From assembly GCA_001803205.1 (NCBI GenBank), contig MHBE01000005.1, positions 1 through 64,000 of the forward strand: 64,000 bases of DNA, in the 5' to 3' direction. A model generated the notes under the pieces. That model saw only the letters and a program-made list of their open reading frames with translations, searched no databases and was not told the origin of the DNA. Position numbers and translations under genes: made by a program. The number at the start of each line of letters is the position of its first letter. The stretch's first letter is position 1. Source of the DNA: Lentisphaerae bacterium GWF2_38_69. Lineage in GTDB: Bacteria > Verrucomicrobiota > Lentisphaeria > Victivallales > GWF2-38-69. Of this stretch, positions 1 to 64,000 are shown piece by piece.

Positions 1-1
1 C

Positions 2-76
2 CTGAAAATATATGAAGCATTAAAGATCAAACCGGTAAAAGATCTGAAGAAGTATATCGTCGCAAAGAGGTTGTAG
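2..76 (+). CDS. C-terminal end of an unidentified protein (partial)
   Basis: An open frame enters from the left edge and ends at the TAG at 74-76. The 24 codons are lysine-rich and read like a normal basic C-terminus (ending KYIVAKRL). The fragment is too short to assign to a family. It could be the tail of a transposase or any basic protein, or chance. It converges on the decayed permease that follows on the other strand. Confidence 0.25.
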   Translation: MKIYEALKIKPVKDLKKYIVAKRL

Positions 77-106
77 GAGCCTTAAAAAATCAGCTCTAGC
101 CTCATT

Positions 107-686
107 TTATGCGCTTAATAAACAAACTTGGGATAGGAGACCTAGGAAGATTGCTATAGTAGGAGGATTTAACAGAAATTCTTTAGCAATGTTTTTTGTA
201 TTCAGCTTCTCTTTGTTTGCTCCAAAAATAAATGCAATAACAACACCTAGTGTTTGAAATATAAGCTGATTCCCTAATTCTGATGAAAGGAGGGCAACTT
301 TTATCGCAATGCAATCGTGATTATAAACATTGCTGATAAGAGAAACACCTAACGCGCTCATATTTCCAAAAGTAGCCACACAAGAACCAATGCGCCGATT
401 TTATCCCGCGAAAAGCGAAATGCCTTACCCGCAAAATAAGCCAATACCAATGAACACAATTCAATAACTTTGACGATGCCGGGAAATTTAAAATAGGCAA
501 AGCTAATTTTTACTACAGCTAAATTGCCAAATATCATGGAGGGCAGTGCAAAATTAATTATTAACTTTGCTAAGACCATGGAGGTATCAACTCCGGAAAA
601 CATCCCTTTTTTTTCATGAAAAACCCGACAGCAATCAGAATTGTCAGGCAAATAGTAAATGATATGAGTCGGTCTTTTATATCCAC
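107..686 (-). pseudogene. Decayed AEC (auxin efflux carrier) family permease
   Basis: Three pieces of one membrane protein lie in different frames. A GTG at 684-686 opens a first transmembrane segment (ISFTICLTILIAVGFF) that leaves frame at an eight-A run near 608-615. The next frame carries the AEC-like stretch LIINFALPSMIFGNLA and further hydrophobic segments. At about 360-380 the reading passes to a third frame with FGNMSALGVSLISNVYNH and LIFQTLGVVIAFIFG, ending at 107. AEC permeases have about 300 residues and ten membrane segments; about 190 codons remain, so the C-terminal half is gone too. Two frameshifts plus truncation point to a dead gene. One shift sits in a homopolymer, so a read error there is possible. 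Confidence 0.7.
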
Positions 687-831
687 AATATGATGTCATT
701 TATGCTACTATCCGTAAAAAGCATGCAATAAAAACAAGCTTTTTACTTCTAGTAGCCGTTACCAGTTAACCGTCATTAGTTTACTGTTGATCAAATTGAT
801 CAGGTTTATTTCAATTGCAATCAGCCGTCAC

Positions 832-2400
832 TCATTGGCTAGTATGCGATAAAACCTGTTCTTTATTAAAGGTCTGAAAATTCTTCATGTATTTCTGACT
901 GTTGCCTAATATCTTTTTGAGATATCTGATACGCTCGATATCTCCTTTTACCGGAGTGATCATCAAATAATAGGGCACATTATCTTCAAAGCCGTGAGAA
1001 TCTGTAATTCCCATATGATCTGCATTCAAATGAACAACTGTATGCCAGCGAACGCATGAACTCACAAAAGGTTTCCAGTATTCCGGTTGTACGGTATCCA
1101 TTCTTGCGCTTGTTGAAAGAGCTATTCCGTCTCCTCCATCGTAAACAATAGTTTCCAGTTTACCTGTGAGTCTATCTACAGAGGCTTTTTTTCTTGTATT
1201 AACTGAATCGCCTAGAAATAGAAACAAGGCAGTTTTCCCAGGCATTTCTGATTCGATCTGTAGCGCTTTGGCAAAATTCTCTGCCTCCTTGAGGCATTTT
1301 TCAAGGTGATCAAGAGCTATTTTTCTTCTTGCTTCAGGTGTTTTCACATCAGGCAGCAATACTTGTAAATATTGATCTTGAGCCGGGTCGGCTAGTCCCC
1401 ATTTGAGGTTCTTCCATGCTTCAGGATCATACAAGTTTACTGATTTGCCTGAGGGATCGTCGGAATAAACTACGGAGTTTGTGCAGGCAAAGGGAATCAT
1501 CTGATAAATGCTGGCCCAAGTTCCGATTATTGCCGGAGGAATAATCGGCATTCCTGGAGCGACCTGCAAACCTTCTGTAAGCTCAAAACATGTATTTAGA
1601 AAACCGAGATTAGGCGTGCCGACAATTATGACTCGCTCAACATATTTGCATCCTTCCCAACTAGGAACAGGTTCAGAAGCAAGCGGTTTGTTGCCATACA
1701 TAAGATAGTATCTGGTAATCATTCCGCCCATTGAGTGAGCAATTATATTAAATTGAACATCAAAATCTTTTATCCCATACTCTTCTTCGTATCTCTTTTG
1801 AAGAAAGGCACGCTTCTTGAATATAAATTCATGAAGCTGGCGGACATTTTCGACATTTGTTCTTCTCCAGTCATAATAGAATGTAAAGAGTGAAGGTAAT
1901 TTCTTTTTTTCCTGTACAAGCATATTTTCAGTAACAAATCCCATGCTAATTAGAACATCCAGCATTTCGCGATATGCGCTCTGGTCTATCGTGATTCCTA
2001 CTATCCTGATCTCTGCATCTGACATGAATTCATAAGGAACAACATAATCTTTGATGTCTTTAAGTTCTCTTCCGTAAGCCATCGGATAACTTAAATCACG
2101 CAAGTATTCATCAGTATAACCATCAAACACATCTGATCCTGTAAAAAGACCCCAAACATTATTATCGTTGTCAGAATTTTTGAGTTTTGAACCAAGGAAG
2201 CCGTGAATGACAATTACAGGATTTCTTGCCGGACCTTCATAGCTTCTAAAACTTCTTTCAATATCACTTGTATAGCTGCCGACATTATCATTTTTAGCCT
2301 GATACGCTCCTACATAGGACTCATTAGTTGAACAAGAGCAGAAAATAGCAATGATGAAGCCCCTTGAAAATAAAGAAACAAGACCAGAAATCGTTTTCAT
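832..2400 (-). CDS. LCAT/lipase-family alpha/beta hydrolase, exported
   Basis: Probable esterase or acyltransferase of the lecithin:cholesterol acyltransferase / class III lipase type. From the ATG at 2400 it has 522 residues. A hydrophobic N-terminal segment ending in a Cys-rich FCSCS stretch suggests export and possibly lipid anchoring, although the lipobox is poor. The oxyanion-type motif HGFLGSKL follows near residue 60. The nucleophile elbow is AHSMGG with Ser223, followed by the family-typical GTPNLG. A GDG stretch and a late His (HMGITDSHG) are candidates for the remaining triad residues. No Shine-Dalgarno is visible before 2400, and an upstream start at 2445 is possible but would put extra residues before the signal. 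The substrate cannot be told; a phospholipid or neutral ester is an inference from the family. Confidence 0.7.
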   Translation of the reverse strand: MKTISGLVSLFSRGFIIAIFCSCSTNESYVGAYQAKNDNVGSYTSDIERSFRSYEGPARNPVIVIHGFLGSKLKNSDNDNNVWGLFTGSDVFDGYTDEYLRDLSYPMAYGRELKDIKDYVVPYEFMSDAEIRIVGITIDQSAYREMLDVLISMGFVTENMLVQEKKKLPSLFTFYYDWRRTNVENVRQLHEFIFKKRAFLQKRYEEEYGIKDFDVQFNIIAHSMGGMITRYYLMYGNKPLASEPVPSWEGCKYVERVIIVGTPNLGFLNTCFELTEGLQVAPGMPIIPPAIIGTWASIYQMIPFACTNSVVYSDDPSGKSVNLYDPEAWKNLKWGLADPAQDQYLQVLLPDVKTPEARRKIALDHLEKCLKEAENFAKALQIESEMPGKTALFLFLGDSVNTRKKASVDRLTGKLETIVYDGGDGIALSTSARMDTVQPEYWKPFVSSCVRWHTVVHLNADHMGITDSHGFEDNVPYYLMITPVKGDIERIRYLKKILGNSQKYMKNFQTFNKEQVLSHTSQ

Positions 2401-2482
2401 AATAATAGTTATATGCTGGGATTTATAAAAGTTAAGACAATTCAAAGTATAATCTTATACCAATTCAAGGCAATATCTGAAT

Positions 2483-2971
2483 TTAGAGAAGAGTCACTTT
2501 AGCATGAATTCTCCTGAGCCCTTCAAAAAGCACTATAGAAACTGAATTGGCCAGGTTGTAACTTCTGCAGTGTTCTCCGAACATGGGAATGGTATAAAGT
2601 TGGTCGGTATAATATTCATACAATTCCGGGGATAAACCCTTGTTTTCATTGCCGAAAATAAGGTAAACAGGCTCATCTATTACATTACTGCCATATGGAC
2701 AATCCCAGAAAGATTTATTTGTTTTGGTCGAAAAGAAAAACATACTTTCTTTTTTCCTGTTTGAAGCAAAATTATTCCAGGAGTCATGGATTTGCAGATT
2801 AATATGCTTCCAATAGTCCATTCCAGCTCTCTTGATGTACTTTTCGTCAAGGGAAAATCCTAATGGCTTTATCAAATGCAGTTTAGTGGAAGTGTTAACA
2901 CAGAGTCTGCCAATATTTCCTGTGTTTTGCGGTATTTGGGGAGAGTAAAGCACTATTTCAAAGTTGTGCAT
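2483..2971 (-). CDS. trmL: tRNA (cytidine(34)-2'-O)-methyltransferase TrmL
   Basis: SpoU-class (SPOUT) methyltransferase that 2'-O-methylates the wobble base of certain Leu tRNAs using S-adenosylmethionine. The 162-residue length from the ATG at 2971 matches the family, which lacks an extra RNA-binding domain. Visible motifs are the N-terminal PQIPQNTGNIGRLC, the middle IFGNENKGLSPELY (SAM-binding knot loop) and the C-terminal YNLANSVSIVLFEGLRR. An ATG two codons upstream (2977) is an alternative start. It is divergent from ppdK. A paralogous SpoU enzyme with another target is the only realistic alternative. Confidence 0.9.
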   Translation of the reverse strand: MHNFEIVLYSPQIPQNTGNIGRLCVNTSTKLHLIKPLGFSLDEKYIKRAGMDYWKHINLQIHDSWNNFASNRKKESMFFFSTKTNKSFWDCPYGSNVIDEPVYLIFGNENKGLSPELYEYYTDQLYTIPMFGEHCRSYNLANSVSIVLFEGLRRIHAKVTLL

Positions 2972-3061
2972 AAGCAAAATTAAAGTAAATTATAGACAAT
3001 TTTCTGATAAAAAGATTTTAAGGCAAATTGCAAACTCTTTATCAATACGATAAACTCATAT

Positions 3062-3090
3062 TTGTTTGTCGCAATAAATTAGAATAAAAT
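3062..3090 (+). promoter_or_regulatory. Candidate sigma70-type promoter for ppdK
   Basis: TTGTTT (3062-3067), a 17-base spacer and TAAAAT (3085-3090) lie about 50 bases before the ppdK start. A second candidate just upstream is TTGCAA (3028-3033), 17 bases, TAAACT (3051-3056). The region is AT-rich, so chance matches are likely; both are reported as one tentative call. Confidence 0.35.
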
Positions 3091-3138
3091 AGCAAAATAA
3101 AAAAAGACTAATTCTAAGGTTAATAAAAGGAGAAATTT

Positions 3139-5937
3139 ATGACCAAAAAGTATGTCTATTTCTTTGGCAAGGGGAATTCAGAGGGAAATGCTTCGATGAA
3201 ATCAATCCTTGGAGGCAAAGGTGCAAACCTGGCTGACATGGCAAGTCTCGACCTTCCAGTACCTCCTGGCTTCACAATCACAACCGAAGCTTGCGCGGAG
3301 TACACTGAAATCGGTGAAAAGAAACTTTTCGCAAAGATTGACAAAGAAGTAATGGAGCAGCTCAAGAAACTTGAAAAGGTTACAGGAAAAACTTTCGGAA
3401 AAGGCCCAAATCCGCTGCTCGTATCTGTTCGCTCAGGCGCAGCCGCATCAATGCCAGGCATGATGGATACAATCCTCAATCTCGGTCTGAATGATGAAAC
3501 AATCACGGCCATGATTAAACTCACGAAGAACGAAAGATTCGTATGGGACTCATATCGCCGTTTCATGCAGATGTTCAGCGATGTGGTGCTTGGAGTTGAA
3601 CACGACCATTTTGAGCATGCCCTCGAAAGTCTTAAGAAAAAAAAGAAAGCAAAGCTCGATACAGACCTTACAGCGGCTGACCTCAAGGCTCTCGTAGCCG
3701 AATACAAGGCCATAGTAAAGAGAGACACCAAAAAAGAATTTCCGCAGGATCCTGTAGAACAGCTCTGGAACGGAGTAAGAGCCGTATTTTCATCATGGAA
3801 CAATCCGCGCGCTGAAAAATATCGTCAGCTTAATGATATCAGAGGTCTTCTCGGCACAGCAGTAAATATCCAGTCAATGGTATTTGGTAATGGCGGTGAC
3901 GATTGCGCCACAGGCGTAGCTTTTACTCGTGACCCGTCAACAGGCGCTAATGAATATTTCTACGGTGAATTCCTCATTAACGCTCAGGGAGAAGATGTCG
4001 TTGCAGGTATCCGTACTCCTCAGCAGATCACTCTCGCAGGTTCAAAAGCATGGGCAAAAAATCAGAGTGTTACTGAAGCTACCAGAAAATCCAAGTTTCC
4101 ATCACTCGAAGAAGCTATGCCAAAGTGTTTCAAAGAACTTGATGCTATCAAGACAAAACTTGAAAAGCATTACAAAGATATGCAGGATCTTGAGTTTACA
4201 ATTGAAAAAGGCGTTCTTTACATGCTCCAGACTCGTAACGGCAAGAGAACAGCTCAGGCTGCGGTCAAAATCGCTACTGATCTTGTAAAAGAAAAACTTA
4301 TCGACGAAAAGACAGCCGTTCTCAGAATCGAACCAGCTTCTCTCGATCAGCTTCTGCACCCTGTATTTGTAAAAGCGTCTGAAGCTAAAGCTGTAAAGAT
4401 AGTAACAGGTCTCCCAGCTTCACCGGGTTCTGCTACAGGCCAGGTAGTATTTAATGCTGAAGAAGCTGAAAAATGGTCAAAGGCTGGCAAAGATGTCATC
4501 CTCTGCCGTATTGAGACAAGCCCGGAAGATATTACCGGCATGCATGTATCCAAGGGCGTACTTACAGCTCGCGGCGGCATGACATCTCACGCTGCAGTAG
4601 TTGCCCGCGGAATGGGAACTTGCTGCGTAGCAGGCTGCAGTGATATAGTCATGGATTATGCCAAAAAATGCTTTACAGTAGGTAAAGTAGTTGTGAAGGA
4701 AGGCGACTGGATTTCTCTTAATGGTTCTATAGGTGCCGTATACAAAGGAAAGGTAGAAACAGTTGATCCAGCTCTAACAGGTCCATTCGGCGACATTATG
4801 AAGCTTGCTGATAAATACAAAAAGATTGGAGTAAGAACAAATGCTGATACTCCTCATGATACAGAAGTAGCTGTGAAGTTTGGAGCTGAAGGTATTGGCC
4901 TGTGTCGTACAGAACATATGTTCTTTGAACCAGACAAAATCATTTCCTTCAGAAGAATGATTCTCGTAGCTGAAACAGTTAAGAAAATTAAAGAAGATCA
5001 TGGTGTAAAATCAGTTTACGATCTCAAGACAGGCAAAGATTGTTGCATGAACAAGGAAGAAGCTGCTGCTGTCGTGCAATACAAACAGGCATTGGATGAA
5101 CTGCTCCCGCTTCAGAGAAAAGACTTTCTCGGCATATTTAAAGCTCTCGAAGGCAGACCAGCAATTATTCGTCTTCTCGATCCGCCGCTTCATGAATTCC
5201 TTCCAGCTAAAGAAAATGTAGCTGGACAAAAAGAAATGGCCAAGACAATGGGTGTATCAGTAGCCAAGATACAAGAACTTGTTGACGCAAATCATGAATT
5301 CAATCCGATGCTCGGACTTCGCGGATGCCGTCTGGGCATAATCTTCCCTGAAGTTACTGAAATGCAGGCCAGAGCTATTGTTGAAGCTGCAGCAGCAGTA
5401 AAAGGTTCACATCCTGAAATCATGATTCCTATAGTCGGAAATGTAAAAGAACTCATCAATCAAAAGGAAATTTGCAAGAAAGTAATAGCTCAAGTCGAAA
5501 AGGAAAAGAAAATCAAGATCAATGTCATGATTGGAACAATGATAGAAGTTCCAAGAGCTGCAATGACAGCTGACGAAATAGCTACAGAAGCTGAATTCTT
5601 CTCATTCGGAACAAATGACCTAACCCAGATGGGTTGTGGTTTCTCCCGTGACGATGCCGGTAAGTTCCTTAAAGATTATGTCAAGCTCGGCATTTACGAG
5701 TATGACCCGTTCGTAGTTCTTGATCAAGGCGGAATAGGCAGACTTGTCAAGACGGCTGTCGAATACGGAAGAAAAGTTAATCCGAAACTCCCAATCGGTA
5801 TCTGCGGCGAACACGGCGGCGACCCGAAGACCGTAGAATTCTGCCACAATGCAGGATTGACATATGTTTCATGCAGCCCGTACAGAGTGCCAATCGCAAG
5901 ACTGGCTGCTGCTCACGCTGCAATCAAACAAAAGTAA
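3139..5937 (+). CDS. ppdK: Pyruvate, phosphate dikinase
   Basis: Interconverts pyruvate + ATP + Pi and phosphoenolpyruvate + AMP + PPi in the cytoplasm. The 932-residue length is close to the usual bacterial enzyme. The N-terminal nucleotide-binding domain begins with GGKGANLADMA and PVPPGFTITTEAC. The swivelling phosphohistidine domain has GGMTSHAAVVARGMG with His484. The C-terminal PEP/pyruvate barrel has GLCRTEHMFF, GLRGCRLGI, SFGTNDLTQM and the catalytic Cys889 in GICGEHGGD. A strong ribosome-binding site (aaaggag) sits before the ATG. It is a single-gene unit closed by the terminator at 5961. With the PPi-phosphofructokinase at 54834 it points to glycolysis that uses PPi. Confidence 0.97.
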   Translation: MTKKYVYFFGKGNSEGNASMKSILGGKGANLADMASLDLPVPPGFTITTEACAEYTEIGEKKLFAKIDKEVMEQLKKLEKVTGKTFGKGPNPLLVSVRSGAAASMPGMMDTILNLGLNDETITAMIKLTKNERFVWDSYRRFMQMFSDVVLGVEHDHFEHALESLKKKKKAKLDTDLTAADLKALVAEYKAIVKRDTKKEFPQDPVEQLWNGVRAVFSSWNNPRAEKYRQLNDIRGLLGTAVNIQSMVFGNGGDDCATGVAFTRDPSTGANEYFYGEFLINAQGEDVVAGIRTPQQITLAGSKAWAKNQSVTEATRKSKFPSLEEAMPKCFKELDAIKTKLEKHYKDMQDLEFTIEKGVLYMLQTRNGKRTAQAAVKIATDLVKEKLIDEKTAVLRIEPASLDQLLHPVFVKASEAKAVKIVTGLPASPGSATGQVVFNAEEAEKWSKAGKDVILCRIETSPEDITGMHVSKGVLTARGGMTSHAAVVARGMGTCCVAGCSDIVMDYAKKCFTVGKVVVKEGDWISLNGSIGAVYKGKVETVDPALTGPFGDIMKLADKYKKIGVRTNADTPHDTEVAVKFGAEGIGLCRTEHMFFEPDKIISFRRMILVAETVKKIKEDHGVKSVYDLKTGKDCCMNKEEAAAVVQYKQALDELLPLQRKDFLGIFKALEGRPAIIRLLDPPLHEFLPAKENVAGQKEMAKTMGVSVAKIQELVDANHEFNPMLGLRGCRLGIIFPEVTEMQARAIVEAAAAVKGSHPEIMIPIVGNVKELINQKEICKKVIAQVEKEKKIKINVMIGTMIEVPRAAMTADEIATEAEFFSFGTNDLTQMGCGFSRDDAGKFLKDYVKLGIYEYDPFVVLDQGGIGRLVKTAVEYGRKVNPKLPIGICGEHGGDPKTVEFCHNAGLTYVSCSPYRVPIARLAAAHAAIKQK

Positions 5938-5960
5938 TTATCGCAAGATAAGTACATTTT

Positions 5961-5991
5961 AAGAGCCTTGGTTCGCCAAGGCTCTTTTTTT
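5961..5991 (+). terminator. Rho-independent terminator after ppdK
   Basis: Perfect hairpin AGAGCCTTGG-TTCG-CCAAGGCTCT with a UUCG tetraloop, followed by seven T. It starts 24 bases after the ppdK stop. It rules out the TTG start at 5968 for the next gene, because that codon lies inside the stem. Confidence 0.92.
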
Positions 5992-6015
5992 AACTTTAAT
6001 AATCATCCATTTTTT

Positions 6016-6828
6016 ATGACAGTAATTTGCGATTATCACACACATACACCGTTATGCAAGCATGCGGTTGGCGCGCCTATTGAGTATGTTAGACAAGCTC
6101 ACGAAAAAGGTATAAAAATAATAGGATTCTCCGATCACTGTCCTGCTCCTTCAAATTTTGATACTGAATGCAGAATGGATATTTCTCTAATCGAAAAATA
6201 TATAGAAATGATAGAGAATGTTAAAAACAATTCATATGGAGTAAAAGTTCTTCTTGGAATGGAAGTTGATTATGTTCCAGGCAGAATGGATGAAGTTCTT
6301 TCTCTAACAAACAAATACAACTTTGATTATTTGATTGGTTCGATTCACTATGTGGATGATTATCCATTTGATCATCCCGGATATATTGACAAATGGAACA
6401 CTTCTGAAAAAATTAATTATGTCTGGGAAAAATATGCGGATCTTCTTATAGAAATGGTCACAAATTTCAAAATCGATATAATAGGTCATCTTGATCTTCC
6501 AAAGAAATTTAAAATGTATCCGACTAACATGGATTATGTTTTCTCAAAGCTGACACGCTTATTTCAGATTGCAGTTCAAAAGGATATTTCAATTGAAATA
6601 AATACTGCAGGAAAAAGGAAAATAGTTGAGGAATTTTATCCATCTCTTGAAATACTGAAACTAATTAAAGAATCGGGTTGCTCTATTACTTTCGGATCAG
6701 ATGCTCACGCTCCTGATGAAGTTTGTTCGGATTTTCTTGAAGCTTCAATATATGCAGCTAATGCAGGTTTCTCTGAATATACTATAATCTTGGGGAAAAA
6801 TATTAAGCAAAAAGAAAAATTAATTTAA
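6016..6828 (+). CDS. PHP-domain phosphatase, histidinol-phosphatase (HisJ/HisK) type
   Basis: Metal-dependent phosphoesterase of the PHP superfamily, 270 residues from the ATG at 6016. The first metal motif is DYHTHTPLCKHA; later come GFSDHCPAP, GMEVDYVPG, GSIHYVDDYPFDHP, DIIGHLDLPKKF, IEINTAGKR and FGSDAHAPDEV. All of these are expected ligand positions in histidinol-phosphate phosphatases of the HisJ/HisK branch. The open frame extends upstream to 5968, but that lies in the ppdK terminator. No other histidine biosynthesis genes are nearby, so histidinol phosphate as substrate is a family inference and another phosphomonoester is possible. Confidence 0.82.
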   Translation: MTVICDYHTHTPLCKHAVGAPIEYVRQAHEKGIKIIGFSDHCPAPSNFDTECRMDISLIEKYIEMIENVKNNSYGVKVLLGMEVDYVPGRMDEVLSLTNKYNFDYLIGSIHYVDDYPFDHPGYIDKWNTSEKINYVWEKYADLLIEMVTNFKIDIIGHLDLPKKFKMYPTNMDYVFSKLTRLFQIAVQKDISIEINTAGKRKIVEEFYPSLEILKLIKESGCSITFGSDAHAPDEVCSDFLEASIYAANAGFSEYTIILGKNIKQKEKLI

Positions 6829-6841
6829 TTTGGGGAGAAAT

Positions 6842-8395
6842 ATGAGCGAAATAAGCGTACCCAAAAGGGTAGTAGGTTTAGGCCCCCTTATCCTCTCGGG
6901 AATTACATGCATAATCGGTTCAGGCTGGCTGTTCGGTGTAGCTCTGGCTGCCAATACGGCAGGGCCTGCCGCAATCTTTTCTTGGATTATAGGAGGGGTG
7001 GCTATTATGATAATAGCCCTTACTATTGCTGAACTTGGAACTATGTTCCCCAGATCCGGCGGGATGGTACACTACATGTATGAATCCCATGGGAATATGA
7101 TAGGTTTCTTTGGAGCATGGATAAACTGGATAGCAATTACGCCTGTTATAGCAACAGAAGCAGTGGCTTCGACACAATATCTTTCCTCCTGGAATTTTAA
7201 ATGGTGTCACAGTCTTTATAATCCAGCAAGTGGCGATTTGACTGGCACAGGTTTGATGGTGGCATCGGTACTTCTAATAGCATATTTTCTTCTCAACTTT
7301 TGGGGAATGCAGCTTCTTATCAGGGCGCTTAAGTATATAACATATTTTAAAATTTTCGTTCCATGCTTTGCTATCGTTTCGATTCTAGCGACAGCTTTTC
7401 ATCCGGAAAATTTCATATCTGCAACGACATCCTTTGCTCCGTTCGGATGGAGTGCCGTGCTTACGGCAATACCTGTTTGCGGAATTATCTATACCTTTAA
7501 TGGTTTCCAGACACCGGTGAATATAGCTGGGGAAGTTAAAAACCCAGGCAGAAATCTGCCTATTGCGATGCTTTCGAGCATAGCAATTTGCCTTGTTATC
7601 TATGTGCTTCTACAGATAGCATTTATCGGAGGCCTGAATCCGTCAGATTTAGCAAAAGGGTGGCATGCAATTTCTTTTAGATCTCCTTTTGCGCAGATAG
7701 CGTTGTCTTTGAATCTCAACCTTCTTCTTTTTCTGATTTACCTTGATGCATTTGTATCACCTAGCGGAGTGGGGCTAACATATTTTACTACTACTTCAAG
7801 AATGCTCTTTGGAATGAGTCAGAATGGGCAAATGCCAAAATATTTAGGAAAACTAAATCCGATTTATCTTGTTCCAAGAGGGGCTCTCTGGACAGTGCTT
7901 CTCGTATGTTTTATATTCCTCTTCCTTTTTAGAGGCTGGGAGCACTTTGCGGGGATTCTTTCCTGTGCAGAAATAATTACTTATTTAAGCGGTCCTATAG
8001 CCTTGATTGCCCTCAGAAAAACAAGACCGGACGCAGAGAGGCCTTTCAGGCTTCCCTTTGCTCCATTTATCTGCCTTCTGGCATTTGTCATATGCAGTTT
8101 GATGCTTCATTGGGCTACATGGCCTCTTTCAGGAGAAGTAATAATACTCGGTTTGGCAGGTTTTGGTTTTTACATTTATTATCAGAATAAACAGGGATGG
8201 GGCACGCTTGCGTCACAGTTCAAGTCAACTTTATGGTTGATCCTGTATCTTATAGTTATGGCTATTATTTCATATCTTGGAAGCAAAGATTTCGGAGGAA
8301 TTGGGGCGATAACTACTCCATGGGATCAGGTCGTTGTAGTTATTCTAGCTATTGGATTCTACTTCTGGGGGACAAACAGTTATTATAAAAAATAG
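6842..8395 (+). CDS. APC-superfamily amino acid permease
   Basis: Inner-membrane transporter of 517 residues with about 12 to 14 hydrophobic segments. The first segment has the APC signature SGITCIIGSGWLFG, and the second region has the conserved GTMFPRSGGMVHY. Later NIAGEVKNPGRNLPIA is the usual intracellular loop of the family. The start at 6842 is chosen for the gggga box 6-8 bases upstream. It follows the PHP phosphatase by 13 bases and may be cotranscribed. Substrate unknown; proton-coupled uptake or exchange of an amino acid or polyamine is the family norm. Confidence 0.88.
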   Translation: MSEISVPKRVVGLGPLILSGITCIIGSGWLFGVALAANTAGPAAIFSWIIGGVAIMIIALTIAELGTMFPRSGGMVHYMYESHGNMIGFFGAWINWIAITPVIATEAVASTQYLSSWNFKWCHSLYNPASGDLTGTGLMVASVLLIAYFLLNFWGMQLLIRALKYITYFKIFVPCFAIVSILATAFHPENFISATTSFAPFGWSAVLTAIPVCGIIYTFNGFQTPVNIAGEVKNPGRNLPIAMLSSIAICLVIYVLLQIAFIGGLNPSDLAKGWHAISFRSPFAQIALSLNLNLLLFLIYLDAFVSPSGVGLTYFTTTSRMLFGMSQNGQMPKYLGKLNPIYLVPRGALWTVLLVCFIFLFLFRGWEHFAGILSCAEIITYLSGPIALIALRKTRPDAERPFRLPFAPFICLLAFVICSLMLHWATWPLSGEVIILGLAGFGFYIYYQNKQGWGTLASQFKSTLWLILYLIVMAIISYLGSKDFGGIGAITTPWDQVVVVILAIGFYFWGTNSYYKK

Positions 8396-8417
8396 GTATT
8401 TATTCAGAAGCATGTTC

Positions 8418-8464
8418 CGTTGAGGGAGACGCAAAATCTTGCGTCTCTACAAATGGCCTCAACG
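8418..8464. repeat. Nested palindromic element
   Basis: Inner perfect 9-bp stem GAGACGCAA (8426-8434) and TTGCGTCTC (8439-8447) with an AATC loop. It is flanked by an outer 8-bp stem CGTTGAGG (8418-8425) and CCTCAACG (8457-8464), with a one-sided bulge. No T tract follows, so it is not a standard terminator. The core resembles the dispersed gagacgc-type palindromes known in several phyla. The window holds only this copy that I noticed. Confidence 0.6.
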
Positions 8465-8517
8465 AGCGGGTGAAATAACATACTTTAGCTAATACTTATA
8501 AAAAAATAGTCAATTTA

Positions 8518-9876
8518 ATGTTTGATGTAGCAATAATCGGAGCAGGAATTACAGGTTGTTCTATAGCAAGAGAACTTTCAAGATACAAACTTAGTATTGT
8601 ACTTGTCGATAAATCATACGATGTCTGTAATGGAAGTTCAAAAGCCAATAGCGCTATAGTTCATGGCGGTTATGATCCTAAACCCTCAACATTGATGGCT
8701 AAATTTAATGTCGAGGGCAATAGAGTAATAGAAGGGCTATGCCGTGAGCTTTCTGTTCCTTTTAAGCGTATAGGAGCTCTTATAGTTGCATTTGACGATG
8801 CAGACTTAAAAACTCTGGAGATGCTTCTGAAGAGAGGTATAGAAAACGGGGTTCCAGAACTAAAAATCCTAACTGCTCAAGAGACAATTGATATTGATCC
8901 GAATATCAATAAAAACATCAAAGGAGCTCTCTTCTCAGGAACTACAGGAATTGTTAGTCCTTACGAACTGACAATTGCTCTTGCCGAAAATGCCGCTGTC
9001 AACGAAGTGAAAATAAACCTAAATACAGAAGTCCTTAATATTGAAAAAAAGGATGGAATTTTTGAGCTATTTACAAACAAAGGTGAAATATCCACAAAAA
9101 CTGTAGTAAACGCAGCCGGAGTATTTGCTGACAGAATCAATAATCTTGTTTCAAATGACAGATTTGAGATAAAACCCAGAAAAGGCCAATACATGATTTT
9201 AAATAGAAGTACCGGCAACCTTGTTAAACATGTCATTTTTCAATGCCCTTCACAGAAAGGAAAAGGAATATTGGTCACACCTACTGTCTATGGAAATACT
9301 CTCATTGGTCCTGACTCAGAGCAAATTTTTGATAAAGAAGATGTCTCTACAGACAAAAACGCTCTTGAATTTATACAGAGAACAGCTTCAAAAAGCGTAG
9401 AAAATATCCCCTTCAATAAAACAATCAAAACTTTTGCAGGCCTTAGAGCAGAATCTGATCGAAAAGATTTCATTGTAGAGGAAGCGCCAGACTGTCTTGG
9501 ATTCTTTAATGCAGCCGGAATTAAATCTCCAGGACTTACTTCAGCCCCCGCTCTTGCTCTTTATATGGCCTGTATGATTCTTAATAAGCTACCAGCTCAG
9601 AAGAAAAATAATTTTATCAATCATAGAGAAAGCCCGCTTCTAAGATATAAAAACGAATCTGAAAAAGAAAGAGCCTTATCTTCCTCTGATTCTTACAAGA
9701 AAATTATATGCAGATGCGAACAAATTACAGAAGGGGAAATTCTTGACGCTATTTCCAGAGAACCTCTAGCTACGACAAGAGATGGAGTTAAGAGGCGAGC
9801 TAGAGCCGGAATGGGAACTTGTCAGGGAAATCATTGCGGACAGTTAATTCGGTCAATTCTAGGCAATAGTAAATAA
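8518..9876 (+). CDS. FAD-dependent glycerol-3-phosphate dehydrogenase-like oxidoreductase with BFD [2Fe-2S] domain
   Basis: Flavoprotein of 452 residues. The N-terminal dinucleotide fold has DVAIIGAGITGCSIARELS and the family-typical SSKANSAIVHGGYD. The DAO-type substrate domain continues through KPRKGQYMIL and GLRAESDRKDF. The C-terminus is a bacterioferritin-associated-ferredoxin-like [2Fe-2S] domain with CRC near residue 400 and GTCQGNHCG near 440, as in anaerobic GlpA. No GlpB or DUF1667 partner lies beside it. Alternatives are 2-hydroxyglutarate oxidase-like or amino-acid-oxidase-like enzymes of the same fold. The start has no clear Shine-Dalgarno but the protein begins directly with the FAD motif. 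Confidence 0.8.
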   Translation: MFDVAIIGAGITGCSIARELSRYKLSIVLVDKSYDVCNGSSKANSAIVHGGYDPKPSTLMAKFNVEGNRVIEGLCRELSVPFKRIGALIVAFDDADLKTLEMLLKRGIENGVPELKILTAQETIDIDPNINKNIKGALFSGTTGIVSPYELTIALAENAAVNEVKINLNTEVLNIEKKDGIFELFTNKGEISTKTVVNAAGVFADRINNLVSNDRFEIKPRKGQYMILNRSTGNLVKHVIFQCPSQKGKGILVTPTVYGNTLIGPDSEQIFDKEDVSTDKNALEFIQRTASKSVENIPFNKTIKTFAGLRAESDRKDFIVEEAPDCLGFFNAAGIKSPGLTSAPALALYMACMILNKLPAQKKNNFINHRESPLLRYKNESEKERALSSSDSYKKIICRCEQITEGEILDAISREPLATTRDGVKRRARAGMGTCQGNHCGQLIRSILGNSK

Positions 9877-9892
9877 AGATACTGGAGACATT

Positions 9893-9955
9893 ATGTCGCA
9901 GTATTTAATGTTTCAGCTTCAGCCTCATAGTTGGCAAGCTTATTGCTACAAATAG
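9893..9955 (+). CDS. Possible 20-residue small ORF
   Basis: ATG at 9893 preceded by tggag at proper spacing, 20 codons, stop at 9953-9955. It sits between the oxidoreductase and clpB. The peptide has Trp, His and Tyr but no recognisable motif. It may be a leader peptide, a short gene or chance. Confidence 0.2.
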   Translation: MSQYLMFQLQPHSWQAYCYK

Positions 9956-9988
9956 ACCAATATTAAAATTATTGGAGGGACTTTTATT

Positions 9989-12565
9989 ATGGATCAGGAT
10001 AAATTTACAAACAAGACAAGAGAAGCATTAATACTCGCGCAGGAAGAAGTAGTTAAGCGCAAACAACAGGAACTTACTCCTCTTCATCTTATTTATGCGC
10101 TTATATCAGATAAGGGAGGGTTGATAAATTCATTACTCAGCAAAATGCGCATCGATATTCCTTCTCTGGAAAATCGTATTGACAAGGCTCTGAACTCAAT
10201 CCCGTCGGTTCACGGAAGCGGAGCAAATCAGATTTACAGTTCGAGGTCTTTCAGCGAAATTCTTGTTAATGCCAAGTCTATAGCAGAGGAGATGAAGGAT
10301 GAATACATAAGCGTAGAACATCTTTTCATTGCTTTGTTTTCCTCAGTAGAATGTAAAAAAATCTTGTCGGAACTAAATATAAATAAAAATTCTTTCCTTA
10401 ACGCTCTCAAGGAAGCAAGAGGCAATCAGCGAGTTACTTCCCAGGATCCCGAAGGAAGCTTCCAGGCTCTCGAAAAATATTCCAGAGACCTAACGCAAAT
10501 GGCAAGACAGGACAAGCTCGATCCTGTTATCGGAAGAGATGAAGAAATAAGAAGAGCTATTCAGATTCTTTCAAGGAGAACAAAAAATAACCCTGTTCTT
10601 ATAGGTGAAGCAGGAGTAGGAAAAACTGCAATAGTCGAAGGGCTGGCAATAAGAATTATAAGAGGAGATGTGCCAGAAGGACTCAAAGACCGTCGGATAG
10701 TGGCGCTTGATATGGGCGCATTGATTGCGGGAGCCAAATATAGAGGAGAGTTCGAGGAAAGACTCAAAGCCGTTTTAAAAGAAGTTCTCCAGGCAGAAGG
10801 CGAAATAATTCTATTTATCGATGAACTGCATACGGTTGTAGGTGCGGGAGCTGCAGAAGGAGCCATGGATGCCGGCAATCTGTTAAAGCCTATGCTTGCA
10901 AGAGGTGAGCTTCACTGTATCGGAGCGACTACTCTTGATGAATACAGGAAGCATATTGAGAAAGATCCGGCTCTTGAAAGAAGGTTCCAGTCTATCCTTG
11001 TCCAACAGCCTTCAGTGGAAGATACAATTTCCATTTTGCGCGGTATAAGAGAAAGATATGAAATTCACCATGGGGTAAAGATTCTGGATAACGCATTGGT
11101 AGCAGCCGCTACCTTATCTGATAAGTATATTTCAGATAGATTCCTCCCTGACAAGGCAATCGATTTGATTGATGAAGCCGCGGCAAAACTCAGAACTGAA
11201 ATTGATTCAAGTCCAACTGAATTGGATGAAGTGATGAGAAAAAAGATGCGCCTTGAAATAGAAATAGCCGGACTCAGGAAAGAAAAAGACAGTTCCTCAA
11301 GAGATAAAATTACTGAACTTGAGAAAGAACTAAGCGAAGTAAAAGCTACAGAACTAGAACTCAAAACCAGATGGGATAACGAGAAAAATGAAATAGCTGA
11401 TGTTCGCACTATCAAAGAAAGCCTTGAAATAGCAAAACAGAAACTCGAACGGGCAGAAAGAGAATATAATCTTGAAAAAGCCGCAGAGCTAAAACATGGT
11501 GTACTCCCCGGACTTGAAGATCAGCTAAAGAAAGCCGAAGGCAAGCTTGTTAACTCAGATAAGAAAAATAGAATGCTCAAGGAAGAAGTTACCGAAGAGG
11601 ATATTGCGGAAATTATTTCAAGATGGACTCATATACCTGTTAACAAATTAGTACAGGGCGAAAAAGAAAAACTTCTTCAGCTTGAGGAGAATCTTCACAA
11701 GAGAGTTATCGGACAGGATGAAGCTGTCAATGCAGTATCTGATGCTGTTTTAAGAGCTAGAGCAGGACTTAAGGATCCTAATAGGCCAATAGGTTCATTT
11801 ATATTTCTGGGGCCAACTGGAGTAGGAAAGACAGAACTTGCGAGGGCTTTGGCAGAATATCTTTTCGATGATGAAAGAGCCATGATAAGAATCGATATGT
11901 CGGAATATATGGAAAAGCATAGCGTTGCAAGGCTTATCGGTGCTCCTCCCGGATATGTCGGATATGAAGAAGGAGGACAGCTTACAGAAGCTGTAAGAAG
12001 AAAACCTTACTGCGTTATTTTATTTGATGAAATTGAAAAAGCTCATCCTGATGTTTTCAATACTTTGCTTCAGCTGCTTGATGACGGGAGGCTTACCGAT
12101 TCTCAGGGAAGGATGGTTAATTTCAAAAACACAATACTCATTATGACTTCCAATATCGGTAGCAGGTATCTCCTTGATGGAAAAATCGAAGAGGAGAGCA
12201 CAAGAAACAAGGTAATGAACGAGCTTAAAAATTCTTTCAGACCTGAATTCCTAAACAGAATAGACGAAATAGTGATCTTCCACTCACTGACTAAGGAGCA
12301 TATCCTTGATATCGTGGATATACAGATGAAGAACTTTGCGAAAAGACTGGAAGGTTTGGGAATAGAAATCAGCGTGAGCAAGGAAGCCAAGAACTTGATA
12401 GCTGAAAGAGGCTATGAACCTGTATATGGAGCCAGACCCATAAAAAGACTTATATCCAGAATCATAGAAACGCCTGTGTCACGAAAGATTATTGCAGGGG
12501 AAATAAAAGAAAATAAGAAGCTCAAAATTACTCTTTTCAACGGGGAATTGTCATTTACCCAGTAG
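9989..12565 (+). CDS. clpB: ATP-dependent disaggregase ClpB
   Basis: Hexameric AAA+ chaperone that resolubilises aggregated proteins with DnaK. The 858 residues include the N-terminal Clp repeat domain (1-150) and AAA-1 with Walker A GEAGVGKT near 206 and [16 protein letters not shown] charged coiled-coil M domain lies at roughly 400-530, which separates ClpB from ClpA. AAA-2 has GPTGVGKT near 608, [16 protein letters not shown] and sensor [10 protein letters not shown] ggaggg ribosome-binding site precedes the ATG. A terminator follows. I see no CIRCE operator upstream. Confidence 0.97.
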
Positions 12566-12577
12566 TAATTCGCAGGA

Positions 12578-12608
12578 GAAGGACTGCTTACTAAAGTCCT
12601 TCGTTTTT
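12578..12608 (+). terminator. Terminator after clpB
   Basis: 8-bp stem GAAGGACT (12578-12585) and AGTCCTTC (12595-12602) with a 9-base loop, followed by GTTTTT. It begins 12 bases after the clpB stop. Confidence 0.75.
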
Positions 12609-12624
12609 GAAAGGAGTATGAAAA

Positions 12625-12700
12625 TGGAGCCAGCTGTCGGAGTCGAACCGACGACCTACTGATTACAAGTCAATTGCTCTACCAACTGAGCTAAGCTGGC
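12625..12700 (-). tRNA. tRNA-Thr (TGT)
   Basis: Full cloverleaf on the minus strand. The acceptor 5' strand GCCAGCT is at the 12700 end, the anticodon is TGT (plus-strand 12665-12667) and the T arm contains GGTTCGACTCC. The 3' CCA is encoded (12625-12627). Confidence 0.96.
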
Positions 12701-12878
12701 TTGATTTCTTTTGATAAAGAAGGAAAAAATTAGTTTCAATTAATGAATTTACAAATTAAAAAAAGTTTTTTTACAAATATTCTACTGTTGAATTAATCTT
12801 AATGTGTTTGATGAATTCGATAAATGATATAAAATCATAACAAAGAAAGAATACTTATAGTCTCGCGGAGAGTTAAAC

Positions 12879-14603
12879 TTGTCATCTAATCTTGAAAACA
12901 GTGCATATATACTGACTGTACTGCTTGACAATCAAATTATAAACGAAGAACAGCTCGAACTTGCTCGGCAGCTCGCTTCAAAAAGCAATGGAGAGCTGAA
13001 CATTATTTCTGCTTTAAAGAAGTTAAGATTTGTAGACGATACGAAGATTCTTTCAGTTGTGGCCAGAGAATATGGAATGGATACTGTGGATTTAACTTCC
13101 ATGAAGATTGAACAATCCATCCTCGATCAGATCCCTTTGAATATTGTAAAGGAATACAAAATTATCCCTCTTGGTTATGACGCGGATATTCTTAAAGTAG
13201 CAATTGCTGATCCGACGGATATTGAGACTATTGACTCTTTAAGATTCATATTAAAAAAAGATATAGAAGGAGTCGTTGCGCCAAGAGATCAGATTAACAG
13301 GATGATTGACCATTATTATGGTTCTCTGGATGAAAGCGTGGATTCTTTTCTTAAGGATATAGATGGCAGCGATAAAATTGAATCTACTATCAATAATCCT
13401 TTTAAAGAAGAGGAAGAGGCCAACGCAGAAGATGCTCCAATTATTAAACTTGTGTCACTTATAATAGTCGAAGCATTTAAAAGAAGAGCAAGCGATATTC
13501 ATATTGAACCTCTTGAGAAAAGATTCAGGGTAAGATACAGAATAGACGGAGTGCTCGTAGAAGTGGACAGCCCTCCAAAATATCTGCAGGCCAATATAAT
13601 AAGCCGTATGAAAATTATGGCAAAACTTGACATCGCCGAGAAACGATTGCCTCAGGACGGGCGAATTCAGCTTAAAATATTGGAAAAGAACATCGATTTG
13701 CGTGTCTCATCCGTTCCAACTTCCCACGGAGAAAGCATTGTTATGAGAATTCTCGATAAAACAAGTATTATGCTTGACATATCTACGCTGGGATACTTTC
13801 CTGATGATGCTGATCTGGTAAATAAAATTATTAATATGCCTGACGGGATATTCCTTGTTACCGGCCCGACCGGTTCAGGAAAAACTACTTCACTTTATGC
13901 TTTTCTGAACGCGGTTAATAAATCCACCAGAAAGATAATTACAGCCGAAGATCCTGTAGAATACCAACTTGAGGGGATAAATCAGGTTCAGGTAAATTCC
14001 TCTATAGGTTTGACATTCGCGGCAGTTCTGAGAGCCATGGTAAGACAGGCTCCAAATATAATAATGGTCGGGGAAATTCGAGATGGGGAAACAGCAGAAA
14101 TAGCAATTAATGCGGCTCTTACCGGACATTTTGTTCTCAGCACGCTTCATACTAATGATGCTCCAAGCGCAATAACCAGGCTTATTGATATTGGAGTAAA
14201 ACCTTTCCTTGTCGCATCGTCAGTAAGAGCTATCATGGCACAGAGACTAGTCAGAAGAATATGCTCCGCGTGCTCAGAAGATTATATCCCTAACGAAACT
14301 GAAATTAAACTTATGGGAGTTGAGCCTGACGCTATAAAAAAAGCCACTTTCAAAAAAGGCAAAGGGTGCACAGAGTGCAATAATACGGGGTTCAAGGGAC
14401 GATTTGGTATTATTGAACTGTTTATGCTTACAGAGGATTTGCAGGAATTGATATTTAAAGGGGCTTCCTCCTTCCAGATTAAGGAAGCAGCCAGAAAAGC
14501 AGGGATGAAAACGCTGAGGGAAGATGGTGTAAGAAAAGTTATGGCTGGAATGACTACTATTGAAGAAGTTGTAAGAGTTTCTATCGGAAATGAAGAAGAA
14601 TAG
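12879..14603 (+). CDS. pilB: PilB/GspE-type pilus assembly ATPase (first copy)
   Basis: Secretion-superfamily ATPase, 574 residues, starting at a TTG with gcggagag upstream. The N-terminal MshEN/T2SSE_N domain spans about 10-150. The catalytic domain has Walker A GPTGSGKTT near 329, EDPVEYQ, the Walker B region MVGEIRD and the His-box TLHTND. A zinc tetracysteine follows: CSAC near 466 and CTEC about 30 residues on. The usual RQDPD before Walker B reads RQAPN here (from residue 389), unlike the second copy. It lies 21 bases before that second ATPase and heads the pilus motor block. It may drive type IV pilus extension or a related secretion or transformation fibre. Confidence 0.92.
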   Translation: MSSNLENSAYILTVLLDNQIINEEQLELARQLASKSNGELNIISALKKLRFVDDTKILSVVAREYGMDTVDLTSMKIEQSILDQIPLNIVKEYKIIPLGYDADILKVAIADPTDIETIDSLRFILKKDIEGVVAPRDQINRMIDHYYGSLDESVDSFLKDIDGSDKIESTINNPFKEEEEANAEDAPIIKLVSLIIVEAFKRRASDIHIEPLEKRFRVRYRIDGVLVEVDSPPKYLQANIISRMKIMAKLDIAEKRLPQDGRIQLKILEKNIDLRVSSVPTSHGESIVMRILDKTSIMLDISTLGYFPDDADLVNKIINMPDGIFLVTGPTGSGKTTSLYAFLNAVNKSTRKIITAEDPVEYQLEGINQVQVNSSIGLTFAAVLRAMVRQAPNIIMVGEIRDGETAEIAINAALTGHFVLSTLHTNDAPSAITRLIDIGVKPFLVASSVRAIMAQRLVRRICSACSEDYIPNETEIKLMGVEPDAIKKATFKKGKGCTECNNTGFKGRFGIIELFMLTEDLQELIFKGASSFQIKEAARKAGMKTLREDGVRKVMAGMTTIEEVVRVSIGNEEE

Positions 14604-14624
14604 GTTGATGAGGTAGTTTGATTT

Positions 14625-16310
14625 ATGGATACGGAAAGTATAGTGCTTAAAGAGATAATGCTCTCTGAATCGCTCATAGACAAAGAGCAGGTGACAGAAA
14701 TTGAAGAAGAAATTAATCGAACAGGAAAACCTTTTGCCGATATATTGGTTGCATATCAATTTGTCACAAAAGAACAGCTTCTTGAAATAATAGCTTCTTA
14801 TCTTGGCACGGAAGTATTAGATCTTAATTCAATCGAGATTCCTAAAGAAATAGTCAAACTTCTAGAGCCTGCTCAAGCGAGAATGTATGGAGCTCTTCCA
14901 ATAGGTTACGAAAGCGATGGCACATTGAAAGTTACCTTAATTGCACCTCTGAATTATCAGGTTTCAGAAGATTTGAGTTTTATTATCAATAAAAGGCTCA
15001 AAGTTTATGTCGCAAGCCAAAACCAGATTTTTAATACCATTGAAAAGTACTATCCGACTGCCTCTTTGAGCGATGTACTTGCAGATCTCGAACCTGGAGT
15101 TGAGGATGTTCTCGGCAATGAGACAGATGAAAATAAACTTTCTGAAGCGGCCAATAACGCCCCAATCATTAAATTTGTTGATGTGATCTTATACCAGGCA
15201 GTTAAAGACCAGTCAAGTGATATTCACTTTGAACCTTTTGAAAACAGCTTCAAGATTCGTTACAGGGTAGATGGAGTTCTTTATGAAATGGCTCCCCCTC
15301 CTAAAAATCTCGCGACGCCTGTTATAAGCCGTATAAAAATTATGAGCAATCTTAATATATCTGAACGAAGGCTGCCTCAGGACGGAAGGATTCAGGTGAG
15401 GATTGCAGGAAAGGTAGTAGATCTTCGTGTTTCTACCCTTCCTACTCAATTTGGGGAATCAGTGGTGCTGCGTATTCTTGACAAAAGCATTGTAAATCTA
15501 GACCTTAACTCTTTAGGGATTGACGAAATAGTCCTCGAGCAAATCAGGAAATTGATTGAGCGTCCAAATGGTATTTTTATTGTTACAGGGCCCACAGGTT
15601 CCGGAAAAACCACTACTTTATATTCATGTCTCAAAGAAATAAATAAAGTAACGGATAAAATCCTTACCGCTGAAGAACCCGTCGAATATGATTTGGAAGG
15701 CGTCATACAAGTTCCGATCAATACTGCTATTAATATGACTTTTGCAAGAGCTTTGAGGGCTTTTTTAAGGCAGGATCCTGATATAATCATGCTTGGTGAA
15801 ATTCGAGACCTTGAGACAGCACAAATGGCTGTTCAAGCTTCACTAACCGGGCACTTTGTATTTTCTACTCTCCATACAAAAGAGGCCGCGGATGCCATCA
15901 CCAGGCTTATAGATATGGGAGTTATGCCTTATCTTATTACTTCCTCTCTGGTTGGGGTTATAGGTCAAAGATTGTTGAGAAGAATTTGCAAATCATGTAA
16001 AACAAGTTATGTACCCAAAGAAGAAGAGCTGAAAATGCTTGGGCTAACCAGTGATGATGTTTTAGATAAAAAATTTTATTATGGCAAAGGGTGCAGTTTT
16101 TGCAACAATACAGGATATAAAGGGAGAAAGGCTATAGTTGAACTCATAAGAATAACTCCTGAAATATGCGAACTTATAAATAAATTTTCTCCGACTATAA
16201 CAATTAGGCGAAAAGCAATTGAACAGGGCATGGTTACTATGAGAAATGATGGCATTAAGGCTGTTTTCAACGGAGAAACGACTATGGAAGAAGTTCTTAA
16301 ATACACTTAG
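14625..16310 (+). CDS. pilB: PilB/GspE-type pilus assembly ATPase (second copy)
   Basis: Paralogue of the preceding gene, 561 residues. The N-terminal MshEN domain is followed by Walker A GPTGSGKTT near 322, AEEPVEYDLEG, the canonical RQDPDIIMLGEIRD and STLHTKE. A C4 zinc site is formed by CKSC and CSFC. Because it keeps the canonical RQDPD, it is the better candidate for the main extension motor. Two tandem extension-type ATPases beside one PilT and one PilC suggest either two machines sharing a platform or a heteromeric motor; the sequence does not decide. Confidence 0.93.
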   Translation: MDTESIVLKEIMLSESLIDKEQVTEIEEEINRTGKPFADILVAYQFVTKEQLLEIIASYLGTEVLDLNSIEIPKEIVKLLEPAQARMYGALPIGYESDGTLKVTLIAPLNYQVSEDLSFIINKRLKVYVASQNQIFNTIEKYYPTASLSDVLADLEPGVEDVLGNETDENKLSEAANNAPIIKFVDVILYQAVKDQSSDIHFEPFENSFKIRYRVDGVLYEMAPPPKNLATPVISRIKIMSNLNISERRLPQDGRIQVRIAGKVVDLRVSTLPTQFGESVVLRILDKSIVNLDLNSLGIDEIVLEQIRKLIERPNGIFIVTGPTGSGKTTTLYSCLKEINKVTDKILTAEEPVEYDLEGVIQVPINTAINMTFARALRAFLRQDPDIIMLGEIRDLETAQMAVQASLTGHFVFSTLHTKEAADAITRLIDMGVMPYLITSSLVGVIGQRLLRRICKSCKTSYVPKEEELKMLGLTSDDVLDKKFYYGKGCSFCNNTGYKGRKAIVELIRITPEICELINKFSPTITIRRKAIEQGMVTMRNDGIKAVFNGETTMEEVLKYT

Positions 16311-16348
16311 AATAGTGTTGAATCCGAAATAAAAAGGATATTGTTTGT

Positions 16349-17419
16349 ATGGCTATTGAAATGGTTGACCTTTTGGAACTGATAATTGCTGAGGAAGGCA
16401 GTGACCTTCATCTTGAGGTTGGAGCTCCTCCTACTCTTAGGCTCCATGGAGGTTTAGTGCCTCTTGATAGTCCCCAGTTAAAACCAGAAGATACGGAACG
16501 GCTCGTTAAATCAATAACATCTGACTTCCATCAGAAAATGATAAGGGAAGTAGGCACAGTTGATTTTGGCTTTGATTTCAGTGGGAAGGCACGGTTCAGA
16601 GTAAGCGCTCTTAAGCAGAAAGGAGTTTACGGTGCTGTTCTCAGAATGATACCAAATTCTTTTCTTACTCTTGAACAAATAGGTCTTCCTACTGTGATGA
16701 AAGATGTTCTTTATAGGCCCAGAGGTTTGGTGCTGGTAACCGGTCCGACTGGAAGCGGAAAGAGTACAACACTGGCTTCAATGATAGATGTAATTAACAC
16801 AGAAAGAGATGCCCATATAGTAACAATAGAAGATCCGATAGAATTTTTTCACAGACACAAAAAAGGCATTGTCATGCAACGGGAAGTTGGAGTAGATGTC
16901 CCATCATTTGAAGATGCTCTAAGGCGTGCACTCAGACAGGATCCTGATGTTATTCTTGTAGGTGAAATGCGTGACCTTGAAACGATGAAAGCTGCTGTTA
17001 CAGCTGCCGAAACAGGGCATTTGGTTTTTGCGACTCTTCACACGATAGGAGCTGCTAGAACTGTAGATAGAATCATTGATGCTTTCCCGCAGAATCAGCA
17101 GGGACAGATTCGTACTCAGCTGGCTTCTTCTCTTATAGCAGTTGTATCACAGGTTCTGATTAAAAGAGACGATAAACCAGGACGCGTTGCAGCTTTTGAA
17201 GTGATGATTTCTATTCCTGCAGTACAGGCGCTTATAAGAGAAAATAAGACATATCTTATTACTTCTGTTCTTCAGACTGGAGCTAAATGGGGAATGAATA
17301 CACTCGATGGACACCTTGTAGAGCTCTATATGAAGAATATTATTTCATATGAAGAATTGATAACGAAATCTCAGGATCCTGAATCGGTTATCAAAAAAAT
17401 TAAAGGTTCAGCAAATTAA
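16349..17419 (+). CDS. pilT: Twitching motility retraction ATPase PilT
   Basis: Retraction motor of type IV pili, 356 residues, the usual PilT length. It has [15 protein letters not shown] at the N-terminus, Walker [10 protein letters not shown] near 132, [25 protein letters not shown] and [19 protein letters not shown]. It lacks the MshEN domain and the tetracysteine of PilB, which separates it from the two upstream ATPases. It lies between pilB and pilC, 38 and 25 bases away, in the common pilB-pilT-pilC order. Confidence 0.96.
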
Positions 17420-17444
17420 ACAATAATAAACAAAGAGGTTAATT

Positions 17445-18710
17445 GTGGCTCAGTACTCATATACTGCGATGAATTCAGCCGGCAAAGAAGTCAAAGGCAC
17501 AATGACTGCTAACAAAGAAGGAGAAGTAAATTCAGCGCTTAAAGCTAATGGTTATTTTCCGATTGAAATACGAGAAGTTTCTGCAGGCAAGAAAAGTAAA
17601 GAGAAAGTTTCAGCAGTAGCTGGAAAGAAAAAAAGAGGCCTCTTTGATATACAGATTGGTGCCGTAAAAATACCTCCTAAAGAATTGGTTCTTTTTACCA
17701 GACAGCTTTCAATCCTTCTTGATGCAGGTCTTCCGCTTATAAGAGCATTGCGAACACTTGAAAAGCAGGCAAGAAATAAACCGGTAAAAAAAATATTGGG
17801 CGAGACGGCAGATTATGTAGAAGGAGGTTTTACTTTTTCTGAAGCTCTTACTAAAAATCCAAAAAGCTTTGATCAGCTTTATACGAATATGATAAAAGCC
17901 GGCGAATCTGCAGGGGCTATGGAAGTAATTCTCGGGAGACTTGCTTCTTTCATGGAAAAACTCGCAAGAATTCTTGCCAAGATTAAATCAGCTATGATTT
18001 ACCCTGCCGCAGTTATGAGCGTTGCATTAGGAGTAACAGCGTTTCTAATGGTTGTTATTGTTCCCAAGTTCGAAAAGATATTCTCAGAACTTATGAATGG
18101 AATGCCCCTTCCTGCTCTAACAACATTTGTAATGAATATAAGTAAAATATTTATGGCATACTATATGCAGATTGGGGGAGCAATAGTAGGATTGATTATA
18201 ATTCTTAAGATTACAAAAAAAACAAAAAAAGGCCGATTTTTACTCGATGCACTGAAATTCAGAATGCCGGTCTTCGGGCAATTAGTCTCAAAGACCTCTA
18301 TTACCAGATTTGCAAGAACATTCGGGACATTGCTTTCATCAGGAGTGCCGGTTCTTAGAGCGCTTATGATAGTTAGAGATACTGCTGGAAATGGCCTTGT
18401 CGAGAAGGCGATACAGAAAGTCCATGATGCAGTGAAAGAAGGAGAGACTATAGCTGCGCCGCTGGCGGCAACAAAAATTTTCCCGGATATGGTTATAAGT
18501 ATGGTTGAAGTAGGGGAAGAAACAGGAAAACTTCCGGAAATGCTTGAAAAAATTGCAGATACTTATGAAGAAGAAGTAGACAATGCTGTTGATGCTTTGA
18601 CCTCTCTGCTGGAACCGATAATGATAGTTTTCATGGCCGTTGTAGTAGGAACGATAGTTATTGCGATGTTTATGCCTCTTATCAGTATAATGCAGAATCT
18701 CGGAGGATAA
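17445..18710 (+). CDS. pilC: Type IV pilus inner-membrane platform protein PilC
   Basis: Polytopic platform protein of the pilus motor, 421 residues, GTG start. After a short YSYTAMNSAGKEVKGTM motif come two T2SSF repeats. The first has LVLFTRQLSILLDAGLPLIRAL, the second TRFARTFGTLLSSGVPVLRAL, each followed by membrane helices. The C-terminus has LLEPIMIVFMAVVVGTIVIAMFMPL. It closes the motor block; no pilin, PilD, PilM-Q or prepilin genes are in the window, so they must lie elsewhere. Confidence 0.95.
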   Translation: MAQYSYTAMNSAGKEVKGTMTANKEGEVNSALKANGYFPIEIREVSAGKKSKEKVSAVAGKKKRGLFDIQIGAVKIPPKELVLFTRQLSILLDAGLPLIRALRTLEKQARNKPVKKILGETADYVEGGFTFSEALTKNPKSFDQLYTNMIKAGESAGAMEVILGRLASFMEKLARILAKIKSAMIYPAAVMSVALGVTAFLMVVIVPKFEKIFSELMNGMPLPALTTFVMNISKIFMAYYMQIGGAIVGLIIILKITKKTKKGRFLLDALKFRMPVFGQLVSKTSITRFARTFGTLLSSGVPVLRALMIVRDTAGNGLVEKAIQKVHDAVKEGETIAAPLAATKIFPDMVISMVEVGEETGKLPEMLEKIADTYEEEVDNAVDALTSLLEPIMIVFMAVVVGTIVIAMFMPLISIMQNLGG

Positions 18711-18717
18711 TGTTTTA

Positions 18718-19434
18718 ATGAGCGACAAAGTCTATATTCTTGACATAGGCAATACTAACACGAGATGTTCTCTTTACGATGGTGGCAAATTCATTGAAAT
18801 ATTCAGAAAAAGAACAAGAGATATTTATGCTGATGATATTCCCTACGGACTTCCTATTGCCGCGGCAAGCGTAGTTCCATGGGCCAAAGACAAATTAAAG
18901 AGAGATGATATTTTCTATGTTTCGAATCAGTGTAATTTAGGGATTGATTTATCTCTTGTGGATTCAGATAAACTTGGACCGGATCGGATTGCCAATCTTG
19001 CTGCCCTTAAAGCTCTTTCCGCTCTTCCTGCCGCGGTAATTGATGTCGGAACTGCTATAACTCTTGAAGCATTAGATGAAAAAGGTGTTTTTGTAGGAGG
19101 AATAATTGCTCCTGGTCGTGAACTCCAGAGGAAAGCATTAGGCTCGTACACGGCAGCTCTGCCCTATATACCTGTTAGCGGAGGAAAAACTTATAAGTCT
19201 TTTGGCAGAGACACCGAAGATTCTATTATACTCGGAACGGACTACGGAGTAATAGGAGCAGTTAAGGAATTTATGTCGGTAACAAGAAGAGAGATGAAAA
19301 CAGATAAAGTATCTTTTCTGGTTGCAGGAGGAGATGCTGCAATTCTTGCTAAAAATATTCCCGAACTTAAGGTTGTTCCAAAAGAATTTACGCTCATCGG
19401 TGTTTTGGAAATCTGGAAAATAAACAAACAATAA
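18718..19434 (+). CDS. coaX: Type III pantothenate kinase CoaX
   Basis: First committed step of coenzyme A synthesis: phosphorylates pantothenate with ATP. At 238 residues it is slightly short of the family's 250-260. It has the ASKHA phosphate loop ILDIGNTNTRCSLYDG, GPDRIANLAALKAL, the catalytic-region DVGTAITLEALD and GGIIAPG. It starts 7 bases after pilC, so it probably sits on the same transcript. coaBC, panB and panC follow 2-4 kb downstream on the same strand. Confidence 0.95.
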   Translation: MSDKVYILDIGNTNTRCSLYDGGKFIEIFRKRTRDIYADDIPYGLPIAAASVVPWAKDKLKRDDIFYVSNQCNLGIDLSLVDSDKLGPDRIANLAALKALSALPAAVIDVGTAITLEALDEKGVFVGGIIAPGRELQRKALGSYTAALPYIPVSGGKTYKSFGRDTEDSIILGTDYGVIGAVKEFMSVTRREMKTDKVSFLVAGGDAAILAKNIPELKVVPKEFTLIGVLEIWKINKQ

Positions 19435-19448
19435 AGGTAAAAAAATAT

Positions 19449-19823
19449 ATGCACTATTATTTGCTGGTTTTTAAGAAATATGCTGAATTCAGCGGCAGAG
19501 CTACAAGGAAAGAGTACTGGTACTTTGTGCTTTTCAATTTTATCATATCTCTGATTTTTAACATGCTGATATTCAGATCTGAATCAGCGCCTGATTTGAA
19601 TATGATTGTGAGTATTATCAGCATGATTTATTCTCTGGCTGTTATAATTCCCAGTCTGGCTGTCTTTGTACGGCGAATGCATGATACAGGAAGAAGAGGT
19701 TGGTGGTTTTTCCTGATTTTTATACCGATAATAGGAGCAATATGGCTCTTGACATTGACTATCTTTGACAGCCAACCAGGTGAAAATAAATATGGACCAA
19801 ACCATAAAAGCGAAGAAGTATAA
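19449..19823 (+). CDS. DUF805 family membrane protein
   Basis: Small inner-membrane protein of 124 residues with three to four hydrophobic segments. It carries the DUF805 hallmarks [17 protein letters not shown] near the N-terminus, [12 protein letters not shown] in the loop, and GENKYGPN at the C-terminus. Function unknown in all members. It begins 14 bases after coaX and overlaps the next gene by 32 bases. Confidence 0.9.
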
Positions 19824-20931
19824 CACATATTTCGATAATGCAGCTACCTCTTTTCCTAAGCCGGCTCAGGTTGCTTTAGAAATCACAAGATATTTAGATG
19901 AAATTGGCGGACCTTACGGAAGAAGTTTTTATGACCGCTCTCTAACTGTCTCGCGTGCAGTAGAAGAAACAAGAGACAAGTTGTCTGATATGCTTGGAAC
20001 TTCCAACTCTTCGGGTATTTCCTTTACATCGAATGCAACCTCAGCAATAAATCTGATACTCAATGGAATAGAACTTAAGGGAAAAGAAGTTTTAATCAGC
20101 CCTCTTGAGCATAACGCTGTTATGAGACCCTTGCGGTATCTGGCAAAGAAAAATATTTGTTCGTATCGGATTCTTCCTCATTTTGCTGACGGAGCTATTA
20201 ATCCGGAAGAAATTAAATCCTTATTGACTGAAAAAACAGCCTTGGTTATTCTCTGCCACGAAAGCAATGTAAACGGAGTTATTCAGCCTGCTTCGGAAAT
20301 AAAAAAAATTATTGGAGAAATTCCTCTCTTGCTCGATGCGGCTCAATCTGCCGGACATATTCCAATTGAAATAGATAAAAATGATTATGACTTTGTAGCA
20401 GTTACCGGGCATAAAGGACTGCTTGGTCCGACCGGTACTGGATGTTTGTATTCTAAAAACTCTGAATTTATAGCTCCTTTGATTTATGGAGGAACAGGAT
20501 CAAAATCCGAAAGTTTTGAAATGCCTGAATTTATGCCGGACAAATTTGAGGCAGGAACTCCTAATATAGTCGGGATCTTTGGACTAAAAGGTGCTTTGGA
20601 AAATACGCCGGTTCCAAATCATTCCCAAAATGAATTTTTAGAGTTTATAGAAGAGGTTAAATCTCTTAAGAAGTATAAAGTTTTTTGCTCAATGAATACG
20701 GAAAAACAAGGAAGTCTTTTTTCAATAATATCTAATTCGGTGAGCGTATCTGATTTGGGATTCAAACTTTTCAGAGAATATGGAATAGAAACCAGGGTTG
20801 GGTTACACTGCTCTCCTCTGGCGCATCAGAGTCTTGGGACATATCCAAATGGTACCCTAAGGATTTCTTCTTCTGTCTATCATACACAAGAGGATTATGA
20901 ATATCTCCTGAAAGCACTTTCTGGCTTATAA
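19792..20931 (+). CDS. Cysteine desulfurase-like aminotransferase class V (selenium-associated type)
   Basis: PLP enzyme of 379 residues from the ATG at 19792. It has [12 protein letters not shown] at the N-terminus and the PLP lysine in [14 protein letters not shown]. The catalytic Cys sits in [15 protein letters not shown], followed by [12 protein letters not shown]. This fits the EF2568-type cysteine desulfurase family (TIGR01977) better than IscS/NifS, because it lacks IscU-type neighbours and has the LHCxPLAH form. Members are often found with selenium-related DUF3343 proteins, and one is encoded at 24513. The start inside the DUF805 gene is favoured because the protein begins just before the conserved motif. 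Confidence 0.85.
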
Positions 20932-21043
20932 CTGTGAAAATAAATATGTTATGAAATGATGAAATATTTTTATTCTTTAATGAAAAATATTATATCAAGA
21001 TTATTATCATTTTAATGTTTATAAAAATACAACTAAGGTAAAT

Positions 21044-22258
21044 ATGAGTTCTGACTTTTTGGCCTCAAAAAAAATTGTGCTTGGCGTAACGGGAAGCATT
21101 GCCGCTTACAAGGCTGCTGAGCTTGTCAGACTACTTAAAAAATCAGATTGTGAGGTTCAGGTTGTACTAACGAAGTCGGCCAAAGAATTTATTCAACCTT
21201 TGACTTTTCAGTCGCTCTCAGGAAGAAGTGTTTATGATGAAATGTTTAACCAGAATCTAGAAATAGAAATCGGGCACATCTCAATTGCTCGTTGGGCTGA
21301 CCTTATTCTTATAGCTCCTGCCAGCGCAAATATTATCGCAAAAATTGCTCACGGCATTGCGGATGATCTTCTGAGCACTATTTGCCTCGCTTCAAAAATA
21401 CCAATTTTAATAGCTCCGGCAATGAATGAAGCTATGTGGAATAACAAAGCTACTCAGGAGAACATTGCCACTTTTATAAAAAGAGGAATAACCCTTGTCG
21501 GGCCTGATTCAGGATTTCAGGCTTGTGGAGAAAGCGGTCTTGGCAGAATGTCAGAGCCTTCTGAAATAGTAGATTCAATAGAACATTTTTTTATACCTCA
21601 GCTCCTTAAGGGGAAAAGAATTATGATTACTGCAGGACCTACTGTTGAGCAGATCGATCCTGTTAGATATATAAGCAACTTCAGCTCTGGAAAGATGGGT
21701 TATGCTATAGCGGATATCGCGCAGAAAATGGGTGCGGATGTAACGCTTGTTTCAGGGCCTGTGCATATCCCGGAAGTTAAATCTGCAAAAATCATTAAAA
21801 TAAAAACCGCTTTAGAAATGTACGAAGCAGTTATGAATAATATTGAAAAGATTGATGTATATATAAGCGCGGCAGCTGTTGCAGATTACAGGGTTGAGAA
21901 TCCCTACAAGAACAAAATAAAAAAACTCAACGAAAACATTACTCTTGATATGATAAAAAATCAGGACATTCTTAGCGCTGTTTCAAATATACATAAAGTT
22001 CCTCTAATAGTAGGTTTTTCTGCTGAAACCGAAAATCTTGAAAATAATGCAAGAGCAAAACTTTTAAGTAAGAAGATCGATATAATAGCCGCCAATCTTG
22101 TTGGAGAAAATATAGGTTTTAATTCTGAAAATAATGAACTCCTGCTTCTTGCAAAAAATGGCATTATGCAGAAGCTAAACTACAAGAGCAAAAAAAAGTT
22201 AGCTTATGAGCTTCTTTCCTTTGTCTTTTCTTATTATGATGGAGAACAATTGAAATGA
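21044..22258 (+). CDS. coaBC: Bifunctional phosphopantothenoylcysteine decarboxylase / phosphopantothenate-cysteine ligase
   Basis: Carries out two CoA synthesis steps: joining cysteine to 4'-phosphopantothenate and decarboxylating the product. 404 residues. The FMN-dependent CoaC half has TGSIAAYKAAELVRLL, APAMNEAMW and the substrate-clamp Cys in FQACGESGLGRM. The CoaB half starts near 190 with MITAGPTVEQIDPVRYISN, then FSSGKMGYAIAD and AAAVADYR. It overlaps panB by four bases (ATGA), so translation is probably coupled. Confidence 0.97.
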   Translation: MSSDFLASKKIVLGVTGSIAAYKAAELVRLLKKSDCEVQVVLTKSAKEFIQPLTFQSLSGRSVYDEMFNQNLEIEIGHISIARWADLILIAPASANIIAKIAHGIADDLLSTICLASKIPILIAPAMNEAMWNNKATQENIATFIKRGITLVGPDSGFQACGESGLGRMSEPSEIVDSIEHFFIPQLLKGKRIMITAGPTVEQIDPVRYISNFSSGKMGYAIADIAQKMGADVTLVSGPVHIPEVKSAKIIKIKTALEMYEAVMNNIEKIDVYISAAAVADYRVENPYKNKIKKLNENITLDMIKNQDILSAVSNIHKVPLIVGFSAETENLENNARAKLLSKKIDIIAANLVGENIGFNSENNELLLLAKNGIMQKLNYKSKKKLAYELLSFVFSYYDGEQLK

Positions 22259-23055
22259 TCAGCATACATGAATTTAAACAGAAAAAAGAACGGAAAGAGA
22301 AAATATCAATTGTTACATGTTACGATTACACTACAGCAAAGATAGTTGATAAATCTAGTGTAGACTGTGTCCTGGTAGGCGACAGCGGGACTATGACAAT
22401 GTATGGCTGTGAAAGTACTATTCAAGCTACTATGGAAATGATGGTGCTTCTGACTTCAGCTGTGGCTAAGGGAACAACGAAATTTATCATAGGAGATATG
22501 CCGTTTCTTTCATGCAGAAAAGGGCTTACCGAGACTATGAATAATGTCCATTCTATAATGAAGGCAGGAGCCAATGCTGTTAAACTTGAGGGGCTCAAAG
22601 GAAATGAAGAGATTATAAAATACATTACAGATTCAGGTATTCCTGTTATGGGACATATCGGTCTTACTCCACAGGCAATTAATATGATAGGCGGCTATAA
22701 AGTGCAAGGTAAGCTCCACTCTGAGGCTGAACGACTCAAGAATGAGGCAATAGAGCTTGAAAAGCTAGGCTGTTTCAGTATCGTGCTTGAGTGCATGCCT
22801 GTTGAGCTTGCAAGGGAGATTTCAAACTCACTGGCAATACCTGCAATAGGGATTGGAGCAGGACCTTTTACTGATGGTCAGGTAATAGTAATTCATGATA
22901 TGCTTGGGCTTGAACATGAAAAGAAGGCTAAGTTTGTCAGAAAGTACATGGATGGATATAATTCAATACTTGATAGCCTTAATCTCTATCATTCTGATGT
23001 AGTGTCTGATAAATATCCAGCGCAGGAAGAAAGTTATTTCTGGAGGAGCGAATGA
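22255..23055 (+). CDS. panB: 3-methyl-2-oxobutanoate hydroxymethyltransferase
   Basis: First step of pantothenate synthesis: transfers a hydroxymethyl group from methylene-tetrahydrofolate to 2-oxoisovalerate. 266 residues, normal length. It has SIVTCYDYTTAKIVD, VGDSGTMTMYG (metal ligand Asp), GDMPFLSC, AVKLEG, MGHIGLTPQ and IPAIGIGAG. It overlaps coaBC and panC by four bases on either side, a tight coaBC-panB-panC operon. Ketopantoate reductase and PanD are not in the window. Confidence 0.97.
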   Translation: MISIHEFKQKKERKEKISIVTCYDYTTAKIVDKSSVDCVLVGDSGTMTMYGCESTIQATMEMMVLLTSAVAKGTTKFIIGDMPFLSCRKGLTETMNNVHSIMKAGANAVKLEGLKGNEEIIKYITDSGIPVMGHIGLTPQAINMIGGYKVQGKLHSEAERLKNEAIELEKLGCFSIVLECMPVELAREISNSLAIPAIGIGAGPFTDGQVIVIHDMLGLEHEKKAKFVRKYMDGYNSILDSLNLYHSDVVSDKYPAQEESYFWRSE

Positions 23056-23816
23056 AGATTTTTAAAGACATTTATGAATGGAAGAAATTCCGAAATAGTC
23101 TTCCAGGAAGCCTCGGAGTAGTAATGACAATGGGAGCTCTCCATGATGGACATTACAGCCTGGTAAAAAGGAGCAAAGATGAAAATGATTATACACTTTG
23201 CACAATATTCGTTAATCCAACTCAATTCGATAGAAGAGATGACTTGGACAATTACCCTGTTACTTTAGATTCAGATATTGCCGGTCTTGAGAAGCTGGAG
23301 ACAGATTTTCTTCTTTTGCCTAACTTTAAACAGATATACCCTGATAACTACACATATAAAGTATGCGAAAGCGAATTTAGTAAAATCCTTTGCGGAGCAT
23401 CAAGAAAAGGGCACTTTGACGGTGTACTGACTGTAGTTATGAAACTCCTGAATATTGCTGGCGCAAGGAGGGCTTATTTTGGAGAAAAGGATTATCAGCA
23501 ATATCATCTTATCAGAAAAATGGCTGAGGCTTTGTTTATTGATACGGAGATTATTGGCTGCGATATTGTCAGGGAAAAGGATAATCTTGCAATGAGCTCC
23601 AGAAATATGAAACTTACAGAAAATGGAAGAAAACTTGCTTCTTTCTATGCCAATGCTATCCGATGCCAAAGCAAATCCCTTGATGAGATTAAGTCTGAAC
23701 TTGAGAATAACGCAATAAAAGTGGATTATCTGGAAGAGAGATTCGGCAGGCGTTTTGCGGCTGTTTTCATTAATGGCGTGAGACTTATCGATAATTTTCC
23801 TTTGAATAAAGATTAA
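23052..23816 (+). CDS. panC: Pantothenate synthetase
   Basis: Condenses pantoate and beta-alanine with ATP. 254 residues, about 25 shorter than most PanC at the C-terminus. It has MTMGALHDGHYSLVKRSK (ATP-binding HxGH region), FVNPTQFDRRDDLDNYP, GEKDYQQYHLIRKM and MSSRNMKL. All catalytic-domain motifs are present, so the short C-terminus probably trims the dimer or lid domain rather than activity. Confidence 0.95.
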   Translation: MKIFKDIYEWKKFRNSLPGSLGVVMTMGALHDGHYSLVKRSKDENDYTLCTIFVNPTQFDRRDDLDNYPVTLDSDIAGLEKLETDFLLLPNFKQIYPDNYTYKVCESEFSKILCGASRKGHFDGVLTVVMKLLNIAGARRAYFGEKDYQQYHLIRKMAEALFIDTEIIGCDIVREKDNLAMSSRNMKLTENGRKLASFYANAIRCQSKSLDEIKSELENNAIKVDYLEERFGRRFAAVFINGVRLIDNFPLNKD

Positions 23817-23839
23817 GAGCAAATAAAAAAGACTTTTAT

Positions 23840-24508
23840 ATGTTAGTTAACAAGAAATATACTGGAGTAGTTTTTGATTTTAACGGAACTCTCTTTTGGG
23901 ATACTAAACTTCACAATAAATCCTGGGATATTTTTCTGTCCAAGAGGAATATGATTCCTCTTTCGGATGAAGAGAAAATGAGAAAAATACACGGCAAAAA
24001 CAGCGAAGCGATATTCAATATGCTTTTTAATAAAGTCCAGACCAAAGAACAAATCAGAGAGCTTGTTTTAGAGAAAGAATCAATCTATCAGGGATTATGT
24101 CTGGAATCAAAACTTACCCTGGCCTCAGGAGCAATAGAATTCTTTGAATTTCTCAAAACTGCGAAAGTTAGCTATACGATAGCTACTGCTTCAGAACAAT
24201 ATAATGTTAAATTTTTTATAAAACTTCTCAATCTTGAGAAATGGTTTGATCTGGACAAAGTTGTTTATGATGACGGCATGCTCAAGGGAAAACCGGATCC
24301 GCAGGTGTTCCTGAAAGCCATGCATGAAATTGGCAAATCGCCTGACGAGGTTATCATTTTCGAAGATTCCATTGCCGGTATTACTGCTGCAGAAAGAGCA
24401 AAAGCTGGCAAGATTATCATTGTTAACTCAAACAACGATGATTACAGTTCCTACGAGCATGATATTATAACAAACTTCAATCAGGTAGGCTGCTCTTTGT
24501 TCCTATAA
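23840..24508 (+). CDS. HAD-superfamily hydrolase, beta-phosphoglucomutase-like
   Basis: 222-residue HAD protein with the alpha-helical C1 cap of the beta-phosphoglucomutase group. Motif I is FDFNGTLF: nucleophile Asp13, but the second catalytic Asp is Asn15. Motif II is TIATAS, motif III KGKPDP and motif IV FEDSIAGITAAERA. Asn in place of the general acid/base predicts a changed or weak phosphatase activity, although DxN variants do occur in the group. It lies 23 bases after panC and 4 bases before the DUF3343 gene. Substrate unknown. Confidence 0.85.
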   Translation: MLVNKKYTGVVFDFNGTLFWDTKLHNKSWDIFLSKRNMIPLSDEEKMRKIHGKNSEAIFNMLFNKVQTKEQIRELVLEKESIYQGLCLESKLTLASGAIEFFEFLKTAKVSYTIATASEQYNVKFFIKLLNLEKWFDLDKVVYDDGMLKGKPDPQVFLKAMHEIGKSPDEVIIFEDSIAGITAAERAKAGKIIIVNSNNDDYSSYEHDIITNFNQVGCSLFL

Positions 24509-24512
24509 GTTT

Positions 24513-24734
24513 ATGTCAAACAAAATACTCCTTACATTTAATTCTACACGGGATGTGATTCTGGCAGAAAAAGAATGCAAAAAAAATGGCTTTGAATGTA
24601 TTGCCGTACCAACTCCAAGAGAATATTCATCAAGATGCGGAATTGCTTTGGAAGTTCCTATAACTCTCAAGGAAGTCGTTATAGAACTTATGAAAAAAAC
24701 TAAGAGGCCTTTTAGTTATTATTTAAAAAACTAA
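24513..24734 (+). CDS. DUF3343 putative Se/S carrier-like protein
   Basis: 73-residue protein matching DUF3343: FNSTRDVILAEKECKKNGF at the N-terminus, then PTPREYSSRCGIALEVP with a single conserved Cys. Such proteins are often encoded near selenium-metabolism or cysteine desulfurase-like genes and have been proposed as sulfur or selenium carriers. Here it starts 4 bases after the HAD gene and about 3.6 kb from the desulfurase-like gene at 19792. Function remains inferred from family context. Confidence 0.8.
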   Translation: MSNKILLTFNSTRDVILAEKECKKNGFECIAVPTPREYSSRCGIALEVPITLKEVVIELMKKTKRPFSYYLKN

Positions 24735-24767
24735 AGACCTCAGAAAGATAAGATGTAAGAATAATCC

Positions 24768-27700
24768 TTACTTACCGCAACATTTTTTATATTTTTTACC
24801 GCTGCCGCAAGGGCAGTCATCATTTCTTCCGACTTTATCTGTCTCCCTCTTATAGCTTATACTTTTTTCTTCTGCCTGATTCTGCTGGGGTTGTTGATTA
24901 TGTTCGGCGAATAGGTCTGCTGGATTGGCAGGAGTAGGCGGCCTTCTTTGCATCATGGAAGCTGAAGATCTTGGCGCTGAACTGGCTGTATTTCCCTGCT
25001 GTACGGTCTTAGTAGTTGTTGTAGCGGTTCCTTCGAATTGTTCAATTTCTTTATGAATGAAGTTATGGGGAAGGCTAGCAAAGAGCTTTTCAAATGCCTG
25101 TATTGTTGTAGCTGAACGGAACATATTGGTAAGTATTTCCTGATTTAAGTCAGCCATCAGTAATGAAAAGAGGCTAAATGCCTCGTGTTTATATTCTACA
25201 AGAGGATCTTTCTGCGCATAAGCTCTCAGGGAGATTCCACTGCGCAATCCATCCATCGCATATAGATGCTCCTGCCATAATCTGTCGATGGCATCCAAAA
25301 TAATATGTCTTTCTAGTCTTCTTATAGCACTAGAATCTTCAGCTGATTCTTTTGCATTGTATGAAAGCTCAACTCTGTCAAAAAGTCTCTTGTACATTTC
25401 CTTAGGCTCTAAAAAAGCATCATTATCGTCAGTAATATCTTTTTTTGAGAAACCTAGAGGGAATGTGTTATTAAGCCATGATAATATCAATGCATCGTCA
25501 AATCCGCCGTCTTTAGCCGTTTTACCTGAAGCAGCCATATCAACATTCTTTTTGATTTCATCCTCTACAAGTTCAAATAAGATTTCTTTCGGGTTCTCAG
25601 AGAAAAGAACATCTTTTCTAAAACCATAGATAATCTCTCTTTGCCTATTCATTACATCGTCAAATTCCAAAGTTCTTTTACGGATGGAGAAATGCTGTTG
25701 TTCAATTCTTTTTTGGGCTGTTTCAATTGATCTGTTTAAAAGGGGATGTTGAAGTTCTTCTCCCTCGGCAAGACCAAGCTTACTCATTATTGAAGAGATT
25801 CTGTCTGAACCGAAAAGTCTCATAAGATCATCTTCAAGGGAGACATAGAATTTAGATTCACCAGGATCCCCTTGACGGGAGCAGCGTCCTCTTAACTGTC
25901 TATCAATTCGCCTTGAATCATGTCGTTCACTTGCTATTACATAAAGCCCGCCAAGTTCAGCTACTCCAGGGCCTAGCCTAATATCAGTCCCGCGTCCAGC
26001 CATATTAGTCGCTACAGTAACAGCCCCCATCTGGCCCGCTCTTGCTACTATATCTGCTTCATAGGCATGATTTTTGGCATTCAATACATTATGAGGAATG
26101 TTTTTCCTTTTTAACATACGGCTCAAGACTTCAGACACATCGACAGAAACTGTGCCGAGAAGGACAGGCTGCCCTTTTTTATGCCGAGTTTCAACTTCGT
26201 CTAAAATTGCGCTGTATTTCTCTCTTTTTGTTTTATAGATGCTGTCGTTATGATCTTTTCTTATGCAAGGTTTATTTGTAGGAACAATAATTACATCGGT
26301 TTTATATATTTGATGCAGTTCAGTTGCTTCGCTCTCTGCAGTACCAGTCATCCCTGCAAGTTTTTCATAAAGCCTGAAATAATTCTGGATAGTGATTGTA
26401 GCGAAAGTCTGGGTTTCTCTTTCAATAGTTACTCCTTCTTTGGCTTCAAGAGCCTGGTGCAGCCCTTCATTAAATCTCCTTCCAGGCATTAGTCGACCGG
26501 TGTGTTCATCAACAATAACAACTTTATTATCCTGAATAATATAATTAACATCACGATCAAAAAGACAGTAAGCTTTTATAAGCTGGGATAAATTATGTAT
26601 CCTTTCGCTGTCCAGTGAAAATTTTTCTTGAAAAGCTTTTTTGAGTTTAAATTTTTCAGCATTCTCCAGAGTCGGATCCTCGTCGATATTGTGCAGAGAT
26701 GTCAAAAGATCAGGAAGGATGAAAGCGTCAGGGTCGTTAGGGCTTATGGCGTTTCTGCCTTTATCAGTTAAGTCTGCTTCATGGCTTTTTTCGTCTATCG
26801 CGAAATAAAGTTCAGCTTGAACTTCCTGCAGCATGCCTCTATTTTGGTCGCTCTTGACATTCATCTCAATTTTTTCAAGACGCTTAAGGATTGCTCCATC
26901 CTGAAGCATATGCATCAGTTGGCGGTGTTTTGGCATTCCCAATTTCACTTGAAGTATTTTAATGAAGGCGCTCTCTATTTCTTCGGGAGTTGAGTCTGAC
27001 TTGGCTATTGTATCCCTGGCTTCGTTTATTAGTCTGGAACATAGAAGGCTCTGTTTTTTGAATAACTCTGCAACCATTGGCTTGTACTTGTCGTACTGAT
27101 GTGTTGAAACAGCAGCAGGGCCTGAAATTATAAGCGGAGTTCTTGCTTCGTCTATAAGAATGCTGTCAGCTTCGTCAACAATTACAAAAAAGTGATTTCG
27201 TTGAACAAGCTGCTCTTGGCTAGAAGACATTCCCATATCTCTGAGATAGTCGAACCCAAACTCACTATTAGTTCCGTAAGTAATATCTTTGTCATATTGT
27301 TCTCTTCTTTCTGAAGGTGACATATTGTTCTGAATGCATCCAACAGTCAAACCTAGAAATGTGTATATTGAGCCCATCCATTCAGAGTCGCGGTTTGCAT
27401 GGTAATCGCTGACTGTAACGAGCTGGCAGTTCTTTCCTGACAGAGCATTCAAATATAGCGGCATTGTAGCTACCAATGTTTTACCTTCTCCTGTCGCCAT
27501 TTCAGCTATATTGCCTCTATGCAAAACAATAGCGCCAAGTATTTGGACATCGAAAGGAATCATATCCCAGGTTAATTCATGCCTGCAAACATTGATTGTT
27601 TTGCCGCAAAGTCTCCTGCATGCGTTTTTAACAACTGCAAAAGCTTCTTTCATGATATCGTCAATCGTTTCACCAGCTTTAAGGCGCTCTTTAAATTCAG

Positions 27701-27842
27701 CCGTTTTTGCTATTAGTTGTTCGTCTGTAAGCTGCTTATATGCTTCTTCTATGGTATTTATTTCTTCAACTGTAGGAATGAGTTTTTTAATGTCACGATT
27801 GGATTTTGTTCCAAATATTCCGGTAAGGACTTTTAAAATCAT
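24768..27842 (-). CDS. secA: Preprotein translocase ATPase SecA, long form
   Basis: Motor of the Sec export pathway, 1024 residues from the ATG at 27842 (an ATG eight codons upstream is possible). It has the N-terminal NBD with MATGEGKTLVATMPLYLNAL, DEADSILIDEARTPLIISGP, the second NBD with GMTGTAESEATE, ATNMAGRGTDI and QLRGRCSRQGDPG. A linker rich in Gln and Thr leads to the C-terminal zinc motif CPCGSGKKYKKCCG. It is about 120 residues longer than E. coli SecA because of an insertion at roughly 240-375, after the GP of the DEAD region. The same arrangement is known in Bacteroidetes-type SecA. It is convergent with the DUF3343 gene. Confidence 0.97.
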   Translation of the reverse strand: MILKVLTGIFGTKSNRDIKKLIPTVEEINTIEEAYKQLTDEQLIAKTAEFKERLKAGETIDDIMKEAFAVVKNACRRLCGKTINVCRHELTWDMIPFDVQILGAIVLHRGNIAEMATGEGKTLVATMPLYLNALSGKNCQLVTVSDYHANRDSEWMGSIYTFLGLTVGCIQNNMSPSERREQYDKDITYGTNSEFGFDYLRDMGMSSSQEQLVQRNHFFVIVDEADSILIDEARTPLIISGPAAVSTHQYDKYKPMVAELFKKQSLLCSRLINEARDTIAKSDSTPEEIESAFIKILQVKLGMPKHRQLMHMLQDGAILKRLEKIEMNVKSDQNRGMLQEVQAELYFAIDEKSHEADLTDKGRNAISPNDPDAFILPDLLTSLHNIDEDPTLENAEKFKLKKAFQEKFSLDSERIHNLSQLIKAYCLFDRDVNYIIQDNKVVIVDEHTGRLMPGRRFNEGLHQALEAKEGVTIERETQTFATITIQNYFRLYEKLAGMTGTAESEATELHQIYKTDVIIVPTNKPCIRKDHNDSIYKTKREKYSAILDEVETRHKKGQPVLLGTVSVDVSEVLSRMLKRKNIPHNVLNAKNHAYEADIVARAGQMGAVTVATNMAGRGTDIRLGPGVAELGGLYVIASERHDSRRIDRQLRGRCSRQGDPGESKFYVSLEDDLMRLFGSDRISSIMSKLGLAEGEELQHPLLNRSIETAQKRIEQQHFSIRKRTLEFDDVMNRQREIIYGFRKDVLFSENPKEILFELVEDEIKKNVDMAASGKTAKDGGFDDALILSWLNNTFPLGFSKKDITDDNDAFLEPKEMYKRLFDRVELSYNAKESAEDSSAIRRLERHIILDAIDRLWQEHLYAMDGLRSGISLRAYAQKDPLVEYKHEAFSLFSLLMADLNQEILTNMFRSATTIQAFEKLFASLPHNFIHKEIEQFEGTATTTTKTVQQGNTASSAPRSSASMMQRRPPTPANPADLFAEHNQQPQQNQAEEKSISYKRETDKVGRNDDCPCGSGKKYKKCCGK

Positions 27843-28079
27843 ATCAAAAGGGCTCCAATAAATCATAAATTATATACTAAATTAGAACTAAAATAGCATA
27901 GTTTTTTTAAATGCATATTAAGTTCAGGAAAGCCTATAAAAAAAGATTAGCATTTCTTTATATTTTCTATTCGGTGGAAACTCTAAAAGAAATTTATAAT
28001 AGTTAACATGTGAGAAGGATTGAAGGGAGTAAAGCTAAAGTATGTGAAAATGAACTAATAGCAGAGGAAAATTTCCAGT

Positions 28080-29051
28080 TTATATCAACTTGTTTTGCAG
28101 CAGCCAGTCAGCTGTTTCTTTTACGGCTTGATCTAATGTATAAAGGGGTTTCCAGGCTAACTCTTTTTTAATTTTAGCGTTGCTGGCAAGCCAAGCTGTT
28201 TGTTTAAACTCCAGCATTTTTTGTGAGTTTAAAAGCATTGGTTTTTTATAGAAGATTTCAGTTATTTTGATCAAGAATGAAAGAAGCTTCAGAGGTATAA
28301 AGATTTTTAAAATGAATTTTATATTCAGAGCTTTTTTTATTTCTTCTCCAAATCTTTTTGAATCGTATAGTTCGTCATTTGCTACAAAATATATTTCCCC
28401 ATTTATTTTAGATTCGGCAGCTGCAAGAATAGCTCTAATTAAGTCTTTCACATAGATAAAAGAAAGCCTTTGAACTCCACCTGTAATAATAGGTTCAATT
28501 CTTCTGTTAACTGATTTGAAAAAAGGAAAAAATTCCTTATCTCCAGGGCCGAAAACAGAACATGGTCTTATAATTATGTAGTTATTATTATTTTTTGCTC
28601 CCCAATCGGCAACATATTTTTCTGCGAGTAGTTTGCTTTTTCCATAATAACTTACAGGTCTAGATATAGTGTCTTCCGGAATAGGAGTATCTATCGTTGA
28701 TGGACCGGCTGCTGCCTGTGAGCTGATAAGTATAAATTTCTGATGGCTAGTTAGAAGATCAAGAATATTCCTGGTGTATTGGGCATTAGTCTTGATGTAT
28801 TCCTGTTCAGAAATAGCCATTGTAGCGCCAGCGTTGTGGATAACAATATCTTTGTTCTCTACGGCCGCTTTTATTGTGTCAGTAAGTTCAAAATTACCAA
28901 TTATAATTTTGACGCCGCGCTTTTCTAAATCATCAATGAACTGATTTCTTTTCCTTATAAAAACAGTAACATCAAATTTGTTTTCCAGGAAAAGCTCGGT
29001 GAGATGTAAACCAATAAAACCTGTAGCACCGGTAATTAATACAGAGCTCAT
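28080..29051 (-). CDS. NAD(P)-dependent epimerase/dehydratase, possible ceramide-pathway reductase
   Basis: Extended short-chain dehydrogenase of 323 residues. It has the Rossmann motif ITGATGFIGLHLTELF, active-site YYGKSKLLAEKY (YxxxK) and RPCSVFGPGD. A hydrophobic stretch near 240-260 (IFIPLKLLSFLIKI) suggests membrane association. It starts 10 bases after the serine palmitoyltransferase-like gene and is clearly cotranscribed. In Caulobacter an epimerase/dehydratase-type reductase (CerR) works with serine palmitoyltransferase in sphingolipid synthesis; a similar role is inferred from neighbourhood. Alternatives are a 3-beta-hydroxysteroid-type or sugar-nucleotide enzyme. Confidence 0.7.
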   Translation of the reverse strand: MSSVLITGATGFIGLHLTELFLENKFDVTVFIRKRNQFIDDLEKRGVKIIIGNFELTDTIKAAVENKDIVIHNAGATMAISEQEYIKTNAQYTRNILDLLTSHQKFILISSQAAAGPSTIDTPIPEDTISRPVSYYGKSKLLAEKYVADWGAKNNNNYIIIRPCSVFGPGDKEFFPFFKSVNRRIEPIITGGVQRLSFIYVKDLIRAILAAAESKINGEIYFVANDELYDSKRFGEEIKKALNIKFILKIFIPLKLLSFLIKITEIFYKKPMLLNSQKMLEFKQTAWLASNAKIKKELAWKPLYTLDQAVKETADWLLQNKLI

Positions 29052-29061
29052 TCGGAATTTT

Positions 29062-30255
29062 TTAGATAAAACCCATTTTTGTGCCTATTCTCTTGAACGC
29101 GGCCAAGGCTCTTTCAATCTGGTCATCAGTATGAGTAGCCATTAGACTGACTCTCAGAATGCAATGATTAGGCGGAACAGCTGGAGGCAGAACTGGATTT
29201 ACAAATACTCCATTATCCAAAAGTTTTCTTGTAAATCTCACGACTTTTTCCATTTCAGAAAGATATACAGGGATAATGGGGGTAGTAGATATTCCTGTCT
29301 TAAATCCTAAAGAGTTAAGACCTTCTTTGATTAACTTGGTATTGTGCCAAAGTCTTTCTCTTCTTTCTGGTTCAGATTTCATAATACTTAGAGCAGCCTG
29401 GGCTGCTGCTGTTGAAGCAGGAGGCAAGCTGGCGCTGAATATAAGGGATCTTGAATGATGTTTCAGAAAATCTATTGTTCTATGATCTGAAGCAATATAT
29501 CCACCAATAGACGCGAAAGATTTACTGAAAGTGCCCATTATAAAATCTGCTTTTTTGGTAAGACCGAAGTGGTCACATGTGCCCCTTCCATCTTTGCCTA
29601 ATACTCCTACACCGTGAGCGTCATCAACAAGAAGCACTGAACTGTATTTAGTTGAAAGTTCGACAATTTTAGGAAGGTTAGCTATATCCCCTTCCATACT
29701 GTAAACTCCATCAACGACAATCATCTTGCCTGCTTCTTCAGGTAATCCTTTAAGCTTTGCTTCCAAATCATCCATATCGTTGTGGTTAAATCTTACGACT
29801 TCACATAATGCAAGCTTTGAACCTTCATAGAGGCTGGCGTGATTCAATTCATCCATGATGATATAGTCTTTTCTCCTCATCATCGCAGGCATTACACCGA
29901 GATTTGCGAGAAACCCAGTTGAATACATTATGCACTCTTCTTTTCCTAAGAAATCTGCTAGCTCTTTCTCCAATTTAATATGAAGATCGAGTGTCCCATT
30001 TAGGAGTCTGGATCCTGAACAGCCTGTGCCGTATTTTTTAATTGCTTCAATAGCAGCTTCTTTGACTTTAGGATGAGTAGTAAGGCCAAGGTAACAATTA
30101 GATCCTAGCATTATGACTTTATTTCCATTCGGTAATGCAACTTCAGTGTCCTGTGCAGAAATAAGTTCTCTATAATAAGGGTAAATTCCTAATGCTCTTC
30201 CATATTTCGGAAGGGTATAATCGTCGGCTTTTGAAAATACTACTTTACTTCTCAT
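29062..30255 (-). CDS. Serine palmitoyltransferase-like alpha-oxoamine synthase
   Basis: PLP enzyme of 397 residues that condenses an acyl-CoA with an amino acid. It has YPYYRELIS, LGSNCYLGLTTHPKV, GTGCSGSRLLNGT, the PLP-stacking region MDELNHASLYEGS, VDDAHGVGVLG and the PLP lysine in GTFSKSFASIGGY. The C-terminal VNPVLPPAVP and LMATHTDDQIERAL match Bacteroides serine palmitoyltransferase closely as I remember it. Against biotin synthase BioF and threonine-pathway Kbl speak the ASIGGY context and the absence of bio or tdh neighbours. The partner reductase follows 10 bases downstream. Likely product: 3-ketosphinganine. Confidence 0.78.
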   Translation of the reverse strand: MRSKVVFSKADDYTLPKYGRALGIYPYYRELISAQDTEVALPNGNKVIMLGSNCYLGLTTHPKVKEAAIEAIKKYGTGCSGSRLLNGTLDLHIKLEKELADFLGKEECIMYSTGFLANLGVMPAMMRRKDYIIMDELNHASLYEGSKLALCEVVRFNHNDMDDLEAKLKGLPEEAGKMIVVDGVYSMEGDIANLPKIVELSTKYSSVLLVDDAHGVGVLGKDGRGTCDHFGLTKKADFIMGTFSKSFASIGGYIASDHRTIDFLKHHSRSLIFSASLPPASTAAAQAALSIMKSEPERRERLWHNTKLIKEGLNSLGFKTGISTTPIIPVYLSEMEKVVRFTRKLLDNGVFVNPVLPPAVPPNHCILRVSLMATHTDDQIERALAAFKRIGTKMGFI

Positions 30256-30389
30256 AAATTAAAACAAGCTCTTTATTTATTTGATTACAATCAATAACAA
30301 TTAATGACAATCTTATAGTAAAAAAAATGAATTAAAAGGGCAATTTGAAAATAAATTAAATTTTATTTGGCTAAATTAAGGTAGAAATA

Positions 30390-30466
30390 TGGTGGGCGAT
30401 GAGGGACTCGAACCCCCGACACCTTGGGTGTAAACCAAGTGCTCTAGCCAACTGAGCTAATCGCCC
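30390..30466 (-). tRNA. tRNA-Val (TAC)
   Basis: Minus-strand cloverleaf with acceptor GGGCGAT, anticodon loop TTTACAC (TAC) between CTTGG and CCAAG, and T arm GGGGGTTCGAGTCCCTC. The CCA end is encoded at 30390-30392. Confidence 0.96.
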
Positions 30467-30562
30467 GTTTTGCGGAACAGGTTTATAAATTAAATTTATA
30501 GAGAAAATAGTCAAGCTACAAAACAAAATTAATTTGTTATTCAGTATTATTAACTGAAGTTA

Positions 30563-31495
30563 TTATTTTTCAAGTAATAATTCAGGCTCTGTTACATCCC
30601 GGTAAGTTTTGAAATGGAGTTTTGAAATTTCTGATAACTTTTCGATTCCGTGTTTCTCTATTATTTCTTTGGCTGCTGTTTTTACTGCCTGGCTTGCTCC
30701 TTTAGGGAGTCTGATTCCTAGTTTCGAAGATAGGGTTGAGAGTCTTTTAAGGAATTCTTCCCTTGCAAGAATTGAAGCTGACGCGACAGCAATATCAGAT
30801 TCAGCTTTTGTTCTTTGTAGGAGTTTTATGCTTTTGCCTTTCTTCATTAATGCGTTTTCTATCAGACTCTTATTGCCAAACTGGTCAGATATTGCAAAGG
30901 AAACTTCGATGTTTTTTTCAAGCATATTCTCCAACGCTCTTGCGTGACCCCAGGCTAATAGCTTATTAAGATTCCCGATTTTACTATAAAGATTATTATA
31001 TGCAGTATTCCCGATAGTAACTGTTGAATAACATCGTCCAAGAGTTTTCCTGAGATTCTGGGCAATAGATAAAAGTTTCGAATCGCTAGAAATCTCTTTT
31101 GAATCTTTTACTCCGAGTTTAATAATAGCATCTCTGGTTTCCATAGAGACAAAGGCAGCGCTGATGACAAGAGGTCCGAAAAAATCACCTTTGCCGCTTT
31201 CGTCTATTCCAATGTGTGGGACATACGGCTCTTCCTGTATTGGCTTTAATATGTTCTCATATCCAAATTCAGCTTTTTTAATAATTTGGGGTTCAAGAGC
31301 AAAAAGAACAAAATCTTCTGTTCCCTTGCCCTGGATAAGTAGTTTTCCTGAATTATATAAAGTTATCGACAAGCCAGGGCCAAAGGAGTGCCATTTAGCG
31401 TGTTGCTTCTCAGAAAATTCAAATCCTTTTTCCTGCAGCAGCAGTTTTAGTTCTGAAGATTGTTGAAGAGAAAGGGTATTTGAGTAGCTAATCAT
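30563..31495 (-). CDS. rnhC: Ribonuclease HIII
   Basis: Removes the RNA strand of RNA/DNA hybrids. 310 residues, normal for RNase HIII, with an N-terminal TBP-like substrate-binding domain (1-85) and an RNase H fold. The catalytic motif is HIGIDESGKGDFFGPL (DEG-type start), followed by GVKDSKEIS and ARALENMLEK. The ASASILAREEFLKRL stretch corresponds to the conserved block of the HII/HIII family. The long N-terminal domain and the GxGDFFGP form separate it from RNase HII. Confidence 0.94.
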   Translation of the reverse strand: MISYSNTLSLQQSSELKLLLQEKGFEFSEKQHAKWHSFGPGLSITLYNSGKLLIQGKGTEDFVLFALEPQIIKKAEFGYENILKPIQEEPYVPHIGIDESGKGDFFGPLVISAAFVSMETRDAIIKLGVKDSKEISSDSKLLSIAQNLRKTLGRCYSTVTIGNTAYNNLYSKIGNLNKLLAWGHARALENMLEKNIEVSFAISDQFGNKSLIENALMKKGKSIKLLQRTKAESDIAVASASILAREEFLKRLSTLSSKLGIRLPKGASQAVKTAAKEIIEKHGIEKLSEISKLHFKTYRDVTEPELLLEK

Positions 31496-31628
31496 TTTAA
31501 ATTTATTTTAGTGAGATTGTTTCGGTAGTGGAAAAACCTATAATTCTATGTTACATAATATTAGACAGGGTCGAATATTTTTAACAGCTAAAAGTTTTCA
31601 ATTTATCAAAAATTCTTCAGGTGCTCTA

Positions 31629-32549
31629 ATGTCAAAATCAGTTATTTATCTTTTTCTGCCCCTCTTTCTTTTCATTTCAGTTATTAACCTTTACTCTTTG
31701 GATGAGTCTGCATCTCCTACCGATTCTGTGCTTGGAAAGAGAAAAGCAAAAACTGAATCAGATAAAAGAATCCTGAGAATTGAGCAGATAGTATATTCTT
31801 TTGTAGTCAATGGCAGTGATTTAAAAGAAGAACAGACTAAAGAGCTGATCCTCAAAAAAGTGAACGACGAGTTTCCTTTGGCGATAGAGAAAAGCCCTAA
31901 GGAAGTAAATATAGTTAAACTTAGAAAGCGCGCACAAAAACAGGCAAATAAGAAATATCAGCTTACTGAAAAAGAGCTTACCGAGCAATATAATAAAAAG
32001 GCTGAAGAACTTTTCCAGTCGCTCCCTCTAAATTCCACTGTGACTATAACATATAAACAGGGATCAAATCTCAAGACTATAACCGGAAGATATTTTGGAC
32101 TTACTTACTATAATGACGGAGTTAGAATTGAAAATACAGTTATTCCTATTTTTGATATGTCTGACAGTGACAAAAGCAAGTTTGACGCAAAGCTTAGAGA
32201 CTTGAAAAAAAGACAATATGTTAAGGACGAGATAGAGTCTTATCAAAAAGAAAAAGAATCTTACTCGGACAATATTATTAGAACAAAGGCCGAAGAAGTT
32301 GTAAAATTGAATGAGAAGAACGGCTTTATCAATGCCTGGTCTAAATGGCGCACACCTGAAGATGTTGCTGAAATTATTATTACTTATATCGTTGATAAGG
32401 AAAGGAAAAAAGAAGAAGAAAGCAATAAGGCTAATCAGCCTCCGATAGTTAAAGAAGGTATCGAATTACAGAAAAGACCTATTGACAGTGGAATTGCTGA
32501 TCAAGTTCAGGAAAATTCTGTTAGACCTCCTGAAGAAGAAAATTGGTAA
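31629..32549 (+). CDS. Exported charged coiled-coil protein, unknown function
   Basis: Not recognised. From the ATG at 31629 (306 residues) it begins with a signal peptide (MSKSVIYLFLPLFLFISVINLYS). The mature part is rich in Lys and Glu with long predicted helices (roughly 110-150 and 215-260) around a short beta-like segment (TVTITYKQGSNLKTITGRYFG). The C-terminal tail is proline- and glutamate-rich. The open frame extends 27 codons upstream, but the signal peptide favours the internal ATG. It lies divergently from rnhC and alone; a periplasmic or surface role is the most that can be inferred. Confidence 0.7.
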   Translation: MSKSVIYLFLPLFLFISVINLYSLDESASPTDSVLGKRKAKTESDKRILRIEQIVYSFVVNGSDLKEEQTKELILKKVNDEFPLAIEKSPKEVNIVKLRKRAQKQANKKYQLTEKELTEQYNKKAEELFQSLPLNSTVTITYKQGSNLKTITGRYFGLTYYNDGVRIENTVIPIFDMSDSDKSKFDAKLRDLKKRQYVKDEIESYQKEKESYSDNIIRTKAEEVVKLNEKNGFINAWSKWRTPEDVAEIIITYIVDKERKKEEESNKANQPPIVKEGIELQKRPIDSGIADQVQENSVRPPEEENW

Positions 32550-32628
32550 AATTTTATAGAGTTCATCCGTTTTTATTGCAGCTGATAGCGATTCTTTCAA
32601 TTCGGTTGCAAAAGCGGAAAACTATTTT

Positions 32629-33546
32629 TTAAAGCTTTTTAGTCTGAAAATATCTGATTGTAGTTTCTAAGCCTTCATCAAAATCGCTTGACATCTTATA
32701 TCCGACTCCAAGAAGCTTACCAATATTTCCCAGGGAGTGCTTTATGTCTCCTTGTCTGGGGGGCAGATAGTGGATATTAGAATTTGAGGTAGTAGTTTTA
32801 ATTATTTTTTCTGCAAGAGTCTTAATCGTTGTTTGCTTGCCGTAGCCTGCATTGTAAACGCCTGTGCTTGAGTTTTTTGCTAAGTAAATATTAGCTTTGG
32901 CTATATCCTTAACATAAATAAAATCTCTGGTCTGTTCTCCATCGCCATAAATGCTGATTGTTTTATTTGCCACAGCTTTCGATACAAATATAGGTATTGC
33001 TGCCGCGTAAGCGCTGTCAGGAGATTGTCTTGATCCAAAGACATTAAAGTATCTTAGGCAGGCTGTATTTAGTTTTCCTGTCTGAGTAAATATTGAACAA
33101 TAGTATTCTCCGTCCAGTTTACTTACTGCATAGGGGCTTTTCGGTTCAGGAATAAGAGTTTCAATTTTAGGAGAAATAGGATTATCTCCGTAAACAGCGC
33201 AGGAACTACTGAAGCATAGCTTCTTGACTCCTGCTTTTGCAGCTTCCTCAAGGACTATTAACATTCCTTTATTATTGATGTCAACGCATTCGACAGGGTT
33301 ATCCATTGACTCAGGAACACTGATTAGCGCTGCAAGATGAAAAACATAGTCAACTTCTTTCATGCAATTCCTGACGATTTCTCTGTCTCTAATGTCGCCA
33401 TTAATAAAATTGGCTTTTAACCCATCCAGATTTCTGATGTTACCGCTTCTAAGATTATCAAGAACAGTTATTTCAGCTTCTCCTTGAAGAGCTTCAACTA
33501 TATGGCTTCCAATGAAACCCGCACCGCCTGTGACTAATACTTTCAT
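32629..33546 (-). CDS. UDP-glucose 4-epimerase-like NAD-dependent epimerase
   Basis: Extended SDR enzyme of 305 residues from the ATG at 33546. It has LVTGGAGFIGSHIVEAL, DIRDREIVRNCM, HLAALISVPES, SSSCAVYGDNP and the catalytic SPYAVSKLDGEYY. The C-terminal RFxYVKDIAKAN-type region (TRDFIYVKDIAKANIYLA) is the usual substrate-side segment. It most resembles UDP-hexose 4-epimerases (GalE/WbpP type) that feed surface-polysaccharide synthesis. Substrate specificity is not determinable here and no glycosyltransferases flank it. Confidence 0.85.
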   Translation of the reverse strand: MKVLVTGGAGFIGSHIVEALQGEAEITVLDNLRSGNIRNLDGLKANFINGDIRDREIVRNCMKEVDYVFHLAALISVPESMDNPVECVDINNKGMLIVLEEAAKAGVKKLCFSSSCAVYGDNPISPKIETLIPEPKSPYAVSKLDGEYYCSIFTQTGKLNTACLRYFNVFGSRQSPDSAYAAAIPIFVSKAVANKTISIYGDGEQTRDFIYVKDIAKANIYLAKNSSTGVYNAGYGKQTTIKTLAEKIIKTTTSNSNIHYLPPRQGDIKHSLGNIGKLLGVGYKMSSDFDEGLETTIRYFQTKKL

Positions 33547-33649
33547 CTTACGCACCTATTAGTTAGAAAATAAATTTAACCAAATACAACTTTAAGCTTA
33601 TTCTTAACAATCTTAGTTTTGTATCTGAAGGGAAGTGAATATACAAGAG

Positions 33650-35608
33650 CTAGACAGAAATAAAAGATTCGATTTCTAAGGAATGTCTTTTGAGCGCTGT
33701 TTCAAGGTTTGTGGCAGATTCTTCCCATTGAATCGTAAGAGCGTTAATTTCAGTTTGGATTTCCTGAAGACGCCTGTTGATTGAGGCAAAATTTGCGCTC
33801 TTGGTGTTTTCTGTAATTTGTTCGACTATTTCGGCTTTTTCTTCTTCAAGTTCTTCGAGACTTTTTTCTATTGAACTGACTTTGTTTTCCAGTTCTTTTT
33901 TTTCCGTGTAAAACTTCTGTCTTATTTCGGCTTTCTGTTTGCGTTTGAGTTTGCTCTCTTCAACGACTTTTTCTTCTTTTCCGAGAGGGATTGATGCTTC
34001 TGTTTCTTTGGAAAGTTTTTCAAGAAAATAATCATAATTCCCGTGGTATTTTTTGACTCTATTTCCTGAGATAAAGAAAATAGTGTCGGCCGTTTTTTTC
34101 AGAAACTCAATATCATGGCTTACAAAGCAGACTGTTCCTTCATACTCCTTAATTGCTTTCTGCAGGTTCTCTCTGGCAACAATATCCAGGTGAGTTGTAG
34201 GTTCGTCCAATATCAGGAAGTTTGGCAACAAACAAAATATTCTTGCAAATAAAAGCCTTATTTTTTCTCCTCCGCTAAGAACGGAACATGGCTTTTCCGC
34301 ATCCTCGCCTGAAAATCCGAAACAGCCCAAAATGTTTCTTAGGTTGGATGTATCAATTGTTAAAGCTCTTAAAGTTTCATAAGGAGTTATGTTGGGGCTT
34401 AGTATCTCTGAAAACTCCTGCGCCTGATAGCCAATCTTGACATTATGTCCTGTAACGCATTTGCCGCTGTTAAGTTTATTTACTCCGGCAAGGACTTTCA
34501 AAAGTGTAGTTTTTCCAGCTCCGTTATAACCGACCAGTCCAATCTTGTCCTTTTTCTGAATCGATAAATTTATATCTTCTAGAATAAAATCTCTATTGTT
34601 ATATGAAAATGCTCCTTCCTCGACTCTTATTATCTCGTTTCCTGAAGAAGGTGGTTCAGGGAGCCTGAGAGCGCTATGGTAAAGAACTTTCTGCGGAGCT
34701 TTAATTTCTTCCATTTTCCCTAGCATTTTAATTCTACTCTGAACCTGGTTTGCTTTTGTGGCTTTGTACCTGAATCGCTCTATGAAATCTTCAATATCCT
34801 TTACTTTTGCTTCACGGTTTTCTCTGGCTGCTTGAGCATGCTCTTGTCTCTGTACTCTTTCTTTGGAATAATAATCGTAATTTCCTGAATACTTTGTAAC
34901 AGTTCCGCTATTTACTTCGATGGTTGTATTCGTAAGAGAGTTCAGCAGATATCTGTCATGCGAAATGAGTACAAGAGTTCCTTTGTAAGATTCAAGCGTC
35001 TTTTTCATCCATTCAATAGCAGGAACATCCAGATAGTTTGAAGGCTCATCTAATAATAGAATATCTCCCTGAGAAAGGATAGTTCTAGCAAGCGAAGCGC
35101 GCATCTGCCACCCTCCGCTGAAAGAAGAGAATTTATCACCAAATCTCTTTTTATCGAAACCAAGGCCTGACAATGCTGATTCAATCTTATGTGTTTCTGT
35201 AAAAGTATGAAGGTAATCCAGTTTAAGATGCAGATCTCCAATATCCGAGAGTATTGACGCTTTTTTTTTGTCGTCTGAGGTTTGAGCGAGGCTCTCTTCC
35301 TGTTTTTCGATTGATTCTTTGATTTTGTGAATTTCAGGTATTGCATTTTCAGTATACTCGAGAAGAGAAGTATGGAGAGAACTAGTTTCGAGGTTTTGTT
35401 TTAGATATGACAACCTGAAGTTCTTAGGTATGATTATATTCCCCTTGTCAGCCGTTTCATCTCCTGTAATTATCTTAAAAATCGTACTTTTGCCGGCACC
35501 GTTTGGCCCTACAATTCCAACTCTTTCTCCTGAGTTTATACGAAAAGAAGTATTTTGCAGAATAATCTGCTTTGAATACTGTTTTGAAACATTTTGAAAA
35601 TCAATCAT
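33650..35608 (-). CDS. ABC-F family ATPase
   Basis: Soluble protein of 652 residues with two ABC cassettes and no membrane segments, the ABC-F layout (ribosome-associated translation factors such as EttA or Uup). Cassette 1 has GIVGPNGAGKSTIFK, signature FSGGWQMRASLARTI and LLLDEPSNYLD; cassette 2 has GLVGYNGAGKTTLLK, LSGGEKIRLLFARI and LILDEPTTHLD. The charged linker at about 240-310 is the P-site tRNA-interaction region. A coiled-coil C-terminus (570-652) is like that of Uup/YheS-type members. The start at 35608 begins directly with the cassette; TTG upstream codons extend to 35635. Confidence 0.93.
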   Translation of the reverse strand: MIDFQNVSKQYSKQIILQNTSFRINSGERVGIVGPNGAGKSTIFKIITGDETADKGNIIIPKNFRLSYLKQNLETSSLHTSLLEYTENAIPEIHKIKESIEKQEESLAQTSDDKKKASILSDIGDLHLKLDYLHTFTETHKIESALSGLGFDKKRFGDKFSSFSGGWQMRASLARTILSQGDILLLDEPSNYLDVPAIEWMKKTLESYKGTLVLISHDRYLLNSLTNTTIEVNSGTVTKYSGNYDYYSKERVQRQEHAQAARENREAKVKDIEDFIERFRYKATKANQVQSRIKMLGKMEEIKAPQKVLYHSALRLPEPPSSGNEIIRVEEGAFSYNNRDFILEDINLSIQKKDKIGLVGYNGAGKTTLLKVLAGVNKLNSGKCVTGHNVKIGYQAQEFSEILSPNITPYETLRALTIDTSNLRNILGCFGFSGEDAEKPCSVLSGGEKIRLLFARIFCLLPNFLILDEPTTHLDIVARENLQKAIKEYEGTVCFVSHDIEFLKKTADTIFFISGNRVKKYHGNYDYFLEKLSKETEASIPLGKEEKVVEESKLKRKQKAEIRQKFYTEKKELENKVSSIEKSLEELEEEKAEIVEQITENTKSANFASINRRLQEIQTEINALTIQWEESATNLETALKRHSLEIESFISV

Positions 35609-35826
35609 TCCTGTGAACCTATAAATCTTTGTCAATTATGGTTCAATAAAATAGCTTCGTGGAGTAAAAAAGATATTCTGTTAAACGAATAATCATATTG
35701 TTAATAGATCCTTTTCTTTCTAGAATATGAGTTGACAGGAATGTTTCACTCATAATTTACAAATCAAAACAAATTTATAGCTTTAATTTTCCGTTTGAAG
35801 AAATTTAACAACTATCGTTCAGATGC

Positions 35827-35855
35827 AAAAAAAAGCCGGAATTTTACCTCCGGCT
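35827..35855 (-). terminator. Terminator of the GH3 glucosidase gene
   Basis: Stem AGCCGGA (35834-35840) and TCCGGCT (35849-35855) with an 8-base loop. On the minus strand it is followed by a run of eight T. It lies about 60 bases past the stop of the minus-strand gene. The rest of the gap 35609-35916 holds nothing else recognisable. Confidence 0.85.
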
Positions 35856-35916
35856 TAGTTAATAATCTTAAATAACTTACAGATGTAGTTTTTAAGTAAA
35901 AATACCTTTGATCAAG

Positions 35917-38139
35917 TTATTTTACTGTAATGCTTTCCTTTTGGTAAGTTACTGAACTTGTGCCAATATAGATATTATAAATTCCTTTTTCGACTGTTTT
36001 CTTCATGTCAATGTCATAGAGAGCAAGCTCTTCAGGACCGATATGGAAAACTACATCTACGCTATTGCCTGCTGATATTTCTACTTTTCTAAATCCCTTT
36101 AGCTGCATTGGCCGTGCTATCGGGGAATCTGCTTTTTCTATATACAACTGAACGACTTCTTCGCCGTTAATTTCTCCTGTATTAGCAACTTCTACTGTAG
36201 CAGTGGCAGAATCGTTAGGTTGAATCTCAGAAGCGCTTAATTCTATTGGAGAGTAAGAAAAAGTTGTATAGCTTAAGCCATACCCGAATGGATAGAGAGG
36301 AGAATTGTCAATATCTAAGTAGCGTGATACATATTTTAACATCTTTGTTTCAGCCGTAGCAGGACGGCCAGTATTCAGGTGGCTGTAGAATATTGGAATC
36401 TGACCTACTGACCTCGGGAAGGTAACAGGAAGTTTGCCTGAAGGATTGTAGTCTCCAAAAAGAACATCTGCTATGCTGTGACCTGCTTCTGAACCCGGGA
36501 ACCATGCTTCAACTATTGCCTGAACATGATCCTGAGCCCAATTGATAGTCAGAGGGCGGCCATTCAAAAGAACCACTACAACTGGTTTGCCTGTATTGAA
36601 AAGGCTTTCAAGAAGTTTTTCCTGAAGCCCTGGAAGGCCTATTTCTGAACGGGACGCAGCTTCTCCGGACATATCTGAATTCTCCCCAAGGACAGCTACA
36701 ATTACATCCGCTTTTTTAGCAGTATTTATTGCTGCATCTATCATGGATTCATCAGAAGAATTTACATCACAGCCTTTCTGATAATAAATAATCGTATTCT
36801 TTCCTACTGCTTGTTTGATTCCATTTAAGACGGAGATTGTATTATCTTTTGAACCGTTGCAAAACCATGGTCCCATAGGTGAATATGTGTCTTCGGCAAG
36901 AGGGCCAATAACTGCAATTGAGTTTAAGCTTTTACTTAGGGGAAGTGTCTGGTCATCGTTTTTGAGAAGTACAATTGAGCGTTTTCCTACATCTCTTGCT
37001 TTTGCTTTGTTTTCCGGAGAAAGGATTTCTTTTACTTCCCTATCTGCATTGCAGTATTTATAGGGGTCTTCAAATAGGCCTAGTTCAAACTTTTTCTTAA
37101 GTATTCTAGCTACGGCTTCGTCAATTAGTGAAATTGGAACTTTGTTCTCTTTTACAAGTGCGCCTAGTTGATTTATATATGCATTGCTCATCATGTCAAT
37201 ATCTACGCCTGCTTCTATAGCTTCACAGGCTGCTTCAGATTGGTTTGCTGCTACATGCCATTCAATAAGTTCATTGATGGCGTTCCAGTCAGATACGGTA
37301 ATTCCAGTGAATCCCAGCTGGTTCCTCAGCACATCTCTTGTCATTTCCTTGTTGCCTGTCATGGGGATGCCGTTCATTGTGGTAAAAGCAGGCATAATTG
37401 AAGCTACTTGTGCGTTTATTGCGGCTTGGAAAGGAGGAAGAAAAACTTCCCAAAGAGTTCTTTTTGAAAGATCCACAGTGAAATAATCTCTTCCGGCCTG
37501 AACTGCACCGTAGCCTACATAATGCTTGGCTGTAGCGAGCATCGAAGTTTCATCGCCAAGATCACTTCCTTGAAAAGCCTCGACACTCAATTTTGCAAAT
37601 TGTGACGCCAAATATGGATCTTCTCCAAATCCTTCTACGATTCTTCCCCATCTTGGGTCTCTGGCAATGTCAACCATAGGAGTAAATGTCCAATTTAACC
37701 CGGAAGCAGTCGCCTCATTTCGGGCTACTTCCTGAGCTGCTCCTACAGCGTCGAGATCCCAGCTCGAAGCCATAGCTATTGGAACAGGGAATATTGTTTT
37801 ATAGCCGTGAATAACATCCTGACCGAAGAGCAGAGGGATTTTCAGTCTTGATTTTTCAATAGCAATTTTCTGATATTTCGATACTTCCGATGTTCCATAT
37901 ATATTGAGAACAGAGCCTACTTTTCCGGTTTTTATATATTCTGAGATATTGATTTTTTCGCCTTGAGGCCCTGTTAATTCGCTACCTGAATATTGTGTGA
38001 GCTGGCCGATCTTTTCCTCTAATGTCATTTTTGACAATAGATCAGATACTTTCTTATCCACATTGTCCTGGGCTAAAGCTAAAGAGACCGAACAGGAAAG
38101 AGCCAATGCAGAAGCAATTGAGAGAAGATTTTTTCTCAT
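35917..38139 (-). CDS. bglX: Periplasmic beta-glucosidase, GH3 (BglX type)
   Basis: Exported glycoside hydrolase of 740 residues. A clear signal peptide ends in SVSLALAQDN. The GH3 N-terminal barrel has LLSKMTLEEKIGQL, FGQDVIHGYKTIFPVP, DPRWGRIVEGFGEDP, AKHYVGYGA and the nucleophile Asp284 in ITVSDWNAI. The GH3 C-domain follows with SIVLLKNDDQTLPL and ENSDMSGEAASRSEI (acid/base region). The last part is a fibronectin III-like domain (GLSYTTFSYSPIELS and after). Full length for BglX. It has an AAGGTG ribosome-binding site, a candidate promoter and its own terminator. It likely releases glucose from beta-glucosides or oligosaccharides. Confidence 0.95.
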   Translation of the reverse strand: MRKNLLSIASALALSCSVSLALAQDNVDKKVSDLLSKMTLEEKIGQLTQYSGSELTGPQGEKINISEYIKTGKVGSVLNIYGTSEVSKYQKIAIEKSRLKIPLLFGQDVIHGYKTIFPVPIAMASSWDLDAVGAAQEVARNEATASGLNWTFTPMVDIARDPRWGRIVEGFGEDPYLASQFAKLSVEAFQGSDLGDETSMLATAKHYVGYGAVQAGRDYFTVDLSKRTLWEVFLPPFQAAINAQVASIMPAFTTMNGIPMTGNKEMTRDVLRNQLGFTGITVSDWNAINELIEWHVAANQSEAACEAIEAGVDIDMMSNAYINQLGALVKENKVPISLIDEAVARILKKKFELGLFEDPYKYCNADREVKEILSPENKAKARDVGKRSIVLLKNDDQTLPLSKSLNSIAVIGPLAEDTYSPMGPWFCNGSKDNTISVLNGIKQAVGKNTIIYYQKGCDVNSSDESMIDAAINTAKKADVIVAVLGENSDMSGEAASRSEIGLPGLQEKLLESLFNTGKPVVVVLLNGRPLTINWAQDHVQAIVEAWFPGSEAGHSIADVLFGDYNPSGKLPVTFPRSVGQIPIFYSHLNTGRPATAETKMLKYVSRYLDIDNSPLYPFGYGLSYTTFSYSPIELSASEIQPNDSATATVEVANTGEINGEEVVQLYIEKADSPIARPMQLKGFRKVEISAGNSVDVVFHIGPEELALYDIDMKKTVEKGIYNIYIGTSSVTYQKESITVK

Positions 38140-38212
38140 TTTTCACCTTGTTAAGATTTTATTTTTGCTGATGTGCGTCAGTAAAGATGATAACCGAAAA
38201 TCTCATCTTGTG

Positions 38213-38240
38213 TATATAGGATGAAGAATTTATCTTTCAA
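38213..38240 (-). promoter_or_regulatory. Candidate promoter of the GH3 gene
   Basis: Read on the minus strand: TTGAAA (38240-38235), 16 bases, TATATA (38218-38213). This would leave a 5' leader of about 65 bases before the ATG at 38139. Confidence 0.4.
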
Positions 38241-38298
38241 TGTCTGCTCGTTATTTTTTGGGGGATTATTTGGAAATGGGTATTTTGCAAGAATCATC

Positions 38299-38351
38299 GG
38301 ATAAAAATGGTGGAGCATACCGTGTTCGAACCGGTGACTTTTTGACTGCCA
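38299..38351 (-). repeat. attachment-site repeat: displaced tRNA-Ala 3' fragment
   Basis: Matches 43618-43671 over the flank, CCA end, acceptor 3' strand, T arm, variable loop and part of the anticodon arm; similarity stops after GCCA at 38351. Differences: one A fewer in the A run, two G-to-T changes in the T arm and one C-to-T. It cannot be a working tRNA. The rest of 38352-38602 is AT-rich with no gene that I can see. Confidence 0.85.
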
Positions 38352-38602
38352 TTCGGAAATATTAGCTACAAAATAAATTTGTTTGTTTATAATAGAGTGA
38401 TTTTATTTCAAAGCCCGTACAAATAAGGACATTGTTGGACAACAACAATAATCATAATTTAAATAAAACATGATCCAATTCTATTGGAAGGACTTTATTT
38501 TATTGAAATATTTACAATGAATTAAATAAGCCTAATGTAATATTTTCACAAAGGATATGTAAATGTTTCACAGTTTAATATTAAATGGGTAAAGGTTATC
38601 AT

Positions 38603-38645
38603 ATAAAGGTAATATTTTTATATAAGGGTAATAATAAGGGTAATA
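38603..38645 (+). repeat. 12-bp iterons before the Fic gene
   Basis: ATAAGGGTAATA occurs twice in perfect tandem (38622-38633, 38634-38645). A one-mismatch copy, ATAAAGGTAATA, is at 38603-38614, and a weaker one lies near 38590. They sit between the att repeat and the Fic start (38727). Such arrays can bind an integrase arm domain, an excisionase or a repressor. Confidence 0.65.
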
Positions 38646-38726
38646 TCCCGGGTTTTTGACAGAAAGTATGTTGAATTAAAGAATATTATAGCTTTATTTT
38701 GTTTTTTATAAACTTAATCGGAACAA

Positions 38727-39779
38727 ATGGATTATATGAATACATTTAAAAAATTTAATCAGGGTTTAAAAGAAATTCCACTGGCTACTACATGGCTGCT
38801 TAATGATATTGCAGAGATGAAAGGCAGGCAGAAACTTTATACAAATCAGTCTCCACATACACTGAAAGTGCTCAAAGAACATGCCATTATCGAGAGTTCT
38901 GTTTCCTCGAACAGAATTGAGGGGGTTGAAATCGATAATAAACGAATCGGAACAGTTATTTTCGGTAGGCAGCATTTGAAAGATAGAAATGAAGAAGAAA
39001 TCAGAGGTTACAGGGAAGTACTAAATTTAATACATTCTGAGGCAGAGAAACTTAAGTTGTCGACAGACTTAATTTTAAAAATGCACAAAATAATGAGGGG
39101 AGATATTTGGGATGCAGGTCAGATAAAAGATAGAAATTCAGATATTATTGAGACTTTTCCAAATGGAGAACAGAGAGTTCGGTTTAAAACCGTAAGTGTA
39201 GAAAAGACATTAGAATATCTAAATAATTTAATATTTGACTATAACAGCTCAATTCTTGATAGAAAAATACCGGATCTTATAGGGCTGGCTTCATTTAATC
39301 TTGATTTTCTATGTATACATCCTTTCAGGGATGGCAACGGAAGAATATCAAGACTTTTATTATTAGAAGAATTGTACCGATTTGGAATTGAGGCAGGGAG
39401 ATTTGTAAGTTTGGAAAAAATTATTGAAGAAACCAAAGAGCAGTATTATGAAACTTTGGAAATCTCATCAAAGGGTTGGCACGAGTCAAATCATGATCCC
39501 TGGCCATACATAAATTATGTTTTGTTTATTTTGAAAGAACTTTATAAATCCTTTGAAAGCAAATTTATAAATTTAAAGTCGGCAAAAGGAACTAAAACTG
39601 ATTCGGTCATAAAAGCCATTAAATCCTTTAATAAATCTTTTTCAATTAGGGAGTTGGAATTTAAATGTCCCGGCATCAGTCGTGAAATGTTAAGGAAAGT
39701 GCTTAAAGACCTAAAAAAAGATAATATTGTGTCTTGTGAAGGGAGAGGTATTGTGGCAGTTTGGAAAATAATTGAATAA
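38727..39779 (+). CDS. Fic-family protein (putative AMP transferase) with inhibitory motif
   Basis: 350 residues. The Fic catalytic motif HPFRDGNGRISR begins at His198, with all expected residues (HxFxDGNGRxxR). The N-terminal region has S61-N-R-I-E65-G66, which fits the (S/T)xxxE(G/N) inhibitory helix, so the enzyme is of the self-inhibited class II type. A winged-helix-like C-terminus (SIRELEFKCPGISREML) follows, common in stand-alone Fic proteins. It usually transfers AMP to a protein target. Its stop overlaps the integrase-remnant start by one base (TAATG), so the two are translationally coupled. An ATG three codons in is an alternative start. Confidence 0.9.
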   Translation: MDYMNTFKKFNQGLKEIPLATTWLLNDIAEMKGRQKLYTNQSPHTLKVLKEHAIIESSVSSNRIEGVEIDNKRIGTVIFGRQHLKDRNEEEIRGYREVLNLIHSEAEKLKLSTDLILKMHKIMRGDIWDAGQIKDRNSDIIETFPNGEQRVRFKTVSVEKTLEYLNNLIFDYNSSILDRKIPDLIGLASFNLDFLCIHPFRDGNGRISRLLLLEELYRFGIEAGRFVSLEKIIEETKEQYYETLEISSKGWHESNHDPWPYINYVLFILKELYKSFESKFINLKSAKGTKTDSVIKAIKSFNKSFSIRELEFKCPGISREMLRKVLKDLKKDNIVSCEGRGIVAVWKIIE

Positions 39780-40429
39780 TGGCTAAACGGCAATCAAATG
39801 GATCCGGACATTTGCATAGGAGAGGGAAGATTTATTATTATCGTTATATGATAAAAGGCAAGCTTAAAGATGTATCTCTCAAAGTTACTACTGAAGCTGA
39901 AGCAATAGAGAAGATCAAAACTGATTACTTGCCATTTTTGAATGCAAAAACCAAGGAACAGCTCGAATCAGCTCTTAAATGGCAATCTGATGAGTATGCA
40001 CTTCCCAAAATAGCCGAACGCTATAATAGAAATCCTGACGGCATCCGAGTTGATACAATGAAAGTTTTTAAATTTTCAGGGCTAGAAACCTCTGAGGATA
40101 AAGGAAACCTTCAAAGGCAGAAGAATATTTGCAGATATGGATTTCATTCTTTCAGGCATTCTTTTGCCAGCATCATGGCATCAAACGGTTACAACATAAC
40201 TATGCTTGCTCAAGTCCTTGCCGATGATACCAAAACTCTTGAAAAGTATTATATCAATATTGACGACAAAGTTATCAAAAATACCTTTGATGATCTCTTT
40301 TCATCCAGTTTAATGAGCCATTCTAATATTGGAAGTAATGCTCTTATTCAAAATATTAGAAATCAATTACAAAGCATGACAACTAGAGAATTGGAAGATA
40401 TTTTAGAATATATTAAAAATCTAAAATAG
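39779..40429 (+). pseudogene. Internally deleted tyrosine recombinase (phage-type integrase)
   Basis: 216 residues in an intact frame. The first 60 residues look like an arm-binding domain (GSGHLHRRGKIYYYRYMIKG). The C-terminus keeps the last part of the catalytic domain: FHSFRHSFAS with His123-x-x-Arg126, and LEKYY at 157-158 as the Tyr nucleophile region. The core-binding domain and the first catalytic block with the leading Arg and Lys are missing; whole integrases have 350-400 residues. The frame being kept open over the deletion is odd. It can still bind DNA in principle but should not recombine. Confidence 0.8.
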
Positions 40430-40447
40430 ATTTTTGCTACTTTAATA

Positions 40448-41648
40448 TCAAGTGTTAATAGTTTGAGCCTTGTTCATTTCAGAATTAGCTTTTCCCATTG
40501 TCGGATTCTTTAATAATTGTAGCTCTTTGTTGGCAATCTTTTCGATTTCAGTAAAATCAGCTTCTTTCAGATTATTAAATATAATTTCTCCATATTTAAT
40601 TTTTGCTTTTATAGTTAAAGGGTTGGATTCAATTAAATTAAAAAAGGTTATATTATTTTCTCTAGACTGAAGTAACTTATAAATTTTTATATACACATCA
40701 TCATAAGTAGGAAAACTTTGAGAAAGACCTTCAAAATATTTATTAATATCTTCTTTGTAATTAAACATTCCATTATTTAAAACAGTAATAATAAAATCAT
40801 TAGTTGTTTTTATTATGTCAATATCAAAAGAGCATTGTATAGCATTTGGAATAAAGCTTAAAATATCTTTTCTGATTTCATCGTCTATTAAGGCATTGCC
40901 CAAAAAATATTGAAAAAATAATATATAATAATTTTCTTTATAACTTTCTAATTGATTACGGGAGCTTACAGGAACTTTCTTTAATTTTTGATAAGCCGTT
41001 TTTATATTGCTATAAAATTCAGGTTTTAACTCTCTCGATAAAAGAGATTGACAAAGATTCCCAATGTCTTGTGGTACCTTGGTTAATCTGTCGATAATAT
41101 GCTCTGTTTCTTTTTCTCTTAAATCAAGAGAACACCTTATCTAAGTTGCTATTAATCAAGTCATTTAAATCCTTAATGTCATTCTTTATTTTATTACTAG
41201 CTGATAAAAGGTCTTTAGATTCATCTCTCATTAATGCTATCTTTTTAGATATATAATTAATATATATGCCCAAAAATATTGAAAGGATAACGAATATAAG
41301 TCCAACAATTCCTAGCACATAAGAGGCCGTAGCAAACTGGGCAGAAATAGCACTCAATACATTAGCCAAAATATTTTCATCTATCTCGATCCTGTTATTA
41401 ATTTGATTTATCTTATCTGCGATGTCTTTATCAGACAAGATAGTCGAGATTTCTTTATCTTTAGCAATATTTTTTGTTATCAGATCTTCTTTATTTGGTA
41501 AGTTTTTGATAGCTAGAACATTTGTTTTATTAACTATTACCGAAGTATCAGTATCAGAACTCTCATTTGCATTTAATTGGATAAAAAAAATAAATATAAT
41601 ATAGAAAAATACTGTTACTAACAAATTATGCTTACAGAGTATATTCAT
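40448..41648 (-). pseudogene. Island membrane protein split by a frameshift, unknown function
   Basis: The upstream piece (41648-41124, 174 residues) has a signal or anchor segment (LLVTVFFYIIFIFFIQLN) and a second membrane helix at about 105-130. Its stop is at 41124. The +1 frame is open from 41140 to 40448 without a stop and continues the same helical, charged character (LREKETEHIIDRLTKVPQDI). That second frame has no ATG, GTG or TTG until the TTG at 40903, which would start in mid-domain. One protein of about 400 residues cut by a +1 shift between 41124 and 41140 explains this best. Two separate genes remain possible. No family recognised. Confidence 0.6.
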
Positions 41649-41792
41649 GCTAATTTTATGTTCCTTTTATTTATTAGAAATATTTGCTATCCTTATAATA
41701 TGGAAGATATCCCGCATTTAAGTCATTGCTTTCTTTTATTAAAGCACTGACATAAATAATAGCTATTATCTTGTAATTTATTTTCATTAAAG

Positions 41793-41900
41793 CTAATAAA
41801 CTAAGACTCCTTCTAATTCAGGAAACAGAATTCTGAGGAGTTTATTTTTCCATTCAGCCCAGACTTTTGAATATCTCTTTGAAAAACCTTTGCAGGATGT
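41793..41900 (-). pseudogene. Possible transposase relic
   Basis: A stop-to-stop frame of 35 codons without a start, reading FSKRYSKVWAEWKNKLLRIL then FPELEGVL. The EWKNKLL...FPEL spacing is reminiscent of the N-terminal part of IS110-family transposases (xKNRLxxLLxxxFPE). The rest of the gap 41649-41923 shows no gene. Confidence 0.2.
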
Positions 41901-41923
41901 TCAAAGTTTCTATCAACGCCTTT

Positions 41924-43162
41924 TTACTCTTTCATAAGCTCAAGAGCTGAGATATTAGAATAAATTTCATTTGTCGTATTTCTTGTGATTCCAATGTCTT
42001 TAGCCAATCTGGTAAACTGCTTGACAGCCTCACAAGTTTCAGAAATTATTTCCTTCGCTTTTTCAACCTTTAAATCAATCAGAGAGGCAAGCTTTAATAT
42101 TTCTTTCGATGAAGGATTCCTGCCATTTCCTGAGACAGAAGTAGTATGCTCTCCACCAGGGCCAAGGGAAAATGTTAAATCATAGGAAGGAGCAAGAGAC
42201 CAAGTTCCGGCACTATTCATTATAAAAGCAAAATTCTTGCTATGATCATCCCTATTATGCGCGGCAATATTAAATACCATCATTCTAAAAGCTGTTATTG
42301 CATCTTCATAATTTTTCGTAAGATTTAAAGTAACTCTCAATAGAGTTTCATAATCTATTGAAGGCATCCTAAAATCTGCATGTATCATATTCCCAAGGGT
42401 CAAGACATGCTTTCTTGTATTACCTATTTTCCGATCAAATCTTTTGATTCCAAAATAACTATTTCCATGCTTGTCAGAAAACAATCTGACTTCAGGAATA
42501 TTCAAATGCGCAAGTTTTGCCATCTGAGCATAGACATATTCCAGTTTTGCGGCATCTGTAAAGTCATTAGGATTACGGAATTTAATAAGCCAGTGTTCAT
42601 ACCCATCTGGAAGTTCTGATTCTCCTGAAATAAGTTCAGTTCCGTTAAAGCCTACAAGTATTTTAGGTCTTGCTCCACCCGGAGAGCCGCCAGCTTTTGC
42701 CATTACCGGGAGTATTTCATCTGTTTTTCCTTGAAGAACTTCAATAGAATTTTCTGACAATTTATGTAAATCCAAAAGATTATCCTGAACAATATCTATT
42801 TCTGAAGCAGGTTCATAGGTTAGGGCTCCCATGCCTCTTTCGCCTATATATGCTAATCTATCTATGATCGTTATGTCTTTAAGTGCTTTATTGTGCTTCC
42901 TGAAAAATCTATCCATAAGTAGCATACCCCATCCGTCAGGGAGAGAGTCATTAAAAACCCCGAAAGACTCACGAGGATATGAATCTTTATTTTCTTGAAT
43001 CCCGGAAGTAAAATTCAGTTTAAACGGAGAAATATTAAAACCAGTTTTTAAATAACTTGAATCATACTCAAAATAAACTTTTCCTGCTTTCGTTTCAGCC
43101 AATGTCCCTACATGGATAGCTTTCAGAGGATTCTCTTTTAGATAGACATTAAGTTTTCTCAT
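41924..43162 (-). CDS. hipA: HipA-family Ser/Thr kinase toxin
   Basis: Type II toxin kinase, 412 residues. The N-terminal HipA domain (VYLKENPLKAIHVGTLAETKAG) is followed by the catalytic domain. The latter has the Gly-rich loop AGGSPGGARPK, KFRNPNDFTDAAKLEYVYAQ, the catalytic loop HNRDDHSKNFAF and APSYDLTFS (metal-binding Asp). All kinase motifs are intact. In E. coli HipA phosphorylates glutamyl-tRNA synthetase; the target here is unknown. It overlaps the upstream antitoxin gene by four bases. Confidence 0.93.
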   Translation of the reverse strand: MRKLNVYLKENPLKAIHVGTLAETKAGKVYFEYDSSYLKTGFNISPFKLNFTSGIQENKDSYPRESFGVFNDSLPDGWGMLLMDRFFRKHNKALKDITIIDRLAYIGERGMGALTYEPASEIDIVQDNLLDLHKLSENSIEVLQGKTDEILPVMAKAGGSPGGARPKILVGFNGTELISGESELPDGYEHWLIKFRNPNDFTDAAKLEYVYAQMAKLAHLNIPEVRLFSDKHGNSYFGIKRFDRKIGNTRKHVLTLGNMIHADFRMPSIDYETLLRVTLNLTKNYEDAITAFRMMVFNIAAHNRDDHSKNFAFIMNSAGTWSLAPSYDLTFSLGPGGEHTTSVSGNGRNPSSKEILKLASLIDLKVEKAKEIISETCEAVKQFTRLAKDIGITRNTTNEIYSNISALELMKE

Positions 43163-43467
43163 ATTCTTCCTCTTTTTCGCTTGTAGTTATCTTCTTTTTG
43201 CTCAAGCTCCGAAATGGTCAGAGTAGTAACAGAAGGAAACAAGTTGAGAAAACCGTCCAGACAGCCTAGAGCATTGGCTATTTTTAACAGACTTGAAAGC
43301 GATATATCGCCCGATTCCTCAAACCTTTTTAGAGTTGGAGCCGGAACCCCTGATTTTGTAGCTAGAGTAGTTCGCTTATAACCAAGCTGCAATCGTAGTG
43401 ATTTTGCTCTCTCTCCAATCTTCTTCTTTACTTCAACTGGCAAATAGATATTTATATTATCGCTCAT
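43159..43467 (-). CDS. hipB: HipB-like XRE-family antitoxin
   Basis: 102-residue helix-turn-helix protein: SLRLQLGYKRTTLATKSGVP then APTLKRFEESGDISLSSLL is a standard XRE motif. A basic C-terminal tail (KRKRGRI) follows. Its stop overlaps the hipA start (43159-43162), the usual antitoxin-first order. The N-terminal DNINIYLPVEVKKKIGERA is unusual for HipB and may add a short helix. It probably represses its own operon; no palindromic operator was located with confidence. Confidence 0.88.
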   Translation of the reverse strand: MSDNINIYLPVEVKKKIGERAKSLRLQLGYKRTTLATKSGVPAPTLKRFEESGDISLSSLLKIANALGCLDGFLNLFPSVTTLTISELEQKEDNYKRKRGRI

Positions 43468-43627
43468 ATATTATCTTTTATTATTCATTATAAAGTATAG
43501 TAGATATTATATTATCCATTATAGAAATAAATAGTGTTAAAGAAGTTTTCTATTAAAGATTTTTATATCCCTTACTCTCTATTCATTTAGAGAATAAATA
43601 TTAGGCTAATTCAGGGTGGATAAAAAA

Positions 43628-43704
43628 TGGTGGAGCATACCGGGGTCGAACCGGTGACCTTTTGACTGCCAGTCAAACGCTCTAGCCAACTGAGCTAATG
43701 CCCC
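43628..43704 (-). tRNA. tRNA-Ala (GGC), island integration site
   Basis: Minus-strand cloverleaf GGGGCAT...ATGCTCC with the G3:U70 pair diagnostic for alanine. The anticodon loop CTGGCAG gives GGC. CCA is encoded at 43628-43630. The 3' half is repeated at 38299-38351. Confidence 0.96.
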
Positions 43705-43762
43705 ATTTTGCAGCAAAGTCCTAAAACTTAATTTCTAAATTCTAAAATGCAAGGAAGTGGAA

Positions 43763-45019
43763 TTATTGAGTTTTGAAAACTTCAGATAATGGCGTCTCTT
43801 TTCCTGTCTCAGTATCAATCAGGACTGTATTTGCATATGCCAGATCCACCAATTCCTGAATGTTCATTTTTGATTCACCTGCAAGTATCATGCCTCTTGA
43901 AGCTGAAGTTGATGGATTGGAAGGAGAGAAAACAGTACAGCTATCAGGAACTTGTTCAGCAGAGATATTATGAGTTCCGATTTTTCTTGCTATTTCCATA
44001 GTATCATGTTTGTCCATTGCTACAAGCGGCCGCAGGACTAGCATTTCTATGGCTGATTCAATGTTAGAGAGATTAACTATAGTCTGGCTTGCTACCTGTC
44101 CTACAGATTCACCGGTTACCAAAGCTTTGTTCCCATTTTCAAGAGCAATTCTCTGGGCAAGTTTGAACATAATTCTGCGATAGTGGATTGTCCGGAAAGT
44201 TTCATAAACTTTTGTACATATTTCCTTTTGCACTTCAAGGAAATTGCACAGGAAAAGCTGTCTTTTGCCTTGGAATTTATTTAATTCTTTAGCAATTCTT
44301 TTAATTTTGTCAGTTGTTTCAGGAGGTGTAAAAGGGGCACTATGAAACGAAAGAAAATCAACATATACTCCTCTTCTCATCATCATATATGAAGCAACAG
44401 GAGAGTCAAAACCTCCGGAAAGCAAAGCAAGCACTGGAGGATTGCTTCCTGAAGGTAGTCCTTTCTGTCCTGGTTCTATAGAAAAATATATGAAGGTGTG
44501 TTCCTTGTGGATTTCAGAGAAGAGAGAGATGTCAGCATTCGTCAGATTAACTTTAAGGAAAGGGTGTTGTTGTATTACTGCAGATGCAAGTTCATTTTCC
44601 AGGCTTTTTTTGGATTCAAAAGATGTTTTATCTGTTCTCTTTACTCTTACACGGAAAGTAATAGTTGTTTTATTTTTTTGCAGTTCATTAATGAGGCATT
44701 TTACGGCAGGAAATGTTATTGCAAGAATTGAATCTATTTTTGATTCTGTTCTTATCGCAAAAGAATATGAATCCAGTCCAAAAACATAGCCGAGTGATTT
44801 TTTAACAAGTGCCAAATTATCAGTGCTGAATGGTGAATAATCCTGATGATGGATTAATATTCTACCTCGGATTTTAGATGCCATGAGGTTTGAATTAGCC
44901 AGAAGTTTACTTATTCTGCCAATAAGGAATTGTTCGAACTTCCATCTATTTTTACCTTTTAGTGCTATTTCGTTATATCGACAGATGACAGTATTATAGG
45001 AAATTTCTTGTTGATTCAT
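43763..45019 (-). CDS. thiI: tRNA 4-thiouridine synthase ThiI
   Basis: Adenylates U8 of tRNA and inserts sulfur to make 4-thiouridine. 418 residues. An N-terminal ferredoxin-like domain (RYNEIALKGKNRWKFEQFL) is followed by a THUMP domain (about 70-170). The PP-loop pyrophosphatase domain has LALLSGGFDSPVASYMMMRRG. PDSCTVFSPSNPSTSA near residue 350 holds the conserved Cys of the PP-loop domain. There is no rhodanese domain, as in many bacteria whose ThiI takes sulfur directly from a cysteine desulfurase. Confidence 0.95.
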   Translation of the reverse strand: MNQQEISYNTVICRYNEIALKGKNRWKFEQFLIGRISKLLANSNLMASKIRGRILIHHQDYSPFSTDNLALVKKSLGYVFGLDSYSFAIRTESKIDSILAITFPAVKCLINELQKNKTTITFRVRVKRTDKTSFESKKSLENELASAVIQQHPFLKVNLTNADISLFSEIHKEHTFIYFSIEPGQKGLPSGSNPPVLALLSGGFDSPVASYMMMRRGVYVDFLSFHSAPFTPPETTDKIKRIAKELNKFQGKRQLFLCNFLEVQKEICTKVYETFRTIHYRRIMFKLAQRIALENGNKALVTGESVGQVASQTIVNLSNIESAIEMLVLRPLVAMDKHDTMEIARKIGTHNISAEQVPDSCTVFSPSNPSTSASRGMILAGESKMNIQELVDLAYANTVLIDTETGKETPLSEVFKTQ

Positions 45020-45233
45020 TTTCAGTTGATAAGGTTTGTTGCTTTTGAGTTAAGAATAATAGACAGACTAAGTTCGTCATATTCATTAAAGTTAACAAAA
45101 AAAGACGAAATTTTTAAATATTGTTGTTTCATAATTGTTGACAAATATTGTCGCTTCCATAAAATGAACTGGAGAACGGACATATATTTTCATCAAAATT
45201 TAATAAACAATCAATTATTGAAGGAGAGCTATT

Positions 45234-46631
45234 GTGAAATTTCTAAAGTACTCAGCTTATACAGTTGGGGCAATATTGTTTGCGGTTGCAGCAGGTTGTG
45301 TATCTTATAAGCCACCACCGGATATTATTCATGCAAGCAACTACACAGGAGAAAGCATACAGCAGCATAGGACGCTGCCTCCGGATTATGATATTCTTAC
45401 AGTTGAAGATTCTGTAAATATAGCTCTTGCCAATAATCCTTCGTACAAACAAGTTAGACTGGCCGTGATTCAGGCATACGCCACATACTATGGGGGAATT
45501 TTAAATAATTTCACTCCAGGAGTGGGATATAGTTGGGACTATGCCAACAATGGATGGGGCGGCCATGCTAATGGGTTTACTAATGGCTTAAGTGCGAACT
45601 ACACAGTATTTAATGGATTACAAAATGTGATGGGAACTCTTGCTAACCTGGCAAGCGCAAAAAGCTCAGAAGAGCAGGAAAGGAACTCACGTCGTCTATT
45701 AGTATTTCAGGTTAAGTCTCAGTATTACCAGGTTCTTCTTGATAAAGCTAATGTACAGATACAGCTAGCTAATGAAGCATTTCAGGAACAGATGGTTCAG
45801 GATACACAGCTACAGTTCGATGCCGGCGCTAAATCTCTCGCCGACTTGCTTAACTTCAAAGTGCAAAGAAATAATGCTCAAAAAGCAGTAATACAATATA
45901 CGGCTCAGTATTATGTCGACAGATTTGTACTTGCTACATATATGGGCTTAACAACAGCTGATATTCCAGCTAATACTAATTTCCCTACACTGGATGTGCT
46001 TGACGATAAAGGCTATGCGCTCCCAGTTGAATTTTATCTTGATATGGCAATTAACCAGCGTCCTGACCTCCAGTCTAGCAAAGAATTGCTGAAAGCCGCA
46101 AAGTATAATCTATACAGCGCATGGGGCACATTCTCTCCCACTATGAGCATTGGAGGAGGGTGGGGAGCTACTGACGCAGGAAATTTCTTCCCTGCTACAG
46201 TCAATCGCACATCTTGGAATTACGGTGCCAGCGTGAACTGGACGCTATGGGACGGGGGCGGACTAGGTGGAGCTGCAGGTTACGCTACAGGCAACAGAAT
46301 AACTTATGTACAATACAATCAGGCTGCCTATGATGTAGCTCAGGAAGCTCTTACAGCAACATGGATAGCTGTGGCTCAAAGCGTAAGAACTGCTTATGTA
46401 AATCTTGGTTCTAACATAGCTCAGAGAAAAATTGACGGCGCTACACTTTCAATGTCGAAAGAATCCAGAGACCTCTATGTTGACCAGTACAATGCAGGAA
46501 GCATAGATATTGCCACGCTTAACCAAGCACAATTATATCTTGTACAGGCTGAACTAGCTTATGTTACAGATGTAATAAATGTAGCTACTCAGAGAGCTGC
46601 ACTTGATGCCGCAACAGGGGTAAAAGAATAA
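45234..46631 (+). CDS. TolC-family outer-membrane efflux lipoprotein
   Basis: 465 residues, GTG start with a strong aaggagag box. The signal peptide ends in the lipobox VAAGC (Cys22), so the mature protein is lipid-anchored as in NodT/OprM-type outer-membrane factors. Two TolC repeats are visible, about 55-260 and 265-460, with long helices (NSRRLLVFQVKSQYYQVLLD, and the repeat VAQSVRTAYVNLGS). Conserved DLLNFKVQRNNA and YNAGSIDIATLNQAQLYLV fit the family. No inner-membrane pump or periplasmic adaptor lies beside it, so its partner is encoded elsewhere. Confidence 0.92.
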   Translation: MKFLKYSAYTVGAILFAVAAGCVSYKPPPDIIHASNYTGESIQQHRTLPPDYDILTVEDSVNIALANNPSYKQVRLAVIQAYATYYGGILNNFTPGVGYSWDYANNGWGGHANGFTNGLSANYTVFNGLQNVMGTLANLASAKSSEEQERNSRRLLVFQVKSQYYQVLLDKANVQIQLANEAFQEQMVQDTQLQFDAGAKSLADLLNFKVQRNNAQKAVIQYTAQYYVDRFVLATYMGLTTADIPANTNFPTLDVLDDKGYALPVEFYLDMAINQRPDLQSSKELLKAAKYNLYSAWGTFSPTMSIGGGWGATDAGNFFPATVNRTSWNYGASVNWTLWDGGGLGGAAGYATGNRITYVQYNQAAYDVAQEALTATWIAVAQSVRTAYVNLGSNIAQRKIDGATLSMSKESRDLYVDQYNAGSIDIATLNQAQLYLVQAELAYVTDVINVATQRAALDAATGVKE

Positions 46632-46652
46632 GTTTTTATCTGAAATTAAATG

Positions 46653-46683
46653 AAAAGGTTCGGGATTCCGAACCTTTTTTTTT
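46653..46683 (+). terminator. Terminator after the TolC-like gene
   Basis: 11-bp stem AAAAGGTTCGG (46653-46663) and CCGAACCTTTT (46668-46678), four-base loop, followed by a T run to 46683. It begins 21 bases after the stop. Confidence 0.9.
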
Positions 46684-46712
46684 GGAAAGAATTTTCTTAG
46701 GGTGAATCAAGA

Positions 46713-47405
46713 ATGAGATGTTTTTATAGTGAGAGCTTGTCTGAAAGTAAGATAGAATTAAGTCCTTCAGAAAAAAGGCACATTTTTTCAGTTAATAGAT
46801 TCAGATTCAATGAAGAGATATTGTTTATTGATGGGAGAGGAAGAATAGCAAAAGCAAGAATAATGAAAGGAGATTGTTTTGAGATTTTAAATATAGATAA
46901 ATATCCCGAACCTGAGATAAAATTGCATTTATATGTAGCACAGCCAAGGCGACAGCAGATGGATCAGATAATAGAGCAGAGCGCGGAAATAGGAATTTGG
47001 AGTATTACACCTATTATTTCAGAAAGATCTGTATCTATACCCGGTAAGAGCTCTGAAAATGAAAGATGGAAAATAAAACTTGTTGAATCGTGTAAACAGT
47101 CACATAATCCTTATCTTCCAATTATAAAAGAGTCTCTCAAAATTAATGAGGCTGTAAATCAGGTATTTGAACTTGGTTATAATTCATATTTCGGGGCTGT
47201 TGATGGATTATCGCAACACAGAAGCAAGAAAATTTTTAAGGATATTGCATGGTTTGTAGGTCCGGAAGGTGGGTTTTCTCAAAAGGAAATTGAATATATG
47301 ATATCGAAGGAAGTTAAGCCTATAAAGTTCGGGTCATATGTTATGAGAGTAGAAACAGCCGCTATTACGGGAGCATCGTTTTTATTGAATAGCGAAGGAT
47401 ATTAA
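46713..47405 (+). CDS. rsmE: 16S rRNA m3U1498 methyltransferase RsmE
   Basis: SPOUT-class enzyme that N3-methylates U1498 of 16S rRNA. 230 residues, close to normal. It has the N-terminal PUA-like part (HIFSVNRFRFNEEILFIDGRG). Family motifs follow: QMDQIIEQSAEIGIWSITPI, the ERSV segment, CKQSHNPYLP, FVGPEGGFSQKEIE (knot motif) and VMRVETAAITGASF. It follows the terminator at 46653 and starts a new unit. Confidence 0.94.
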   Translation: MRCFYSESLSESKIELSPSEKRHIFSVNRFRFNEEILFIDGRGRIAKARIMKGDCFEILNIDKYPEPEIKLHLYVAQPRRQQMDQIIEQSAEIGIWSITPIISERSVSIPGKSSENERWKIKLVESCKQSHNPYLPIIKESLKINEAVNQVFELGYNSYFGAVDGLSQHRSKKIFKDIAWFVGPEGGFSQKEIEYMISKEVKPIKFGSYVMRVETAAITGASFLLNSEGY

Positions 47406-47482
47406 GATTTTGCGGTTATACTTGTTTGAATTGATATATTAAGCTATAGTTGTATAAAAGCAATTTTTTATATTGTCAGGGA

Positions 47483-48328
47483 ATGAGTAATTTTGTAATC
47501 TCGCATTTTCCACTTATTAAATATCTTTCATACCTCCTTATTCCGGTTATTGAAATTGTTTTACTTGCAGTAGTTTTCTATCTGACACTTAATTATCTTA
47601 AGGGGACACGAAGCTCTTCTATCCTCGGAATAGCTATTTTCTCACTAATAGTAGTTACAATACTGGCAGATATTTTGAGCTTGGAAGTTATTGAATGGAT
47701 TTTAAACAGCATATGGACTTTTTTACCTATAGCAATAGTCGTTGTTTTCCAGCCTGAAATCCGTAGGGTTTTCACCCAACTGTCAAATCCCTTTACAAGT
47801 GCGATAAAGAGAGAAGAAGCAATAAGCGAAATATCTACGGCCGTTGCTAATCTATCCGCTAAAAAGCATGGAGCTTTGATTGCAATAGAGCAAAATTTTG
47901 CTTTAAGAGGATTTTGCAGCGACTATGTCAAAATTGATGCGACTTTAACTCACGAACTGCTCGAAACTGTATTTATGCCGAATACACAACTTCACGATGG
48001 AGCTGTGATCGTTCGTAAAGGCAGATTGAAGGCGGCCGGATGCATATTACCTCTTTCTTCAAATGATGAACTTACAGCAGGGATGGGTACAAGACATAGA
48101 GCAGCTTTAGGAATAACGGAAGAAACAGATGCCCTTGTTATCGTGGTTTCAGAAGAAACGGGTATTATTTCTATTGCTTATAAGGGCAATATCAAGAGAG
48201 GTATTTCTTCTGACAAAGCAAGGAGATATTTGGACTGGCTCGTAGATGAGACCAAACCATTTACATTCAAAGATATTCTGGAAGATGAAAAAAATGAAAA
48301 TGACGAAAATCAAAGCCTGGGCTCTTAG
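47483..48328 (+). CDS. cdaA: Diadenylate cyclase CdaA
   Basis: Makes cyclic di-AMP from two ATP at the membrane. From the ATG at 47483 it has 281 residues with three N-terminal transmembrane helices (about 10-85). The DAC domain follows with QLHDGAVIVRKGRLKAAGC (DGA motif) and GMGTRHRAALGI (RHR motif). The start is chosen for tcaggga at good spacing; a TTG at 47450 lies upstream. It is followed 12 bases later by the YbbR protein, the usual cdaA-cdaR pair. Confidence 0.95.
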   Translation: MSNFVISHFPLIKYLSYLLIPVIEIVLLAVVFYLTLNYLKGTRSSSILGIAIFSLIVVTILADILSLEVIEWILNSIWTFLPIAIVVVFQPEIRRVFTQLSNPFTSAIKREEAISEISTAVANLSAKKHGALIAIEQNFALRGFCSDYVKIDATLTHELLETVFMPNTQLHDGAVIVRKGRLKAAGCILPLSSNDELTAGMGTRHRAALGITEETDALVIVVSEETGIISIAYKGNIKRGISSDKARRYLDWLVDETKPFTFKDILEDEKNENDENQSLGS

Positions 48329-48340
48329 CTTTATGAAATT

Positions 48341-49342
48341 ATGAGTCTACTGAAAAAAATTAATTCCTATGTTCCGGATTTTATAAGCCGCAATTTCGGA
48401 AGAAAAGTTATTGCAATCTTTTTTGCGGTACTTGTTTATGCCAAGGTGTCAAATGAATTGGCAGAAGATAAAACTTTTCAGGAAGTGCCTGTAACTATTA
48501 TTAAAAAAGGTAATATTGAAGTTCTGGCATACAAACCCGAAAGTGTGGAAGTGACAGTTCAAGGATCGAGAAATAAACTAAAACTCCTTTCAAATTCTGA
48601 TATCAGAATTGAAATCCCTGTGGACGGGATAGTGCTTGAGAACACGGAATCTTCGGCTGTAACATCAAAAACAATAAATTACACGATATCTCCAAGCGAT
48701 GTTAAAACACCCAATGGAATAAGCGTGCTCGAAATATTTCCATCTGAAATATCTATTAGAATTGATCATCTGCAGACAAAAGAATTTCCGGTTGAAGTTT
48801 TGTTTCAAGGTTCCCTTCCCGAAGATTATTCGATAGGTCAAATAAATGTAATGCCTAAAACAGTATCAGTTACAGGTCCAGGTTCAATCATTGATCAAAT
48901 AGACTATCTTACGACGAAACCTATTATACTCGACAAGAGTACTGTTGATAGTTTTTCTGTAGAACGAACTTTCCAGATTGGAGATAAGAAAATGCTTATA
49001 AGCCCCAAGGTAGTAGAGGTTTCTGTAGATGTATATAAATCAAAGGACACCAGACTGTTTCAGGATATTCCTGTCAGTCTTCTTATTAACCATCCTCCTA
49101 TAAAATACTATAAAATCAAACTTTTAACAGATAAAGTAAATGTGACGCTTGGAGGACTTAACAGTCATTTATCAAAGCTCCAACCTGATCAGATAAAGGC
49201 TTTTGCCGATTTATCAAAAGTGACAGCTCCCGGGACTTATGAAGTAAATGTAGATTGTTGGATAATGGATACGGGAGTAACTCTTAAGTTTATTGACCCG
49301 TCAGTTATAAAAGTTGAAATTATGGATTCAAGTTTGTTGTAG
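48341..49342 (+). CDS. cdaR: YbbR-domain protein (CdaR), c-di-AMP cyclase regulator
   Basis: 333 residues: one N-terminal membrane helix (KVIAIFFAVLVYAKV) and three to four YbbR repeats outside it. The repeats are marked by VPVTIIKKG...YKPESVEVTVQG, FPVEVLFQGSLPEDYSIG and IPVSLLIN. In Firmicutes CdaR binds CdaA and modulates c-di-AMP production. Gene order and spacing make the same pairing likely here. No glmM follows, unlike the Firmicute cdaA-cdaR-glmM order. Confidence 0.88.
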   Translation: MSLLKKINSYVPDFISRNFGRKVIAIFFAVLVYAKVSNELAEDKTFQEVPVTIIKKGNIEVLAYKPESVEVTVQGSRNKLKLLSNSDIRIEIPVDGIVLENTESSAVTSKTINYTISPSDVKTPNGISVLEIFPSEISIRIDHLQTKEFPVEVLFQGSLPEDYSIGQINVMPKTVSVTGPGSIIDQIDYLTTKPIILDKSTVDSFSVERTFQIGDKKMLISPKVVEVSVDVYKSKDTRLFQDIPVSLLINHPPIKYYKIKLLTDKVNVTLGGLNSHLSKLQPDQIKAFADLSKVTAPGTYEVNVDCWIMDTGVTLKFIDPSVIKVEIMDSSLL

Positions 49343-49419
49343 CATTTTTGATATATCGCTCAAGTATGTTATACCTACACTTAAGAATAATATTCTAAAG
49401 AGAAAGGAGTAGCAGCTTC

Positions 49420-49941
49420 ATGAAGAAAATACTCGTTCCAATTGATTTTTCGTGCGAACATGATTCTATAATTGAGAATGCCAAAAACATAGCAAAAGCC
49501 TTTAATTCAGAGATCAGAATAATTAATATAGTTCCTCCTCTTCCATACGAAATACGAAATAGACTGGAAGTAAATAGTGTTTCAACCATGGGAGATATGG
49601 TAGGCAAGCTTATCGGTTCAAATACTTATGAAGACCTAAGAAATGAAATGGCCAGAAACCTGAAATCTATTCATAAGAAGATTCTCGATATCAAGAGGAA
49701 ACTTTTTGCAGAACATTTGAATGTAGAGGCTTATATTTTTGAAGGAAAAAGGGAGGAGTCTATACTTGGAGAGGCATCCGAATATAAACCTGATTTGATA
49801 ATAATGGGCTCTCAGGGGCACGGTTATCGTTTTAAGTCTAAGGATGGAGGTATTTATTCTACGATAATCAAAAATGTTAATTGCCCCGTGCTTGTTGTTC
49901 CAAAGCATAGAATTTCGAGTAAAAAAGCAAAAATTTCTTAA
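49420..49941 (+). CDS. Universal stress protein (UspA family)
   Basis: 173 residues, single Usp domain. It has KKILVPIDFSCEHDSIIENA at the start. The C-terminal ATP-binding-type motif is LIIMGSQGHGYR followed by STIIKNVNCPVLVVP, so it belongs to the ATP-binding UspFG-like group. It has a 30-residue insertion (about 50-80) compared with minimal Usp. It ends two bases before the response regulator gene, so it probably belongs to the same operon. Confidence 0.9.
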   Translation: MKKILVPIDFSCEHDSIIENAKNIAKAFNSEIRIINIVPPLPYEIRNRLEVNSVSTMGDMVGKLIGSNTYEDLRNEMARNLKSIHKKILDIKRKLFAEHLNVEAYIFEGKREESILGEASEYKPDLIIMGSQGHGYRFKSKDGGIYSTIIKNVNCPVLVVPKHRISSKKAKIS

Positions 49942-49943
49942 AC

Positions 49944-50642
49944 ATGGAAAATAAAAATTTAAAAATTTTGGTTGTAGATGATGAAGAGGATCTCCTTGAT
50001 TTGCTTAAATATAATTTGGCAAAAGAAGGTTTTCAGGTATTTACTGCAAAAGATGGGGAAGAGGGATTAAAGCTGTTTAAAGAAATTGAGCCAAATCTTG
50101 CCATACTTGATGTGGTAATGCCCAAAATGAGCGGCATAAAGCTTTGCCAATATTTAAAAAGCGATGAAAGGTATAAAAGTATTCCGATAATGATGCTAAC
50201 AGCCAAGAGTACTGAAAAAAATATTGTTGACGGACTTAATATTGGAGCTGATGATTATGTCACAAAACCTTTTAGCATTAAAGTTCTTATAGCAAGAGTA
50301 AACGCCTTATTCAGAAGAAATAGAAAGATTGAAGATAACGAAATTCTAAAAATAGGCGGAATAAAAATTAATCTTAATTCCCGCGAGGTATTTTTAAATG
50401 ACGAAAAGCTTGAGCTTACCTTTTCAAGATTTCAAATTCTTGCCTTATTCCTTAGGTATCCTGATACAGTTTTTTCAAGAAAAGAGATAATAGTGAAAAT
50501 CAAAGGCGAAGATTATCCTGTTACTGAAAGAGCTATTGATGTGCATATTGTTGAACTCAGAAGAAAACTCAAAGCATATGGCAAGCAGATAAAATCGATC
50601 AGAAGTGTAGGTTATAAGTTTGATACCGAAGGCATTGCATGA
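49944..50642 (+). CDS. PhoB/OmpR-family response regulator
   Basis: 232 residues. The receiver domain (1-120) has LKILVVDDEEDLLDLL, phospho-acceptor Asp in LAILDVVMPKMSGI and TAKST/GADDYVTKPF. The OmpR-type winged helix (135-230) has LTFSRFQILALF and ERAIDVHIVELRRKL, ending IRSVGYKF. The last four bases overlap the kinase gene. A role in phosphate sensing is not shown: no pst or phoU genes are near. Confidence 0.94.
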   Translation: MENKNLKILVVDDEEDLLDLLKYNLAKEGFQVFTAKDGEEGLKLFKEIEPNLAILDVVMPKMSGIKLCQYLKSDERYKSIPIMMLTAKSTEKNIVDGLNIGADDYVTKPFSIKVLIARVNALFRRNRKIEDNEILKIGGIKINLNSREVFLNDEKLELTFSRFQILALFLRYPDTVFSRKEIIVKIKGEDYPVTERAIDVHIVELRRKLKAYGKQIKSIRSVGYKFDTEGIA

Positions 50643-51715
50643 TTCCTATGGAAAATCCGTCTGATTTTATCTATATTCCTGAGAAATTTCAACTTGAAAC
50701 ATTGCTATCTAATATGAGGAATGGGACTCTGTTTTTAGATCTCAACGGGAATGTGATAAATATAAATCCTCCAGCCGTTAAATTCCTAAGGATTAGTGCA
50801 AAGGAAAATCTGATAGGATCCAAAATATATATAATAATTGATGATGAAGAAATTAAGTCATTTATCTGCAGCTTTGTGATGAACGGTCATGATGAAGATA
50901 CGATTACTTTTAGCCCAAGAGATAAGAAATACTCATTGAGGGTTTTTAAAAAAAATCTTGTTAATGAGGCAAATGCCCGACTCGGTTATCTAATTACAAT
51001 CAAGAAAGATTCACTGGGGAAGAAATATAAGGAAATGACTGAAGGGTTTGTAGCCAGTGTTTCTCATGAACTAAGAACCCCGCTCACATTAATTTTTGGC
51101 GCTGTAGAGACTTTGCAGGATGGAGCTATTAAGAATTATGATGAGGCGTCTCATTTTGTAGAGATAATAAAGAAGCACTCTGAAAGGCTTAATATGCTGA
51201 TAAACGATCTCTTAAGTTTGGGAAAACTCAACCAGGAATTTAAAGAAGTAAATTCAGACTTTACTGATATAGATCTGAAGGAATTAATTTTTAATTCCGC
51301 AAAAGTATTTGAGTACATAGCAAAAGACAAAAAAATATTCATCGAGGCCTCGTGCCCTGAAGGCCTGAAGTTAAAAGGAACAAAAGTTCTTATTGAACAG
51401 GCTCTCATTAATCTGATTGACAATGCCTTCAAGTATACTAATGAACAAGGGAGAATATGGGTAAAGGCTGAAAGGCTATCAGGGAGTATCCTTATAAGCG
51501 TTCAGGACACAGGTATCGGGATTGATGAAAAAGATCATATAAAGGTTTTTGAGAGATTTTATAGAGTTGATAAAGTGAAGAGCAGAAATCTTGGTGGAAC
51601 CGGTCTTGGACTTTCCATAGTTAAGCAGATCGTAAAAATTCATAATGGCAGTATTTCTCTTAAAAGTGTGCTTGGAGAAGGAAGCACATTTACTCTTATC
51701 TTTCCGATTCATTGA
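50639..51715 (+). CDS. PhoR-like sensor histidine kinase
   Basis: 358 residues, cytoplasmic: a PAS domain (about 15-120), HisKA with phospho-His in FVASVSHELRTPLTLIFGAVE, and HATPase_c with LINLIDNAFKYTNE, VQDTGIGIDEKDHIKVFERF and GGTGLGLSIVKQIV. No transmembrane segment is visible, so it probably senses an internal signal or is recruited to another receptor. It is coupled to the response regulator through an ATGA overlap, so the pair forms a two-component system. Confidence 0.94.
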   Translation: MIPMENPSDFIYIPEKFQLETLLSNMRNGTLFLDLNGNVININPPAVKFLRISAKENLIGSKIYIIIDDEEIKSFICSFVMNGHDEDTITFSPRDKKYSLRVFKKNLVNEANARLGYLITIKKDSLGKKYKEMTEGFVASVSHELRTPLTLIFGAVETLQDGAIKNYDEASHFVEIIKKHSERLNMLINDLLSLGKLNQEFKEVNSDFTDIDLKELIFNSAKVFEYIAKDKKIFIEASCPEGLKLKGTKVLIEQALINLIDNAFKYTNEQGRIWVKAERLSGSILISVQDTGIGIDEKDHIKVFERFYRVDKVKSRNLGGTGLGLSIVKQIVKIHNGSISLKSVLGEGSTFTLIFPIH

Positions 51716-51789
51716 CAATTAATTCCCTTCAGGTTAAACTCAGATAAATCAGAAAGATATATATTCAAAGATCTTCATAGGAGAGCATT

Positions 51790-53898
51790 ATGATGAAACG
51801 ATTTATCACAACAGTAATTACGCTTTTCATCGCACTGGTATGTACTATTTCTCAGGCAGAAGAAAAGCCCAGTTACGAAGTGCTTTTTAAGTTCCTTGGC
51901 AACGATCCGTCGGGCAATTTCTTTAATGCGGAAATTACACTTACTAATAGTTCAGCAAAAGAAATCAATGATTGGAAACTCTGTTTGGACTTTGTAAGAC
52001 CTTTTGAGATTGATAAAAAAAGTGCTGAGAAAGTAGAATTGACCAAAGTCATTGGTGAGTATTGCGAAATAAAAGGATTATGCCCTATCGCTTCAAAAGA
52101 AAGCCTGACTTTCAGTATTGTCGGGAAATGGTTTATAAAAAAATACACCGATACTCCATCAATTTATTTTCTTGTCATCGATGGGAAAAATATAAAAAGT
52201 GTTGCTGGATCTACTGATCTTGGAGGTTACCAACCGCCTAAATATGAGTCTAATCTTCAGCCCATAGATAACTCCTTTCAAAACCCTATAAGATTAATAC
52301 CTGCCCCTTCTGATGTTCAAAAGACCAATGGGACTCTTGATTTTGCCAAAGTCAAACAAATTGTAGATTCAACGAAAACTGAGGATGTTAAAAAGACAGT
52401 AAAAGATTTTCTTAAAAATTATAAAAAACTTATAAATAAATCTTTTGCTATAAGAAATAAAAAAGACAATAAAAATGAATTTATATCAATTACAAACAAT
52501 AAAGAGCTCTCAAAAGATTCTTATATATTGAAAATTACTAAGAATGGCGCAGAGATTCAGTCTAACTCAAAAGGCGGCTATTTGTATGGATTAATTTCTC
52601 TGTTCAAGCTTGCCAGCGCTTACGATAATAATATTCCCTGCATGAATATTACAGACGCACCAAGATTTGCGTATAGGGGATCATTGCTTGATGTAGCAAG
52701 GAACTTCAAATCTGTTTCAGAAGTTAAAGATTACCTGAGGATGATGGCTCTATATAAACTCAATGTATTTCATTGGCATCTGACAGATGATGAGGGATGG
52801 AGAATACAGATTAACAAATATCCTAATCTTACTAATATAGGCGCGTGGCGCGGCTATAACGAACTCATCCCTCCTTTTAATGGTTCTTCATACAAGAAAA
52901 CTGGTGGTTTCTACACTCAAAAAGACATAGAAAATATTATCAGATTTGCCAATGATCTAAATATCACGATAATTCCGGAAATTGACATTCCAGGCCATGC
53001 CAGAGCTTTGATTGTTAGTTTCAACAATTATAAAAATGGCGAAAATCCTTTAGTTGAAAAAGACGACAAATCCGATTATACAACACCGCAGAATTTTCAT
53101 GATGATGCTCTTAATCCCGGACTTAAATCAACTTATGAAATTCTCGATGGAATTTTCAGTGAAGTTCTGCCTCTTTTTGCAGTTCAGAAAGAGCTTAAAA
53201 TGCCTTATTCCAACTATGTTCATATAGGATCGGATGAAGTTCCATCGGGCGCTTGGCTTGGATCTCCTTCCTGTAAAGAAATTATGAAAGAAAAGAAACT
53301 TGAAAAAACTCAGGAGCTTCAGCATTATTTTGTGACAAAAGTTAAAGATATTGTAGCTAAATACGGTTACAATGTTGCCGGTTGGGAAGAAGTAGTAGGT
53401 GGTGGAGAATTTCCATCCAAAGATATTCTTGTAATGTCATGGCAAGGAGAAGAAGCAGGATTTAAGGCTGCAGAAAAAGGTTTTCCTGTTATTATGGCGC
53501 CAGCTCAATACCTTTATTTTGATCTATCGTATAGCAACGATGTAAAAGAACCAGGTTATTATTGGGCAGGTTATGTAAACCCGAAAACTATTTATTCATA
53601 CGAACCTATTCCAACTTCAAGCAGCGATAACATCAAGAAAAACATAGTTGGAGTAGAAGGTTGTCTTTGGGGCGACTCACTGGTAAAACCAAGAGTAGTG
53701 AATGCTGATATACTGCCAGCTAATTTTATTGCTTCTCCTGTGCAATATATGGCTTTCCCAAAAATGACCGCTTTTTCGGAAGTAGCATGGACATCAGCAG
53801 CAAACAGAAGGTGGCATAATTTTGTGACTAACTATATTTATGAACAGAAAATTCTGAATGAGTTTGATATTAAATACAGAAAAGCTTCAATTGAATAA
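51790..53898 (+). CDS. Exported beta-N-acetylhexosaminidase, GH20
   Basis: 702 residues. Signal peptide (FITTVITLFIALVCTISQAEE), then a carbohydrate-binding CHB_HEX-like beta domain (30-150). The GH20 N-terminal alpha/beta domain spans about 170-280. The catalytic barrel has YRGSLLDVARNF, FHWHLTDDEGWRIQINKYPN, IPEIDIPGHARALI and the catalytic pair Asp482-Glu483 in HIGSDEVPSG. Full-length chitobiase-type architecture, suited to cleaving terminal GlcNAc from chitin, peptidoglycan or glycan fragments. An aggagagc box precedes the ATG. It starts 75 bases after the kinase, so a separate unit is likely. Confidence 0.95.
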   Translation: MMKRFITTVITLFIALVCTISQAEEKPSYEVLFKFLGNDPSGNFFNAEITLTNSSAKEINDWKLCLDFVRPFEIDKKSAEKVELTKVIGEYCEIKGLCPIASKESLTFSIVGKWFIKKYTDTPSIYFLVIDGKNIKSVAGSTDLGGYQPPKYESNLQPIDNSFQNPIRLIPAPSDVQKTNGTLDFAKVKQIVDSTKTEDVKKTVKDFLKNYKKLINKSFAIRNKKDNKNEFISITNNKELSKDSYILKITKNGAEIQSNSKGGYLYGLISLFKLASAYDNNIPCMNITDAPRFAYRGSLLDVARNFKSVSEVKDYLRMMALYKLNVFHWHLTDDEGWRIQINKYPNLTNIGAWRGYNELIPPFNGSSYKKTGGFYTQKDIENIIRFANDLNITIIPEIDIPGHARALIVSFNNYKNGENPLVEKDDKSDYTTPQNFHDDALNPGLKSTYEILDGIFSEVLPLFAVQKELKMPYSNYVHIGSDEVPSGAWLGSPSCKEIMKEKKLEKTQELQHYFVTKVKDIVAKYGYNVAGWEEVVGGGEFPSKDILVMSWQGEEAGFKAAEKGFPVIMAPAQYLYFDLSYSNDVKEPGYYWAGYVNPKTIYSYEPIPTSSSDNIKKNIVGVEGCLWGDSLVKPRVVNADILPANFIASPVQYMAFPKMTAFSEVAWTSAANRRWHNFVTNYIYEQKILNEFDIKYRKASIE

Positions 53899-53909
53899 AA
53901 GGTAAAAAT

Positions 53910-54746
53910 ATGATTGACTTCAAAGTAAACAGCAATTGCATAAGATGTTTTCAATGCGTAAAGGATTGTCCGGTGCACATTATCGGTTTGGGCGAAACGG
54001 GGTTTCCTTTTATCAAAAAAGACCAGGAAGAAGAATGCATCGAATGCCAGCACTGTCTAGCTGTGTGCCCAAAAAGAGCTGTTTCAATTCTAGGAAAAGA
54101 TCCGAAAAATAGCTCCGATTTGAGAAGTAAACAGATTCCAAAGCTTTCAGAGCTTGAACTTCTTGTGGAAGGACGAAGGTCTGTCAGGAGGTTCCAAGAT
54201 GAAAATGTTGATAAAAAACTTATTACAAGATTATTGTCAGATGCTCTTCATGCTCCTACAGGGGTAAACTCCATGCAAGTTAATTTCTTTGTTGTGGATG
54301 ATAAGGAAACAATGCAGAAAATCAGGGTAAAAGTCTATAACAAAATATCTCAATGTGTTCAGAAGAATTCCTTGCCCATAGGAATGGAATTTTTTAAAGA
54401 ATTTCTTAAATCATGGCAGGAAAATGGACATGATAATATTTTCAGAAAAGCTCCTCATATGCTTCTTGCCACTGCTGACGGAACTGTAGCTCATACACCT
54501 CATGAAGACTGCATTATTGCTCTTTCATATTTTGAACTGCTTGCTGCATCTGAATCATTAGGAACTGTTTGGTGCGGACTTGCAAAGTGGGCATTGACAA
54601 GTGTTTTACCAGAAATGAAATCTGAATTCGGGATACCTGAAAATCACAATATAGAATATATTATGATGTTTGGTGTTCCTGCAGTAAAATATTTCAGAAC
54701 TGTACAGCGAGATACTGCTGATAAAATCAAAACAATTACTTTTTGA
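53910..54746 (+). CDS. 4Fe-4S nitroreductase-family protein
   Basis: 278 residues. An N-terminal bacterial ferredoxin domain has two Cys motifs, CIRCFQCVKDCP and CIECQHCLAVCP. The nitroreductase (FMN) domain follows from about 85 with LLVEGRRSVRRFQDENVD and LSDALHAPTGVNSMQVNF. The C-terminal part has GTVWCGLAKWAL and MMFGVPAVKYFR. This fusion is common in anaerobes. Substrate unknown; electron delivery from a ferredoxin partner is the usual idea. It lies 11 bases after the GH20 gene. Confidence 0.92.
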   Translation: MIDFKVNSNCIRCFQCVKDCPVHIIGLGETGFPFIKKDQEEECIECQHCLAVCPKRAVSILGKDPKNSSDLRSKQIPKLSELELLVEGRRSVRRFQDENVDKKLITRLLSDALHAPTGVNSMQVNFFVVDDKETMQKIRVKVYNKISQCVQKNSLPIGMEFFKEFLKSWQENGHDNIFRKAPHMLLATADGTVAHTPHEDCIIALSYFELLAASESLGTVWCGLAKWALTSVLPEMKSEFGIPENHNIEYIMMFGVPAVKYFRTVQRDTADKIKTITF

Positions 54747-54795
54747 TAACTTGTGGCTGATGCTTAGCTAAAGCTTAGATTTAGAGCATAAAAAT

Positions 54796-54823
54796 AAGTG
54801 GATGAGCTTATATGCATCCACTT
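54796..54823. terminator. Bidirectional terminator between two convergent genes
   Basis: Stem AAGTGGATG (54796-54804) and CATCCACTT (54815-54823), 10-base loop. CGGTTTT follows on the plus strand; TATTTTTATG follows on the minus strand. It can serve the nitroreductase and PFP genes. Confidence 0.7.
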
Positions 54824-54833
54824 CGGTTTTACA

Positions 54834-56495
54834 CTACTTACCTTGCTGCTCTAGTTTTAAGGTATGCGTTACTAGGTCACAAACCTCAGATGGTCCGAAA
54901 TATTGAATAGGGCCCGGGTATAGATAATGATTCTCAATAGCCCATTTCTCTCTATTTTTCATCAATTCAATAAATGGAGCTTTATCTAGTCTTACAAGGG
55001 CTTTCTGGATAACAGGTTTATCTTCTCCATGCCTTCTTTCAACATTCATCATCATTGTAATCGGGATTCCTCCAGCAGTCCATGTCTCTGAATTTTTTGT
55101 CAGATTCCTGACCGATGACATATAACCGGATTTCCCAGATCCAACAAGAGCTGACGCAGTAAATCCCAGTCCATAGCAGTAATCAGCATCAAAATTTGAC
55201 GGAGCAGCACATCTTCCTTCATAACCAAAGAAATGATTAAGCGCACTGAACTTACCTTTATATTTGCCTTCAGCTTTCCATGCCTTGAGTCTTATTTCCA
55301 ACATCTCAATCAGAAGTTTTTCTGTGTCGATTCTTGAAACCTGGACATTGCCATGCGGGTCTCTATCCATAATTAGCTGTTGCCTTATGCCATGAGGCAG
55401 TGTAAGATAAACTTTGGCTGAGTTAGGAGTAAGTTTTTGAGTAATATAATCAAATTTTTCACTCAGATTTTCAATCCCGTCAATAGCTGAACTATAGTTA
55501 GCCATAATATCATTGAGTTCGGCAATTAGGCTCTTGATTTCAGGAATAAACTCGATTAGCCCTTCCGGAATCAGAACTACTCCGTAATCCATTTTATTAG
55601 CCGCGCGCTTTGCAATTACACCGGCTATATCATTTACAATATCCATAAGCTTTAGATTTCTGGAGAGAACTTCTTCTCCGATTAAGGTGATATTGGGATG
55701 AGTCTGAAGTGCGCATTCAAGTGTAATATGAGAAGCAGATCTTCCCATGAGTTTTACGAAATGCCAGTATTTTTTAGCTGAACTGGTGTCTCTCATGAGG
55801 TTCCCAATAAGTTCAGAGTAAACTCTGCACGCAGTATCGAAACCAAAGGAAGTTTCTATCTGCTCGTTCTTAAGGTCTCCATCAATGGTTTTCGGGCAAC
55901 CTACAACCTGAATAGGAATATGTTTAGCAAGATAGTATTCTGCTAGGAGACAAGCATTTGTATTGGAGTCGTCACCTCCAACTATCACGATCGCATTAAT
56001 CCCGAGTGCCTGGCAATTTTTTGCCGCAATATCAAACTGTTCGGGTTTTTCTAATTTTGTTCTGCCCGAACCAATAATATCGAAACCGCCAGTATTTCTA
56101 TAATTTTGGAGAAAGTCAGCTGTGATTTCAATATATTTATTATCAACCAGGCCTCCCGGGCCTCCAAGAAAACCATAAAGTTTGTTGTCTTTGCTGATAG
56201 ATTTAATTCCATCGAAAATGCCCGCTACGACATTATGCCCGCCCGGAGCCTGTCCTCCAGAGAGAACCAATCCAATATTGATGAGTTTAGAAACAGCTGA
56301 AAGCTGATTCTTAAACTGGATTATGGGCAAGCCATATGTATTAGGGAAGAGTGCTTTTATTTTATCCTGATCAGCTATAGACTGAGTTTTTAATCCTTCT
56401 GAGAGCTCTACATTAGCCCCCATTTTTAAGCATGTTGGCAATTTGGGTTTGTAGTCTAATCTGGCAGCTTGGAGCGGAGAAATTTCCCTGTTCAT
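54834..56495 (-). CDS. pfp: PPi-dependent phosphofructokinase, long (PfpB-like) type
   Basis: Phosphorylates fructose 6-phosphate with PPi, reversibly. 553 residues, the length of the long plant-like/spirochaete group. It has LVLSGGQAPGGHNVVAGI, GFLGGPGGLV, IVGGDDSNTNACLLAEY, CPKTIDGDLKNEQ and KLMGRSASHITLECALQTHP. GGDDS (Asp at the ATP-type Gly position) and PKTIDGDL (TIDxD) are the PPi-specific residues. Large C-terminal and insertion regions fit the family. It complements PPDK at 3139. Confidence 0.95.
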   Translation of the reverse strand: MNREISPLQAARLDYKPKLPTCLKMGANVELSEGLKTQSIADQDKIKALFPNTYGLPIIQFKNQLSAVSKLINIGLVLSGGQAPGGHNVVAGIFDGIKSISKDNKLYGFLGGPGGLVDNKYIEITADFLQNYRNTGGFDIIGSGRTKLEKPEQFDIAAKNCQALGINAIVIVGGDDSNTNACLLAEYYLAKHIPIQVVGCPKTIDGDLKNEQIETSFGFDTACRVYSELIGNLMRDTSSAKKYWHFVKLMGRSASHITLECALQTHPNITLIGEEVLSRNLKLMDIVNDIAGVIAKRAANKMDYGVVLIPEGLIEFIPEIKSLIAELNDIMANYSSAIDGIENLSEKFDYITQKLTPNSAKVYLTLPHGIRQQLIMDRDPHGNVQVSRIDTEKLLIEMLEIRLKAWKAEGKYKGKFSALNHFFGYEGRCAAPSNFDADYCYGLGFTASALVGSGKSGYMSSVRNLTKNSETWTAGGIPITMMMNVERRHGEDKPVIQKALVRLDKAPFIELMKNREKWAIENHYLYPGPIQYFGPSEVCDLVTHTLKLEQQGK

Positions 56496-56519
56496 ATAAG
56501 CCTCTTCGTTTATTGATTT

Positions 56520-57524
56520 TTATAAAAGTTCAGCAATTTGTACGGCATTTAATGCGGCGCCTTTTAGAAGCTGGTCGCCGGAGATAAACATTGTTAAACC
56601 TTTCTTGTCATCTCTAGAAATATCTTGTCTGATTCTACCTGCAAGTATATCATATTTCCCTGAAGCGTCGATTGGCATAGGATACCTCTTGTTTTTAACA
56701 TCGTCCACAAGCGTAACGCCAGGGGCTTTTGCAAGGATTTTTCTGGCTTCTTCAGGAGTGATTTCATTTTCAAATTCAAGAAGAAGAGATTCGCAGTGAG
56801 CTCTCATTACAGGAATTCTTACGCAAGTGCAGTTTACCTTAAGTTTAGGGTGGTGCATTATTTTTTGGCCTTCGAAAAGCATTTTCATTTCTTCTTTAGT
56901 GAAATCATTTTCCAGGAACACATCAATATGAGGGAATATATTAAATCCAATCTGCTGGGGAAGTATGTTCACTTGAGGTTTTTTCCCTTCTAGAATATCC
57001 TTGCTTTGGTTTTTAAGTTCTTCTATGGCTTGGGCGCCCGCTCCGCTTGCAGCCTGATAAGTAGAAGCAATAAGCCTTTTAAGCCCTTTAGCTTTATGAA
57101 GAGGGAAGACTGGGACAACCATTATAATTGTCGAACAGTTAGGGTTTGCTATTATTCCCTTGTGTTTTTTGATGTCTTCCGGGTTTACTTCAGGCACGAC
57201 TAGAGGCACATCATCGTCCATTCTGAATGCGCTTGAGTTATCTATAACGACTGTTCCGGCTTTTACAGCGTAAGGAGCGAATTCCTTTGATCTTGATGCT
57301 CCGGCGCTGAAGAGTCCTATTTCTATCCCTTTGAAAGAATCAGTTTTTAGTTCTTCGACTTTTATATCTTCACCTCTGAACTTTAAACTCTTGCCGACAG
57401 ATCTTGTGGAGGCCAGAAGTCTTAAATTGCTGACCGGAAAATTCCTTTTTTCAAGAGTTTCCATCATTTCTATGCCTACGGCGCCGGTCGCGCCTACGAC
57501 AGCTACATTATAACCTTTGCTCAT
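56520..57524 (-). CDS. asd: Aspartate-semialdehyde dehydrogenase
   Basis: Reduces aspartyl phosphate to aspartate semialdehyde for lysine/diaminopimelate, threonine and methionine synthesis. 334 residues. It has VAVVGATGAVGIEMMETL (NADP site), IGLFSAGASRSKEFAP, VIDNSSAFRMDDDVPLVVPEVN, the active-site Cys in IIANPNCSTIIMVVP and VTLVDDVKNKRYPMPIDASGK (C-terminal substrate region). 24 bases separate it from the PFP gene downstream. Confidence 0.96.
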   Translation of the reverse strand: MSKGYNVAVVGATGAVGIEMMETLEKRNFPVSNLRLLASTRSVGKSLKFRGEDIKVEELKTDSFKGIEIGLFSAGASRSKEFAPYAVKAGTVVIDNSSAFRMDDDVPLVVPEVNPEDIKKHKGIIANPNCSTIIMVVPVFPLHKAKGLKRLIASTYQAASGAGAQAIEELKNQSKDILEGKKPQVNILPQQIGFNIFPHIDVFLENDFTKEEMKMLFEGQKIMHHPKLKVNCTCVRIPVMRAHCESLLLEFENEITPEEARKILAKAPGVTLVDDVKNKRYPMPIDASGKYDILAGRIRQDISRDDKKGLTMFISGDQLLKGAALNAVQIAELL

Positions 57525-57723
57525 TATTCACCTATATTTTCAAGTTTCTGTATTAAAGTTATATATTCTAATTCATTACAGGGAAAGAATAAAGCTTAAA
57601 GCTTAAGAATATTATTGATTCAGGTAGAAGTTTACAAGCATTTTTGTGTTTTAAGCTTGTTTATATCTTCTTCTCTCTTGAATTAGATAGAAAGAATATT
57701 AAATTTCGTTTCTTTTCATATGC

Positions 57724-57811
57724 GGAGAGATGGCTGAGCGGTCGAAAGCGGCAGTCTTGAAAACTGTTGTACCTCCGGGTACCGCGGGTTCGAATCCTGC
57801 TCTCTCCGCCA
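57724..57811 (+). tRNA. tRNA-Ser (TGA)
   Basis: Class II tRNA with acceptor GGAGAGA/TCTCTCC, G73, anticodon loop CTTGAAA (TGA) and the long variable arm expected of serine tRNA. CCA encoded at 57809-57811. Confidence 0.96.
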
Positions 57812-57813
57812 CT

Positions 57814-58203
57814 TTATTTTTTATTATTAATTTCGAGAACTGCAAGGGCGCAGATATTTTTCCTCTCATGACTGATAGAGACGAGGATATTTGTCATCCC
57901 AAGTTTCTTAGCAGTGTTCAGAGCTTTTCCTGAAAGACGGCAGGAAGGTGATCCGTTTTTTTCATTATAAATTTCAATATCTTTCCATCCGCAGTCTGAA
58001 GTTATTCCAGTTTTCAGAGCCTTTGATACGGCCTCCTTTGCTGCCCAACGCCCTGCGAAATAGTGAGAGGCATTACTGAGTTTTTTGCTTTCGTCGATTT
58101 CACTGTCGGTATATACTCTTTTTATAAACTTGTCTCCATGAATTTTTTCAGCTCTTCTTATCCTTTTTATGCTTACTATGTCTATACCTATTCCAAAAAT
58201 CAT
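57814..58203 (-). CDS. acpS: Holo-[acyl-carrier-protein] synthase
   Basis: Transfers phosphopantetheine from CoA to acyl carrier protein. 129 residues, normal. It has [17 protein letters not shown] (Mg-binding Asp), [20 protein letters not shown] (catalytic Glu and Lys) and [19 protein letters not shown]. It ends two bases after the tRNA-Ser on the opposite strand and is divergent from comEC. Confidence 0.95.
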
Positions 58204-58276
58204 CTCTAACGCTCTTGTAAGTTGTTAAAAATCTTAATATCCTGTTGTGAAAGATTACTAATTCAATGAATAAAAT

Positions 58277-60409
58277 ATGATGATAAAGCTGACTAACAAA
58301 ATCAACTTTGAGAAATATTATAAGCTATCTCCTTCAGGAATTGTACTTGCTGGAATTTTATCTTCGATTATTCCTTTAACTTTGAATTTATCGCCAGTTT
58401 ATATAATCCTTACTGCTTGTTTTCTGAGTGTGGTTTTTCTGATGTTTGTTTCGAGAATGGCTTGTTTAAATTATGTGATATGGATTTGTATCGGGTTTGC
58501 TGCGTTTCAGCTTAACTCATTTCTTTATGAAGACGGAAGTGAAAATTTATTGTTAAAAAAAGGACTATATGCACAGGTAAAATTTTCAGCTTTTGACAAT
58601 AGTCTAAGCGGAGATAAAAAACTATGGCTGCCTCAGCCTAAAGATGTTTATATAACAGTCTATTCTTATTCATACGCAGATTCAGGCAAATGGCAAAATC
58701 TGGATTGTAAAATGTATATGAAGAATATAAAAAGTGAGCCCATCAAATTTGGAAATAGTTATATCGGATCAGGAATTATTATTCCTGCTGATAAAAGCAT
58801 GCCGGGAAGTTATTCAAATTACCTTAAAAGTATGGGAGTAAAATACCTTTTTTATCCGGAAAACATTAAAGAAATAAGTTCAGAAAAAACTATATGGGCT
58901 CATTGCGCAATAAATATTATTCATTTTCGAAATTGGCTTTTGGAAAGATGCGCTTCTGGAATAACTCAAATTTCAATTAAGGATTTTCTTGCGGGAATAT
59001 TATTTGGATTCAGGCAAGGACTGGACAATGAACTCAAAAATAAATTTCTTCAGACCGGGACTATTCACATAATAGCTATAAGCGGCACCCACATTGGAAT
59101 TCTTGCTTTGCTATTTATGTTTCTCTTTAAACCTTTGCCGGTCAGAAGCAGGTATGTACTTGTTCCAATTACTCTGCTTATCTATATAATTGCCATAGGG
59201 TATCTTCAATCGGCAGTCAGAGCATTTCTCATGGTTTCAATTTTTATGCTTTTAAAAGCATTTCTCAGAGTATCCAACCCTTATAATATACTCTTTTTTA
59301 CTTGTTCTATCATGCTATTATTCAATCCATTCTCCGTTCTTAATCCGGGTTTTTTGTTTTCCTATGTGATAGTATTTTTTCTATTGCTTGGCTGGAAGGT
59401 TGCTTCTGAATTAAAAAGTTCCTGTTCAGAAAAAGAATTCTGGCGAGCAAAAGAGAAGCATGGCTACACTATTTTGCATAAGCGAAAACTGAATGAATGG
59501 ATTGTGCTGGGAGTTGCTTCAACTCTAATTGCCGGCTTTGCCGGAGTGCCGCTCCAGCTGATATTTAATGGGCTATTTACACCTGTTGTTCCTCTGGTAA
59601 GTTTGTTGGTTTTGCCTTTGATGTTTCCCTTATTCTTCTTTTCCTTTCTTAAAATGATTATTGTTTATTGGACGCCTGACATATTTGGCATGGATTTCTT
59701 GAATCTGATAATTTGTGAAATAGTTAAAATGATATTTTCAATTGTAAGCTGGGGTAATGATTTGAATTTGAGTTTTTATATTCCAAGGCCTCCATGGTTT
59801 CTCATTGCTTTATTTTATTTATCTTTAATTGCGATTCTGATTTTTTTCGAACGAAAGAAATTGATTTACATTGCTTCTGCGGCGTTGTCTGCGATTATTT
59901 TGTTTTTTACATTTCAGCCTTACTTTCAGAACGACAATATTATTATTAACACAAAGAAGACAAATATAATTATTACTTCAAACTATGATTTATCTGCTGT
60001 CGTTGTAAATGCTCCTAGGGGTTCTGTTTATCACATTCAAAATATCTTACGAAATAAAGGAATGAATTCAATAAGCAAATTTATTGTTACTGAATCAGAC
60101 AGTAACACTGAAGGCGATGCCCTTAAACTCCTTGAGCTATACAGGGGAAAGACCAATAGTGTTGTATTTATGGAAGGATTGAGGAAATTAAAAAATATTG
60201 AGAGAATCAAGGCATATTGTGACACAAACCACATTAAAATTGAATTGAGTGAGAATCCTGATGCCTTAAATTTTTATTATGAAGGAAACAGTATAAATAT
60301 CTCAAGGGAAAATAAAGGGGAACTTGGAATTAAGATAAATGAAAAGGCTGTATGCGAGGATAAATTAATAGGAATTGAAGAAGGAAAATATAGTTCAATC
60401 AGCTTTTAG
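58277..60409 (+). CDS. comEC: ComEC/Rec2 DNA-uptake channel with degenerate C-terminal domain
   Basis: Inner-membrane channel for transforming single-stranded DNA. 710 residues: two N-terminal membrane helices, a DUF4131/OB-like domain (about 85-200), and the competence core with HIIAISGTHIGILALLFMF and about nine membrane segments (210-540). The C-terminal region (550-710) sits where the metallo-beta-lactamase domain normally lies. It keeps the rough pattern FIVTESDSNTEGDALKLLELY but not the HxHxDH metal ligands. It converges on the next gene with a 15-base overlap. It goes with the type IV pilus motor at 12879-18710, which can act in DNA uptake. Confidence 0.9.
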   Translation: MMIKLTNKINFEKYYKLSPSGIVLAGILSSIIPLTLNLSPVYIILTACFLSVVFLMFVSRMACLNYVIWICIGFAAFQLNSFLYEDGSENLLLKKGLYAQVKFSAFDNSLSGDKKLWLPQPKDVYITVYSYSYADSGKWQNLDCKMYMKNIKSEPIKFGNSYIGSGIIIPADKSMPGSYSNYLKSMGVKYLFYPENIKEISSEKTIWAHCAINIIHFRNWLLERCASGITQISIKDFLAGILFGFRQGLDNELKNKFLQTGTIHIIAISGTHIGILALLFMFLFKPLPVRSRYVLVPITLLIYIIAIGYLQSAVRAFLMVSIFMLLKAFLRVSNPYNILFFTCSIMLLFNPFSVLNPGFLFSYVIVFFLLLGWKVASELKSSCSEKEFWRAKEKHGYTILHKRKLNEWIVLGVASTLIAGFAGVPLQLIFNGLFTPVVPLVSLLVLPLMFPLFFFSFLKMIIVYWTPDIFGMDFLNLIICEIVKMIFSIVSWGNDLNLSFYIPRPPWFLIALFYLSLIAILIFFERKKLIYIASAALSAIILFFTFQPYFQNDNIIINTKKTNIIITSNYDLSAVVVNAPRGSVYHIQNILRNKGMNSISKFIVTESDSNTEGDALKLLELYRGKTNSVVFMEGLRKLKNIERIKAYCDTNHIKIELSENPDALNFYYEGNSINISRENKGELGIKINEKAVCEDKLIGIEEGKYSSISF

Positions 60410-61192
60410 GTTTTCGTTCTTTTTTATAGGTAATGGCGCAGCAGTTTCACTTTTCTTCAGGCATTTCCCAATAGTATATGTGTATCTGTAACTTTCCGAA
60501 CAAATTGTTGCAAGAAAAAGTTTAAGCATAGTATATCTCATAACTTGCCCTGGATCGAGAGTTTCGTACTCTGCTGATTTTTCAGATTCGGTTTTCCACG
60601 ATTCAGGATTGATAATGTCTCCATCCATGATTAAGCAGGTGATATTTTTGTACCTGATGAGCTTAGCCTCTTTACCTGATTCTATAAGAAGTTTATAAGC
60701 AATAGCAGAAAGAACGGAATCAGAGCCAATTTTTGATTCAAGTACTGATCCAACACAGTAGTACTCCGGGTCTATATCGCCTTCGATAGGCATAACAAAC
60801 CCCATCATTCTCATGAAATTTGCCAGACTTTTTGAGTTTAAATTTTCCAGTTTTGAAAATTCATTAAGTAGTTCTGCAAAAAGAGCGTTAATGTTTTCCT
60901 TAGTATCTCTGTCAAACCATGCAAGATGTATTTCCAGAAGACCGTTCCATAAACCGCTATGACGATTGGTTAATCTGCGAACAAGTATATCCCGTGACTT
61001 TCTAATGAGATGTATTGCCTGAATCTGATGCACTCTTTTGCGGATAATAGGATTTACACTTTCTTGAAATTCACTTAAAGCTCCTAAAGCTTTTTTGCCT
61101 TCAGATAGCAATTCTTTTATTGCAAATGAAGAAGTATTTTCATTTTCGTCATCAAGCAGTGAAATTAGTGAAAGAATTTTGTCTTTGTTCAT
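60395..61192 (-). CDS. Transglutaminase-like (SirB1/Transglut_core2) domain protein
   Basis: 265 residues, cytoplasmic. The N-terminus (SLISLLDDENENTSSFAIKE) resembles a HEAT-like repeat region found in Bacteroidetes proteins of this type. The middle (LANFMRMMGFVMPIEGDIDP, then VGSVLESKIGSDSVLSAIAY) matches the SirB1/Transglut_core2 pattern. The typical catalytic Cys-His-Asp set is not evident, so enzymatic activity is doubtful. Function of the family is unclear. Convergent with comEC. Confidence 0.65.
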   Translation of the reverse strand: MNKDKILSLISLLDDENENTSSFAIKELLSEGKKALGALSEFQESVNPIIRKRVHQIQAIHLIRKSRDILVRRLTNRHSGLWNGLLEIHLAWFDRDTKENINALFAELLNEFSKLENLNSKSLANFMRMMGFVMPIEGDIDPEYYCVGSVLESKIGSDSVLSAIAYKLLIESGKEAKLIRYKNITCLIMDGDIINPESWKTESEKSAEYETLDPGQVMRYTMLKLFLATICSESYRYTYTIGKCLKKSETAAPLPIKKNENLKAD

Positions 61193-61203
61193 GAATTTTA
61201 ATG

Positions 61204-61237
61204 AAAAAAGCAGTGCAAACTTTAGTTCACACTGCTT
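61204..61237 (-). terminator. Terminator of the RRM-protein gene
   Basis: On the minus strand: AAGCAGTG plus a weaker GU-containing extension, TAAA loop, CACTGCTT, then six T (61209-61204). It begins 17 bases past the stop. Confidence 0.85.
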
Positions 61238-61254
61238 CCTGTAGTCAGAAATAA

Positions 61255-61578
61255 TTAACCTCTACGATTGAAGCCGCCTTCCCTGCGTCCGCCCTCTCTG
61301 CGGAAACCGCCTTCTCTGCGTGGCTTGTCTTCTTTTGGTTTAGCAAAGTTCACAACAACTTTTCTGCCGCCTGATTCATTTCCATCAAGTTCTTTGATAG
61401 CCTTTTCAGCATCTTCAACTTTTTCCATGTCAACGAATCCGAAACCTTTTGATCTTCCGGTTCGTGAGTCTGTGATTACTTTTGCTGACACAACTGTTCC
61501 GAATGCTACGAACATCTGATTCAAAGCATCCCCGTCTACTGCGTAAGGAAGGTTCCCTACATAAAGTGTACTCGGCAT
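61255..61578 (-). CDS. RRM-type RNA-binding protein with Arg/Gly-rich tail
   Basis: 107 residues from the ATG at 61578, which has a ggag box. One RRM: RNP2 TLYVGNLP, RNP1 KGFGFVDM, typical of the small bacterial Rbp family (cold-inducible in cyanobacteria). The C-terminal 25 residues are repeats of RREGG/RRGG type, expected to be unstructured and RNA-binding. It may act as an RNA chaperone. The open frame extends 15 codons upstream, but the internal ATG starts directly at the domain. Confidence 0.92.
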   Translation of the reverse strand: MPSTLYVGNLPYAVDGDALNQMFVAFGTVVSAKVITDSRTGRSKGFGFVDMEKVEDAEKAIKELDGNESGGRKVVVNFAKPKEDKPRREGGFRREGGRREGGFNRRG

Positions 61579-61745
61579 AAATTCTCCATAACGATTTATC
61601 ATGCTCCAATCTTTTCTCTCCATCTTGCCGTCGACGAATCGATTGGAAGGTTAATACATATAAAACTAGCTCTTCTGAAAACAAAAACAAGAATCCAAAA
61701 TTATATTATAATAAAAATATTTGAAATATGCTGCAAATGATACGC

Positions 61746-62990
61746 TTACTTTAAGATGTTTCCATTTGTAAGCAAAGCTGCAAATGCTCCATCATGAGTT
61801 ACAGACGGTAGCAATATCTTTTTCTTTAAAAGTGAGAATCCTGGATTGTCTGAGAGGAAATTTTCTATTTGTATTTCGTTTTCTTCTAATTCAATGCTGC
61901 AAGTACTGTAGAGAAGATAGCCGCTCTTTGCTAAATAATTAACAGCTTTCTGAAGTATTTCTTTCTGAAGAGAAGCATTGTTTTTAAGGGTTTCTTTGTT
62001 GAATTTCCACATTATGTCAGGCCTATGCCTTATTACGCCTGTATTTGAACATGGAACATCGAGAAGAAGAAAATCAAATGATTCTTTGTGACATCTTTTT
62101 TCAAATTCTTCCATGTTTATTGCTTCAGCATTTTTGATTTTCATTCTGCAAAAATTTTGTCGAGTTCTTTCAAGGCGCACCTGAGAACGATCCGTAGCTG
62201 TTATTTTTGAATCTGGAAATAGAGAACTAAGGATAATGGCTTTTCCTCCTGGTGCAGAACAATAGTCAAGAATTTTATTAGGTTGTATATCTTTTACAAG
62301 GCTGCTGAAAAAAGATGCCGCAGGATCCTGAATATAAATCGAACCTTCTTTTAATAAATGGGAATTAAGGATCTCAGTAGGTTCATCAGCTATATAAAAT
62401 TCATCAGTCCATGGGAAAGATATTTTTCTGATCTTCAGGTTTTCAAAATCATTCTGATCTATTTCAACAGTTGATCTAAATGTAAATTCAGGCCTGCTAT
62501 CTATGGCATTTACTATTTTATCTGCATCATCCTTAGAATAATTATTTACCCATCTTTCGTATAAGAAATCAGGAACGCTTCTTACAGCCGCTGTTAATTG
62601 CTCAACCGTATCTTTCTCTTCTAGTTGTCTTATAAAATTCCTGAGAACAGCATTGACAAAATTTGCGCTGAATTTACCTTCTTTGATTTTAACATAAGAG
62701 ACTGTCACATCAGTAACTTTAAATTTTTCAATTCCAGTATGATAGAGAATCTGGACAAAAGCTACGGATAAAGCTCTCCGGAGAAAAGCAGAAGGCCGTT
62801 TGTTAATCAAGTTTTTTAGAATATGATCAATCAGAGTTTTCTTTCTAAAATAAGTAAAAAGAACAGAAGAGACTGTATTTCTAAGGCTCTGATCCTTGAG
62901 AGAAAAATCAAGATAATCATCCAGATTCCCTTCGGTTTCGCAGAAGGCTATCCCTTTAACCGAAAGATTAAGAATATTTTCACTTTTCAT
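61746..62990 (-). CDS. rsmB: 16S rRNA m5C967 methyltransferase RsmB
   Basis: Methylates C967 of 16S rRNA. 414 residues with an N-terminal NusB-like RNA-binding domain (1-130: ALSVAFVQILYHTGIEKFKV, NFVNAVLRNFIRQ). The Rossmann methyltransferase domain has LDYCSAPGGKAIILSSLF (SAM motif), LLLDVPCSNTGVIRHRPD and LLYSTCSIELEENE with the two catalytic cysteines. Normal length. An adjacent fmt gene, common elsewhere, is not present. Confidence 0.95.
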   Translation of the reverse strand: MKSENILNLSVKGIAFCETEGNLDDYLDFSLKDQSLRNTVSSVLFTYFRKKTLIDHILKNLINKRPSAFLRRALSVAFVQILYHTGIEKFKVTDVTVSYVKIKEGKFSANFVNAVLRNFIRQLEEKDTVEQLTAAVRSVPDFLYERWVNNYSKDDADKIVNAIDSRPEFTFRSTVEIDQNDFENLKIRKISFPWTDEFYIADEPTEILNSHLLKEGSIYIQDPAASFFSSLVKDIQPNKILDYCSAPGGKAIILSSLFPDSKITATDRSQVRLERTRQNFCRMKIKNAEAINMEEFEKRCHKESFDFLLLDVPCSNTGVIRHRPDIMWKFNKETLKNNASLQKEILQKAVNYLAKSGYLLYSTCSIELEENEIQIENFLSDNPGFSLLKKKILLPSVTHDGAFAALLTNGNILK

Positions 62991-63110
62991 AAAACAGTTC
63001 AGATTAGTATTTCTGGTTTAATTATACAGCAAATCAGGTTGGAATCTTCTGTATTTTGTTTTTAAAAGAGCTTGAATTGCAATAGTGTCATTATATTTTA
63101 ACGCTTCAAT

Positions 63111-63188
63111 GGTGGTCGTAGCTCAGTTGGTTAGAGCGCTTGGTTGTGGCCCAAGAGGTCGGGGGTTCGAGTCCCCTCTACCACCCCA
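63111..63188 (+). tRNA. tRNA-His (GTG)
   Basis: Acceptor GTGGTCG, anticodon loop TTGTGGC (GTG) between CTTGG and CCAAG, and discriminator C73 opposite the extra G at 63111, the histidine hallmark. One C-U mismatch is seen at acceptor position 6-67. CCA encoded at 63186-63188. The minus-strand larB frame runs through most of this gene. Confidence 0.95.
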
Positions 63189-63880
63189 TTCTTTGACGAA
63201 GAGCCTAAACATCTCACAGCCGCGCATCCGGCTCCGAATCCGTTATCTATATTAACAACTGTTATTCCGTTTGCGCAACTGTTAAGCATTGCAAGCAAAG
63301 CTGTTATTCCATTAAACGAAGCTCCGTAACCCACACTTGTCGGTACGGCAATGACAGGACAGGAAACAAGTCCTCCTACTACGCTGGGAAGAGCTCCTTC
63401 CATTCCTGCGATTACTATAATAACTTTGTATTTTCTGATTTTATCGATTTGATTAAAAAGCCTATGGATTCCTGCTACCCCGACATCCATTATAAGCTCA
63501 GATTTAAAACCGCAAGCTTCAGCAGTCAATTTAGCTTCAATTGCCACTCCCATATCACTTGACCCCGCCGTGAGAATCCCGATTTTGGGTTTTTGCGAGT
63601 TTAGTTTTTCCAGTCTGGATTTTGAGAAATAGTAAATAGCTTTTGCATTTTTATCAAAAGTTAACTCAGGTGGAAGCTTTGAAGCGATTTTTTTATAAGT
63701 TTTTTCGTCAACTCTGGTTATGAGAATAACTTTATTTTTATTGAATAGACAATTCGATATATCAAGCAGTTGAGCTTCTGTTTTATTGGCGCCAAAAATA
63801 AATTCAGGAAACCCACAGCGTTCTTTTCTTGAATCATCCAATCGCACTTCACCATTTAACAGGAGAGATTCATTTTTCAT
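63131..63880 (-). CDS. larB: Nickel-pincer cofactor synthase component LarB
   Basis: LarB (carboxylase acting on nicotinic acid adenine dinucleotide, start of nickel-pincer nucleotide synthesis), about 249 residues from the ATG at 63880. It has KPKIGILTAGSSDMGVAIEA, ELIMDVGVAGIHRL, VIIVIAGMEGALPSVVGGLV, VPTSVGYGASFNG and VVNIDNGFGAGCAA. The family usually ends soon after the last motif. Here the frame continues into the antisense of tRNA-His and its last 19 or so codons are tRNA-derived, so the native stop seems lost. No larC or larE is in the window. The GNAT gene upstream overlaps by 11 bases. Confidence 0.88.
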   Translation of the reverse strand: MKNESLLLNGEVRLDDSRKERCGFPEFIFGANKTEAQLLDISNCLFNKNKVILITRVDEKTYKKIASKLPPELTFDKNAKAIYYFSKSRLEKLNSQKPKIGILTAGSSDMGVAIEAKLTAEACGFKSELIMDVGVAGIHRLFNQIDKIRKYKVIIVIAGMEGALPSVVGGLVSCPVIAVPTSVGYGASFNGITALLAMLNSCANGITVVNIDNGFGAGCAAVRCLGSSSKNGVVEGTRTPDLLGHNQAL

Positions 63881-64000
63881 CCGGCATATCCTCAAAAATA
63901 ATATAATGAGATTTGGTCATTCCCAAAGATAAATAAGTGGTTTGCGCTTTATGATTGTTTCGTTCAACATAGAGCCTCAATCCACAGCAATTTTGCTCTT
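63870..64000 (-). CDS. GNAT-family N-acetyltransferase, C-terminal end (partial)
   Basis: Runs in from the right edge. 42 codons and a TGA at 63870-63872 are seen. GLRLYVERNNHKAQTTYLSL, then GMTKSHYIIFED, is the typical GNAT motif B and C-terminal strand (LYVxxxNxxAxxxYxxxGM). Its stop lies 11 bases inside the larB reading frame, so the two genes are probably cotranscribed. The substrate cannot be told from this part. Confidence 0.8.
   Translation of the reverse strand, partial: EQNCCGLRLYVERNNHKAQTTYLSLGMTKSHYIIFEDMPDEK

Follow-up and report, generated by a model that had tools for sequence, protein, structure and literature searches.

A probable tRNA-Ala(GGC) island, small and decayed, with toxin-type cargo in a Lentisphaerae bacterium

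The window, a 64,000-nucleotide stretch of contig MHBE01000005.1 of Lentisphaerae bacterium GWF2_38_69, contains an intact tRNA-Ala gene and a displaced copy of its 3' half with a short block of genes between them. This arrangement raises the question of whether an integrative element entered the tRNA gene, and whether that element can still move. The locus is very probably a small integrative element that inserted at tRNA-Ala(GGC) and has since decayed, with toxin-type cargo. The island is ordinary and, judging by its integrase remnant, immobile. Three features define its boundaries.

43628..43704, minus strand: intact tRNA-Ala (GGC anticodon), the putative regenerated target gene (ARAGORN)
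43618..43674, minus strand: att copy at the intact tRNA, nt 31-77 plus 3' flank (two-copy alignment)
38299..38354, minus strand: displaced tRNA-Ala 3'-half fragment, the other att copy, decayed (alignment and stem pairs read from the sequence)

The displaced copy spans tRNA nt 31-77 (from the anticodon stem to CCA) and continues for 9-10 nt into the 3' flank. Alignment of 38299-38354 with 43618-43674 covers 57 columns, of which 4 are substitutions and 1 is an indel, which confirms the direct repeat of the original prediction and corrects its count of three mismatches and one indel. The tRNA aligned to the left flank with a local score of 74 against a best score of 25 in 200 shuffles, and the similarity is well above chance. 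The repeated segment begins shortly before the anticodon loop and extends through the tRNA 3' end. The intact tDNA and the displaced fragment share one orientation and bound the island, which runs from 38299 to ~43617 (5.3 kb); positions 43628-43704 are the intact gene itself. This att geometry supports the original prediction of an integrative element in tRNA-Ala, which cited the habit of integrases to target the tRNA 3' end and rebuild the gene.

The two copies differ in their state of preservation. The alignment shows a G-A mismatch in the T stem of the displaced copy and a change at position C32, and every T-stem pair is kept in the intact copy. The decay of the displaced copy fits a loss of selection on the displaced half. 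No comparable shortened copy of another tRNA was found in the window, and the matches listed for the remainder of the genome included no further copy of the tRNA-Ala fragment. Of the two site types in Islander, anticodon-loop sites are the more frequent, with 2083 of 3919 islands (PMC4383910). In form, the repeat reads as the classic signature of a tRNA-integrated, anticodon-type island. An age for the insertion based on the divergence of the att copies was rejected, since they may already have been different when the element integrated.

The original prediction placed Fic, an integrase remnant, HipB/HipA and unknown genes between the repeats. That gene content holds, with one unknown gene that is apparently split by a frameshift.

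38584..38645, plus strand: three iteron-like direct repeats of the AAGGGTAATA type, upstream of fic
38727..39779, plus strand: Fic, 350 aa, class II, SoFic-like (Pfam Fic 5.8e-14; PADLOC SoFic 7.2e-31; 8uqu 9.5e-77; motifs)
39779..40429, plus strand: tyrosine integrase remnant, 216 aa (Pfam Phage_integrase 7.4e-05; alignment with 22 full-length relatives)
40448..41648, minus strand: orphan gene in two frames (open reading frames)
41924..43162, minus strand: HipA kinase-type toxin, 412 aa (Pfam HipA_C 2.4e-46, Couple_hipA 8.3e-15; E. coli HipA structures; motifs)
43159..43467, minus strand: HipB-type HTH antitoxin, 102 aa (Pfam HTH_3 1.6e-08; HipB model 2.9e-04, under its curated cut-off)

The integrase remnant was aligned with 22 relatives, mostly of 430-515 residues, to define what has been lost. 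About 65 residues at its N-terminus and 150 at its C-terminus are retained, and the HxxR box and the tyrosine are among them. An in-frame internal deletion of ~230 aa removed the core-binding domain, Arg-I and the Lys hairpin, and with them half of the catalytic domain. A tyrosine recombinase that lacks the core-binding domain, Arg-I and Lys cannot be an active recombinase. The remnant should be inactive because these parts are missing from its sequence, and the predicted loss of mobility is upheld on this ground. The best relatives found share 30-43% identity with its C-terminal part, and none was found in viral contigs and plasmids. The island contains no phage, conjugation or replication genes. 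The intact tyrosine integrase asked of active islands is absent, so the locus is filed as a degenerate rather than an active island.

The position of the remnant was compared with that of related integrases. Among the relatives fetched, those placed directly 3' of a tRNA or tmRNA, within ~300 bp of its 3' end, are codirectional with it in 16/16 cases (distinct integrases at L037, L040, L044, L045, L047, L050, L099, L100, L101, L102, L103, L104, L105, L263, L266 and L267). A seventeenth, on the 5' side of its tRNA in genome G003, was left out of this count. The targets of the full-length relatives include tRNA-Ala(GGC) in G003 and G017. The remnant in the window is a plus-strand gene at the fragment end, directed against the tRNA and 3.2 kb from the intact gene, and hipB holds the expected integrase place 160 bp from the intact tRNA. 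The remnant breaks the 16/16 pattern, which means that either the element was rearranged or the integrase came from elsewhere; the remnant may not be part of this insertion. Codirectional placement beside the tRNA is a habit of the integrase family and not a definition of islands. The odd placement leaves the att evidence intact and weakens the assumption that the integrase represented by the remnant made the insertion.

These observations give weight to a variant of the main reading in which the att pair's own integrase is gone and the Fic-integrase block derives from a second element or an internal rearrangement. Base composition points the same way: the GC content of hipBA is ~37% and that of the rest of the island is 26-33%. 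The variant is weakened by the lack of any other trace of a second element, as a single integrase remnant and a single fragment are present. The three closest integrase relatives (G023, G027 and G018) also have no tRNA nearby within the stretches fetched, and the placement rule may fail for their branch. The variant is a real possibility that falls somewhat short of an even chance.

Possible further integrative elements were noticed in G003 and in the source genome. In G003, which is closed and belongs to the same order, tRNA-Ala(GGC) (C1:3495869-3495945) is flanked by integrases on both sides, and the 5' half of the tRNA with its 5' flank recurs as a perfect 56-bp repeat ~35.7 kb away (C1:3531567-3531622; L269, L270). 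The arrangement resembles an island in the 5'-half site, which is the rarer one, placed back to back with a 3'-half island. Two contigs of the source genome (G000) end in a primase-like module downstream of full-length integrases (C16:34535-35151 and C32:89395-90011, 87% identical), which suggests at least two larger integrative elements. No 3' att fragments of the relatives' islands were found within the 7-20 kb fetched.

Composition inside and outside the island, which the original prediction had offered as a check, came out partly in its favor. The island is AT-rich, with 31.5% GC compared to 37.7% in the remaining window, or 6 points lower, and the lowest other 5.3-kb stretch in the window has 34.6% GC. 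The GC content of hipA and hipB is close to the host value. Codon usage is host-like for most island genes and clearly deviant only in hipB, so composition by itself is no proof of foreign origin.

ThiI alignment across 84,980 species genomes was used to find the genomes nearest to the source. The only close ones were G001 (JAJXWI01) and G002 (a Victivallales MAG), both of the same family. In G001, tRNA-Ala, thiI, tolC and rsmE are still grouped, and a single additional gene separates tRNA-Ala from thiI. An empty site is unreadable in G001 because no more than 192 bp of contig follow the tRNA 3' end. No empty site was found in these two same-family genomes, neither of which shows both flanks. 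The left flank is not conserved in the family: its GH3 gene has different surroundings in G001 and was not detected in G002. Neither Fic nor HipA had a match in the two genomes. Fic is present in 9/41 genomes and HipA in 13/41, counting the source genome, and their contexts differ wherever the neighborhood was read. A separate feature of G001 is a ~116-bp unit with 22 nt of the tRNA 3' end, repeated in tandem directly behind tRNA-Ala (C22; L097:1-192). The two copies align over 95 bp with one mismatch; they lie at the contig end, and the array may be longer.

Tandem repeats of a tRNA end can evidently arise, as these two G001 copies with their 95-bp-plus unit and 22 nt of the tRNA-Ala 3' end demonstrate, and the fragment in the window might likewise be a local duplication or rearrangement that owes nothing to an integrase, with ordinary variable host genes between the copies. 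This is very unlikely; the start of the repeat falls exactly on the anticodon loop, its orientation is the expected one, and an integrase remnant and genes of patchy distribution lie between its copies.

By its sequence, Fic is an intact SoFic-like class II protein. It has the N-terminal inhibitory motif SNRIEG at residue 61, the active-site motif HPFRDGNGR at 198 and a winged-helix-like C-terminus. These motifs conform to the class II pattern ([S/T]xxxE[G/N] with HPFxxGNGR), and the protein aligns with the solved relative 8uqu. Its score of 38 bits with the NCBIfam SoFic equivalog model is far below the cut-off of 550 bits. Class II Fic proteins are kept inactive by their own N-terminal helix (PMC3667792), and an anti-phage role of Sofic through abortive infection has been reported (PMC12249575). 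The AAGGGTAATA-type repeats upstream of fic are possibly integrase arm-type sites or an operator.

The ATG of the integrase remnant overlaps the fic stop codon. This overlap, the in-frame deletion and the 216 open codons could be taken to mean that the integrase derivative is not debris but a kept DNA-binding or partner protein co-translated with Fic, and E. coli Sofic does have a 47-aa antitoxin gene directly downstream (PMC12249575). This explanation is extremely improbable, since a third of deletions keep the frame and a recent one requires no selection, no integrase neighbors the Fic relatives in the stretches read from G030, G036 and G027, and the short form has no relative among the matches in 198 genomes, which are longer frames. 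Recruitment of the deleted integrase as a co-translated partner or regulator of Fic has a slighter chance still; if true, the two genes would constitute a new kind of Fic module.

The hipBA genes form what is, by its sequence, an intact toxin-antitoxin pair. The HTH antitoxin gene adjoins and overlaps hipA by 4 bases, and HipA bears the SPGGARPK loop, the catalytic DDHSKN motif and SYD. The original claim that the element kept its toxin-type genes is borne out by the intact frames of Fic and HipBA.

The orphan gene encodes a membrane protein in two frames. The N-terminal frame (41124-41648) has a signal-peptide-like start and a TM segment, and the C-terminal frame runs from 40448 to ~41140 with no standard start codon near its beginning. 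A single frameshift near 41126-41140, either real or an assembly error, is the best account of the two frames. No relatives of the C-terminal frame were found in 198 genomes of the class, plasmids or IMG/VR, and its structure prediction had a mean pLDDT of 45.5 and was uninformative. Sub-threshold Pfam matches (Ham1p-like, DUF496, HxlR and similar) were taken as chance.

A decayed integrative element at tRNA-Ala(GGC) remains the preferred reading, and the anatomy of the locus suggests the following history. A small integrative element would have entered tRNA-Ala(GGC) by recombination at its anticodon loop. The gene at 43628-43704 would have been restored by the 3' half that the element brought, with the resident 3' half displaced to 38299-38354. 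Most mobility genes would then have been lost, the sole integrase being the internally deleted remnant, and the island would thereby be fixed in place. What is left as cargo would be a SoFic-like Fic that inhibits itself, HipBA in intact form and the frameshifted gene for an orphan membrane protein. From their families, Fic and HipBA likely act in stress response or abortive-infection defense.

Fic, hipBA and the locus as a whole each have a closest known system. The island Fic shares with SoFic and EcSofic the N-terminal inhibitory motif, HPFxxGNGR, the winged-helix-like C-terminus and a similar length. It differs from EcSofic in having no AS1-like small downstream antitoxin gene; the integrase remnant is next instead. 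The hipBA genes resemble HipBA type II modules in that the HTH antitoxin gene comes first and overlaps hipA, and HipA has the N-terminal and kinase-like domains with the catalytic motifs, although it is distant from E. coli HipA (E = 1.4e-09). The locus as a whole shares with Islander-type tDNA islands the intact tDNA, the same-orientation 3' fragment, the anticodon-loop crossover, an integrase sequence, cargo and a GC deviation. It differs from them in that the integrase is apparently dead and lies reversed at the fragment end, and in its small size of 5.3 kb. The island is of a well-known kind and adds no new mechanism. It is a clear small example, in a little-studied Victivallales-type lineage, of a tRNA island that appears to have lost its mobility with its toxin-type cargo intact.
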